From Methanohalophilus sp. RSK (GTDB lineage Archaea > Halobacteriota > Methanosarcinia > Methanosarcinales > Methanosarcinaceae), in the NCBI RefSeq assembly GCF_003722075.1, contig NZ_RDSK01000004.1:1-46317 (forward strand): a stretch of DNA of 46,317 nucleotides, given 5' to 3'. A program made the position numbers and the translations under genes. How positions within the stretch are numbered: the stretch's first letter is position 1; the number at the start of each line of letters is the position of its first letter. The notes under the pieces were generated by a model. That model saw nothing but the letters and a program-made list of their open reading frames with translations. It had not been told where the DNA came from and made no database searches. Shown here one piece after another: positions 1-46,317 of this stretch.

Positions 1-44
1 AGATAACTGTTTTAGTGAGAAACATATACTGTCATATTCACACG

Positions 45-70
45 CAAAATATAAATATTTTACTGTGAAT
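45..70 (-). terminator. Possible terminator after fwdD
   Basis: An AT-rich inverted repeat (AAAATA-TAAA-TATTTT) flanked by CAC/GTG lies just beyond the fwdD stop codon. It could end the minus-strand operon, but AT-rich palindromes are common in such spacers and the genes beyond the window edge are unknown. Confidence 0.25.
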
Positions 71-72
71 TA

Positions 73-504
73 TTAGACGCATTCCTCCCCTACCTCACGG
101 AAGGGGACTCCTGCTTTATTAGTTGAACTTTCCTTTGATTTTTTCATTTTTGCTTCTATATACTTGAACGCAGGTACTCCTGTACCGCTTGTTTCAGCAG
201 ATACAAGTGCATTTACCCAGGGTCCATTTATCATATAAGCGGTACCCGGATGAGGTTCTTCATAGGTAGATTGGAGGGCTTTTACAACCACTTTCCCTGC
301 ATTGTTCTCAAGTGCTACAAGACTTCCTTCCTTCAGTCCAGCCTTTTTCATGTCCTGTTTATCAAGCCGTATTATTGCTGTGAGGTTTGCGTAATCATCT
401 GAGAAACGGCTATCACTATTTGCTGCACTCTGGAAGATATCACGATGAGTGATAATGAGGATTTCCATTTCAGGAGATGAAAGGAACTTATCAAAACCCA
501 TCAT
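73..504 (-). CDS. fwdD: Formylmethanofuran dehydrogenase subunit D (molybdopterin-binding)
   Basis: Small beta-barrel subunit of the tungsten/molybdenum formylmethanofuran dehydrogenase, which in methylotrophs oxidises formyl-methanofuran to CO2. The 143-residue protein has the FwdD-type start EILIITHRDIFQ and the molybdopterin-dinucleotide-binding fold signature LKEGSLVALENNAGKVVV near the middle. It is the last gene of the minus-strand operon seen here. Its ATG overlaps the fwdB TGA as ATGA, with GGAGG 4 bases upstream of the first ATG and 7 of the second (at 501), so start 501 is equally possible. The roughly 12 residues before the usual family start appear genuine because the ribosome binding site lies before them. 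FwdA and FwdC are not in the window. Stop codon TAA. Confidence 0.85.
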   Translation of the reverse strand: MMGFDKFLSSPEMEILIITHRDIFQSAANSDSRFSDDYANLTAIIRLDKQDMKKAGLKEGSLVALENNAGKVVVKALQSTYEEPHPGTAYMINGPWVNALVSAETSGTGVPAFKYIEAKMKKSKESSTNKAGVPFREVGEECV

Positions 505-1742
505 ATGGCCTCCATTATTTTTTCAACGATATCTGCATCGGTCATCTTGTCTGACTTTCGCATTTGTTTGAGGGTGACTTTAACCCCGTCCATCCGGATT
601 GCTTCCCCTTTGCACTCCACACCCGTAACAGCTGCCGGGAGTGTCACATTTGCAGTTTGGGAAGTAAAGGTTTTACAGGGGTCAATTACAATGGTTGGAA
701 TTTCTTTGAGATTTGCAGCTATACTTCCGGGCAGGCTTGAAAGGGGGTCTGAACCGATGATAAGAGCAGCATCGACCTTTTCCCCTTTCAAAACTTCCAC
801 AACTGAATATTGGGGGCCATGACCTATGTCATCCCCTTCAAAACTTACCCTGTTAATATAGCCTGTTTGGTCAAACAGAGTATGGTTGAAGCCACGCATG
901 TTATACTGCCCGACCATAGGCATCAAATGGAAGTCTGTCTTCTTGTTCAGTACTTCCAGAAGTTTTTCCATGGGTGATATATCAGGTATGGAATAGACCA
1001 GCCCCAATCCTGCAAATATAACACCGAATTCTGCCTTTTTCAGTACATTTGCAAGTTCAAGGATTTCTTTTGGTTTCATACCAAAGGTTACCTTCGGTAC
1101 TTTTCCTGATAGGGCATCCGTCAGGGCGTGGGCAAATTCTGCATCTGCTTTTGGAGGAATCTGGTGAAAATCATCTTCACATATTATTGCTGTATCTGAT
1201 TTGCGTACATCAATTGCTATTGCCGTCCTGTCTTCTTCCCACCCCCTCTGGCGCATTTTTCCCCTGGGGAAATAAGAATATTTAGAAAGATGCCTGGGAT
1301 GGGAATTTGAAGGATCACATCCCCAGTATACAATTACATCAGCCTTGTCCCTTACCTCATCCAGTGTACAACTTTTGATTTTATCATTGAGAATTGCTTC
1401 AACAAAAGGACCCTGGCAGAACGACGAGGTATCATCAATGCAGGCATTGGTTTTTTTTGCCAGTTCAATAGCTTTTTCCTGGGCGGTAAGACTTGAATTT
1501 CCCATACCGAAGATGAGGGGATTTTTGGCATTTTTCAGAATTTCAGCTGCCTTTTCAATTGCATCCTGGGTTGTGGTATCTTTTGCATCCACAGTACACT
1601 CTAAAGGATGCTGGCAATTTTTTATCCAGGCAGCCCCTTTGCGACAGGCACTATCTATAATGGTCTTGTTTTCTACTTCCCTCAGTTCGATATCGTCACA
1701 CAAAAGAGCGCATCCTGTACAAACATGGTATTTTCTTTCCAA
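501..1742 (-). CDS. fwdB: Formylmethanofuran dehydrogenase subunit B (catalytic Mo/W subunit)
   Basis: Catalytic subunit that binds the bis-molybdopterin metal centre and one 4Fe-4S cluster and interconverts CO2 and formate for formyl-methanofuran. The N-terminal cluster motif CTGCALLC is intact. The Cys in SSFCQGPF matches the known tungsten-ligating cysteine of FwdB, so this is the cysteine and not the selenocysteine version. The C-terminal half carries nucleotide-pterin segments such as LIIGSDPLSSLPGS. I place the start at a TTG (1742) because a perfect AGGAGG lies six bases before it. This gives 413 residues starting MERKYHVCTG. An upstream TTG at 1772 would add ten residues and overlap the preceding gene but has no such site. 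Only fwdB and fwdD of the complex are present, so the other subunits must be encoded elsewhere or left of the window. Confidence 0.93.
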   Translation of the reverse strand: MERKYHVCTGCALLCDDIELREVENKTIIDSACRKGAAWIKNCQHPLECTVDAKDTTTQDAIEKAAEILKNAKNPLIFGMGNSSLTAQEKAIELAKKTNACIDDTSSFCQGPFVEAILNDKIKSCTLDEVRDKADVIVYWGCDPSNSHPRHLSKYSYFPRGKMRQRGWEEDRTAIAIDVRKSDTAIICEDDFHQIPPKADAEFAHALTDALSGKVPKVTFGMKPKEILELANVLKKAEFGVIFAGLGLVYSIPDISPMEKLLEVLNKKTDFHLMPMVGQYNMRGFNHTLFDQTGYINRVSFEGDDIGHGPQYSVVEVLKGEKVDAALIIGSDPLSSLPGSIAANLKEIPTIVIDPCKTFTSQTANVTLPAAVTGVECKGEAIRMDGVKVTLKQMRKSDKMTDADIVEKIMEAI

Positions 1743-1758
1743 AGGCTTCCTCCTAAAA

Positions 1759-2220
1759 TCAGACAAATTCAATTGCTTTTGTGGGGCAGGTAACTATGCA
1801 ACCGCTGCAAAGTCTTTTATTCTCTCCGAATCTGCGGCAATCTTCCACGTTGGATAGACGTACAATACCGTCTTCAACTTTCAGGATCACCCTTTCGTTA
1901 GTAGGTGCATTTCCACTACCTGCACCTTTAGGATCTTCTGCGACATTTACGGGACAGGCGACAACACAATTGCCACAACCTATGCATCTGTCCTCATGTA
2001 CAATCATACCGGTTTCTGATGCTTGCTCTGCAGGTGAAACCAGGCCTTTAAGTTTTGTATAATTTTCACTGTATTTTTTCTCTTCCAGCATCGGAGTACA
2101 TTCGTCAAGGTTTTTCTCCCGGGAAAGCAAGGCTGCAGCAAAGGCCATACATGAGGATTTGCCACATTTCTTGCAGTTAGTCTTCGGGAGAAGCTGGTAT
2201 ATTTCCATTGCATTGGCCAT
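1759..2220 (-). CDS. Fe-S protein: Fes domain plus ferredoxin domain (Fwd-associated)
   Basis: A 153-residue cytoplasmic iron-sulfur protein. The N-terminus has a four-cysteine Fes-type motif, NCKKCGKSSC followed by a Cys near residue 41, as in corrinoid iron-sulfur proteins. The C-terminal half has a ferredoxin motif CIGCGNCVVACP and a second Cys set, DCRRFG...CSGCIVTCP. Such proteins occur next to Fwd genes and are thought to bring electrons to or from the dehydrogenase, the role of FwdG-type subunits. It lies directly upstream of fwdB, with its stop 17 bases before the fwdB start. GGTGA five bases before the ATG supports the start. The Fwd association is inferred from position and cluster content. 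The exact subunit letter is uncertain. Confidence 0.8.
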   Translation of the reverse strand: MANAMEIYQLLPKTNCKKCGKSSCMAFAAALLSREKNLDECTPMLEEKKYSENYTKLKGLVSPAEQASETGMIVHEDRCIGCGNCVVACPVNVAEDPKGAGSGNAPTNERVILKVEDGIVRLSNVEDCRRFGENKRLCSGCIVTCPTKAIEFV

Positions 2221-2255
2221 TGTTTCACCACTCTGGCGGGCAAAAGGAAATCTTA

Positions 2256-2576
2256 TTAGTCTTCTGAATCATTTTGTTGCTCTTCTTTTGTCTCATTGTC
2301 TTCGTTTTGGAAGAACAGGTCACAATGACATGAACCATCTGTGGCAATTTCATCTTCATGGTAGATGCAGGGACAGATTATTTTCCTGTCTTCCTTCTCA
2401 TCCCCTGAAGGTATTCTGCAGGGACAGTAACCTTTGGCATACTTTATTTTGTTGTTCACCAGCCCCTCAATTACCAGATCCAGCATTTCAGGATCGGGGT
2501 TTAGTTTGTACCCTTTCTTTTGAGCATATTTAGTAACCCATTTTTTTGTTTTTGCTTTGTCTTCTTGATTGACCAT
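2256..2576 (-). CDS. Ferredoxin:thioredoxin reductase, catalytic subunit
   Basis: This 106-residue protein shows the full FTR catalytic signature: CPCR near residue 51, then CPC, then CHC, which bind the 4Fe-4S cluster and form the adjacent redox-active disulfide. The family passes electrons from reduced ferredoxin to thioredoxin disulfides, and archaeal enzymes often lack the variable subunit, as here. A thioredoxin gene sits immediately upstream in the same operon, so the pair forms a complete ferredoxin-to-thiol relay. The acidic tail (last 16 residues mostly D, E, N, Q) is an additional feature of unknown role. AAGGTGA precedes the ATG. Stop TAA. Confidence 0.9.
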   Translation of the reverse strand: MVNQEDKAKTKKWVTKYAQKKGYKLNPDPEMLDLVIEGLVNNKIKYAKGYCPCRIPSGDEKEDRKIICPCIYHEDEIATDGSCHCDLFFQNEDNETKEEQQNDSED

Positions 2577-2592
2577 AGTTTTTTCACCTTAA

Positions 2593-3018
2593 TCATTCAG
2601 ATTTGATTTTGAATACATCTTCGATTGACACTTTAAGTTTATCTTTTGTGGTATTGCCTACCAGTTTTTCTTTTACTTCCCCCTTGTCAAAAAGCAAAAG
2701 TGTAGGAATCCCTACTACATGGTATTGTTTGGCAATATCCTTTGATTTATCGAGATCAATTATTACAAATTTGACCTGGTTCTCATATTCGGCAGCTACC
2801 TCTTCGAACATAGGGGCCATTTTCTTACAGGGTGCACACCATTTTGCGAAACAATCGACAACTACAGGAGTTTCTGCTTTTACAACTGCCTGTTCAAAAG
2901 CCAGGGAATTGACTTTATAAAGATTTGTATTTATGGTCTCTGTAACAGGCTCTGACGTTGACATTGTGGGTGCGCCTTTGCCGAAAAGTCCTTTGATAAA
3001 ATTTCCCAGTCCCATCAT
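2593..3018 (-). CDS. Thioredoxin with N-terminal extension
   Basis: Thioredoxin fold with the active site WCAPC at about residues 60-64 and the cis-proline segment VVGIPTLLLF. It is the first gene of the minus-strand operon and lies 16 bases before the FTR gene, so it is the likely FTR substrate. About 35 residues precede the usual thioredoxin start, beginning with an amphipathic stretch (GLGNFIKGLFGKG). This could be a membrane-associating helix, but that is a guess. GGTGATC lies 3 bases before the first ATG and 6 before the second (3015), so the second may be used. A TATA-like element at 3101-3113 on this strand is the probable promoter. Stop TGA. Confidence 0.92.
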   Translation of the reverse strand: MMGLGNFIKGLFGKGAPTMSTSEPVTETINTNLYKVNSLAFEQAVVKAETPVVVDCFAKWCAPCKKMAPMFEEVAAEYENQVKFVIIDLDKSKDIAKQYHVVGIPTLLLFDKGEVKEKLVGNTTKDKLKVSIEDVFKIKSE

Positions 3019-3067
3019 TGATCACCTTCCAATGAGTTAGTTATATCTTTCTTCTATATTATTTCTT

Positions 3068-3088
3068 TTGTGCACAGTGTTCACACAA
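3068..3088. promoter_or_regulatory. Imperfect palindrome in divergent trx/hdrA promoter region
   Basis: TTGTG and CACAA arms enclose an 11-base centre between the divergent thioredoxin and hdrA genes. On the minus strand a TATA-like GGATATAAAA at 3113-3101 predicts a transcription start near 3080, inside the palindrome. A site there could bind a repressor of the trx-FTR-fwd operon. This rests only on symmetry and position. Confidence 0.3.
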
Positions 3089-3100
3089 TCCACACTACCG

Positions 3101-3113
3101 TTTTTTATATCCA
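3101..3113. promoter_or_regulatory. TATA element(s) of divergent trx and hdrA promoters
   Basis: The AT-rich core reads TTTTTTATATCC on the plus strand and GGATATAAAAAA on the minus strand. Archaeal initiation about 25 bases downstream would give starts near 3132 for hdrA, a leader of about 33 bases, and near 3080 for the thioredoxin operon. One core may serve both directions. Confidence 0.4.
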
Positions 3114-3164
3114 AAGGTATATCATGTCTAAGATGAAATCAGAGAGCCACGAAGGGGCACTTTT

Positions 3165-5519
3165 ATGAGAATAGGAGTATACATTTGTCACTGCGGGCTC
3201 AATATTGCGGGTGTAGTCGATATTGAAGTTCTTCTAAAACAGGTAGAATCCCTGGATGATGTTGTGATCGCATCCGATATCCAGTTCATGTGTTCGGACT
3301 CCGGGCAGGATAAAATTGCAGAGGATATTGAAGAACATAATGTTGAACGTGTGCTTGTTGCAGCCTGTACTCCTAAACTTCATGAAACTACTTTCCGCAA
3401 CGTGCTGGAAAAATCAGGGATCAATCCATTCCTTCTTGAGATTGTTAACATCAGGGAACAGTGTTCCTGGGTGCATATGGATAATCCAAGGATGGCCACC
3501 CAGAAAGCTTTTGATCTTATCAAGATGGGGGTGGCAAAACTGAAGTTTCTGAAACCCCTCAAAATCCAGAGTACACCTGTTAGTAAGGAGGTGCTTGTAA
3601 TAGGTGGGGGCGTGGCAGGTATTGAAGCAGCCCTGGATCTTGCAGATACGGGCTATAAAGTTCATATGATTGAAAAAGAGCCCACGATTGGTGGAAAGAT
3701 GGCTCTTTTAAATGAAGTATTTCCTACAAATGACTGTTCCATCTGTGTCCTTGCCCCAAAGATGACTGAAGTTGTTAACCACCCTGACATCGAACTTCAC
3801 ACCCTTTCCGAAATTACTGCAATTGAAGGTTCGGTCGGTAACTTTGAGATTACCGGTACCACTCAGCCCCGATATGTATCCGAAGAAAAATGCAAGGGTT
3901 GTGTGGATGAATGTTCAAGGGTATGTCCTGTGGAAATTCCTTCCCGGTTTGATAGTGGACTTGGTAAAACCCGGGCAATCAATATTCCCATTCCACAGGC
4001 TGTTCCACAGGTTGCATATATTGATAGTGATTATTGTGTTGGCTGTGGCCTCTGTGCGCAGGCATGTCCTGCAGATGCAGTGGAATTTGAGCAGCAGACC
4101 ATCCGATTCCAGCTGAACGTGGGAGCAATAATTATCGCCGCAGGATATCGCTTGTTTGATGCATCCAGGAAAGAGGAGTATGGGTATGGCATATATCCCG
4201 ATGTTATTACAAATATGGAACTTGAGCGGCTACTGAATGCTTCCGGACCTACCAGAGGCAGGGTAACCTGTCCTTCAACAGGTGAGATTGCAGAGGAAGT
4301 GGCATTTATACAATGTGTAGGTTCGCGGGACGAATCTGTGGGAAATCCCTACTGTTCCCGGGTTTGTTGCATGTCAGCAATGAAAAATGCCCAGTTGCTA
4401 AAAGAGCGCTATCCAGATATTCGAATAACTATTCATTATATTGACATACGTGCCTCTGGAGAGATGTACGAAGAATATTACACCAAAACCCAGGCAAAGG
4501 GAGTGGATTTTGTACGGGGGCGAGTAGCTGAGATTGTGCAGGAGCATGATGATTCCCTTTCCCTGCGGTATGAGAATACCCTGGAATCCAGAATAGAAGA
4601 AAAAAAGTACGATCTTGTCATATTATCCACCGGTATGGAAGCTGACCCTTCCGCAAAACCAATTGGGAATATGCTGAAAATGGCAAACCGACCTGACAGG
4701 TTCTTTGCTGTGTCCCATCCCAAGATGAAACCTGTGGATTCACATATAAATGGTGTTTTCCTTGCAGGCTGTGCCTCTGGCCCCAAAGAAATCCAGGTTT
4801 CCATTGCACAGGGTAGTGCGGCTGCATCCCGGGTTATGAGACTGCTTCAACCCGGTGAACTTCGCACCGATCCCTTAAGTGCTCATGTGGATTCTGATAC
4901 CTGTATCGGATGCGGTGTCTGTGCGGATGTTTGCGATTACGGTACAATCAAAATTAAAAATGGCAAGGCATTTGTTGATGAAGTTTCCTGTCATGGTTGT
5001 GGTACCTGCAGTGCAGCCTGTCCTGTGGATGCTATCTCAATGCATCACCATACCGACGAACAGGTAAGGGCACAGATCAAGGCAGCGCTGGAAGTAAAAG
5101 ATGAGTTTCCCCTGATTGTTGCATTCCTGTGCAACTGGTGCAGTTATGCTTCAGCAGACCTTGCCGGAACATCCCGTATCCAGTATCCCACCAATGTAAG
5201 AATTATAAAGGTAATGTGTGCGGGCCGTGTAGATCCTGATTTTGTGATGGAGGCCTTCGAAATGGGGGCAGATGGCGTACTTGTTGCCGGTTGCCGTCTC
5301 GGCGAATGTCATTATGTGCATGGTAACTATCATGCACAAACCCGTATGGAAAACCTGGGAGAGGTTCTTAAGGAAGCAGGCTTTGATTCCGGCAGGTTGC
5401 GTGTTGAATGGATCTCAGCTGCAGAAGGGGAAAAATTTGCCAATACGATTGAAGATTTCGTTGATTACCTGACAGCCATCGGTCCGATAGGTTCGGAACT
5501 TGAGGAGGCTGACAGATGA
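3165..5519 (+). CDS. hdrA: CoB-CoM heterodisulfide reductase subunit A, HdrA-MvhD fusion
   Basis: Electron-bifurcating or confurcating flavoprotein of cytoplasmic heterodisulfide reductase (784 residues). In order: an N-terminal CHC-containing domain; an FAD-binding Rossmann motif VIGGGVAGIEAA at about 143-154; the HdrA cluster segment CSICVLAPK at about 190-198; an inserted ferredoxin (CKGCVDEC..., CVGCGLCAQACP, about 243-301); a second ferredoxin (CIGCGVCADVC, CHGCGTCSAACP, about 579-620); and a C-terminal MvhD-like domain (FLCNWCSY, MCAGRVDP, GCRLGECHY, about 650-784). The MvhD fusion is typical of Methanosarcina HdrA1/HdrA2, which work with ferredoxin and F420H2 and without a hydrogenase. 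Its stop overlaps the polyferredoxin start (ATGA), so the two are translationally coupled. HdrB and HdrC are not in the window. Confidence 0.93.
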   Translation: MRIGVYICHCGLNIAGVVDIEVLLKQVESLDDVVIASDIQFMCSDSGQDKIAEDIEEHNVERVLVAACTPKLHETTFRNVLEKSGINPFLLEIVNIREQCSWVHMDNPRMATQKAFDLIKMGVAKLKFLKPLKIQSTPVSKEVLVIGGGVAGIEAALDLADTGYKVHMIEKEPTIGGKMALLNEVFPTNDCSICVLAPKMTEVVNHPDIELHTLSEITAIEGSVGNFEITGTTQPRYVSEEKCKGCVDECSRVCPVEIPSRFDSGLGKTRAINIPIPQAVPQVAYIDSDYCVGCGLCAQACPADAVEFEQQTIRFQLNVGAIIIAAGYRLFDASRKEEYGYGIYPDVITNMELERLLNASGPTRGRVTCPSTGEIAEEVAFIQCVGSRDESVGNPYCSRVCCMSAMKNAQLLKERYPDIRITIHYIDIRASGEMYEEYYTKTQAKGVDFVRGRVAEIVQEHDDSLSLRYENTLESRIEEKKYDLVILSTGMEADPSAKPIGNMLKMANRPDRFFAVSHPKMKPVDSHINGVFLAGCASGPKEIQVSIAQGSAAASRVMRLLQPGELRTDPLSAHVDSDTCIGCGVCADVCDYGTIKIKNGKAFVDEVSCHGCGTCSAACPVDAISMHHHTDEQVRAQIKAALEVKDEFPLIVAFLCNWCSYASADLAGTSRIQYPTNVRIIKVMCAGRVDPDFVMEAFEMGADGVLVAGCRLGECHYVHGNYHAQTRMENLGEVLKEAGFDSGRLRVEWISAAEGEKFANTIEDFVDYLTAIGPIGSELEEADR

Positions 5520-6829
5520 GTGAGGAGCTGGAAGAAGAATGTGCTGTAGAACAATCTCTTTCCGTGGAAAAGGAAATGGATGTGGAAGGTAGTCACATAC
5601 TGTATCGGCAAAAAACCGATAAAGGTACAAGAACTCTTGATTACGATTACAAAAGGTGTATTGGTTGTGGCCTTTGTGTCAGGATATGTCCCACCGAGGC
5701 CCTTGAAGCCGGCCCTATACATGAGATCGCAACTGGAATGGATGCCCCTCCTGTAATGCTGGATCTTGATAAATGCACATTCTGCTCCATGTGTGCCAAC
5801 TTCTGTCCGGTAAATGCATTTCGGATGTCTGCAGAAGGTGATTTCCCGGAAGATGACCTGTTCCCTGTTTTGGAAGGAAAGGCAACGATAAATGAAAAAT
5901 GTCTTCCATGTCTGCTTTGTGAAGCAACCTGTCCCGAGGATGCAATTGATCTCGAAATTGAAATGCAGACCAAGGAGGAACTTGCCCCGTTTAAGGAGGG
6001 CGAAGAGGGCGAGATCACCATTGATGAGAATAAGTGTACACTTTGTGGGCTTTGTGCACGTTTTTGTGATGCTTTCATGCTGCTTGAAAAGCAACCTGAT
6101 CCGTTGGATCCCATGCCTTTTGAGCAACTACTTGTAGATGAGGACCAGTGTGATTACTGTGTATTGTGTGCAGACCTCTGTCCTGAAGATGCTATCGAGG
6201 TGAAAGGGACAAGACGCGGGGAAGCACCCGTAATAAGGGGCAGTGCCCGGATCGATCAGGAGAAATGCACTGTATGTGGTTGGTGCGATATTGTTTGTCC
6301 CTATGATGCAGTGGATATTACCAAACCCTTCGAGGGGGAACTGAAACTTATCGATGCAAACATAAACAAATGCGATCCTACAGGTTGCCATGCCTGTTTT
6401 AATGTCTGCCCCTCCCATCTCTGGTATATTCCTGAAAGCGGGCAGAAAATAGCTGCCAGGAATGAGCTTTGTACCTATTGTGGTGCCTGTGAAAACGCCT
6501 GTCCTGATAATGTAATGGAAGTGAGAAGGGATAAGGTACGCCATTCCCCGATACCCGATACCCCCTGGTCAAAACAATGGGAAGATGCTATTGATGCGCT
6601 GGTAAGCGGCAAACGTAAAAGGCCAAATACCTCCAGAGTACTGGAAATGCCTGAAGAAAAGGCAAAGGAGCACATTGATATCGAATTCCCTGAAATTGAT
6701 GAAAGTTTACAGGAAAAAGTAAAAGAGAAAATGGAAGGGTTGCGCCCTGCCCTTAAAGATGTGAAATTAAGGCGCAAATGGGAAAAAAGGAAAGAAGGTA
6801 CAGAGCAATTCTCAGATATCGAAAAATAA
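5516..6829 (+). CDS. Polyferredoxin with eight 4Fe-4S motifs, HdrA partner
   Basis: The 437-residue protein has eight successive cysteine quartets, each able to hold a 4Fe-4S cluster: CIGCGLCVRICP, CTFCSMCANFCP, CLPCLLCEATCP, CTLCGLCARFCD, CDYCVLCADLCP, CTVCGWCDIVCP, a CDPTGCHACFNVCP variant with a two-residue insertion, and CTYCGACENACP. The last hundred residues lack cysteines and are highly charged (many K, E, R). It resembles MvhB/FwdF-type electron wires. Coupling to hdrA by the ATGA overlap suggests that it carries electrons between HdrA and a donor. Given the neighbouring fwd genes, formylmethanofuran dehydrogenase is an attractive donor, but that is inference. Stop TAA. Confidence 0.88.
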   Translation: MSEELEEECAVEQSLSVEKEMDVEGSHILYRQKTDKGTRTLDYDYKRCIGCGLCVRICPTEALEAGPIHEIATGMDAPPVMLDLDKCTFCSMCANFCPVNAFRMSAEGDFPEDDLFPVLEGKATINEKCLPCLLCEATCPEDAIDLEIEMQTKEELAPFKEGEEGEITIDENKCTLCGLCARFCDAFMLLEKQPDPLDPMPFEQLLVDEDQCDYCVLCADLCPEDAIEVKGTRRGEAPVIRGSARIDQEKCTVCGWCDIVCPYDAVDITKPFEGELKLIDANINKCDPTGCHACFNVCPSHLWYIPESGQKIAARNELCTYCGACENACPDNVMEVRRDKVRHSPIPDTPWSKQWEDAIDALVSGKRKRPNTSRVLEMPEEKAKEHIDIEFPEIDESLQEKVKEKMEGLRPALKDVKLRRKWEKRKEGTEQFSDIEK

Positions 6830-6830
6830 C

Positions 6831-6841
6831 TATTTTATACC
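6831..6841 (+). promoter_or_regulatory. TATA element of gatE
   Basis: CTATTTTATAC lies about 25 bases before a predicted start near 6862. The short leader would still contain the GGTGAT ribosome binding site six to seven bases before the gatE ATG. Confidence 0.4.
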
Positions 6842-6880
6842 TTTACATGTTCTTGTTTAGCAGATCTTGGTGATATCCAT

Positions 6881-8782
6881 ATGAACGATGATGATTATTA
6901 CAGGGAACTTGGCCTAAAGTGCGGACTGGAAATCCACCAGCAGCTTGATTCAAAAGAAAAACTGTTTTGCAGGTGCCCGACTACATTGCGTGAAACTGAA
7001 GAGTCCAATGTGGAATTTTACAGGTATTTAAGGGCCACTGAAAGTGAAATGGGTGAAAAAGACCGTGCTGCTGTGGAACAGACAAAGGTCAATCGTAAGT
7101 ATGTTTACAAAGGCTATGATACTACCTGTCTTGTGGAATATGATGAGGAACCACCCCGCAAACTGAATTCCGAGGCTCTGGACATTGCCCTGGTGGTTGC
7201 AAAACTGATGAACATGCGACCTGTGGAGCAACTTCATGTAATGCGCAAAATAGTTGTTGATGGTTCCAACACAACCGGTTTTCAGCGTACTGCTTTTCTT
7301 GCAAATGACGGAACGATACCCACAAGTCTGAATGAGGTGGGTGTTGATGTACTGTGTATCGAGGAAGAAGCGGCCCAGAAGATTGAGGATAAAAGGAATA
7401 GCATTGTTTATTCCCTTGACAGGCTGGGCATCCCTCTTGTGGAAATTGGGACTGCTCCCGATATAATAACTCCTGCCCATGCCAGGGAAACAGCCCAGGT
7501 AATAGGTATGTTGTTGCGTTCTACCGGGAAGGTCAAAAGGGGATTGGGGACCATCCGCCAGGATGTGAATATCTCGATTGCTGAAGGTGCAAGGGTAGAG
7601 GTTAAGGGCGTACAGGCCCTGGATATGATCGAAACCATTGTAGGACTTGAAGTTGAAAGACAGGTTAACCTGTTACGTATCCGTGAAATGTTGCAACAGA
7701 GGGATGCGGGCGTACATAATGAAATATTTGATGTAACTGATGTTTTCAAGGATACCGAATCTAAGGTTATCAAACGTGCACTTAAAAAAGGAAAAGTCCT
7801 TGCAATCAGGTTAATCGGCTTTGATGGTATCATAGGAGAAGAAGTGCAGCCGGGAAGAAGGCTTGGCACGGAGTTTTCAGACCGGGCAAAACCTTCCGGT
7901 GTGGGTGGAATTTTCCATACCGATGAGCTCCCGAAGTACGGCATAACTGCAGATGAAGTGGAATCCCTGAGAAAAGCTGTGGGAGCTGTTGATGGGGATG
8001 CAGTTGTACTGGTTGCCGATTCTTACAAAAAGGCACACGGTGCGATGGAAAGTGTACTTATAAGAGCACAGGAAGCCCTGGAATTTGTACCCGAGGAAAC
8101 CAGACGGGCTCTGCCTGATGGAAATACTGCCTATATGAGACCACTGCCGGGTGCTTCACGTATGTATCCCGAGACGGATGTCCCTGTAATTGATATATCT
8201 CCTTCTTACTTTGAATCCGTTGAAACCCCTGAACTTCTTATTGATAAAAGCAAACGGTTCACAGAAGAATACAACTTAAATGATGAACTTGCTGAAAAAA
8301 TAGTTTACTCAAAGTACCTGCCCCTTTTTGAGAACATGATGGATCGATTTGCTTTAAATGACTCAATAGGTGCTACCCTGGTTGCCCGTACTTTTACAGG
8401 CAGGTTACCTGAACTTCGCAGGGACGGGGTTGATGTCGAAAAACTACAGGACGATCACTTTATTGCCTTGTTTGATGCCATAGGAGAAGGCAAAGCTGCC
8501 AAGGAAGGCATTGATGAATTACTACGCCTGCTTGCTAAAAAACCGGCTTTAAGTATAGATGAAGCCCTGGAGCAGCTTGGGTTTTCAGGTATAGACATTT
8601 CTGAAATAGAATCTTTTGCAGCCAATCTTGTCAGGGAAAGGGCTGATTTTGTCAATGAGAAGGGATTGGGAGCTGTTGGCCCCCTCATGGGGATTGTCAT
8701 GGGCCAGTTCCGTGGAAAAGTTGATGGAAAGGTTGTAAGTGACATCCTGAAGCAAAAGATTGAAGAACATATAAATAGTTAA
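6881..8782 (+). CDS. gatE: Glutamyl-tRNA(Gln) amidotransferase subunit E
   Basis: Archaea-specific subunit that phosphorylates Glu-tRNA(Gln) and amidates it with ammonia supplied by GatD. The 633-residue length and the N-terminal [20 protein letters not shown] motif are those of GatE. The kinase-domain segment [20 protein letters not shown] is well preserved, and the helical YqeY-like tRNA-binding tail is present ([17 protein letters not shown] near the end). A GGTGAT site precedes the ATG. GatD is not adjacent. Stop TAA. It is a housekeeping gene and shows no oddities. Confidence 0.97.
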
Positions 8783-8790
8783 TAAGAGTG

Positions 8791-9888
8791 ATGAAAATGT
8801 TAAAAACAGGACCAATGGCGTTTTTTTGCCTGGTTCTTATCATTTATTCCGCAACACCGGTATTGGCCGAAATAGAGGTTGCGGATATATATCCTCTCAC
8901 TGATGACTTTAGCAGTGATTCTCATTATCCTGCATGGAGTCCGGATGGAAAGCAGATTACTTACATGAATGATCAGGCAATCGGGATTATGGATGCGGAT
9001 GGTAATAATTCCCATATTATTTATGACGGAATGAAATGGGACGGAGACCCCTGTTTTTCTACAGATGGGAAGGAAATTTATTTTGCATCAGAATCCCGAA
9101 AACCGTATTCTTCTACCTACATCAATCTTTTTAAGATGAACGCTGACGGGTCCAATATTACACAATTAACTGATGATACAGACCGCCGCTCGCCTTCCAA
9201 CAGCCCGGAGGGTTCAATGCTGGCATATTTATCCAATATTGCAGGAAATTATGACATCTGGATAATGGATGTAGCAAACAAATCACATCGGCAGTTGACT
9301 TTTACTTCAGAAGATGAAGGTAAGCCCTCCTGGTCTCCTGATGGGGACGAAATAATTTACTCTTTAAAAGGTAATTTATGGTTGACAGATGTAGAACTTG
9401 ATACATCCTGGCAACTTACTCATGGTACTTCCAATGATGTTGATCCGTTTTTCCTGCCATCAGGTGAAAAGATAGTGTTTATTTCTGATCGTGGAGGGGC
9501 AACCAATCTCTGGTTGATTGATATTGAAAACGATGAGATACAATTGCTTACCGATGACATAACCGTTGAGGGTTCTCCTGCAGTAGACCCTTATGGCGAA
9601 AAAATAGTCTTTGAAGCCAAAGCAAATGAAACTTTTGATCTCTGGATGCTGGAAATGGAAAATCCTGAAAGCACAGATGTGGTTTCCGGTATTAATGTAG
9701 AAGACACTAATGTGGACGTAATGGAGAATGAGGATATTTCAATAACCCCCGAAAACAATCAGAATATGGATGAAGGCTCCAGTGGATTGTTAGGTAAAAT
9801 AAATAATAATATTGCTTTGTTTGCCGGAGGGCTTGTACTTGGCATAATTTTATTTTTGGTAGCCAGATTAATTTTCAAAAAAATGTAA
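8791..9888 (+). CDS. Secreted/membrane-anchored TolB-like beta-propeller protein
   Basis: About 365 residues with an N-terminal signal peptide (hydrophobic AFFCLVLIIYS ending near VLAE). There are at least five WD40-like/PD40 repeats, recognisable by blocks such as YPAWSPDGKQITYM, KPSWSPDGDEIIYS and SPAVDPYGEKIVF. A low-complexity acidic stalk and a C-terminal transmembrane helix (ALFAGGLVLGIILFLVA) followed by KKM complete it. The propeller is therefore expected outside the cell, tethered by its C-terminus. A role in binding proteins or glycans at the cell surface is possible but not shown. ATGs at 8791 and 8797 and a GTG at 8788 are close together. The gene starts a few bases after gatE. 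Confidence 0.75.
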   Translation: MKMLKTGPMAFFCLVLIIYSATPVLAEIEVADIYPLTDDFSSDSHYPAWSPDGKQITYMNDQAIGIMDADGNNSHIIYDGMKWDGDPCFSTDGKEIYFASESRKPYSSTYINLFKMNADGSNITQLTDDTDRRSPSNSPEGSMLAYLSNIAGNYDIWIMDVANKSHRQLTFTSEDEGKPSWSPDGDEIIYSLKGNLWLTDVELDTSWQLTHGTSNDVDPFFLPSGEKIVFISDRGGATNLWLIDIENDEIQLLTDDITVEGSPAVDPYGEKIVFEAKANETFDLWMLEMENPESTDVVSGINVEDTNVDVMENEDISITPENNQNMDEGSSGLLGKINNNIALFAGGLVLGIILFLVARLIFKKM

Positions 9889-9944
9889 TTGTGTGCTTAT
9901 ATCTAATTGCACTTTGAATGAATCTTTTCTCTTCTCCATCGAAA

Positions 9945-9953
9945 TACTTATAG
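9945..9953 (+). promoter_or_regulatory. TATA element of carAB
   Basis: TACTTATAG lies so that transcription would start near 9975-9978. The leader would then be only about 6-12 bases to the ATGs at 9984/9987, which argues against the upstream ATG at 9966 as the translation start. Confidence 0.45.
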
Positions 9954-9983
9954 CCTACTTTTTACATGTATAGGCAGGTTCCG

Positions 9984-11081
9984 ATGATGAGTGCAGTAAT
10001 TGGTTTGGAAGATGGGACAATTGTCACAGGCACCGGTTTTGGTGCCGAAGGTACAGTTTGCGGAGAACTCGTTTTTACTACTCAATATACCGGTTATGAG
10101 GAGGCACTAAGTGATCCTTCCTACAAGGGTCAGATCCTTATGTTCACTTATCCCCTTATTGGTAATTATGGTGTCAGTGATGAATGTTTTGAATCAGATG
10201 GTGTAAAGACCGAAGGCCTTGTAGTCAGACAAGCATGTCCTGACCCTTTTCATCACAATTCAAAACGCACCATTTACAAACTCATGGAAGATGAGGGAAA
10301 ACCGGGTATTGCCGGGGTTGACACCCGGATGCTCACCCTGAATAATAGGGAGCATGGTACAATGAGAGCTGCCCTTATTAATGGAAGTGATGACGGCGAA
10401 GCAGCCGTGCAGCTTGCAAGGGAGCAACCCAAAATATCAGATATTGACTTAATTTCCAAAGTAACATGTAATGAAGCATATAGTGTAAAAAGCAAGATTA
10501 ATACCTCTGATAAAAAACATATTGTACTTATTGATCTGGGTATGAAAGCCCATATTATGGATAGCCTGCTTGCAAGAGGTATGGATGTAACAGTAGTCCC
10601 TGCATCAACACCTGCTTCAGCAATAAGTGATTATGAACCTGATCTTCTTTTCCTTTCCAATGGTCCGGGAGATCCACAGAATGCGATAGAAGCCACAAAG
10701 GCTGTGAACTATTTTGCATCGGAATTACCCATTGCAGGTATATGTCTGGGCCATCAGGTTATTTCAAGGGCCATGGGAGCAGACACATACAAACTCAAAT
10801 TCGGACACAGGGGAGCCAACCAGCCGGTAAAGGACCTTTCAAGTTCGATTGTACATATTACTTCCCAGAACCACGGATTTGCCGTTGATAATGATTCTCT
10901 TGATTCAACCGAGCTCTACACTACCGAGCTCAACACCAATGACAATACGATCGAAGGTGTGGCACACCGGGACCTTGATATCCTGAGTGTACAATATCAT
11001 CCGGATGCGCATCCGGGACCACAGGATACTGAAAAACAATTCTTTGACAAAATTTACAAAATGGCAGGGGGCGATAAATGA
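9984..11081 (+). CDS. carA: Carbamoyl-phosphate synthase small chain
   Basis: Glutamine-hydrolysing subunit that feeds ammonia to CarB for arginine and pyrimidine synthesis. The N-terminal CarA domain (LEDGTIVTGTGFG) is followed by a class I glutaminase with the nucleophile Cys in GICLGHQ and the histidine in QYHP. The residue two after that histidine, normally the triad glutamate (HPE), is Asp here (codon GAT, HPDAHPGP). The change is conservative but touches a catalytic position. I chose the ATG at 9984 (9987 equally likely) because the TATA element would place the 9966 ATG outside the transcript and because family members start near this point. The stop overlaps the carB start (ATGA). Confidence 0.95.
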   Translation: MMSAVIGLEDGTIVTGTGFGAEGTVCGELVFTTQYTGYEEALSDPSYKGQILMFTYPLIGNYGVSDECFESDGVKTEGLVVRQACPDPFHHNSKRTIYKLMEDEGKPGIAGVDTRMLTLNNREHGTMRAALINGSDDGEAAVQLAREQPKISDIDLISKVTCNEAYSVKSKINTSDKKHIVLIDLGMKAHIMDSLLARGMDVTVVPASTPASAISDYEPDLLFLSNGPGDPQNAIEATKAVNYFASELPIAGICLGHQVISRAMGADTYKLKFGHRGANQPVKDLSSSIVHITSQNHGFAVDNDSLDSTELYTTELNTNDNTIEGVAHRDLDILSVQYHPDAHPGPQDTEKQFFDKIYKMAGGDK

Positions 11082-14000
11082 TGCCAATAAGGACTGACAT
11101 AAAAAAGATTATGCTCATAGGTTCCGGTCCAATTATGATAGGACAGGCTGCAGAATTTGATTTCTCGGGAAGTCAGGCCTGCCGCTCCCTGCGTGAAGAA
11201 GGATTTGAAGTCGTACTTGTAAACTCCAACCCGGCAACTATAATGACAGATCCGGAGATGGCGGATTCTGTTTACATTGAACCTCTGGAAGCCCCGCTAA
11301 TCGGTGAAATCATTGAAAAAGAGCGGCCCGATGGTATAATTGCCGGATTGGGTGGACAGACGGGTCTTAATGTTACAAGTGAACTTGCAGAGCTGGGTAT
11401 TCTTGAAAAATACGGCGTAGAGATGCTGGGTACGCCTCTCGACGCAATCACAAATACCGAGGACCGGGAACTTTTCAAGCAGACCATGGAAAACATCGGG
11501 GAAAAAGTTCCCCGCAGCAAGGCTATTTCCTCTTTGCAGGAAGCAGAAGAAGTGATAGAGGAACTTGGTCTCCCCATTATTGTCCGCCCGGCCTATACCC
11601 TGGGAGGTGCAGGCGGGGGAATTGCCCATACAAAGGAAGAACTATTGCAGATCGTGGATAGGGGAATCCGGCTAAGCCGCATTAATCAGGTACTCGTGGA
11701 GGAAAGTGTCCTGGGCTGGAAAGAATTTGAGTATGAAGTGATGCGTGATTCCAATGATACCTGCATTGTTATCTGTAATATGGAAAACATTGACCCCATG
11801 GGTGTCCATACAGGCGAGTCAATAGTAGTGACCCCTTCCCAGACACTTAATGATGAAGAGCACCAGATGCTCAGGACCGCAGCTATCAAGATAATCCGGG
11901 AATTGGGTATTGAAGGTGGATGTAATATCCAGTTTGCAACAAAGGATGGCGAATATCGTGTAGTTGAGGTCAATCCCCGTGTGTCCCGTTCCTCGGCTCT
12001 TGCCTCCAAGGCGACCGGTTATCCGATTGCCCGGGTAACCGCCAAGATTGTTGTGGGAATGGCACTTGATAAAATCCTTAATGATGTCACAAAGAAAACT
12101 CCTGCATCCTTTGAGCCAACCATTGACTATGTAGTTACAAAGATACCCAGGTGGCCTTTTGACAAGTTCGTAACTGCAGACAAGACACTTACCACGGCCA
12201 TGAAGAGTACCGGTGAAGTCATGGCTATCGGAAGGACGATTGAAGAGTCCATTCTAAAGGCCATCCGTTCCCTGGATAACGATATGGACTTTGAAATCAA
12301 GGGCAGGGATGACCCGGAGACTGTCACATTACTTAAAACGCCGACAAGCGAGCGTTTTTTTGTTATCTATGAAGCCCTGAAGAAAGGTTACTCCATTGAA
12401 CAAATTTCTGAATATACGGGCATGGATCGTTTCTTCCTCCAAAAAATGGCAAACATTGTAAACATGGAGTCACAGGTTGCAGAACAACTATTCCAAAACG
12501 GAGAAGCAGATATCGATCTCCTTCTAAAAGCCAAGAGGATGGGATTTACTGACAGCAGGATAGCCAAATGTTGTTCAAAGACCCGGGAAGAAATAAATGA
12601 TATACGCAGGGACGGGGCCATCACTTCCACATACAAGATGGTGGATACATGTGCGGCAGAATTTGCTGCAGCGACTCCTTATTATTATTCATGTTACGAA
12701 ACGATGTGTGAATGTAAGCCCACAGACAGGAAAAAGATCCTGATTCTGGGTGCCGGTCCTATACGTATCGGGCAGGGAATAGAGTTTGATTACTGTACGG
12801 TGCATGCAGTCCAGGCCCTACGTGAGGAAGATATAGAAGCCCATATCATCAATAACAATCCTGAAACAGTTTCTACTGACTATGATACTTCGGATAAGTT
12901 GTTCTTCGAACCCCTGACACTTGAAGATGTAATGAATGTCATTGAAAGGGAAAATCCGGACGGGGTGCTCGTACAATTTGGTGGGCAGACTTCGGTTAAT
13001 CTTGCAATCCCCCTGCAAAAGGAACTTGCCAGGCGCACAGACCTGAAGACGAAGATAATGGGAACTTCCCCTGAAAATATGGATGTGGCAGAAGACAGGG
13101 AAAAATTCAACCAGCGTCTTGCAAAAATGAAAATCAATCAGCCGGATGCAGGTTATGCAACGTCCGAAAAAGAAGCCCTTAAGGTTGCAACTGATATTGG
13201 TTATCCGGTCCTTGTACGTCCCTCCTATGTACTTGGGGGGAGGGCAATGGAAATCGTTTATGATTCCGCAGATCTGGAACGTTACATGAAAGAAGCTGTC
13301 AGGGTATCACCCGAACATCCCATCCTTATTGATGATTTCCTCGAAGGTGCAGTGGAAATCGATGTGGACGCTGTGAGTGACGGAAAGGATGTCCTGATCG
13401 GTGCTATCATGGAACACATCGAAGAAGCGGGAGTACATTCCGGTGATTCTGCCTGTGTGATTCCTCCCTATGACCTATCTGAGGATATCCTTGAGACAGT
13501 TCGGGATTATACCAGAAAGATTGCTATGGCACTTGAGGTGAAGGGTCTCATAAATATCCAGATGGCAACCAAGGATGGCGAAGTTTATGTACTGGAAGCA
13601 AATCCAAGGTCCAGCCGTACTATCCCCTTTGTATCAAAGTCTTCCGGGATTCCCCTGGCAAAGATCGCTGCACAGGTTATCATCGGCCACAGTCTCAAGG
13701 ACCTTGGTTACCTGCAGGACAGGGAGCCTTCCCTGAATCATTATTCTGTCAAGGAAGTCCTCCTTCCGTTTGACAAATTGCCCGGTGCAGATCCGGTGCT
13801 TGGTCCTGAAATGAAGAGTACCGGTGAAGTGATGGGTATTGATTATGATTTTGGAAGAGCGTTTTTCAAGGCCCAGTTAAGTGCTGATAATCTCCTTCCG
13901 CTGAATGGAAAAGTATTCCTGTCCATCAGGGAGCGAGATAAGGAAGCGATTGTAGAAATTGCCCGCAGGTTGCAGGAAATGGGACTTGAACTTATGGGTA

Positions 14001-14317
14001 CAAAGGGTACTGCAGGCTATCTTTCCGATAAAGGTATCAACATGGAGGCTGTCATGAAAGTGCATGAAGGCAGCCCCAATGTAATTGATATGCTCAGGAG
14101 AGGCGATGTTGCCTTTATCATAAACACCCCGACATCCCGCCAATCCAGGAAAGATGGTTACCATATACGTAGGGCAGCGGTAGATTTCAAGGTTCCATAT
14201 ATTACAACTATACAGGCTGCACGTGCTTCAGTTGAAGCCATTAAAGCAATGGCTGAGGGCAGCAGCACGATTAAATCAATTAACGAATATCATGAAGAGA
14301 TCCGCCGTAACAATTAA
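11078..14317 (+). CDS. carB: Carbamoyl-phosphate synthase large chain
   Basis: Full-length CarB of 1079 residues. It has two homologous synthetase halves, each starting with a GSGPIMIGQ / GAGPIRIGQ loop and each with an ATP-grasp domain (VRPAYTLGGAGGG and VRPSYVLGGRAME). An oligomerisation region lies between them, and a C-terminal MGS-like allosteric domain includes FIINTPTSRQSRKDGYHIRR. It makes carbamoyl phosphate from bicarbonate, ammonia and two ATP in complex with CarA. The ATG overlaps the carA TGA, so the two are translationally coupled. The next ATG (11081) is a possible alternative start. Stop TAA. Confidence 0.98.
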   Translation: MMPIRTDIKKIMLIGSGPIMIGQAAEFDFSGSQACRSLREEGFEVVLVNSNPATIMTDPEMADSVYIEPLEAPLIGEIIEKERPDGIIAGLGGQTGLNVTSELAELGILEKYGVEMLGTPLDAITNTEDRELFKQTMENIGEKVPRSKAISSLQEAEEVIEELGLPIIVRPAYTLGGAGGGIAHTKEELLQIVDRGIRLSRINQVLVEESVLGWKEFEYEVMRDSNDTCIVICNMENIDPMGVHTGESIVVTPSQTLNDEEHQMLRTAAIKIIRELGIEGGCNIQFATKDGEYRVVEVNPRVSRSSALASKATGYPIARVTAKIVVGMALDKILNDVTKKTPASFEPTIDYVVTKIPRWPFDKFVTADKTLTTAMKSTGEVMAIGRTIEESILKAIRSLDNDMDFEIKGRDDPETVTLLKTPTSERFFVIYEALKKGYSIEQISEYTGMDRFFLQKMANIVNMESQVAEQLFQNGEADIDLLLKAKRMGFTDSRIAKCCSKTREEINDIRRDGAITSTYKMVDTCAAEFAAATPYYYSCYETMCECKPTDRKKILILGAGPIRIGQGIEFDYCTVHAVQALREEDIEAHIINNNPETVSTDYDTSDKLFFEPLTLEDVMNVIERENPDGVLVQFGGQTSVNLAIPLQKELARRTDLKTKIMGTSPENMDVAEDREKFNQRLAKMKINQPDAGYATSEKEALKVATDIGYPVLVRPSYVLGGRAMEIVYDSADLERYMKEAVRVSPEHPILIDDFLEGAVEIDVDAVSDGKDVLIGAIMEHIEEAGVHSGDSACVIPPYDLSEDILETVRDYTRKIAMALEVKGLINIQMATKDGEVYVLEANPRSSRTIPFVSKSSGIPLAKIAAQVIIGHSLKDLGYLQDREPSLNHYSVKEVLLPFDKLPGADPVLGPEMKSTGEVMGIDYDFGRAFFKAQLSADNLLPLNGKVFLSIRERDKEAIVEIARRLQEMGLELMGTKGTAGYLSDKGINMEAVMKVHEGSPNVIDMLRRGDVAFIINTPTSRQSRKDGYHIRRAAVDFKVPYITTIQAARASVEAIKAMAEGSSTIKSINEYHEEIRRNN

Positions 14318-14368
14318 GTTTACGGCTGATTTTATTCCTTTTATATTGTTTAGGTTGAGGTATTAATA

Positions 14369-15553
14369 ATGGTCAAAAAGGCAGTACTGGCTTATTCAGG
14401 TGGTCTGGACACTTCAATATGTGTTCCCCTGCTTAAGGAAAAGTACGATTGTGATGAAGTAATAACCGTAGCAGTGGACGTAGGCCAGCCGCGGGAAGAT
14501 GTAGATAAAGCTACCGAAAAGGCCCAGGACATCAGTGATCTGCATTTTACCCTTGATGTCAGGGAAGAATTTGTAAATGATTATATTTTCCCTCTCATAA
14601 AGGCAAACGGGGATTATGAAGGGTATGTAATGGGAACATCCATTGCCCGTCCCCTCATTGCTAAAAAGGTCGTGGAAATCGCAGAAAAAGAAGGGGCTTC
14701 AATGCTTGCCCATGGCTGTACCGGTAAAGGTAATGACCAGCTGAGATTTGAGGCAGTGTTCAGGCTTACCGATATGGAAGTAGTGGCTCCGATGCGTGAC
14801 ATGAACCTGACACGTGAATGGGAGATAGAGTATGCAAAACAACATGGCATTCCTGTCTCTGTAACATCTTCCAAACCCTGGAGTATCGATGAGAATATCT
14901 GGAGTCGCAGTATTGAGGGCGGCAAACTGGAAGATCCGGGTTACATTCCGCCGGAAGAGATCTACAACTGGACTGTCGACCCGGCCCAGGCACCGGATGC
15001 ACAGACCATAGAAATCGGTTTTGAGGCAGGTGTCCCAGTATCCCTTGATGGTAAAACCATGGAGGGTGTAACTCTTATAGAGGAGATGAACAGGATCGCC
15101 GGTTCCCATGGTGTCGGAAGGACCGATATGATAGAGGATCGTGTGCTGGGATTGAAAGCCAGGGAGAATTATGAGCACCCTGCAGCAACAGTTTTACTGA
15201 CTGCCCACAGGGATCTGGAAAAACTCGTGCTTACCCGCTCTGAACTCAAGTTCAAGGCTATGGTCGATGCTGAATGGTCCGAACTTGCCTACCTGGGCCT
15301 TGTGGATGAACCCCTGTATGAAGACCTGAATGCCTTCATAGATTCCACACAGCAGCGTGTTATAGGTACTGTAACTGTGAAGTTGTACAAAGGCAATGTC
15401 TACATTATGGCCAGGACTTCACCCAATGGTTTGTATTTCGAGGACCTTGTATCCTTTGACAGCAAGGTCATCGACCAGCAGGATGCTGAAGGTTTTTCCA
15501 AATACCATGGCTTCCAGGCACGCCTGTATCGCAGGTTTGTTGTCAATAAATAA
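14369..15553 (+). CDS. argG: Argininosuccinate synthase
   Basis: Joins citrulline and aspartate using ATP in the penultimate step of arginine synthesis. The 394-residue protein starts with the PP-loop signature [11 protein letters not shown] and has the [10 protein letters not shown] and [13 protein letters not shown] motifs of the family. It follows carB by 51 bases, so carbamoyl phosphate supply and arginine synthesis are clustered. A GAGGT ribosome binding site precedes the ATG. A TATA-like CTTTTATATT at 14338-14347 could also give it a separate, nearly leaderless transcript. Stop TAA. Confidence 0.98.
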
Positions 15554-15560
15554 TTTTAGT

Positions 15561-15579
15561 GGAGGGCTTAATGTCCTCC
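15561..15579. terminator. Hairpin between convergent argG and SMR genes
   Basis: GGAGG and CCTCC arms around a nine-base loop span the end of the transporter gene and lie 8 bases after the argG stop. An AT-rich stretch follows. It could end argG transcription. The evidence is only the repeat and its location. Confidence 0.3.
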
Positions 15580-15891
15580 CAAATTTAGATTGAGGCCTAC
15601 CACTCCAATTACTACAAACATTATGGATACCATTTTTACCGCTGTGGCAGGCTCTTTGAACCAGAAGATTCCAATAGCTGTAATCATTGTGGTTCCCATT
15701 CCGGCCCAGATTGCATAAGCTATGCTTACGTCTATTCCTTTCAGGGCAATCGTAGACATTGCAAAGCTGATTCCGTAAAACAGGAATATACCGATAGAAG
15801 GCAATATATTGGAAAAACCCTCAGATAATTTCATGCATGTGGTGCCAAACACTTCAAAAATTATGGCTCCTACCAGATAGATATAACTCAT
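15568..15891 (-). CDS. Small multidrug resistance (SMR/EmrE-SugE type) transporter
   Basis: A 107-residue, four-helix membrane protein, the usual size of SMR transporters. The conserved membrane-embedded Glu is in LVGAIIFEVFGTTCMKLSEG, and the signature helix 3 region IDVSIAYAIWAGMGT is present. Family members export cationic drugs or guanidinium in exchange for protons. The start at 15891 (MSYIYLVG) gives the family length. An upstream in-frame ATG would add 37 residues without family similarity. A TATA-like TTTATAA at 15921-15915 lies about 27 bases before this ATG, so the transcript is probably leaderless. Substrate not determined. Confidence 0.88.
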   Translation of the reverse strand: MSYIYLVGAIIFEVFGTTCMKLSEGFSNILPSIGIFLFYGISFAMSTIALKGIDVSIAYAIWAGMGTTMITAIGIFWFKEPATAVKMVSIMFVVIGVVGLNLNLGGH

Positions 15892-15960
15892 ATATTCTAT
15901 TTTGGAGTTATACCTTATAAATAGACTCATTCCTCTAAGTGTATAAGGATTAATAGAGAA

Positions 15961-15984
15961 GGCATAGGTATCCTTTCCTATGCC
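15961..15984 (-). repeat. Perfect 8-bp inverted repeat upstream of SMR gene
   Basis: GGCATAGG and CCTATGCC are separated by eight bases. The repeat is upstream of the probable leaderless start of the SMR gene, so it is either an operator or part of a longer transcript from the TATA-like element at about 16008. Confidence 0.35.
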
Positions 15985-16317
15985 TCCATTATCGTACCCC
16001 ACCGATTATAAACCCGCTCGGGTCCCACCCCGTCAGGTTATGTCGAGAGAAGTTTTCTCCCAATCACCACATACTCTCATATGACGTTGATATATATAAT
16101 ATAACCCCATCTGATTTTCAAATACAGATTTAATATTATAATCCCATTGAAAATTACAAAGGAATATTATATTAGATGCAGGAAATATATATGAAAAAAT
16201 AATTTATAAATAATTATATCTTCGGAAACAATATGGAATGCAACTACTGTTTTATCATATAAATAGTTATTGGTTTAAAAAAGTTAATTTATAAATGAAA
16301 TAATAGCTAAACCATCT

Positions 16318-16500
16318 TTACGGTAAAAGTAGATTGAGAACATGGATGCCCACCCATGCTCTCATTTAATACCCCACTCCATGTATCAGCCGTAGTCCCC
16401 AACTCGGCTGATCCAGTCCGGAACAATGCTGCACAAATCCCGGACAATTCCTACATTCTCATGGATAGATATAACACAACCGGATTGAAATCCGCTAACG
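16318..16500 (+). ncRNA. Candidate structured small RNA
   Basis: Four successive hairpins occupy this gene-free GC-richer island: 16336-16363 (10-bp stem with one A-C mismatch, arms GAGAACATGG / CCATGCTCTC), 16385-16412 (ATCAGCCG / CGGCTGAT), 16416-16445 (GTCCGG / CCGGAC) and 16481-16494 (CGGAT / ATCCG, tetraloop TGAA). A TATA-like TTTATAAAT at 16288-16296 on the plus strand predicts a start near 16318, directly before the first stem. The surrounding DNA is strongly AT-rich, and GC-rich structured islands in such DNA often mark RNA genes. It does not match RNase P RNA, SRP RNA or a tRNA that I can recognise. Strand is inferred from the TATA position only. Confidence 0.35.
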
Positions 16501-16554
16501 GCTCCTGATATTTGTATGTGCTTAAAAATTTCAAAGCCATATTAATGATTTATC

Positions 16555-18990
16555 TCATTCTTGCTTCCTGGATTCAATAATCTCCAGACTGCGACGAAGC
16601 ATCACTTCTCCCAGGAAAAGCAGCAGGGCAGCCAGGATGAAATACATCTTCCAGCTGACAGGTTCCATGCGGCTTTGGAGGGAGTTCTGCCGGGCATCTG
16701 CAAGGAGATTTGCTCTGGCTTCCTTTTGGCTGTAGGCCCTACCGCCATTTCCGGTAATCAGAGAAGGTAATTTTTCATTGAGGCCAACATCTCTGTACTC
16801 AATGGCATAATTCACAGCAATTGGATAACCATTCACATAATGCATCCCGATTGTTTTCGGGAATATCTGGGCTTCATAGGTGTTTTTCCCAACAAAAGCC
16901 AGTTCCAGTTCATCACCCATGTATGTAAGTTCAGGAACTTTCTCATCATACATTGTAAGAGTGATTGTGGCAGGTAATCCGTACCATGTGTCCGGTGCTT
17001 CAACAACCGCACCTTCTTCAGGTTGCGGGTTGGCTATAGCCCAATTTAAGGTTGCTGAAATCAGCTGTGAGTTGTTACCGGAATACATCTGTGAACTCCA
17101 GCCTCCATCCTTGCCATTGTCTGTGGTGATCGAAGATACTCGTCCAAGGCCGTATCTCCATGTAGTTACAACAGGTTTCCCATTAGAAGCAACAACAAGC
17201 CGGTTGGCTCCGGGTTTTGGAGTCACATCATTGTAGCCGGTTATATTTGCTTTCACATTTGAGTTCTGGGTTATGAAATGTGAGGGATTGAATTCGAAAA
17301 GCTGGTAAGATGAAGTGGATTTATTTTCATCTAATGGTGGTTCAGTGGTTTCATCTGAGATTATATTGGCCCGTTGCCCTGCATCCAATTTGAAGTAATT
17401 ATTGGTTGTACCTTCTACGTTTTCAACAAGTTTTTCAGCATACACATTACCTGACTTATCTTGCTGGGAGGGGGCTGAAGACCGAATATGAACAAAATAG
17501 AAGTTCACATTATCTTCCTTCAGGTCTTTGGCTATGTTTAGGCTTTCTTCATAGGAATCTTTTATACCCCCGTCAGAGATTATTACCAGATCCAATGTCC
17601 CGGTTTCTGTATTAAGCCATTCCTGTGCAACTCCAAGACCCTGATGGAGCAATGTTTCACTTGTGGTACTTGGTCGCAATTGGCGTATTTCTTCTTCCAG
17701 AAATTCTCGGTTGCCTGCCGTACCAAGATACTTCAATCCACCAGAAATATCATGTCCCTCCTTACCAAAAGCAATAACTCCCATATAGGCCCCTCTTAGT
17801 TCCTCCTTCTGGATCAGGTATATCGCATTACCCAGTATTTCTGGAAGAGTGCCGTATTTTTCAGTACTAGGAGAAATATCAAGTACAAGGACAATATCCC
17901 TGCCTCCTTTCCATTGTGTCGGTGTGGAAGTTACCGGTAATAAATCCTCAATTGAAGAATTCAGGTAATCCCCATATTCGTAAGATCGCTCTCCTCCAGT
18001 TACAACAACTCCTCCTCCATTGGATACATATTGTTGCAGAATTGCCACATCTGATTCGGATATCCTGTTGCCGGGCATATTATCGATTACCACAGCTTTT
18101 TGTGAATCCAGATCAGATATGTTGGAATTGGTAGAGGTGTCATAAAGATTGTACAGGATATTGGATAGCGGAGAGTCCGGTTCATCAGTTATGTACTGTA
18201 CTTTAGGTTTCGGTACCACATATACCGATTTAAGGAAATTATTATTGATATTATCGGCCTCATCTGCCTGTGTGCTCAGCTCAATTTTGATCTCATGTGC
18301 ACCGAGCTCATTGAATCTATAAGGGATTTGATAACTGCGTTGTCTGCTGCTCTGTGTGAAGGTGCCGCTACGTATCAATTCATCATCTGCATAGGCGTTG
18401 AATGTATATTCCACAGGTACTTCTTCAGCCTGTGAAACAATTATTTCAAACCGGTATTCATTCCCTTTTACTGCGGTCTTGTCACCCTTTACCTGAATAC
18501 TGAGATCGTTTGATTCAATTTTCGGTGTAACTGCATATACAGTGGACCCTATATTTTGTGCAAAAACCAACCCTTCTTCAAGGTCTTTGCCGTAATTATT
18601 GTTCCCATCCGTCACCAGCACGACCTGGTTATCACTGCTGGCATACTGCACGATGGCATCTCCCAGAACAGTCTTATCGCCTGTCAGTCTGACAAGGGTG
18701 GTCGGGGTTTTGGTGGTAAGGCTTTCATAGAGTTCATCGGCCACACCTTTCTCAAAGAGCTGCATACTTCCCGTTTCATCCGAGATTATTACAAGTTGCG
18801 GGTTTTCCTGCTCTGTTACCTGACTTACCAGAGTAAAGGGGGAGGCAATGGCAACTATCAACAGGGACAGGACAATTGCCCTGGAAATAAGCAGTTTTTT
18901 GTTACCACCCTTAAGCATAAGGTATAGAGCGCCTGCCAGCACGGGTAGTATAAATGCAAGTATAATGGGTTGTTCAAAGGAAAGCATCAC
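16555..18990 (-). CDS. Large membrane protein with VWA domain and glutamine-amidotransferase-like region
   Basis: An 811-residue protein with two N-terminal membrane helices (about 8-26 and 36-55) and a C-terminal one (MYFILAALLLFLGEVML). The first VWA-like region has a degenerate metal site (ISDETGSM). A second, better VWA domain near residue 365 has the MIDAS motif DISPS. The segment GGGVVVTGGERSYEYGDY is typical of the GATase1-like fold in such proteins. It overlaps the preceding BatA-like gene by ATGA and ends the MoxR/DUF58/VWA operon. Related loci are thought to assemble or remodel envelope complexes with a MoxR ATPase. The actual substrate is unknown. Stop TGA. Confidence 0.8.
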   Translation of the reverse strand: MMLSFEQPIILAFILPVLAGALYLMLKGGNKKLLISRAIVLSLLIVAIASPFTLVSQVTEQENPQLVIISDETGSMQLFEKGVADELYESLTTKTPTTLVRLTGDKTVLGDAIVQYASSDNQVVLVTDGNNNYGKDLEEGLVFAQNIGSTVYAVTPKIESNDLSIQVKGDKTAVKGNEYRFEIIVSQAEEVPVEYTFNAYADDELIRSGTFTQSSRQRSYQIPYRFNELGAHEIKIELSTQADEADNINNNFLKSVYVVPKPKVQYITDEPDSPLSNILYNLYDTSTNSNISDLDSQKAVVIDNMPGNRISESDVAILQQYVSNGGGVVVTGGERSYEYGDYLNSSIEDLLPVTSTPTQWKGGRDIVLVLDISPSTEKYGTLPEILGNAIYLIQKEELRGAYMGVIAFGKEGHDISGGLKYLGTAGNREFLEEEIRQLRPSTTSETLLHQGLGVAQEWLNTETGTLDLVIISDGGIKDSYEESLNIAKDLKEDNVNFYFVHIRSSAPSQQDKSGNVYAEKLVENVEGTTNNYFKLDAGQRANIISDETTEPPLDENKSTSSYQLFEFNPSHFITQNSNVKANITGYNDVTPKPGANRLVVASNGKPVVTTWRYGLGRVSSITTDNGKDGGWSSQMYSGNNSQLISATLNWAIANPQPEEGAVVEAPDTWYGLPATITLTMYDEKVPELTYMGDELELAFVGKNTYEAQIFPKTIGMHYVNGYPIAVNYAIEYRDVGLNEKLPSLITGNGGRAYSQKEARANLLADARQNSLQSRMEPVSWKMYFILAALLLFLGEVMLRRSLEIIESRKQE

Positions 18991-20867
18991 AGTTCACCCC
19001 TGTTGCGTATAATCAGGATTTCAAGTATAGCCAGTAGTATAGCCAGGATTATCAGGTAATTGTCCAGATAGTTCTTTGCCTCATAACTATCCTGACGGAC
19101 GATGTCGGGGCTGTCCCTGTTCTGGTCTGAAACACGTTCCATTACCTCTGATCCTTGCCTGGTAGTATCCGATTCACGGTCACTGTACAGGTTGACCGCC
19201 ACGGTGCGTCCTCCGATCCTATATGTCCCGACCTGTTCGAACAAAACCTTCTGGGTGGTTATTGTATCGGTGGGTGTCTGTACTGTCATTTCCCGAGCAA
19301 GAGAGGTGATATCCCCGGTCTCATGGTTATAGTCACTTATATCCCCGCTGCCACCGAGCCAGGCTGTAAGCCGTGCCCAGAGCACCGGATATTCGGGCAG
19401 GTTGTGGAAATTGTTCCAGGGCTCACCCAATTCATCATTGAAGCCGAAATATACCAGTGTCCCGTCTCCCACAGACCAGTGAGCAAGTAAAGGGTCTCCC
19501 TGCTCAGTTGCAACCAGCACAGTTGCATCATTGCGAGGTGTGGCATTGAGGTATTTATACATGGCAATCTCGTTGAATTTCACATCATCTGTCAGGCTTG
19601 AGGACTGGACAACTTCCAGATCGATACCCAGGATATCCTGTGCTTCAGCCACATCACCGGGTATAACCGGAAGCATGCCCTGGAACTGGTCTGTGGCATT
19701 GCTGCCTGCAAGCATCTGGCTGGCTACAACCACAACCCGGCCGCCATTGTCCAGGAAACTGTCAAGCCTTTCCACCTCACTGGATGTAAGGGAGCGGTTT
19801 TTCAGCCCGATGACCATTATCCTGTAATCATCGGTAGCAGAAGGAATTCCCTCAGCCGTAGAAATATCCACTGAAGCCAGTGTAGAAAGTGCAATCTTTG
19901 ATGGTAACTTCCCTTCATCCGAAATAAACAAAGTTTTCGTATCCGATTGGGTTGGAATTACAACATATGCATTATTGTCCGCAGGCAGATTATCCTCATC
20001 TGCGATTGATATTGATGTAACTCCGGAAGATAGGGGATTCACACGAAACTGGGCCGTATCCGAGGGTCCCACATTAAGAGAGCGCTTTACTGAACCAGCC
20101 GGGTTTTCAATTTCTATATCAACCCTTTCGGTAAAGTCATTGTAATTCTTGACAACACAGGTATACACGTAATTACCGTCTTCGGTGTCTATCCAGCCGT
20201 CTATGATTCCCACATTGCCCACTGCTGAGCTTACATCAACAAAAGCAGTGTCAATCCCATAGGACTGGGCAAGTTGTTTTGTAGATACCGGATCTTCTCC
20301 TTCCCAGCTGGCAAAATCGGACACCACAACCATTGTACCGCCTCTCTGTGAAAGCAATCTCATTCCTTCAGACATTGCCCCTGAAAGGTCAGCTATCGTG
20401 GCGCTGGGCTCGATATTTTCAAGCGCATCGGATGCTTGCGAAGAACCTGTGTTCTCAACAACAATTTCCGGACTGCTTTTAGCCAGTATTATACTGTTCT
20501 TCTTGCTGAGATATCCTTCAGCCAGGCGTGTTGCATCGTCAAACCGATTGCCTGCCTGCATACTTGCGGAAGCATCAATGATAATTACAGTATGTTCATC
20601 GCTCAGGTCTTCCTGTGACGTGTAAAATGGTGCTGCTGCAGCGGTGGAAAGCAGTATGAGTACAAGTAACTGGATAAGAAACAGTGGATCTTTGAGCAGT
20701 TTACGGATTGATGAAAAACGCTTTTTCTGTTTTTCCACCTGCATTAAGAACATCAGGGAAGGTATACTAAGCTGGACAGGTTTGGGTCTTAGAAGATAAA
20801 TTATTATTAAAGGGATCACACTGGCAAGAGCTGCAAGGGCCATTGTGTTATCAAAGGGCATTACCAT
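18987..20867 (-). CDS. BatA-like membrane protein with VWA domain
   Basis: A 626-residue protein with the N-terminal BatA helix pair (about 8-26 and 62-80), followed by a VWA domain whose MIDAS motif DASAS sits near residue 98. An extracellular beta-rich region follows (for example NGGRVVVVASQMLAG). A single C-terminal transmembrane helix (LIILAILLAILEILII) is followed by RNRGEL. The first two helices and LLRPKPVQLSIPSL are characteristic of the family. It overlaps the DUF58 gene upstream by 7 bases and the next VWA gene by 4, so the four genes are tightly coupled. The intact metal site suggests that this VWA domain is the ligand-binding one. Function inferred only from family. Confidence 0.82.
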   Translation of the reverse strand: MVMPFDNTMALAALASVIPLIIIYLLRPKPVQLSIPSLMFLMQVEKQKKRFSSIRKLLKDPLFLIQLLVLILLSTAAAAPFYTSQEDLSDEHTVIIIDASASMQAGNRFDDATRLAEGYLSKKNSIILAKSSPEIVVENTGSSQASDALENIEPSATIADLSGAMSEGMRLLSQRGGTMVVVSDFASWEGEDPVSTKQLAQSYGIDTAFVDVSSAVGNVGIIDGWIDTEDGNYVYTCVVKNYNDFTERVDIEIENPAGSVKRSLNVGPSDTAQFRVNPLSSGVTSISIADEDNLPADNNAYVVIPTQSDTKTLFISDEGKLPSKIALSTLASVDISTAEGIPSATDDYRIMVIGLKNRSLTSSEVERLDSFLDNGGRVVVVASQMLAGSNATDQFQGMLPVIPGDVAEAQDILGIDLEVVQSSSLTDDVKFNEIAMYKYLNATPRNDATVLVATEQGDPLLAHWSVGDGTLVYFGFNDELGEPWNNFHNLPEYPVLWARLTAWLGGSGDISDYNHETGDITSLAREMTVQTPTDTITTQKVLFEQVGTYRIGGRTVAVNLYSDRESDTTRQGSEVMERVSDQNRDSPDIVRQDSYEAKNYLDNYLIILAILLAILEILIIRNRGEL

Positions 20868-21745
20868 CGCCTCCTGCTGCTCAGTGTTTCAAGGAAAGCC
20901 TCAAAGATTGGCTTATCGTTTGAAAACTGGTAAAAATCCGCACCTACATGATCACACGCTTCCTGTATCCTGTAGACATGCTCATTGAGCAATTCCTGAT
21001 AATTCTTCTGGAAATTCTTGCTGACATAGGTTTGCAATTCTTCACCACTTTCCATATCAGTCAATTTTACCAGACCATCAATTTGTAGATTCTTTTCAGT
21101 TTTATCCATTACCTGTATCACAATAAGTTCATGGACTGAAAGCCTGTATATAGCGGATTCAATGGATTTTGGATCGTCCAGGAAGTCAGAAATTATTATT
21201 ACAAGGGAACGGGAATGTATTGCTTTTTCGTATTGTTTAACACATTCTTCGATAGATGTCTTGCCCCCGGTTTCTGCTTCTGCCAGCCTGTCGATAGCCC
21301 TGAGCAGGTATTTCCTGCCACGTTTTGGCTGACTGAAGCTAACATTGGTGGCAAAGGTGGAAATTGCGAACTTGTCATTATCTTTTGTTACAAGATAAGC
21401 AAATCCGATAGCAAGCATCGCACCATATTCGAATTTGGTAGGCCCGTCTGATGAATATTCCATGCTGTTACTTGCATCCAGCAGGATATGGTTTGTCAGG
21501 GATTTACTTTCCTCAAATTCCCTTACATAGAGTTTTTCGGTACGTGCATAGGCATTCCAGTCAATAGTCCTTGGTTCATCACCCCAGTGATACTCCCTGT
21601 ATCCTCTGGTATCCAGTCCCTTTCCACTGTGGATTGAGCGACGGCTACCGGCGTATGCGCTGGATACTCGCTTGCGTACCATAAAGGAAAACCTGTCAAG
21701 TTCCTTCAGGAAACTAACATCAATGCTATGTCTTTTTTCAGTCAT
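20861..21745 (-). CDS. DUF58 domain protein
   Basis: Cytoplasmic VWA-related DUF58 protein (294 residues from the ATG at 21745). The hallmark GLDTRGYREYHWGDEPRTID segment near residue 45 and a VWA-like ILLDASNSM are present. DUF58 proteins nearly always sit beside MoxR ATPases, as here. A longer reading from a TTG at 21805 would overlap moxR by 29 bases and add 20 residues. I prefer the ATG because family similarity starts there, although no strong ribosome binding site is visible. Stop TAA. Confidence 0.85.
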   Translation of the reverse strand: MTEKRHSIDVSFLKELDRFSFMVRKRVSSAYAGSRRSIHSGKGLDTRGYREYHWGDEPRTIDWNAYARTEKLYVREFEESKSLTNHILLDASNSMEYSSDGPTKFEYGAMLAIGFAYLVTKDNDKFAISTFATNVSFSQPKRGRKYLLRAIDRLAEAETGGKTSIEECVKQYEKAIHSRSLVIIISDFLDDPKSIESAIYRLSVHELIVIQVMDKTEKNLQIDGLVKLTDMESGEELQTYVSKNFQKNYQELLNEHVYRIQEACDHVGADFYQFSNDKPIFEAFLETLSSRRRW

Positions 21746-21776
21746 TGAAGGGCCCTTTGTTATTTGTGGGAAAAGC

Positions 21777-22745
21777 TCATTCAGTTCTTTTGATGATCTC
21801 ACCAATAACTTTGTCCGGAGTAATTCCCCTGCGCTCGGATTCGAATGTCAGCATTATACGATGCCTGAGTATTGGATAAGCCATTGTATCCACATCTTCC
21901 TTGCTTACATAATTACGCCCGTGAATAAGTGCGCGGGCCTTGGCTGCAAGTATCAATCCTATAGAGGCACGTGGGGAAGCACCGTATTCCAGGTGTTCTT
22001 TCCAGTTACGTGTTGTCATGACGACTTTGATAGCATAGGCCTTTATGTCCTCGGCAATCGGTACTTCCCGGGTCAGGTGTTGCAGTTCCAGCACCGAACT
22101 TTTCTTGAGGACCCGGTTTACTTCAGGTATATCCACCATGGTGTAACGGCGCACAATTTCCTTTTCCTCATCAAAAGAGGGGTAATCCAGCAGGATCTTG
22201 AGCAAAAACCTGTCCAGCTGGGCCTCGGGTAGAGGAAATGTACCTTCCATTTCTATAGGGTTCTGGGTTGCCAGAAGGAAGAAGGGTTTGTCCAGGATAA
22301 ATGTATCATTCCCAACAGTTACCTGTTTTTCCTGCATCGCTTCCAGCAGGGCGGATTGGGTCTTTGGTGATGCCCTGTTTACTTCGTCTGCAAGCACGAT
22401 ATTGGCAAAAACAGGTCCTGCTTCGAATTTAAATTCCTTATGCCCGCTGTTTTCCTCTATAAAATGAGTACCTGTAATATCCGCAGGCATCAAATCCGGA
22501 GTACACTGGATTCTACTGAATGTCAGGTCCATAACCTTTGCAATCGTGGATATTGTAAGGGTTTTTCCCAGACCTGGATTACTTTCCACAAGTGTATGCC
22601 CATTACACAGGATAGACACAATAATCTGTTCCACTGTTTCTTTCTGTCCCACAATTACCTTTGAAATCTCATTGAAAAGATTGCTAAAAATATCACTGGT
22701 ATTACGGTAGATATCCGCTTCACCTGATTGAGAACTTTCGTCCAT
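21777..22745 (-). CDS. MoxR-family AAA+ ATPase
   Basis: A 322-residue AAA+ ATPase of the MoxR group. Walker A is ESNPGLGKT (about 54-62), Walker B is IVLADEVNR, sensor 1 is LLATQNPIEMEGTFPLPEAQ, and the C-terminal lid contains YGASPRASIGLI. MoxR proteins act as chaperones that open or activate VWA-domain partners. Here the partners would be the DUF58 and two VWA membrane proteins that follow in the operon. Stop TGA. Confidence 0.92.
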   Translation of the reverse strand: MDESSQSGEADIYRNTSDIFSNLFNEISKVIVGQKETVEQIIVSILCNGHTLVESNPGLGKTLTISTIAKVMDLTFSRIQCTPDLMPADITGTHFIEENSGHKEFKFEAGPVFANIVLADEVNRASPKTQSALLEAMQEKQVTVGNDTFILDKPFFLLATQNPIEMEGTFPLPEAQLDRFLLKILLDYPSFDEEKEIVRRYTMVDIPEVNRVLKKSSVLELQHLTREVPIAEDIKAYAIKVVMTTRNWKEHLEYGASPRASIGLILAAKARALIHGRNYVSKEDVDTMAYPILRHRIMLTFESERRGITPDKVIGEIIKRTE

Positions 22746-22763
22746 ATAATTACTCCTGCTATA

Positions 22764-23660
22764 TTATCTGGTTAATTCTTCAAAATATGATTTTATGATT
22801 GGCTCATATCCTTCCGGCAGTTCTTCACTATAAGCCGGAGCTGTCATCTGTCCGATTTCATAGGAAGAAGAGGGTTCAAATTCCGGCTGGGTTTCATCTT
22901 CCTGCCCGGTAGGTGTAAAGCCGGATTCTGATCCCGGTGGTATGCTCAGGTCTACTTCTTCACCTTCCACCACGACGACCACAGGTTCACCTGTAATATT
23001 TTCCTTTCCTGCCTCATTCCCGTCTCCATCAGAGGGGAAATAATTTTCAGGCGTATCGCCATTATCGGGAATCCCGGGGATGTTGTCTATTACTTCTTTC
23101 ATTCCTTCGGGAGTTATGTCTGTGCGAAAATCCGAATAAATAACTATACCCAGGGCCGAGGTAGTGAAAATCAAAAGGATAAATATGACCTTGAGTTTTT
23201 TCCTGTCAAGAAAAGCAGATGAATGAATTTCCTTTGTAGCTTCCAGCACTGAATATATCAAATCATTGATTATAACATTGTTCAGATTGCGGTTGTCGTA
23301 GGCTGTCCTGAGCCTTTCTTTCATGACCGGATATTTCTCTTCTGCCAGTAAGATAACTGAGGTGTTCTTTTCTCTTCTATAGAGCAGCAAAGTTATTATT
23401 AGGGAAATTCCAATCGAAATAAGAAGAAGTGCAATAGTTGAAAATGAAATTGTCAATGAAGCAACATCATAACTTTTATCGGCATATAATTCCAGTGCTC
23501 TTACCAGTCCAAATGCGTTTTCCATATTTACCAAAAGCAGGACGGTATAAATGGCAAGGGTCAGGATGACAAATTCTGCCAGTTTAAACAATCGCTGATA
23601 TTTGCGAACAGCATTATCCTGCCGATGAATGAATTGTTCAAGATCCTCTGCCCCGGTCAT
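22764..23660 (-). CDS. Membrane protein of the MoxR/VWA operon (BatA-operon associated)
   Basis: A 298-residue protein with three predicted membrane helices (about 25-46, 70-92 and 160-177), a cytoplasmic loop between the second and third, and a long acidic, proline- and glycine-rich segment (about 185-270). The last 20 residues, LPEGYEPIIKSYFEELTR, resemble the conserved tail of proteins beside MoxR/DUF58 genes (a P-x-Y...YFE-L pattern). It is the first gene of that operon, 18 bases before moxR and 6 bases after pheA. No enzymatic motif is seen. Stop TAA. Confidence 0.65.
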   Translation of the reverse strand: MTGAEDLEQFIHRQDNAVRKYQRLFKLAEFVILTLAIYTVLLLVNMENAFGLVRALELYADKSYDVASLTISFSTIALLLISIGISLIITLLLYRREKNTSVILLAEEKYPVMKERLRTAYDNRNLNNVIINDLIYSVLEATKEIHSSAFLDRKKLKVIFILLIFTTSALGIVIYSDFRTDITPEGMKEVIDNIPGIPDNGDTPENYFPSDGDGNEAGKENITGEPVVVVVEGEEVDLSIPPGSESGFTPTGQEDETQPEFEPSSSYEIGQMTAPAYSEELPEGYEPIIKSYFEELTR

Positions 23661-23666
23661 TGGATT

Positions 23667-24503
23667 TCACTCTTCCATGTAACTCTGGTAGGAACCCAGA
23701 TTCTTTAACATATAAACGTTTTGATTCAAGTTATCAAGTGCTTCTTTTACATCGAGATCTTTTATACTTCCATTCATATCGATGTAGAACACATAATCTC
23801 CCAGGGACATTTTGGAAGGACGTGATTCAATCCTTGTCAGGTTGATCCCTCTTGTAGCAAGTTCCCCCAGCATCTCATAGAGGGCACCCGGGTGGTCCCT
23901 GTCAAGATAAACTATAATTGAAGTTTTACAGTCATGTGTGCAGGTTTGAATCCTCTGGTCTTGCTTTCTGGCAATTACTACAAACCGGGTGAGATCGGGT
24001 TTCCAATCCTGTATATCTTCTGCAAGAATGTCAAGCCCGAAACTCTCAGACGCCTTTCTGGACGCAATAGCAGCCATTTCCGAAAACTCGGTTGCAAGTT
24101 TGGCAGCATGTGAAGTACTTCCTGTAGTCCTGATCTCCACATCCGGGTAATTCTTCCGGATGAAATGGCGGCATTGTGCCAGTGCCTGAGGATGGGACAG
24201 AATTATTCTTATATCCTCTTTCTTCCCCCTTGAAAGCAGGCAGTGATGGATATGAACCACAACTTCCCCGATAATTGAAAATTCATGCTCCAGCAGCAGG
24301 TCAAGGGTAACACCGACAGATCCCTCTATAGAATTTTCTATTGGTGCAACACCATAGTCTATGGAATTATCCTGGAGAACTTCAAACACTTCTGAAATAT
24401 CCTTCATATATGAAATATCCGGATTAGTTCCAAGCTGGGCTTTCCATATATTTGCAGCTTTTTCAGAATATGAACTTTGAGGCCCCAATATGCCGATTTT
24501 CAT
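23667..24503 (-). CDS. pheA: Prephenate dehydratase
   Basis: Converts prephenate to phenylpyruvate in phenylalanine synthesis. The 278-residue protein starts with GILGPQSSYSEKAA and has the VAPIENSIEGSVG substrate loop and the catalytic-region TRF in DLTRFVVIARK. A C-terminal ACT regulatory domain carries HPGALYEMLGELATRGINLT and the ESRPSK effector motif. It is a monofunctional enzyme without a chorismate mutase domain. It is followed after 6 bases by the MoxR-operon membrane protein, so the genes may share a transcript although their roles are unrelated. Confidence 0.95.
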   Translation of the reverse strand: MKIGILGPQSSYSEKAANIWKAQLGTNPDISYMKDISEVFEVLQDNSIDYGVAPIENSIEGSVGVTLDLLLEHEFSIIGEVVVHIHHCLLSRGKKEDIRIILSHPQALAQCRHFIRKNYPDVEIRTTGSTSHAAKLATEFSEMAAIASRKASESFGLDILAEDIQDWKPDLTRFVVIARKQDQRIQTCTHDCKTSIIVYLDRDHPGALYEMLGELATRGINLTRIESRPSKMSLGDYVFYIDMNGSIKDLDVKEALDNLNQNVYMLKNLGSYQSYMEE

Positions 24504-24586
24504 TGACTTTTATAGATGACTGATATTTAAAATAATTTGTGATAAAATAGCATATAGATAGCTATCCTCAACTCCTGTAAGAGACC

Positions 24587-26026
24587 TCAATTGCGCATTA
24601 TCCTGAAAATCATTGTCAGGCCTGTGAGATTGATAACTCCTATCAAAATCCCTCCCACAAGGTGCATGTTGTTTTCCGGAGAAGTATTAGAGTCCTGATT
24701 TTCATCTTTTTCCTTTATTTCAATCACCCTATCGTTCTCGATAGATAGTGTATCCTTGTATGTTTCACCACTGCTATCAATCACTGTTTCCAGAGTGTAT
24801 TGTTTATTCTTTTCCAGACCGGTTATGTAGTACACGGAATCATTGCTTCCAGAACAAACTTTTTTACCACTACTGCTAAGTTTCATGCTTGTAATTTCCG
24901 GTGACACGACTTTTAGCACTGCATATTCTTTCAGGTTCTTTTCCTTTCCCTCGCAAAAAGCAGGCCTATCCGCAATGCCAAGCGTACTCAACAGAATTGG
25001 TGCTATATCTTCCTGGCCAATAGTTTCCCTAATTCGTTGTTGTTTAATGTTGGGGGACAAAATTATCAATGGTACATTGCGAACCTCATTTGCAGAAGCA
25101 TACTTCTCTGATTTTGCCCCACCTCTTGATTCAGCATCAGGAAATGCCATACCATGGTCGGACGTGATAACCAGTGCCAGATTGTTTTCCTGACATGTTT
25201 CATAAAGGGGTACTATCATGGAATCAAGGTTTTCAATACACTGGCTATAACCTTCATAGCCCCTGTAGAGTCCTGCTGTGTCAAGCGCGGCAATATTGAC
25301 GGTTATGAAGTATTTTCTATCCCTGCCTTCATTTTCAAGGATATTGATAGAGTCCATTGCTGCATCAAGGGCCAGTTCATTGTACGTATAATATCTCTGG
25401 ATTGTGCCGGAAGGCGTACTCTCAACTCTGGATAGTGCCCGGGATGCATGTGTCTCAAACTCTGTTGTAAGAAGCGGAAGGGCATCTATATCCTTATTTC
25501 CGGATACCGAAACCTGTATTACAGGTTCATTTATGGAATTGGTTGTGTCATGGAGAACAATATCATGCTCCGCAACTACTTCTTCGGAGTCACCTCTCTC
25601 CAGTACCCCAACTGTCAAGTATCCATGTTTCTTTACAACGTCATAAATACTGGCATTATCATAACCTACCATTGTGTCATCTGCATCTCTGTTACCTGTC
25701 ATGATCACATTGTGTCCGCTATTGCCTTTAAGTTCAGGGACATAAACAGAATCGAAAATCGCAGCCTGATTATATATTTTTGGAAGATTTGACATCCCGG
25801 GTTTTTTGAGAATGGAACCATCAATTGCTTTTACATCCAGCTCCGGATTTATGTATCCATTGCCAAGGCCATCAACTATCAGTACCACTACACCATCAGG
25901 AGTATTTGTGTCTCCTGCTTCAATAAATGTTGCGCATCCGGCCGGATTTATTGTTATGCATAAAAATAATATGAGGAGAAGTATTTTCCCAATCTGCCAA
26001 ATTTGCTTTCTGGAATATATCATCAA
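24587..26026 (-). CDS. Membrane-anchored alkaline phosphatase/sulfatase superfamily protein
   Basis: A 479-residue exported protein. It has an N-terminal signal or anchor (ILLLILFLCITINPAGCA, with a possible lipobox-like Cys) and a C-terminal transmembrane helix. The catalytic core has the metal motifs VVLIVDGLGNG near residue 50 and ITSDHGMAFPD, and a candidate nucleophile region GNSGHNVIMTGN. These place it with type I phosphodiesterases and phosphoglycerate-mutase-like phosphatases on the cell surface. A fibronectin-like segment (about 365-430) precedes the anchor. Substrate unknown. The upstream spacer is shared with the divergent mtaA promoter region. Confidence 0.72.
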   Translation of the reverse strand: MMIYSRKQIWQIGKILLLILFLCITINPAGCATFIEAGDTNTPDGVVVLIVDGLGNGYINPELDVKAIDGSILKKPGMSNLPKIYNQAAIFDSVYVPELKGNSGHNVIMTGNRDADDTMVGYDNASIYDVVKKHGYLTVGVLERGDSEEVVAEHDIVLHDTTNSINEPVIQVSVSGNKDIDALPLLTTEFETHASRALSRVESTPSGTIQRYYTYNELALDAAMDSINILENEGRDRKYFITVNIAALDTAGLYRGYEGYSQCIENLDSMIVPLYETCQENNLALVITSDHGMAFPDAESRGGAKSEKYASANEVRNVPLIILSPNIKQQRIRETIGQEDIAPILLSTLGIADRPAFCEGKEKNLKEYAVLKVVSPEITSMKLSSSGKKVCSGSNDSVYYITGLEKNKQYTLETVIDSSGETYKDTLSIENDRVIEIKEKDENQDSNTSPENNMHLVGGILIGVINLTGLTMIFRIMRN

Positions 26027-26432
26027 GAATAAAAATATTGTTTCATATTAGTATTTTATGCTATGGTTTTTATTTTTATGTTGATTGTTACTTTCGAGTT
26101 TACTACTATATAAATATATCCCCTTTTCTTGAAGCAGATTGAACATTGATGTTTTGTTTGATAAATAATCGGCATCAATAAGCATTTTATTTTTATTAAT
26201 TGCATGATGTAGATTTGAAATAACAATTATTTTTATATATAAGTTTATAAGACGCCAATTTTAACTATGATATATAAGTATTTTTACTACATTTTGTCTT
26301 TTAGTATCTAATATACAGGCAATATTATTTAAAAATAAGAAACAAGATACATGTTTTTTGATAATATAAACTCTTTATTTCTGAATTGGCATTTACAAAA
26401 TCTATATATATTACATATAATAAATACAAACA

Positions 26433-26443
26433 CTTATATATAA
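26433..26443 (+). promoter_or_regulatory. TATA element of mtaA
   Basis: CTTATATATAA predicts a transcription start near 26463 and a leader of about 55 bases that contains the hairpin and the GATTGGAGT motif. Other AT-rich runs are nearby, so the assignment is tentative. Confidence 0.45.
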
Positions 26444-26471
26444 TAAAATTGCAAATTTAATTGATCATAAC

Positions 26472-26508
26472 GTGCCCCAAACCATGGCACATACTCATAG
26501 ATTGGAGT
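26472..26508 (+). promoter_or_regulatory. Leader element copy 1 (hairpin plus AT[AC]GATTGGAGT), mtaA
   Basis: A hairpin GTGCC (26472-26476) / GGCAC (26486-26490) is followed after six bases by ATAGATTGGAGT (26497-26508). The same arrangement of hairpin then 12-mer occurs upstream of mtaC2 and of the PAS/GAF gene. Here GGAG may also serve as ribosome binding site, 10 bases from the ATG, so the element could control access to it. The loop CCAAACCAT could pair with the TTGG of the motif. Confidence 0.5.
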
Positions 26509-26517
26509 GTTGAAAGT

Positions 26518-27537
26518 ATGTCAGAACTGACTCAAAAAACCAGATTAACGAATGCTTTAAAGGGCGAGTCTGTAGACAAAGCCCCGGTTGCCTCTGTTAC
26601 ACAGACTGCAACAGTAGAGCTCATGGAAATGACCGGTGCATCCTGGCCCGAGGCTCATTCAGATGCTTCCAAAATGGCAAAACTGGCATTGGCATCTCAC
26701 ACTGAAGCCGGTTTGGAAGCTGTAAGATATCCATTTTGCCTAACGGTCCTGGCCGAAGCCATGGGTTGTGAAGTGAACATGGGTACCCAAAACAGGCAAC
26801 CCTCAATAACAGAACATCCCTATAAAAAAGGAATTGACGATCTCAAAATGCCTGATAACCTGGCTGAGCTGGGAAGGATTCCGGCAGTGGTTGAAGCTAC
26901 AGATATCGTAAGGGATAGTGTAGGCGAAGATGTGCCTATTATAGCAGGAATGGAAGGGCCGGTTACCCTGGCCTCCGATCTTGCCAGTGTCAAGAAATTC
27001 ATGAAATGGTCTATCAAAAAGCCTGATGATTTTAAAGCCATCCTTGATTTTGCAACTGATGCATGTATCGAATATGCCAATATACTTCTGGATAGTGGAG
27101 TAGATATGATATGTGTGGCAGACCCGGTGGCTTCTCCTGACCTTATGAATCCGGCCACTTTCAATGATACCCTAAAACCCTGTCTTGCAAAATTTGCAGA
27201 AGCGGTTGATTGCATTAAAATACTCCATATATGTGGAAATGTAACACCTGTCCTGGATATGATGGGAGATTGTAAATTTGAAGGCTTGAGTATCGAGGAA
27301 AAGGTAAAGGATGTAAAGGAGGCCAAAAAGACAGTTGAAGGTCGCGCTACTCTTGTTGGTAATGTGTCCAGTCCTTTTACAATACTCAGTGGAACTCCTG
27401 ATAAAGTAAAAGAAGAGGTTAAAAAAGCCCTGGATGATGGAATCTCTGTAGTTGCCCCTGGCTGCGGTATTGCTCCAAATTCCCCTCTTGAGAATGTAAA
27501 GGCACTGGTTGAAGGAAGAGATGAATACTTTTCCTGA
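26518..27537 (+). CDS. mtaA: Methylcobamide:CoM methyltransferase MtaA (methanol-specific)
   Basis: Transfers the methyl group from methyl-MtaC to coenzyme M, the second half-reaction of methanol entry into methanogenesis. The 339-residue cytoplasmic protein belongs to the UroD-like methyltransferases. Its zinc ligands fall at His237 and Cys239 (LHICGN) and Cys316 (APGCGIAP), which matches my recollection of Methanosarcina MtaA numbering and supports the ATG at 26518 over an upstream ATG that would add 19 residues. Similarity to M. barkeri MtaA is clear throughout (EAMGCEVNMGTQNRQPS, GMEGPVTLASDLASVKKFMK). It opens the mtaA-ramA-GTPase gene set. Stop TGA. Confidence 0.96.
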   Translation: MSELTQKTRLTNALKGESVDKAPVASVTQTATVELMEMTGASWPEAHSDASKMAKLALASHTEAGLEAVRYPFCLTVLAEAMGCEVNMGTQNRQPSITEHPYKKGIDDLKMPDNLAELGRIPAVVEATDIVRDSVGEDVPIIAGMEGPVTLASDLASVKKFMKWSIKKPDDFKAILDFATDACIEYANILLDSGVDMICVADPVASPDLMNPATFNDTLKPCLAKFAEAVDCIKILHICGNVTPVLDMMGDCKFEGLSIEEKVKDVKEAKKTVEGRATLVGNVSSPFTILSGTPDKVKEEVKKALDDGISVVAPGCGIAPNSPLENVKALVEGRDEYFS

Positions 27538-27544
27538 TTGTATA

Positions 27545-27580
27545 AGGGATGCCTGATTGCATCCCTCTTTTAATCAAAAG
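27545..27580 (+). terminator. Tandem hairpins between mtaA and ramA
   Basis: A perfect 8-bp stem AGGGATGC / GCATCCCT (27545-27566) is followed by CTTTT. The CTTTT itself pairs with AAAAG (27576-27580) just before the ramA ribosome binding site. The first hairpin plus T-run looks like a partial terminator or processing site that would make mtaA mRNA more abundant than ramA mRNA. Confidence 0.5.
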
Positions 27581-27590
27581 AGGTGGTTAT

Positions 27591-29222
27591 ATGAAAGTGG
27601 GAGTTGCTATTGATCTTGGAACCAGTGGTTTCCGGGCCCAGAAAATAGATATCGAAAGTGGTGAGATCCATAAAACCGTGATTACCATGAACAACCCCCT
27701 TCCGGGAGCCAATGTCATGGACCATTTGGATTTTGCCATGAATTATGGACAGGATCTTGCCCATGAACTGGTAATAGGTGCATTCCGGAATATTCTTGAG
27801 GAACTTGGGATTCATTCATCTCCTGATAGGATCGCAATTTGCGGAAATCCTATCCAGTTATCCCTGTTTCAGGGAATACCAATTGATGATCTTGCATATG
27901 CGGGACAGAGAAAAAAAGCAAAATATAACATAAAAGAACAGGAACGCAAAGCAGCTGTTGTAAAAAGTATCTTTATTCCGGGTCTTGAGGATCTTGATGA
28001 TTGTATTGTTGTTATTCCTCCTGCAATTAAACATGAAGTGGGAGCTGATGCTCTTGCACTTATTGTTAAATCTGGTATGCTGGACAATGCAGACATTTCA
28101 ATTGCAACGGATTATGGAACAAATGCCGAGATGGCTTTGAAAGTAGGAAATGTAATATATACAGGCTCAGCTGCAGCTGGACCGGCCCTGGAAGGACAGG
28201 AAATTGCAGATGGTACGATTGCCCGGCCTCATGCTATATCTGATGTGTCCTTTGAAGATGGAGCACTACGTAACTATGTCCTTAATGATGAAATGGATAC
28301 TGTACAGGGTGACCTCGTAAAACCAGACGATGGTACAGTAATGGATAAAGGAGACATAGAAGCACACGGTATCACAGGAACAGGTGTAATTTCTCTAATT
28401 GATGAATCTATCAATAATGGTCTTGTAGTACTCCCAAAGATCAACCTGAAAAATAGCGTTATCCAATTGCAGGATGGAATAAAGTTCAACGAACATGATC
28501 TTGTAGAAGCTGGCAGGGCGATTGGGGCTATAAGAGCAGGTCATATAACTCTTTGCAATGCTGCCGGAATAGGAATGGAGGACATACAAACTGCGTATAT
28601 GTCAGGTGCTGCAGGAACCTATATGGATGCTATTAAGGCGCATAATATTGGCATGATCCCTTATGATGTAGGTCAAATTAGCCAGATTGGGAACACCTCC
28701 CTGATAGTTGCCAAAGAAATTTTGCTCTCTGAGGACAGGTTATGGGAATTGCAGGAAATTGCAGAGGAAATAGTCGGAACTCATGTTATGTTTGCTACGG
28801 ATGACGCATTTAAGGAGGCTTACATTCTCGAACTTTCCTATTGGGGAGAAGGTATGCCTTTCAAAGTTCTTAAAAAATACCTGAAGAAAAAGAAACTACC
28901 TACAATAGATGTTGTAAAATCTGTTCCTGCTGCTGAAAAGCGTGTTGTGAAAGATATTCCTGTACTGGGAGAAGAAGGTCTTCACGTTCTTGATAAGGTT
29001 GGCACGTATCTTACAATGGTCATCGAAGGCTGTGAAACCTGTCATAAGTGTGTCCAGGTCTGTCCTAATGATGCCCTTTCAATGGAAGATAACAGAGTAT
29101 TGATACGTACGGATCTATGTGATGGTGCTCACTGTCAGAAATGCATACATGCTTGTCCCCATGATCTATTTAAATGGGAAAATCTGGATGTTATGATGCA
29201 GGAACCATCAGAGGAACAATAA
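27591..29222 (+). CDS. RamA-type corrinoid protein reductive activase
   Basis: ATP-dependent iron-sulfur protein that reduces inactive Co(II) corrinoid on methyltransferases back to Co(I). The 543-residue protein starts with MKVGVAIDLGTSGFR, a phosphate loop of the ASKHA fold. It has the DUF4445-type core (IATDYGTNAEMAL, YTGSAAAGPALEGQEI) and ends with two 4Fe-4S motifs (CETCHKCVQVCP and CDGAHCQKCIHACP). That layout and size match RamA of Methanosarcina. Placement after mtaA suggests that it serves MtaC and not methylamine corrinoid proteins. The ATG at 27591 has AGAGGTGG before it, and an upstream reading runs into the hairpin. Stop TAA, 3 bases before the GTPase gene. Confidence 0.9.
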   Translation: MKVGVAIDLGTSGFRAQKIDIESGEIHKTVITMNNPLPGANVMDHLDFAMNYGQDLAHELVIGAFRNILEELGIHSSPDRIAICGNPIQLSLFQGIPIDDLAYAGQRKKAKYNIKEQERKAAVVKSIFIPGLEDLDDCIVVIPPAIKHEVGADALALIVKSGMLDNADISIATDYGTNAEMALKVGNVIYTGSAAAGPALEGQEIADGTIARPHAISDVSFEDGALRNYVLNDEMDTVQGDLVKPDDGTVMDKGDIEAHGITGTGVISLIDESINNGLVVLPKINLKNSVIQLQDGIKFNEHDLVEAGRAIGAIRAGHITLCNAAGIGMEDIQTAYMSGAAGTYMDAIKAHNIGMIPYDVGQISQIGNTSLIVAKEILLSEDRLWELQEIAEEIVGTHVMFATDDAFKEAYILELSYWGEGMPFKVLKKYLKKKKLPTIDVVKSVPAAEKRVVKDIPVLGEEGLHVLDKVGTYLTMVIEGCETCHKCVQVCPNDALSMEDNRVLIRTDLCDGAHCQKCIHACPHDLFKWENLDVMMQEPSEEQ

Positions 29223-29225
29223 GAT

Positions 29226-30314
29226 ATGGAAGGTCTACGAATGAAAGTACTCGTTGTGGGAGGATTTTTAGGAAGTGGGAAAACCACTACAATCCTCCGT
29301 ATTGGGAAATACCTTGGAGAAAAAGGCCAGAAAGCTGCCATTATCGTAAACGAGATTGGGGAGGTAGGAGTTGATGGCGATATTATTTCCAGTTACGGCT
29401 TTGACTCAATCGAACTTACGAATGGATGTATTTGTTGCACCCTAAAAAGAGATTTGAGATATACAGTATCACAGCTTAAAAAAGACTTCGATCCACAAAT
29501 ATTGATTATTGAGCCTACAGGCATAGCTTTTCCTGCTACAATCAGGGATGAAATTATGCTGATGAATCTGGATGATGTGGATTTTGCTCCACTGGTTACA
29601 CTGGTTGACGGAAGCAGGTTCAAAGAGGTAATGAAAGAAACAAAACAGTTTTCCCAGAGGCAAATAATTGATGCTGAAGTTCTCGCAATAAATAAGATTG
29701 ATTTAATTGAAGACCTATACATACCTGTAGTTGAGTCCTCAATAAAACAACTGAATCCAGAGGCAGAAATTGTACGTTTTTCAGCAAAAGCAGATTATGA
29801 GGAATTATCCGGGTTTATTGAGCAGTTACTGGGTGATGTAGTTTATCCAAAGCTTACTGAGAGAAAAATGAATGCCGATAAGGAGCTGAATTCCATACAG
29901 TGTTCCAACATGGCCACTTATGCATCTGAATACAGTCTAAATCATGATTATCTTGAGTCTGAAAAAGCCCAATCAATAGTCTCAAACTTGATGGAAGGTC
30001 TAAAGAAAGAGATAATCGTGATGAATCCGGAATTTGTTGGTCACATGAAAGTGATTTTGCAAGCCGGTACTGTAAATGTACGTTCCAGTGTCACAGGAGC
30101 CGAAGAAAAACCTCAAATTGAAACTATAGAATCATATTCTTCTAAGCCTTCTGTAAAGATTCTCTCTGCAGTTTCAAATGTTTCCCGTTCAGAATTAATG
30201 GAACTTGTGGACTTCTTTGTCAAGGAAATTTTCACAAATCATGGTGTTAAAATAGTGAAAACTGCTATCCATCAGCACAATCATGACAGTCACAACCATT
30301 CAGAAGGTGTGTAA
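29226..30314 (+). CDS. COG0523 (CobW/HypB-like) GTPase, putative metallochaperone
   Basis: G3E GTPase of 362 residues with Walker A GGFLGSGKTT, the CxCC metal site in NGCICCTL, Walker B-like ILIIEPTG and the guanine motif INKID. A histidine-rich end (HQHNHDSHNH) can bind metal ions. The family delivers zinc, cobalt or nickel to enzymes. Coupling to mtaA and the activase suggests a role in metallating the zinc enzymes MtaA/MtaB or in corrinoid handling, which is inference. ATGs at 29226 and 29241 are both possible. The second has GAAGGT six bases upstream. Stop TAA. Confidence 0.85.
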   Translation: MEGLRMKVLVVGGFLGSGKTTTILRIGKYLGEKGQKAAIIVNEIGEVGVDGDIISSYGFDSIELTNGCICCTLKRDLRYTVSQLKKDFDPQILIIEPTGIAFPATIRDEIMLMNLDDVDFAPLVTLVDGSRFKEVMKETKQFSQRQIIDAEVLAINKIDLIEDLYIPVVESSIKQLNPEAEIVRFSAKADYEELSGFIEQLLGDVVYPKLTERKMNADKELNSIQCSNMATYASEYSLNHDYLESEKAQSIVSNLMEGLKKEIIVMNPEFVGHMKVILQAGTVNVRSSVTGAEEKPQIETIESYSSKPSVKILSAVSNVSRSELMELVDFFVKEIFTNHGVKIVKTAIHQHNHDSHNHSEGV

Positions 30315-30334
30315 GATGTAATTATTGGTAAAAG

Positions 30335-30404
30335 ATATGCTCACATCTTATGAACACGATTCATCGATTGGAGTGAAGGAAGCGAGTCTTAGATGTGAGC
30401 ATAT
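30335..30404 (+). promoter_or_regulatory. Leader element copy 2 inside a 14-bp stem, upstream of PAS/GAF gene
   Basis: A 14-bp perfect stem (ATATGCTCACATCT 30335-30348 / AGATGTGAGCATAT 30391-30404) encloses an inner hairpin ATGAA-CACGA-TTCAT (30350-30364) and the motif ATCGATTGGAGT (30363-30374). The motif matches the ones before mtaA and mtaC2. Its place is after the GTPase gene and about 50 bases upstream of a TATA-like run at 30423-30431, so it could be a 3' element of the mtaA transcript or a leader/operator of the sensor gene. Confidence 0.5.
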
Positions 30405-30509
30405 TACCATTTGAAAGAGGATACATATATTAATTACGCAATCCTCTTATAGATATGAGATTGATTTGCATTGTATAATATTAATTGTCGATGCATTGGC
30501 GGAAACATT

Positions 30510-33500
30510 ATGGAAAAACCTGCTTTAAAAGAAGGGCAAATTAATCTTGAGCCCGCCTTAGACTTTCTGGATACCGGTATTCTTTTACTTGATAGTAAAT
30601 TTAACATAATATATGTAAATTCTAAAATCAGTCGTTTTTTAGGAATTCCAGAAAACCTTTGTGGTAAATCCGTTTTTGATATTGAAACATGGCCCTTTAA
30701 CAAAAAAGAAATTGTTCATTCCCTCAAGAATATCTCCTCACAAAATGAACCAACGATTCATTCCATTGAAGACAGTGCAGGTGAAACCTACAATTTTACA
30801 GTTCATTATTTGAATCCGGCTTTGCCTGATGCACCTGCATTTATGCTCACACTTGAAAAACATCCTTTTTCTGAAAACGAAACTGAAAAATTTGAAGATC
30901 TGCTCTCCATTTTCACATCGGGCATTTCTGAAGGAATAATCATAATTCAAGATGAACAAATCCAGTTTGCAAACCGCAAATTTGGAAAAATAGTTGGTAA
31001 AAAATGGGATGAAATAAAAGGCACACATTTCCTGGATTATTTTCCGGTTCAATATCGCCGAATGTTATACAAAAAATATACCAAACGTATTGGAAAAAAA
31101 ATATACAGGGAAATGACATATGAGGTCGAATTACTTTCAACATCAGGTAAGGTTACTCCTTTCGAACTGTCCTCATCACTTGTTGAGTATGGCAATCGGC
31201 CTGCAGTAATGGTCACATTTCGGGATATTTCGGCTAAAAAGGAAGCAGAAGAGCATCTCAAAGAAGCTGAAAAGAAATATCGGTCAATTTTTGAAAAAAC
31301 GCCGGTTGGGATTGTTTATTTTGATAGGAGAGGCAGAATAAGCAATTCAAATGAAGCCTTCAATTCTATATTTAAGACTATTATTGATGAAAAGAAAGAA
31401 CCTGAAATTTTTGATTATATTCCCGATAAGGAAGTGTCTGGCCAGATAAAAAAGGTGCTTTCCGGAAACGCCCTTTCTTACAGAGGAGAATACGAGGTTA
31501 ACACTCAATATTCATCCAAATCTATAAAAATTACATGCAATTCCTTGCTTCTGGATGGAGTTTTACAGGGTGGAATAGGCATATTTGGAGATATTTCTCT
31601 GCAAAAAAGCGCTGAAGCCACTCTTCTAATGAACAAATCCCGACTTGAAGCCCTTGTAAAATTAAATCGGCTGGAAGTTTTTTCTTTCGATGAAATAGCT
31701 CGTTTTGCCCTTGAACTTACAGTTGAATTTACAGACAGCGATTGCGGCTACCTTTGCAGGATGGGAAAGGATGGCAACCCTGAAAAAATACTGTATACTC
31801 CTGATACAGAAGATCTGGAATCATTTATTTCTGAAAAAATTGGAAATTTTGATTTCAAAGACCGAAAGTCCAATGTTATGGATACTGGAAAAACCATTGA
31901 AATACCTCTTTTTGAAAAAAAGCAGCTTGTAATTGTTGCAGGTTTTAGCAGGAATGTAGCCTTCAAAGAAATGGAAATAAATCAATTAGAACTTTTTGTA
32001 CAGGACATATGGACTACTATCAAACATAAAATGGCCGAGAAATCGTTACGGGATTCTGAAATCAAATATTCTTCCCTTGTGGAAAACGGCAATGATGCAA
32101 TAGTAGTAATTCAGGATGGTAAACTTAAATTTGCAAATTCGATGTTTTGTGAATTCGTGGGCAATGATTGTGATTCAATACTTTATACAGATTTTAGGAA
32201 TTACGTTGCTGAAGAATATCGCCGTATGGTGGCCAAAAAAAACCAGCAGTATATACAGCAAAAGGAAATGTCTCATTCCAGGGATGAAATTGAACTTGTT
32301 ACAAAAAAAGGCAATAAAATACCTGTAATGGTAAGCACATCTGTAATTGACCATGAAGGTAAACCCGCAGTAATGGCATTTATAAGTGACATTACACAAC
32401 AAAAAGAAAAAGAAAATAAACTTCTTGAAACTTTTAAAGTACTGAAAGTACTTCAATCTGTAATTCGCACCAGTCCTGCAATAGTTTTCTTTTGGGCCCC
32501 GGAAGAAGATTGGCCGGTGGAGTTTGTATCTGAAAATATCGAAAATTTTGGTTACAGGGCCGAGGAATTTACTTCCGGAAAATTACAGTATGGGGACATT
32601 ATACATCCCTCTGATCTCGAGTATGTCCATCAGAAACTTGCAAAATATTCAGATGAAGAAATGTCAGATTACAATATTGAATACCGTATAATCACAAAAA
32701 AGGGAGACGTACGCTGGGTTGAAGAACGAGGTTCCATCCAATATGAAAAGAATGAAATAAGCCACTACCAGGGTATAATTCTTGATATCACTGAAAGAAA
32801 AAGAGTAAATCGCTTTTTAGATATTGATACTGATATTGGGAATTTCCTGACACCCACCGGTGATCTGCAAGAAATGTTTGATCAGCTACTAGAGTTGGCT
32901 CTTCATATTGAAGGTGTGGATGCAGGTGTCCTTTATATTGTTGACAAATCCAATAATGACCTTAATATTGTAGCTCATCGCAATATTTCCGATGATTTTG
33001 TTGGAAAACATGCTACAATTGAAAAGGATACACTTAGAGGAAGATTCCTGTCAGTACAGTATCCCGTGTATAAACTTTATTCTGAGATATATCCCTTCTC
33101 TAAATCCAAAAAAAGCAAGGATAGCCTCCTGGCAACAGCCATTATACCTGTAATAACCAATGATAATTTATCTGCAGTACTGTTTTTGGCATCCCATAAA
33201 AATTATGAGATTCCATATTCTATACGTAACTCGCTTGAAACTGTGGCAAACCAGATAGGTTCTGTGCTTGACAGGATTGAAAAAGAGGCGGGTATCCAGA
33301 AAAGCCAGTATGATTTACAGGTGCTCTTTGACACAATATCTGAGCTGATTTTTGTGGTGGATCCGGAAGGCTGTATCCTTTATTCCAATCTTAATGTTGC
33401 AAAAACCCTGAAATATTCCAAACAGGAAATAACAGGTATGAATTTTATAAAAATTCATTCCCATACTCAGGTACTTGATGCTGCAAAAGCCTTTAACGAA

Positions 33501-33641
33501 GCACTTAATGGTAACAAGCAGAAACATTTGTTCACTTTGATGGACAAAAATAGTGATCTAATAAATGTTGATACTACAATGCAAAAAGGGGAATGGAACG
33601 GTAGTGATGTGGTCGTCGTTGTCAATAGAATTGTTGAATGA
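30510..33641 (+). CDS. Giant PAS/GAF sensor protein without a recognisable output domain
   Basis: The 1043-residue soluble protein contains about six PAS-like domains (about 15-115, 125-240, 255-365, 525-640, 645-770 and 930-1043). Two GAF-like domains lie at about 370-520 and 775-925. Linkers such as DISAKKEAEEHLKEAEKKY are typical S-helices. No histidine-kinase H-box, ATPase motif, HTH or methyl-accepting region is seen, and the protein ends within or just after its last PAS domain. It lies between the mtaA gene set and mtaC1B1, so it is a candidate sensor of methanol, redox or corrinoid state that signals by protein contact. The ATG at 30510 has GGCGGA upstream. An earlier ATG at 30471 lacks support. 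Stop TGA. Confidence 0.8.
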   Translation: MEKPALKEGQINLEPALDFLDTGILLLDSKFNIIYVNSKISRFLGIPENLCGKSVFDIETWPFNKKEIVHSLKNISSQNEPTIHSIEDSAGETYNFTVHYLNPALPDAPAFMLTLEKHPFSENETEKFEDLLSIFTSGISEGIIIIQDEQIQFANRKFGKIVGKKWDEIKGTHFLDYFPVQYRRMLYKKYTKRIGKKIYREMTYEVELLSTSGKVTPFELSSSLVEYGNRPAVMVTFRDISAKKEAEEHLKEAEKKYRSIFEKTPVGIVYFDRRGRISNSNEAFNSIFKTIIDEKKEPEIFDYIPDKEVSGQIKKVLSGNALSYRGEYEVNTQYSSKSIKITCNSLLLDGVLQGGIGIFGDISLQKSAEATLLMNKSRLEALVKLNRLEVFSFDEIARFALELTVEFTDSDCGYLCRMGKDGNPEKILYTPDTEDLESFISEKIGNFDFKDRKSNVMDTGKTIEIPLFEKKQLVIVAGFSRNVAFKEMEINQLELFVQDIWTTIKHKMAEKSLRDSEIKYSSLVENGNDAIVVIQDGKLKFANSMFCEFVGNDCDSILYTDFRNYVAEEYRRMVAKKNQQYIQQKEMSHSRDEIELVTKKGNKIPVMVSTSVIDHEGKPAVMAFISDITQQKEKENKLLETFKVLKVLQSVIRTSPAIVFFWAPEEDWPVEFVSENIENFGYRAEEFTSGKLQYGDIIHPSDLEYVHQKLAKYSDEEMSDYNIEYRIITKKGDVRWVEERGSIQYEKNEISHYQGIILDITERKRVNRFLDIDTDIGNFLTPTGDLQEMFDQLLELALHIEGVDAGVLYIVDKSNNDLNIVAHRNISDDFVGKHATIEKDTLRGRFLSVQYPVYKLYSEIYPFSKSKKSKDSLLATAIIPVITNDNLSAVLFLASHKNYEIPYSIRNSLETVANQIGSVLDRIEKEAGIQKSQYDLQVLFDTISELIFVVDPEGCILYSNLNVAKTLKYSKQEITGMNFIKIHSHTQVLDAAKAFNEALNGNKQKHLFTLMDKNSDLINVDTTMQKGEWNGSDVVVVVNRIVE

Positions 33642-33710
33642 CGATAAATTCATAAATTATTAATGCAGATGCATAGTAAACTAAAGGAAGGCAAGTAAAG
33701 TGGGGCAAAA

Positions 33711-34475
33711 ATGATAGATATCAATCCTAAAAATACTTTGATACGCTACAACATATTGGTTGAAAGCGATATGGCTCCTGAAGAAATGGCAGAAAAACTG
33801 TACCCCACAGACCCCCATATTCGCCAGATCGCCAAAGCTGTTTTTGAAGGCGATGAGGATGAAGTTGTCGCTGCTTTGCAAAATACAATTGATTCCGGAG
33901 TAGATCCCCTTTCACTTATAAACGATGCCCTGATGGCAGGAATGGAAGTAGTGTCTACTCTATATGATTACGGATTGTTGTACCTGCCGGATGTTATTAT
34001 CTCTGCCCAGGCAATGATTGAAGGAATAGAATACTGTAAGGAACAATCCAAACAGGTTCATGAATCAAAGGGTAAGATCATTTCTTATGTTGTAGAGGGA
34101 GATATTCATGACATCGGAAAAAAGATTGTAACCGTTCTTTTACGCGCCAATGGTTATGAGGTTATTGACCTTGGAAAAGATGTGCCTGTTGAAGAAGTTG
34201 TGGCCGCAGTCAAAAAAGAAAAACCTATCATGCTTTCTGGAACCGCACTGATGACCACTACAATGCATGCTTTCAAAGACGTGAATTCGCGGCTGCTTGC
34301 AAGTGACATAAATGTACCTGTGGTCTGTGGCGGGGGTGCTGTTACCCAGGACTTTATTTCCGATTATGACCTGGGAGTATATTGTGAGGAAGCTGCAGAC
34401 GTACCAAAAATTGCAGATTCCATCCTGCAGGGGTTGGATATAAGGAAATTAAGGGATACTTTCCATAAACACTAA
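33711..34475 (+). CDS. mtaC: Methanol corrinoid protein MtaC, copy 1
   Basis: Carries the cobamide that accepts the methyl group from methanol. The 254-residue protein has the helical cap (N-terminal) and a B12-binding Rossmann domain with the lower-ligand histidine at residue 133 in EGDIHDIGKK, and SGTALMTTTM and GGGAVTQDF further on. It is closely related to copy 2 at 36370 but clearly diverged (different start and several substitutions). mtaB follows after 13 bases. No leader motif of the GATTGGAGT type is seen before it, and the gap to the PAS/GAF gene is only 69 bases, so the two may share a transcript. Stop TAA. Confidence 0.94.
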   Translation: MIDINPKNTLIRYNILVESDMAPEEMAEKLYPTDPHIRQIAKAVFEGDEDEVVAALQNTIDSGVDPLSLINDALMAGMEVVSTLYDYGLLYLPDVIISAQAMIEGIEYCKEQSKQVHESKGKIISYVVEGDIHDIGKKIVTVLLRANGYEVIDLGKDVPVEEVVAAVKKEKPIMLSGTALMTTTMHAFKDVNSRLLASDINVPVVCGGGAVTQDFISDYDLGVYCEEAADVPKIADSILQGLDIRKLRDTFHKH

Positions 34476-34488
34476 GGAGATCCGTATT

Positions 34489-35874
34489 ATGTCTGTTAAA
34501 CGTTATTCTTCAATGGAATATGACAATTTTGAAGACCTTCTTTTTGGCCACTCTAAATATCCTGTGAAAACCGGTCTTGATCTGGAAATCGGTGCTGGAT
34601 ATACAACTGCTGAAATCAATTATGCCCCCCGGCCGAATGCGGCTGAAAATCAGGCAACGCTTGTAAACGAATACGAACGTATTACCCGCGATATAATGGA
34701 AAGGATGGTTCAGGTTGGCTTCCCATCAGTCGTACTTGAAACCGAACATGTGCAACAGATGACACATAACCCTGAATGGGGGGCTGATATTGCAAATGCA
34801 CAGAAAGCCATTATGGAAGATTACCATGATGAATATGGCATCAAATGTGCCCTCAGGCATACGGTGGGTGATGTCAGGGGGGATAGGGAAAAAATTGATC
34901 TGCGGGGAGATGCTTATTCCCGGATTCTTGAATCATTTGATCAAGTCGCTTCTTCAGGAGCGGATATGTTGTCGATTGAATCCCTTGGAGGTAAAGAAGT
35001 ATTTGATCATGCTATCCTGAGGAATGACATGCGGGGAGTTATCTTTTCAGTTGGTATACTCGGCGCACTTGATGTTGAATATATATGGCAGGACATCTGC
35101 AATATTGCAAAGAAAAATAAAGTAGTACCTGCGGGCGATACGGCCTGTGCACAGGCAAACACTGCAATGTTTGTTGCAGGGGGACTGCTTGACTTCAAGC
35201 TGTCCCATAGTATGGCATCTGTTGTAAGGGCAATTTCTGCGTCACGGTCTCTTGCTGCATATGAAGCAGGTGCAATTGGTCCGGGTAAGGATTGTGGTTA
35301 TGAGAACAATATTATTAAGGCAATTACCGGTTACCCCATTTCTCAGGAAGGGAAAGGCTCTACATGTGCCCACTCGGATCTGATGGGCAACATGTCCATG
35401 CAGTGTTGCGATCTCTGGTCCAATGAATCTGTGGAATACCGGGGGGATTTTGGAGGAACCACTGTACAATGTTGGGGAGAAACTCTTTCTTATGATTGCA
35501 GCATGATGAATACGGCATTGGAAGCCGGAGTTGGTAAAACCCTGCGTGATGTGCTAATGGTTTCGGATAGATACAGGGATCCACAGGCATTCATATTATC
35601 ATATGATAATGCGTATCGCATTGGTGAAGTAATAACTGCCCATCCGGATGATTTGTACCTGAGAGCAAAAGAGGCAGGCATGAAAGCTTGTGAATTAATA
35701 GAAAGTGGTTCCGCAGGATTCCTGGAATTATCCAAGTTTGAAAAAGCTACAATAAATAAAGCCTGGAATGACCTGAAATCATTAGACGAAAATAAGGAAT
35801 CTTTTATTTGTAATTGTCTGGATACTTATTCATCTGAAGTGGATACATTTAATACATCAAATTATGGCCTTTAA
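34489..35874 (+). CDS. mtaB: Methanol:corrinoid methyltransferase MtaB, copy 1
   Basis: Zinc enzyme (461 residues) that activates methanol and methylates MtaC. The zinc ligands I recall for the M. barkeri enzyme are Glu164, Cys220 and Cys269, and this frame has Glu at codon 164 (LSIESLGG), Cys at 220 (CAQANTAMF) and Cys at 269 (GKDCGYEN). This supports both the identity and the start at 34489. AAGGAGATC precedes the ATG. Compared with copy 2 it has diverged mostly at the C-terminus. Codon choice looks less biased than in copy 2, suggesting lower expression. Stop TAA. Confidence 0.96.
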   Translation: MSVKRYSSMEYDNFEDLLFGHSKYPVKTGLDLEIGAGYTTAEINYAPRPNAAENQATLVNEYERITRDIMERMVQVGFPSVVLETEHVQQMTHNPEWGADIANAQKAIMEDYHDEYGIKCALRHTVGDVRGDREKIDLRGDAYSRILESFDQVASSGADMLSIESLGGKEVFDHAILRNDMRGVIFSVGILGALDVEYIWQDICNIAKKNKVVPAGDTACAQANTAMFVAGGLLDFKLSHSMASVVRAISASRSLAAYEAGAIGPGKDCGYENNIIKAITGYPISQEGKGSTCAHSDLMGNMSMQCCDLWSNESVEYRGDFGGTTVQCWGETLSYDCSMMNTALEAGVGKTLRDVLMVSDRYRDPQAFILSYDNAYRIGEVITAHPDDLYLRAKEAGMKACELIESGSAGFLELSKFEKATINKAWNDLKSLDENKESFICNCLDTYSSEVDTFNTSNYGL

Positions 35875-36240
35875 TTTCTGTGATTTTAACTACTAATATT
35901 GTTTTTCAGATTTCTCATATATATAGTTATTCCTATTCATTATATTATAATTTAATTGTTTTGAATGTTTTTTTGAAAACGCTATGCTGCAACGTATGTA
36001 TAGTTATAGTTATTTTGTATATGCATTTGATAGTAATTATCTATTTATAATATCTATTCAGCCCGTCTATTTTATTATAATATATAAGTATTATTGCAAT
36101 TGATAATATTTATTTTTTGAAATCAAGCATATATGCTCAAAAAAAAGCAACCAATAAGCGTTTTTTATACTGTATAAAAATATAGATGCATCTGCAAAAT
36201 AATAAGCAAACTTTATATATTAGCATTTAATAATAGAAAT

Positions 36241-36253
36241 GTTTATATATAAT
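36241..36253 (+). promoter_or_regulatory. TATA element of mtaC2B2
   Basis: GTTTATATATAAT predicts a start near 36272, exactly at the first leader hairpin. A second TATA-like run (ACTTTATATATT) lies at about 36209-36220 and would give a start near 36240. Confidence 0.45.
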
Positions 36254-36271
36254 TATATCTCACTTGAATAT

Positions 36272-36351
36272 GAGGTTTGATTAAACCTCGCAATAGATTG
36301 GAGTTGGGCCAATCGCCATCAGGCATTGTCCCTGAATATATTTGAAACAAA
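36272..36351 (+). promoter_or_regulatory. Structured mtaC2 leader with element copy 3 (hairpin plus AT[AC]GATTGGAGT)
   Basis: The hairpin GAGGTTT-GATT-AAACCTC (36272-36289) is followed after three bases by ATAGATTGGAGT (36293-36304). Further on are TCAGG / CCTGA and ATATTTG-AAA-CAAATAT (7-bp stem), then the ribosome binding site GGAAGGAAGT before the ATG at 36370. ATTGG of the motif can also pair with CCAAT seven bases on, giving an alternative fold. Confidence 0.55.
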
Positions 36352-36369
36352 TATGGAAGGAAGTGTAGA

Positions 36370-37140
36370 ATGACCAGTTTGGACGTAGACCCCAGTGAAA
36401 TTCTGGAAAGATATAACGTCAAAATGGAAAAAGCAATGACGCCGGATGACGCGGCAGCAGAACTTTATCCAAAAGACGAGCTGATTCGCCCGATTGCAGA
36501 ATCAATTTATGAAGGCGAAGAAGATGATACAGTAGAGGGCCTTAAGAAAGCAATTGATGCCGGCAAGGATCCAATTGCCTTAATCGATGATGCCCTGATG
36601 GTGGGAATGGGAGTGGTATCAAAACTCTACGATGAAGGTATAATTTTCCTGCCAAATGTAATGATGTCTGCAGATGCAATGCTTGATGGTATTGATTTCT
36701 GTAAATCCCAGGCCAAAGAAGCACCTGTATCCAAAGGTAAGATCGTATGCCACGTTGCAGAAGGTGACGTGCATGACATCGGTAAGTCCATTGTCTCAGC
36801 CCTCCTGAGAGCAAATGGTTTCGATGTGGTAGACCTTGGACGTGATGTACCGGTAGACGAGGTTATTGAAACTGTGAAGAAAGAAAAGCCAATAATGGTG
36901 ACAGGAACTGCCCTTATGACTACCACAATGTACGCTTTCAAAGCTGTCAATGACAGGCTTCTTGAAGCAGGTATTAAAGTTCCATTCCAGTGTGGTGGCG
37001 GTGCTGTAAATCAGGACTTCGTATCTACCTATGAGCTCGGAGTATATGGAGAAGAGGCGGCCGATGCACCAAAGATGGCAGAGGCAATTCTTGCAGGCGC
37101 AGATCTTGGCAAACTCAAGGAACAATTCCATCTACACTGA
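36370..37140 (+). CDS. mtaC: Methanol corrinoid protein MtaC, copy 2
   Basis: Second methanol-specific corrinoid protein (256 residues). The corrinoid motif EGDVHDIGKS carries the cobalt-ligating His at residue 135, near the position known for M. barkeri MtaC. TGTALMTTTM and CGGGAVNQDF complete the B12-binding domain. It differs from copy 1 in its N-terminal helical domain but ends with a similar LKEQFHLH tail. The long structured leader and the strongly preferred codons point to the main, highly expressed pair. mtaB2 follows after 13 bases with its own AGAGGTGA site. Confidence 0.95.
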   Translation: MTSLDVDPSEILERYNVKMEKAMTPDDAAAELYPKDELIRPIAESIYEGEEDDTVEGLKKAIDAGKDPIALIDDALMVGMGVVSKLYDEGIIFLPNVMMSADAMLDGIDFCKSQAKEAPVSKGKIVCHVAEGDVHDIGKSIVSALLRANGFDVVDLGRDVPVDEVIETVKKEKPIMVTGTALMTTTMYAFKAVNDRLLEAGIKVPFQCGGGAVNQDFVSTYELGVYGEEAADAPKMAEAILAGADLGKLKEQFHLH

Positions 37141-37153
37141 AGAGGTGAGCAAA

Positions 37154-38536
37154 ATGACAGTAAACAGATACACCAAGATGGCATATGCCAGCGCAGACGA
37201 TATGATTTTTGGGAACTCTCCCAATCCTGTAAAAGCAGGGCTGGACTTAGAGATTGGTGCCGGTTACACCACACCTGAAGTAAACTATGCACCCAGGCCA
37301 GAAGCCGGTGAGACCAAAGAGAAACTTGTAAAGGAATATGAGCGTATTACCCGTGACATAATGGAAAGGATGGTCCAGGTAGGTTTCCCGGCAGTTGTAC
37401 TGGAAACCGAGCACGTTCAGCAGATGACCAACAATCCAACCTGGGGTGGAGAGGTCGCAAATGCACAGAAAGCCATTATGGAAGATTACCATGATGAATA
37501 CGGCATCAAATGCGCTCTGAGACACACCCCTGGTGACATTCGTGAAGACCGTGATTACCTGCAGCTGAGGGGAGAAAAATACAACACCCTTATGGAATCC
37601 TTCGAGGAAATCGCAGCAAACGGTGCAGATCTCTTATCCATAGAAACTATGGGTGGTAAAGAAGTCTTTGACCGTGCAATTCTGAGAAACGATGTTCCAG
37701 GTATGCTCTTTGCAATTGGTTGCCTGGGTACTATGGATATGGAATACATCTGGCAGGACATTACAAAAATTGCCAAGAAGAACAATGTTGTATCTGCTGG
37801 TGATACTGACTGTGCACAGGCAAACACTGCAATGTTTATTGCAGGTGGACTTCTTGACAAGAACCTGGCCCACACCCTTGCAATAATTGCCAGAGCTATA
37901 TCCGCACCACGTACCCTTGCCGCCTATGAGGCAGGTGCAGTTGGTCCGGGTAAAGACTGTGGTTATGAGAACACTATTGTGAAGGCTATTTCCGGTGTGC
38001 CGATTGCCCAGGAAGGTAAAACCTCCACCTGTGCTCACTCCGATGTAATGGGTAACATTGTAATGCAGTGCTGTGACCTCTGGTCCAATGAATCCGTGGA
38101 ATACCATGGTGAATTCGGTGGTACAACCGTACAGTGCTGGAGTGAATCCCTTGCATATGACTGTGCACTGATGAATGTCTCCCTCCAGACAGGTCAATCC
38201 AAAAACCTCAGGGACATGATGGTCCTCTCCGACAAGTACAGGGACCCACAGGGATACATCCTGGCCTATGACAATGCCTACAAGATTGGTGAAGCAATTG
38301 TCAAGGATTCAGACGACATCTATCTCCGTGCAAAGAACGCTGCTGTAGAGTGTGTGAACCTGCTTGAAAATGCAGATCCCAAACTACAGATGACCAGATT
38401 CGAAAAGAACGCACTTGCTGATGCTAGTGAGGCTCTGGCTGGACTTACTGATGATTCAGATAAGTTCCTTAGTGACTCCCTTGAACAATACAAAGACGAA
38501 GTCAAGGTCTTCAGGCCGGAGAACTACGGTCTCTGA
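37154..38536 (+). CDS. mtaB: Methanol:corrinoid methyltransferase MtaB, copy 2
   Basis: 460-residue zinc methyltransferase, partner of the preceding MtaC. Glu164 (LSIETMGG), Cys220 (CAQANTAMF) and Cys269 (GKDCGYEN) fall at the zinc-ligand positions I recall for the M. barkeri enzyme when counted from the ATG at 37154. This, together with the AGAGGTGA site, rejects an upstream reading from 37031 that would run through the end of mtaC2 in another frame. Codons are strongly biased, more so than in copy 1. Stop TGA, followed by a strong hairpin. Confidence 0.97.
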   Translation: MTVNRYTKMAYASADDMIFGNSPNPVKAGLDLEIGAGYTTPEVNYAPRPEAGETKEKLVKEYERITRDIMERMVQVGFPAVVLETEHVQQMTNNPTWGGEVANAQKAIMEDYHDEYGIKCALRHTPGDIREDRDYLQLRGEKYNTLMESFEEIAANGADLLSIETMGGKEVFDRAILRNDVPGMLFAIGCLGTMDMEYIWQDITKIAKKNNVVSAGDTDCAQANTAMFIAGGLLDKNLAHTLAIIARAISAPRTLAAYEAGAVGPGKDCGYENTIVKAISGVPIAQEGKTSTCAHSDVMGNIVMQCCDLWSNESVEYHGEFGGTTVQCWSESLAYDCALMNVSLQTGQSKNLRDMMVLSDKYRDPQGYILAYDNAYKIGEAIVKDSDDIYLRAKNAAVECVNLLENADPKLQMTRFEKNALADASEALAGLTDDSDKFLSDSLEQYKDEVKVFRPENYGL

Positions 38537-38553
38537 ACAGCAAACATACAGAC

Positions 38554-38621
38554 GTTTAGCTGTGGGCTCCTTTAAGGAGTTCACAGCCCCAATCACCTTG
38601 TAATCTTCTATGTAGCTAAAC
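38554..38621 (+). terminator. Nested hairpins after mtaB2
   Basis: A hairpin GCTGTG...CACAGC (38559-38587) contains an inner CTCC..GGAG stem. An outer repeat GTTTAGCT / AGCTAAAC (38554-38561 and 38614-38621) spans it and shares three bases with it, so two folds compete. A T6 run follows at about 38673-38678. It probably stabilises or ends the abundant mtaC2B2 mRNA. Confidence 0.5.
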
Positions 38622-38631
38622 AAGGAGGGGA

Positions 38632-38639
38632 TATAAAAG
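38632..38639 (+). promoter_or_regulatory. TATA element of the AceTr-family gene
   Basis: TATAAAAG, preceded by purine-rich GGAGGGGA, fits an archaeal core promoter and predicts a start near 38661. The leader to the ATG at 38756 would be about 95 bases. The gene can thus be transcribed independently of mtaC2B2. Confidence 0.45.
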
Positions 38640-38755
38640 CAATGCAATACTTACAACCTCCCTTTACTCCTATTTTTTCAGATTAAGTTAATTGTGAGTT
38701 ATTGTAACTTTTGGTCTGTATCGATCTATTAATTCAAATGATAAAGGTGATATTT

Positions 38756-39352
38756 ATGGAAGGAAATATTCAAATGGTGCAAGCCGAAGTAGCTGATAAA
38801 ACGGCCAACCCTGCACCACTTGGTTTCACTGGACTTGGGCTTTCAGCAGTTTTGCTAAGCCTGACATATGTAGGTTTATTCCCACTTGATTCAATGGTAG
38901 TTTCAATGGCAATCTTCCTGGGAGGATTTGCCCAGGTATTTGCAGGGATAATGGCATGGAAAAAAGGAGATGTCTTTGCCGGAACTGCTTTTAATGCATT
39001 CGGACTTTTCTGGTTCTCACTTGCAGGACTGATTATACTGCAGTCTCTTGGATGGGCCGCTGCTGCTGAACCAATATCAATGGCCACCTATCTCTTCATA
39101 TGGGGTATTTACACTTTTGTGATGCTTATAGGTACCTTGAAAATGTGCAATGGCAGCAAAGCCATACAGTTTGTGTTCCTTACCCTGTTCATCCTGTTCA
39201 TCCTGCTTGCATTTATCAATGCTACAGGAATGACCGGTTTACTTGTTATTGCAGGTATCGATGGACTTCTACTCGGATTTGGTTCACTATATGCAGCTCT
39301 TGCTATGGTACTGAATGAAATTTGTGAGAAACCTGTGGCTCCAGGTATTTAA
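38756..39352 (+). CDS. AceTr/GPR1-FUN34-YaaH family membrane transporter
   Basis: A 198-residue protein with six predicted membrane helices. It carries the family signature NPAPLGFTGLGLSAVLLSL at the start and the GGFAQVFAGIMAWKKGDVFAG and FGLFWFSLAG segments. Members move acetate or succinate with protons. In a methanol island it could take up acetate as carbon source or handle another small molecule. The ATG at 38756 has a perfect AGGTGAT six bases before it and gives the usual length. An upstream ATG at 38711 adds residues unlike the family. Stop TAA. Confidence 0.87.
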   Translation: MEGNIQMVQAEVADKTANPAPLGFTGLGLSAVLLSLTYVGLFPLDSMVVSMAIFLGGFAQVFAGIMAWKKGDVFAGTAFNAFGLFWFSLAGLIILQSLGWAAAAEPISMATYLFIWGIYTFVMLIGTLKMCNGSKAIQFVFLTLFILFILLAFINATGMTGLLVIAGIDGLLLGFGSLYAALAMVLNEICEKPVAPGI

Positions 39353-39400
39353 AGCAACATATTGGGATATACTTATATTATTTATGTTGGAGGAGCAGAA

Positions 39401-40279
39401 ATGTACAGGAAAACCTTGTTGGAAAAATATTTTTTCATTTTTGTTTTCCTGATTTTTTTTATTTCCATACCAAAGATATTGTATGGATATTTTTATGATA
39501 TAATCTATCTGGAGACCAGTGGATATTATTCACTACTAAGAGGATTTTCAATTGTGTTTATTGCTGGTAGTTTTTATGTCACTTCCCTTTCACCCAATTC
39601 CCTGCATCCCTATGGTTATTCTAAATATGCAAAAATGGGTCAGTTTCTGGTAGCTCTTGGAATTGGAATAATTTCTTTGCTTTTAATAGGCCATTCACTG
39701 ATAGCCAAATATAGTTATCACAAAGTTCCGTTTATCGATATATCCGGATATATTATAGTCCTGCTTTCTATCATATTTTATCTTCTGTTAGTTCATTCCA
39801 TGAAAAAGGTCCAATTCCCCTTGCAGGAAGAAAAAAACTATAATAGTTCTGACAATATCAAAAGAGAAGTGGCTTTAACCATTATTACATTAATAGGTCT
39901 GGTAGGTATTGAACATGGATATTTTTTCCTGGATGTTGTCCTTTCAATCTTTTTCTTTTCATTTTTGGTTAAAGAAACCCTTTCTGTAATGTGGGAGAGC
40001 AGCATTTTTTTGAGTGATCGATTTAGCCTGGATGAAAAGCAAATCTGCAATCTTGTAAATTCAATAGATGGGGCCAGCGAATGTCATAATGTAAGGGCAC
40101 ATGGAACTGATTCAGAGCTTTATGTTGACCTGCATGTACGTATGGACCCTAAAATAAAAATCATTCAGACCAAACCAATAGTTGAACAAATAGAATCGTC
40201 CTTAAAAGCAAGTTATTCAGCAGTCAGGGATGTTACTGTACATATTGAACCTAAAAAAAAGAAGGGAGGTTTTACATGA
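39401..40279 (+). CDS. Cation diffusion facilitator-like protein with degenerate metal site
   Basis: A 292-residue membrane protein with about six helices. The C-terminal cytoplasmic domain (NVRAHGTDSELYVDLHVRMD, VTVHIEP) and the loop motif HPYGYSKYAKMGQF are clearly those of cation diffusion facilitators. However, the helix-2 metal-binding segment, normally like ADSxHS, reads LLRGFS, so the usual aspartate is missing. It may not transport zinc or manganese as typical members do. The ATG at 39401 has GGAGGAG before it. The stop overlaps the following gene by ATGA, so the two products are probably used together. Confidence 0.72.
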   Translation: MYRKTLLEKYFFIFVFLIFFISIPKILYGYFYDIIYLETSGYYSLLRGFSIVFIAGSFYVTSLSPNSLHPYGYSKYAKMGQFLVALGIGIISLLLIGHSLIAKYSYHKVPFIDISGYIIVLLSIIFYLLLVHSMKKVQFPLQEEKNYNSSDNIKREVALTIITLIGLVGIEHGYFFLDVVLSIFFFSFLVKETLSVMWESSIFLSDRFSLDEKQICNLVNSIDGASECHNVRAHGTDSELYVDLHVRMDPKIKIIQTKPIVEQIESSLKASYSAVRDVTVHIEPKKKKGGFT

Positions 40280-42201
40280 AATATAGTCTGGGCATAGATG
40301 CCGGGGGAACTTATACTGATGTAGTCATTATTGAAAACAATTCAGGAAAAGTAGTCAGTTCAAACAAGGCACTTACAACATATCCTGATTTACTTGAAGG
40401 CATCGAAAATTCAATTGATGGGCTTGATTTTCAATATCTTGAAGATATTGCAGTGGTTTCTGTCTCTACAACCCTTGCCACAAACACGGTCCTTGAAAAT
40501 ACAGGATATCCTGTAGCACTTATACTGATTGGGGAACACGGAAGTGAAAGGGAAGGTTTTCCTTCCCGGCATATATTTCATGCAAAGGGTGGCCATGATC
40601 ACAAAGGCCTGGAAATGCAGGAACTTGACACAAAATCCATCGAGTCCTTTGTTAAGGGTATAAAGGATAAAGTATCTGCATTTGCGATTTCATCCCATTT
40701 CAGCATACGTAATCCGGATCACGAAATAAAAACAAGAGAACTCATTCAAACAATTGTTGATATGCCAGTTGTTTGTGGTCATGAACTCTCCCAGGACATC
40801 GGAGCTTATGAAAGGGCTGTAACAGCTACACTGAATGCACGGCTTATTCCTGTAATAAAGCAATTTATTGAAACTATAGTTAAAGACATAAGAAGAAGAG
40901 GAATAAGTGCCCGACTTCTGATGCTTAAATGCGATGGCTCTGTAACAGGCATTGAAGATGCGCTCAAAAAACCTATAGAAACCGTATTTTCAGGGCCTGC
41001 TGCAAGTCTTATCGGGGCCTCCCATTTAAGTGGGAGGCATACCTGTATCACAATAGATGTGGGAGGTACAAGTACCGATATTTCTTCTATTTCAAAAGGA
41101 GTGCCTGAACTAAGTGAGTCCGGTGGAATTGTAGGGGGGTGGAAAACCAGAGTACGTGCAATTCATATGGAAACCTCTGCAATGGGAGGAGATAGTGGAA
41201 TCTGGACGCGTAAAGGCGGGCTTTTCATAGGACCCCGGCGTGTAATTCCTCTCTGTCTTGCAGCAGAAATGTACCCGGGATTTTTATCGAAATTAAAAAG
41301 TACTTCCCATCCACAAAGGGACCTTTGTGATGAAAATATCCAGCCAGCCAGATTTTTCGTTAAAAATGGCTCTGGAAAACATGAGTTAAACGCCACTGAA
41401 AGAAAAATACTTGACGTACTTGGCAGTGAACCGATGTCTTACAGGGAACTGACTTCCCTCTCCAGGAGCCACATTTCATCAAATATGCTGGATTCCCTTA
41501 TAAGCAAACGATTTATCCGTGTTATAGGTTTTACTCCGACAGATGTATTACATGTATTGGGAGATTATGAACAATGGAATGTAGAAGCCGCATCAATCGG
41601 GGTTGACATTCTTGCAAGATTTGCTTTTAGCAGTAAATTTGAGATGTGTGCAACACTGAAAGAAAAATTTGCTCTCAATATGGCATATGACCTAATATGT
41701 TTCGCCCTCCCAAATATCGAAAAAGAGAGTATAATGGAGACCCTAACCGGTAATTATCCTACTACTTTTAAAATGAAATTACCTGTAGTTCTTATCGGTG
41801 GCCCTGTAGCCCCCTATGTAAAATCACTTGGAAAAATTGTAGACGCTGACATCATTCTCCCGGACCATGCAGGTGTAGGAAATGCAATTGGGGCCCTATA
41901 TGGTAAAGGAATAAAAAGACTTGAATACCTTATAAGGCCTGCATCTTTATCCGAACCGGATCAGGATTTCCTTGTTTTTTCCCAAAATGGAAGAAAGAGT
42001 TTTAAAACTTATACGCAAGCCTATGATTATTCCATAGATAACGGCAAAAATGTGCTATTCGAATATATGAAAAGTTGTGGTATCAAAAAAGACCAAGTAT
42101 CCTTCAATATAAAGGAGAAGAAAATAATTCCTGAAGGGTGGAAACATCCTCCTATGGAAACACAATTGACAATTATGGGAATAGGTACATCCCCACTTTA
42201 A
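40276..42201 (+). CDS. Hydantoinase/oxoprolinase-like ASKHA protein
   Basis: A 641-residue protein of the HyuA/OplA-like ASKHA family. The phosphate loops are LGIDAGGTYTDVVII at the N-terminus and ITIDVGGTSTDISSI near residue 260, with the family segment ETSAMGGDSGIWTRKGGLF. Residues about 370-425 (ATERKILDVLGSEPMSYREL, then SSNMLDSLISKRFIRV) look like a winged-helix domain inserted before the C-terminal part. The known family hydrolyses cyclic amides using ATP, but methanogen members are uncharacterised. Translational coupling to the degenerate cation-efflux protein is unusual. Stop TAA. Confidence 0.75.
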   Translation: MKYSLGIDAGGTYTDVVIIENNSGKVVSSNKALTTYPDLLEGIENSIDGLDFQYLEDIAVVSVSTTLATNTVLENTGYPVALILIGEHGSEREGFPSRHIFHAKGGHDHKGLEMQELDTKSIESFVKGIKDKVSAFAISSHFSIRNPDHEIKTRELIQTIVDMPVVCGHELSQDIGAYERAVTATLNARLIPVIKQFIETIVKDIRRRGISARLLMLKCDGSVTGIEDALKKPIETVFSGPAASLIGASHLSGRHTCITIDVGGTSTDISSISKGVPELSESGGIVGGWKTRVRAIHMETSAMGGDSGIWTRKGGLFIGPRRVIPLCLAAEMYPGFLSKLKSTSHPQRDLCDENIQPARFFVKNGSGKHELNATERKILDVLGSEPMSYRELTSLSRSHISSNMLDSLISKRFIRVIGFTPTDVLHVLGDYEQWNVEAASIGVDILARFAFSSKFEMCATLKEKFALNMAYDLICFALPNIEKESIMETLTGNYPTTFKMKLPVVLIGGPVAPYVKSLGKIVDADIILPDHAGVGNAIGALYGKGIKRLEYLIRPASLSEPDQDFLVFSQNGRKSFKTYTQAYDYSIDNGKNVLFEYMKSCGIKKDQVSFNIKEKKIIPEGWKHPPMETQLTIMGIGTSPL

Positions 42202-42237
42202 TTTCAGAATGTCGTATCGATGGGAAAAATATCTTTT

Positions 42238-43380
42238 TCAACCTATATAAGTTTTATTTGACCTTATTTTATAATTAACAAAAAGGGTCAGGAAAAGGAG
42301 AATTGCAAAAATCGCAAATATCATTTCCAGTCCTACAAATCCCGACAGGCCTCCTGCAAATAGAGGCATGATTGCAAGACCCCCATAGGTATATGTGCTG
42401 TAGAGGCCCATTGTGATACCTTTGTTCTTACTCATGGATGCCAGCAGTGTTGGCAATCCGACCATCGCAAGTCCCGAACCGGATCCCAGCAATGCAAATC
42501 CTACAAAAGGCAACCATATGGTCGCCAGGGTTCCTGAAGCTGCTACCACAATACCTATATTGATCATTTGTTTTGATTCCATGGATGTATGTGATATCCA
42601 AATGGAAGATACCATTGTACTGATATAGCTTACAGCAATGGCAATTCCCAGTTCAGCTTTGGAAAGCATGCCTGTACTGTAATCAGGATACAATGCAAGT
42701 AAGACACCATTGGTACCTATCAGTACAAAAACGATTATCCAGATACCCATATAAGATTTGTCTACCAGAAATCCAGAGGTTGTGGAGATCTTTTGCCGGA
42801 TTTCAGCAATAATTGGAGATTGTAATTTTTCTTTATTCCGGCCATTTTTGTACAGGTATCCCATTCCCGCAATAAGGGTCAAGAAGGATATAACTGTAAA
42901 AGCCATGATACCATACTTTAAGCCCATGGTAGCCAAAAGACCGCTCAAAGCAACACCTGCAGCAAGTCCTGCGTTTAATAGAAAATTAAATTCTCCCATA
43001 TACTGTTTTCTCTTGCTGAATGAACCAAGGTAAGAAAATGCCGCAGGGAAAAATGCACCACAAGCAGTCCCTTCCATCAATCTTGCAAGGATCAGCAGAT
43101 GAATTTCATTGGTAAAAAGCATTATAGCTCCTGAAAAAAAAGTTAGCACCAGGCTGATTGTCACAAATCTCATAAAGCCATATCTTTCTGCCAGTATTCC
43201 AAAGGGCAGCATCGTAAGCAGAGCTCCTATAAAGTAGGCAGAAAAAAGAAGACTTGACAATTCGACTGCATGATTCCCGGATCCAATTCCTGCAAGTTCA
43301 GGAAGAATAGGTATCACTGCATTGGACAATCCCATTATAGTAAATATCGATAAATAAACAAGTAACCTACCTTTTTCCAT
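42238..43380 (-). CDS. Major facilitator superfamily transporter
   Basis: A 380-residue protein with about 12 membrane helices. It has the MFS loop signature GILAERYGFMRFV between helices 2 and 3 and a central cytoplasmic loop (NGRNKEKLQ). The pattern resembles drug/metabolite efflux members. Substrate unknown. It is convergent with the ASKHA gene, the stops being 36 bases apart. Confidence 0.85.
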   Translation of the reverse strand: MEKGRLLVYLSIFTIMGLSNAVIPILPELAGIGSGNHAVELSSLLFSAYFIGALLTMLPFGILAERYGFMRFVTISLVLTFFSGAIMLFTNEIHLLILARLMEGTACGAFFPAAFSYLGSFSKRKQYMGEFNFLLNAGLAAGVALSGLLATMGLKYGIMAFTVISFLTLIAGMGYLYKNGRNKEKLQSPIIAEIRQKISTTSGFLVDKSYMGIWIIVFVLIGTNGVLLALYPDYSTGMLSKAELGIAIAVSYISTMVSSIWISHTSMESKQMINIGIVVAASGTLATIWLPFVGFALLGSGSGLAMVGLPTLLASMSKNKGITMGLYSTYTYGGLAIMPLFAGGLSGFVGLEMIFAIFAILLFLTLFVNYKIRSNKTYIG

Positions 43381-43538
43381 CCATCTACCGCCTGTTGAAC
43401 TGACTGCATAATGGAAGAGTATATTAATAACAGTTGCTATTGCTATCTGAAAATATTATAACAATTAGAAATCCTCAGAAAAATGAATATCCAAAATGGT
43501 CGGAATATGCTCGAAAAGTTAGGTTAATAAGCCCTTTG

Positions 43539-43760
43539 TCAACGCAGGACCCGGTATTTTCGCAAGAACATCGAAGATTTAAGTACAGAAACGGTCCCAT
43601 TATTACGTTTGACGATATAATCGCCCGCTTTGCCGTTTACGGTTCCTCTCTTTGTTTCCACACTGAAGTCTGTCAACATCTTTAAAGCGTGACCCACCGG
43701 GTTTTTTTTATTTGTTTCCATCATTTCTGAAACTATAGTCTCTTTGCTTAGTTCACTCAT
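43539..43760 (-). CDS. Small uncharacterised protein (73 residues)
   Basis: I do not recognise a family with confidence. The ATG at 43760 is preceded by a strong GGGAGGTTT ribosome binding site, and a TATA-like GGTATATACG lies about 60 bases upstream, so the frame is probably real. The C-terminal half has a short beta-rich stretch, KAGDYIVKRNNGTVSVL, with the PGDYI-like pattern of small single-domain proteins. An opposite-strand frame over it lacks such signals. Function unknown. Confidence 0.6.
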   Translation of the reverse strand: MSELSKETIVSEMMETNKKNPVGHALKMLTDFSVETKRGTVNGKAGDYIVKRNNGTVSVLKSSMFLRKYRVLR

Positions 43761-43903
43761 ATTGAAACCTCCCTAGAATAGACCCGAAAATAATTATGAT
43801 ACTATAACGTATATACCTAACCGATGAATTAAAAATTTTAACTAGCAAATATTCATTAATTTCAAACATTGCATTTATCCCTAAATAAAACCAAGTGATA
43901 TGT

Positions 43904-44437
43904 ATGATCATTACCCTAATTGGAATGGCTGGTGTCGGAAAAAGTACCATTGGCAAACTTCTTGCCACCCATTTAGGTTATAGCTTTGTTGATGTGGATG
44001 ACTTGATAAAGCAAAGAATAGGTGGACAGTTACAGGATTATCTTGACGAAAAAGGAGATTCAGCTTTTATTAAAGTTGAAGAGGACGCCATACTAAATTT
44101 GGATTTAAAGGACAAAATGGTGATCGCTACGGGTGGTAGTGCAATCTACTCAGAAGCTGCAATGGAAATCCTTTCTGAAAAATCTATAATAATACTGCTT
44201 GATGATACTTTTCCCAATATAAGAAAAAGGATTTCCCATCCCTAGAAAAGAGGGCTGGTGGGTTTCCGGGAAAAGGGAATTAAGAAATTGTATTTGGAAA
44301 GGCTGCAATTGTACCGGAAATATGCAGATATTGTTGTTGACATCAATGGAATGGCAAACAAAAAGAAAGTTGTAAACAATATTGTGGAAAAGAGTAAAGA
44401 ACTCTATAATTCCACTTTTGACACTTTCAATTTGTGA
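43904..44437 (+). CDS. Shikimate-kinase-like P-loop kinase with an in-frame UAG (candidate pyrrolysine)
   Basis: Read through one TAG at codon 114 (44243-44245), this gene encodes 177 residues, the normal size of AroK-type kinases. Walker A is GMAGVGKST (about 7-15), FVDVDD holds the substrate aspartates, and ATGGSAIYS matches the GG-x motif. After the TAG the frame continues with [26 protein letters not shown] and a helical tail, just as expected for the C-terminal half of the family. No other TAG stop ends a gene in the window. Methanosarcinaceae read UAG as pyrrolysine, so the full protein is plausible. A recent nonsense mutation is the alternative. The ATG at 43904 has GTGAT five bases before it. 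The 3' end overlaps the convergent UPF0210 gene by 11 bases. Confidence 0.7.
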
Positions 44438-45788
44438 GTGCCTGTATTGGCGCCGGGATACGCCCTGCTTTTTTAACAAACTCTTCAGAACTGAATTTGT
44501 GGACAGGCATGACCGGACAGCTTCCAAGCAATCCTCCATACTCAACCATATCTCCTGTCTTTTTGCCCGGTGCAGTAATGATGCGCACTGCTGTTGTTTT
44601 CCTGTTTATCATTCCTACAGCCATTTCATCGGCCATAATTGCCGAAATCGTAGAGGATGGAGTGTCTCCGGGAACTGCAATCATATCCAATCCCACCGAA
44701 CATACAGATGTCATTGCTTCGAGCTTATCCAGTTTCAGTGAACCACGTTTCACGGCTTCTATCATTCCTGCATCCTCACTTACAGGTATAAAAGCCCCAC
44801 TTAGTCCGCCTACAGAAGATGATGCCATTGCACCGCCTTTCTTCACCGCATCATTCAACAATGCAAGAGCAGCTGTGGTTCCGTGGGTGCCACAGCTTTC
44901 CAGCCCCATTGCCTCAAGGATAGCTGCTACACTATCACCAACTTCAGGTGTGGGTGCAAGTGAGAGGTCCACAACTCCAAAATCAGCTTCCAGTCTGCGG
45001 GACACTTCCCTGCCGGTCATCTCTCCCATTCTTGTGATTTTAAAGGCGGTTTTCTTTATACACTCAGCAATTTCCCCCAGGTCAGGATTATTCAGGTCCC
45101 TTATAGCAGAATTCACAACACCGGGACCGCTCACGCCCACATTTATGACACAATCAGCCTCGCCGACTCCGTGAAAAGCACCAGCCATAAAAGGATTATC
45201 TTCCGGGGCGTTTGCAAAAACTACGAGTTTAGCACAGCCAATACCTTCCCTATCCCTGGTAAGGTCTGCAGTTTCTTTAATCACTTTTCCCATAAGCTTC
45301 ACAGCATTCATGTTTATGCCGGCTTTCGTAGTTGCTACATTAACAGAAGAACAAACCTTTTCCGTAACTGCAAGAGCCTCAGGGATTGCATTAATAAGTC
45401 TTCTGTCACCCGCTGTCATCCCTTTATGGACAAGAGCGGTGAAACCACCTATGAAATCAACTCCAATCTCATTGGCTGCTCTGTCAAGAGTTTTTGCAAT
45501 GGAAACTATCTCTTCCTGTGTGTATGTTTCTGCAATTGTGGCAATTGGTGTAACAGATATACGTTTATTGATTATGGGTATGCCATACATTTGTTCGACT
45601 TCGTCTGCAACATCAACCAGTTTGCTGGCGCAACGTGTCATTTTCTCGTGAATGTTGTCATTGAAAGTCTCAATATCAGGATGAACACAATCTCGCAGGT
45701 TGATTCCCATTGTGACAGTTCGTATGTCAAGGTTCATGCTGGAAATCATATGAATGGTTTCCATTATTTCTTCAGGATGAATGAACAT
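44427..45788 (-). CDS. UPF0210 (DUF711/PFL family) protein
   Basis: A 453-residue soluble protein of the UPF0210 family, related to pyruvate formate-lyase-like barrels but lacking a known reaction. Family stretches such as [37 protein letters not shown] and [14 protein letters not shown] are present. It is nearly always next to the ACT-domain gene seen here 22 bases upstream, implying a joint role, perhaps amino-acid sensing. AGAGGTGG precedes the ATG. Stop TGA. Confidence 0.9.
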
Positions 45789-45810
45789 TTATACCACCTC
45801 TTTTGGGAAT

Positions 45811-46089
45811 TCAGATACGGTGCATGAAACGGAATACATCGTCTTTCTGTACCTGGATCTCAACACCAAGTTCATCTCCAGCAGCATTTATTGCATTCTG
45901 GAATGCATCAATGTCAAATCCCTTTTTTTTTGTCTCTGTCAGCATTATCATGGTGAACAAATCTTCCATTATAGTCTGGCTTATATCCACAATGTTCACC
46001 TCGAATTGGGCCAGTATATTTGTTATATGTGCTACTATCCCGACTTTGTCTATTCCAATTACAGTGATAACAAAACGTGTGGATGTCAT
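45811..46089 (-). CDS. ACT-domain regulator (UPF0237 family)
   Basis: A 92-residue protein made of a glycine-cleavage-repressor-like ACT pair: TVIGIDKVGIVAHITNILAQ, then NIVDISQTIMEDLFTMIML. ACT domains bind amino acids. It probably partners the UPF0210 protein that follows in the operon. GAGGAGA precedes the ATG. The promoter must lie in the roughly 100 bases between this ATG and the right end of the insertion element. Stop TGA. Confidence 0.92.
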   Translation of the reverse strand: MTSTRFVITVIGIDKVGIVAHITNILAQFEVNIVDISQTIMEDLFTMIMLTETKKKGFDIDAFQNAINAAGDELGVEIQVQKDDVFRFMHRI

Positions 46090-46195
46090 AATCAGTTCTC
46101 CTCGATATGTAGAATACGGTGGAACTACGATTTCATCATATTTAATAATGCATCAATATCTAATAATGCTTCAAGTTACATAGCGAAATAGTGAA

Positions 46196-46317
46196 CTACC
46201 ACCCTATGAATAGGGTGGCTTCCTGCTTCATTATTGAACCTATTGGTTCAATTCCACAGGCTTAAACTGTAGTTCCTACAGCACGATTCAGAATATTAAT
46301 GGCAGCATTATGGTCGC
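46196..46317 (-). ncRNA. Probable omega RNA / right-end region of an IS200/IS605-family element
   Basis: Three hairpins follow the TnpB reading direction: CTGTAG/CTACAG (46268-46282) spanning tnpB codons, ATTGAACC-TATT-GGTTCAAT (46233-46252), and an 8 to 9-bp stem CCACCCTAT/ATAGGGTGG (46199-46218). TnpB systems take their guide RNA from the end of tnpB and the right end, with the guide taken from DNA outside the element. Here that would be the bases just left of 46196. The exact boundary is not determined. The terminal palindrome may also be the transposase recognition hairpin. Confidence 0.5.
46262..46317 (-). CDS. tnpB: TnpB C-terminus (IS200/IS605 family), partial
   Basis: The last 17 codons before TAA read DHNAAINILNRAVGTTV. 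This is the end of the RuvC-like nuclease domain of TnpB, whose RD-x-NAA motif holds the final catalytic aspartate. The window edge cuts the gene, and the two preceding bases GC fit an Arg codon CGC. Full-length TnpB is a guided nuclease carried by IS605-type elements. Intactness of the rest cannot be judged from this window. Confidence 0.8.
   Translation of the reverse strand, partial: DHNAAINILNRAVGTTV

Follow-up and report, generated by a model that had tools for sequence, protein, structure and literature searches.

The window, by which we mean the whole stretch of DNA analysed (46,317 nt), is one entire contig of the archaeon Methanohalophilus sp. RSK, whose genome comprises 1,969,036 bases on 18 contigs. 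Close to its end lies a shikimate-kinase-like gene interrupted by an in-frame TAG, which raises the question whether the gene is broken at this codon or read through it with pyrrolysine. The original prediction placed the TAG at codon 114 of 177 and the end of the gene at a TGA, and all coordinates were exact when the frame was checked again (Table 1). The TAG is the single in-frame stop before the TGA at codon 178; over the kinase stretch, 13 and 15 stops occur in the two remaining frames of that strand. As base composition alone gives 63 codons free of TAA and TGA a chance of about 0.07, the real argument is homology and not the open frame. Pfam SKI (PF01202) matches the read-through protein at residues 10-163, across the TAG (E 3e-34), and the part before the TAG alone at E 3.9e-27. 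Behind the TAG the remaining 63 residues share 94% identity with the orthologue in the sister genome G006, as do the residues before it, so that the downstream half is the rest of the same gene. The TAG sits inside an otherwise intact kinase gene.

Table 1. Features of the window and of other genes with internal stops or bearing on the kinase (G000, RSK; C, contig; L, locus)
Feature	Coordinates	Strand	Remarks
Shikimate-kinase-like/putative homoserine kinase gene	43904-44437	+	177 codons with TAG as residue; ATG at 43904
Part before TAG	43904-44242	+	113 residues; N-terminal core with GMAGVGKST, presumably the nucleotide-binding loop
In-frame TAG	44243-44245	+	codon 114; TGG (Trp) in 5 of 5 close orthologues
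Part after TAG	44246-44434	+	63 residues; remainder of the lid and C-terminal half; R116, R133 and Y137 conserved
TGA terminator	44435-44437	+	same place in 4 of 5 close orthologues
PRK05313-type protein, which we take to be UPF0210	44427-45788	-	convergent, overlaps 3' end of kinase gene
ACT-domain protein	45811-46089	-	adjoins UPF0210-type gene
comE	G000:C12:72302-72871 (L123:12302-12871)		TAG at C12:72674-72676
TIGR01177-like (THUMP-type) tRNA methyltransferase	G000:C1:71888-72940 (L068)		TAG at codon 254 of 351
Copper-type P-ATPase	G000:C1:27863-29845 (L066)		CAG-to-TAG at codon 630 of 660
HdrB-like Fe-S/CCG gene	G000:C1:174684-175766		frameshifts and TGA
TPR-like ORF	G000:C9:124773-125090 onward	-	TAG end
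Proteins above threonine synthase (thrC) cut-off	G000:C18:78895; C5:33015		
Trm5/Taw2-like methyltransferase of G006	G006:C1:514,771-515,589		single TAG, codon 102
FMN reductase of G006	G006:C1:1,209,521-1,210,141		single TAG, codon 80

The UPF0210-type and ACT genes also adjoin the kinase in two named Methanohalophilus loci (L036, L037). In eight of ten Methanolobus loci (L040-L047) the pair lies directly upstream of the kinase and is co-directional with it, while the remaining two (L038, L039), where the DNA begins at this point, contain a partial UPF0210-type gene and no ACT match. The opposite arrangement of the pair in the window (44427-46089) suggests an inversion in one lineage or the other. 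As a clue to the function of the kinase the neighbouring genes gave none.

Codon 114 in related kinases

A match to the kinase at E 0.001 was obtained in 62 of the 99 genomes searched and an orthologue-grade match (E 2.5e-18 or better, counted by rows) in 50, RSK being included in both numbers. Only in RSK does a TAG lie inside an orthologue-grade match (1 of 50 genomes). All eight Methanohalophilus genomes searched, RSK included, have kept the gene, and the seven others carry it without internal stop, apart from a terminal shift in G007, where a 1-base insertion shortens the ORF by 5 codons. The original prediction had proposed an alignment of orthologues at codon 114, and this revealed a sense codon throughout the 29 relatives aligned: TGG in all five close ones (G002, G003, G004, G006, G007), and a variety of residues in the 24 distant ones (S 10, R 5, A 4, G 2, H 1, N 1, T 1). 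The uniform TGG and the varied distant residues together indicate a single change on the RSK lineage, which, judged by the alignment, is a TGG-to-TAG transition particular to this lineage, at a site that tolerates change.

Relative to the close relatives there is no frameshift after the TAG. Counting the changes private to RSK at positions where the five close relatives agree, we found 2 replacement and 11 silent changes before the TAG, and 3 replacement and 2 silent changes after it (Fisher p 0.099). This slight and non-significant tilt would fit a gene that has lost its function, but TAG-free relatives tilt likewise after codon 114 (replacement:silent 5:0 in G004 and 7:0 in G007), so that the counts speak neither for clear decay nor for clear extra constraint. 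Decay beyond the TAG, which had been named in advance as evidence against decoding, hence does not exceed that in relatives without the TAG. The RNA downstream of the TAG is predicted to fold no better than its shuffled versions (z -0.15, with 81 of 200 shuffles as good), and a PYLIS-like element was dropped as a candidate on these grounds.

Identity of the kinase

The designation as shikimate-kinase-like holds for family and fold. With 118.9 bits against a gathering cut-off of 22.1 the protein belongs to SKI (PF01202), and the nearest solved folds of the modelled read-through protein are shikimate kinases. With regard to function the name is less apt. The best NCBIfam match is the homoserine kinase family NF040667 with 153.8 bits over 161 of 177 residues; since the curated cut-off is 197, the kinase is to be called nearest to homoserine kinase and not a member. 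Five TAG-free homologues score 140.6-153.9 bits, and thus all six proteins scanned are under the cut-off. In addition, RSK encodes a separate GHMP-type archaeal shikimate kinase above cut-off, which makes a role of the TAG-containing kinase in the shikimate pathway unlikely.

The homoserine kinase types profiled in RSK were NF040667, GHMP-type ThrB and TIGR02535. No GHMP-type ThrB was found above cut-off: the four GHMP proteins of RSK are a mevalonate kinase, an RFAP synthase, the archaeal shikimate kinase and a pantoate-kinase-like protein, the last below the cut-offs of its models. RSK does have a PGAM-type putative homoserine kinase that scores above cut-off (TIGR02535, 571 bits), and the TAG-containing kinase may therefore be dispensable; the activity of the TIGR02535 type is described as uncertain (PMC7311316). 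From these profiles the TAG-containing kinase is likely a homoserine kinase, perhaps not the sole one of RSK. The small RSK genome also encodes two proteins above the threonine synthase cut-off (Table 1). A limited literature search found no paper joining pyrrolysine with homoserine kinase.

The model of the read-through protein has a mean pLDDT of 90.8. Residues 111-120 reach a mean of 71, and only the C-terminal tail block is lower; the lower confidence around the TAG position fits a mobile lid. In an alignment of 32 sequences R116 is at least 90% conserved while R133 and Y137 are invariant, and all three residues lie after the TAG. We take R116 and R133 to correspond to the lid arginine and a substrate arginine of M. 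tuberculosis shikimate kinase, based on alignments. Lacking these conserved residues, the 113-residue fragment is presumably inactive.

Pyrrolysine machinery and internal stop codons in RSK and its relatives

An absence of pyl genes would have spoken against pyrrolysine at this site, but the genes are present. A profile search identified pylS in RSK with 370 bits, adjoined by a tRNA-Pyl with anticodon cta (ARAGORN) and followed by ORFs resembling PylB, PylC and PylD, which were named from order and sequence. A degenerate tRNA-Pyl pattern had given no match in the genome; the pattern was at fault, as ARAGORN found the gene. The mttB gene of RSK contains one internal TAG, and pylS was found above cut-off in all seven other Methanohalophilus genomes. 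The expectation that this member of the Methanosarcinaceae can decode UAG as pyrrolysine agrees with its gene content: tRNA-Pyl, PylS and PylBCD-like proteins are encoded, and the kinase offers an in-frame TAG in a conserved gene with homology on both sides. RSK was isolated from the Kebrit Deep and grows on mono-, di- and trimethylamine as well as on methanol; its description lists growth factors as unnecessary, and neither vitamins nor yeast extract nor trypticase stimulated it (PMC6491703). For M. portucalensis, of the same genus, pyrrolysine in MttB is reported from mass spectrometry (PMC4928046).

Termination at TAG seems to occur as well: it is the last codon of the pylB-like gene in RSK and in G006, and in other Methanosarcinaceae the TAG ending this gene is regarded as a genuine stop (PMC2933860). 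Accordingly, UAG is probably ambiguous in RSK and not wholly reassigned.

We compared internal stops between 759,436 bases of RSK (39% of the genome) and 800,000 bases of G006, with long-stretch colinearity seen for C1 and the window. A first tally over C1 and the window (ORFs ≥60 aa, all positions) yielded 6 TAG, 7 TGA and 3 TAA in 225 ORFs of RSK and 5 TAG, 9 TGA and 1 TAA in 227 ORFs of G006, that is, no TAG excess in either genome when unfiltered. Partner ORFs of ≥100 aa without coding filter gave, among the matches listed, at least 74 TAG, at least 126 TGA and at least 66 TAA in RSK, and at least 70 TAG, at least 143 TGA and at least 69 TAA in G006; TAG was not in excess here either, and the tally, swamped by shadow ORFs, was set aside. 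With a coding filter, and restricted to stops at 15-92% along the ORF, 8 stops were counted in RSK among 511 G006 ORFs (5 TAG, 3 TGA, no TAA) and 8 in G006 among 515 RSK ORFs (2 TAG, 4 TGA, 2 TAA).

When a Pfam match was required to span the stop, five TAG and no TAA or TGA remained over both genomes. Three of these are from RSK (the kinase, comE at codon 125 and the TIGR01177-like methyltransferase at codon 254) and two from G006 (the Trm5/Taw2-like methyltransferase and the FMN reductase, both open in RSK). From RSK the rows dropped were those of three ORFs lacking a Pfam match (2 TAG, 2 TGA) and that of the HdrB-like gene, whose TGA falls between two domains and is accompanied by frameshifts. 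From G006 they were 2 TGA in ORFs that no Pfam family matched, along with 2 TGA and 2 TAA situated ahead of the domain. The Trm5/Taw2-like row was kept despite flagged indels, as tblastn aligns all 273 residues with no net gap. Given that TAG accounts for about a third of the mutational opportunity, the chance of five TAG out of five is about 0.004, or 0.017 for five out of six if the decayed HdrB-like gene is counted, and for RSK alone p is 0.036 (3 of 3) or 0.11 (3 of 4); as the spanning criterion was chosen after the candidates had been seen, these values are a guide and not a test.

The strongest of these cases is comE (sulfopyruvate decarboxylase beta subunit), with a single TAG at codon 125 of 189. 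RSK has one strong comE match, the other three being weak (E 2.6e-5 or worse). Among seven relatives from the genus, codon 125 is TTG or TTA in the five close ones and AAG and CAA in the two others, and on the RSK branch the part after the TAG shows 1 silent and no replacement change. The ORF preceding comE looks like comD. In Methanosarcina acetivorans, deletion of comDE is reported to result in a true coenzyme M auxotroph (PMC12068725). A TAG in the only strong comE of a strain with growth factors listed as not required is the strongest argument for UAG decoding in RSK. In the methyltransferase, codon 254 is CAG or CAA in all seven other genus genomes, and the RSK-branch changes are within the range of four relatives, G004 being left out as its copy has a frameshift; because of this frameshift the enzyme may be dispensable and is weaker evidence than comE.

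Some further genes were noted alongside. The TAG of the copper-type P-ATPase, 30 residues before the end, is outside the 15-92% range and uncounted. An ORF named TPR-like by eye ends in TAG in both RSK and G006; its continuation in RSK comprises 117 residues and holds a second TAG, and ORF and continuation together are a possible conserved pyrrolysine protein. The HdrB-like gene (named by eye from Pfam domains), intact in G006, is a real pseudogene in RSK and serves as contrast case with mixed lesions. The citrate synthase gene of M. mahii (G007) has its full length and one TAG, and G002 and G005 keep the gene without a stop; in RSK, G003, G004 and G006 the searches met only C-terminal remnants, and G001 gave no match (loci L164-L169). 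Judged from these remnants, citrate synthase has been lost within the genus, and the M. mahii gene illustrates that a TAG can stand in a gene lost by sister species.

Readings of the UAG codon and comparison with known systems

Taken together, the TAG in the kinase is probably a neutrally acquired pyrrolysine codon, decoded efficiently enough to keep the enzyme. A single transition in the line leading to RSK would have turned TGG into TAG at codon 114, a permissive position in the lid. Pyrrolysine made by PylBCD would be loaded on tRNA-Pyl by PylS, and this tRNA would read the kinase UAG in ordinary translation, competing with the release factor; such competition at UAG is thought to occur (PMC9499178), and an introduced amber codon in a M. 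acetivorans reporter gave 20-30% full-length product according to a review (PMC2933860). Readthrough should yield enough full-length kinase, and products stopping at the UAG would be without the conserved lid and C-terminal residues. The same drift may have put the single TAGs into comE and the THUMP-type tRNA methyltransferase; TAGs in other housekeeping genes point to tolerated chance use of pyrrolysine and not to dedicated design. The codon and its newness in RSK, the intact remainder of the gene, the pyl genes and the other TAG genes are observed directly, and from there we infer decoding as well as activity and substrate of the enzyme.

That the TAG is instead a true stop, left by a recent nonsense mutation, with the kinase lost in RSK and phosphohomoserine supplied by the PGAM-type protein, appears unlikely to us. 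The TIGR02535 homologue above cut-off, the replacement tilt on the RSK branch and the fate of citrate synthase in the genus would all agree with such a loss, yet the kinase bears one lesion only, where the truly decayed HdrB-like gene shows mixed lesions, and seven other genus genomes keep it open but for the terminal shift in G007. RSK moreover has the pyl genes, and single TAGs, unlike TAA and TGA, recur inside the domains of other genes, among them the one strong match to comE.

The original prediction had left the choice between a pyrrolysine protein and a kinase made in two lengths. The first part agrees with the pyl set, the in-frame TAG, the sense codon of the orthologues and the lack of excess decay; the second, as a tie to methylamine growth, found no support beyond the general competition at UAG. 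In the proposed switch, charging of tRNA-Pyl would set short or long kinase and couple threonine or related metabolism to methylamine supply. The general competition between release factor and Pyl-tRNA would give two lengths in some ratio (PMC9499178), but RSK also grows on methanol with growth factors listed as not required (PMC6491703). With the TAG in 1 of 50 genomes, at a site tolerating many residues, with a short form devoid of R116, R133 and Y137, and no structured element after the TAG, a regulatory role of this kind is very improbable.

Substitution errors are rare in Illumina/SPAdes consensus sequences. A sequencing or assembly error at a true TGG, one base apart from TAG in a draft assembly, is hardly credible given Illumina MiSeq sequencing and SPAdes assembly (PMC6491703) and in-domain stops that are all TAG in our sample, which random errors would not favour.

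Provided that the neutrally acquired codon is read, the central metabolism of RSK includes proteins with pyrrolysine gained by chance, from genes such as the kinase, which automatic annotation would call broken, and counting such TAG genes in sister species is a way to watch a stop codon become a sense codon. We tentatively go one step further: UAG may effectively be a sense codon in several core-metabolism genes of RSK (comE, the kinase, probably for threonine, and the tRNA methyltransferase), with pyrrolysine needed even on methanol. If so, neutral drift would have locked in the pyl cassette independently of methylamine use. Loss of pylT, which in M. acetivorans allows methanol growth without apparent defect (PMC2933860), should then harm RSK if its TAG genes, comE in particular, depend on UAG decoding.

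As to known systems, the methylamine methyltransferases MtmB, MtbB and MttB, mttB of RSK among them, carry an in-frame TAG that is read by means of the pyl genes, as is probably the case for the kinase. However, their codon is conserved and pyrrolysine is catalytic, whereas the kinase has its TAG in one lineage only, newly acquired and at a variable position. A genetic code in which an archaeon reads every TAG as pyrrolysine has reportedly been described (about 2025), and would predict decoding of the kinase UAG. Regarding function, the closest known type is the shikimate-kinase-related homoserine kinase DvMF_0971 of Desulfovibrio, the founding enzyme of its type, which rescued an E. coli thrB mutant (PMC5764234); the RSK kinase resembles it in having NF040667 as best NCBIfam match but differs in scoring below the cut-off of this family. 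Regarding the codon, Thg1 (tRNA-His guanylyltransferase) of Methanosarcina acetivorans is said to owe its pyrrolysine to neutral evolution (Heinemann et al. 2009, cited in PMC2933860), and as in the Thg1 type, the sense codon of the relatives is one step away from the TAG of the kinase and the site is non-essential; in Thg1 pyrrolysine was tested by experiment, while it is inferred for the kinase. The citrate synthase of M. mahii likewise belongs to the same genus and to central metabolism and has a single in-frame TAG in an otherwise full-length frame, for which pyrrolysine was already proposed (PMC3017947); it is another gene in another species, with remnants in four members of the genus, in contrast to the kinase kept in all eight. 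Most likely the RSK kinase joins Thg1 and the M. mahii citrate synthase as an already known kind of case.
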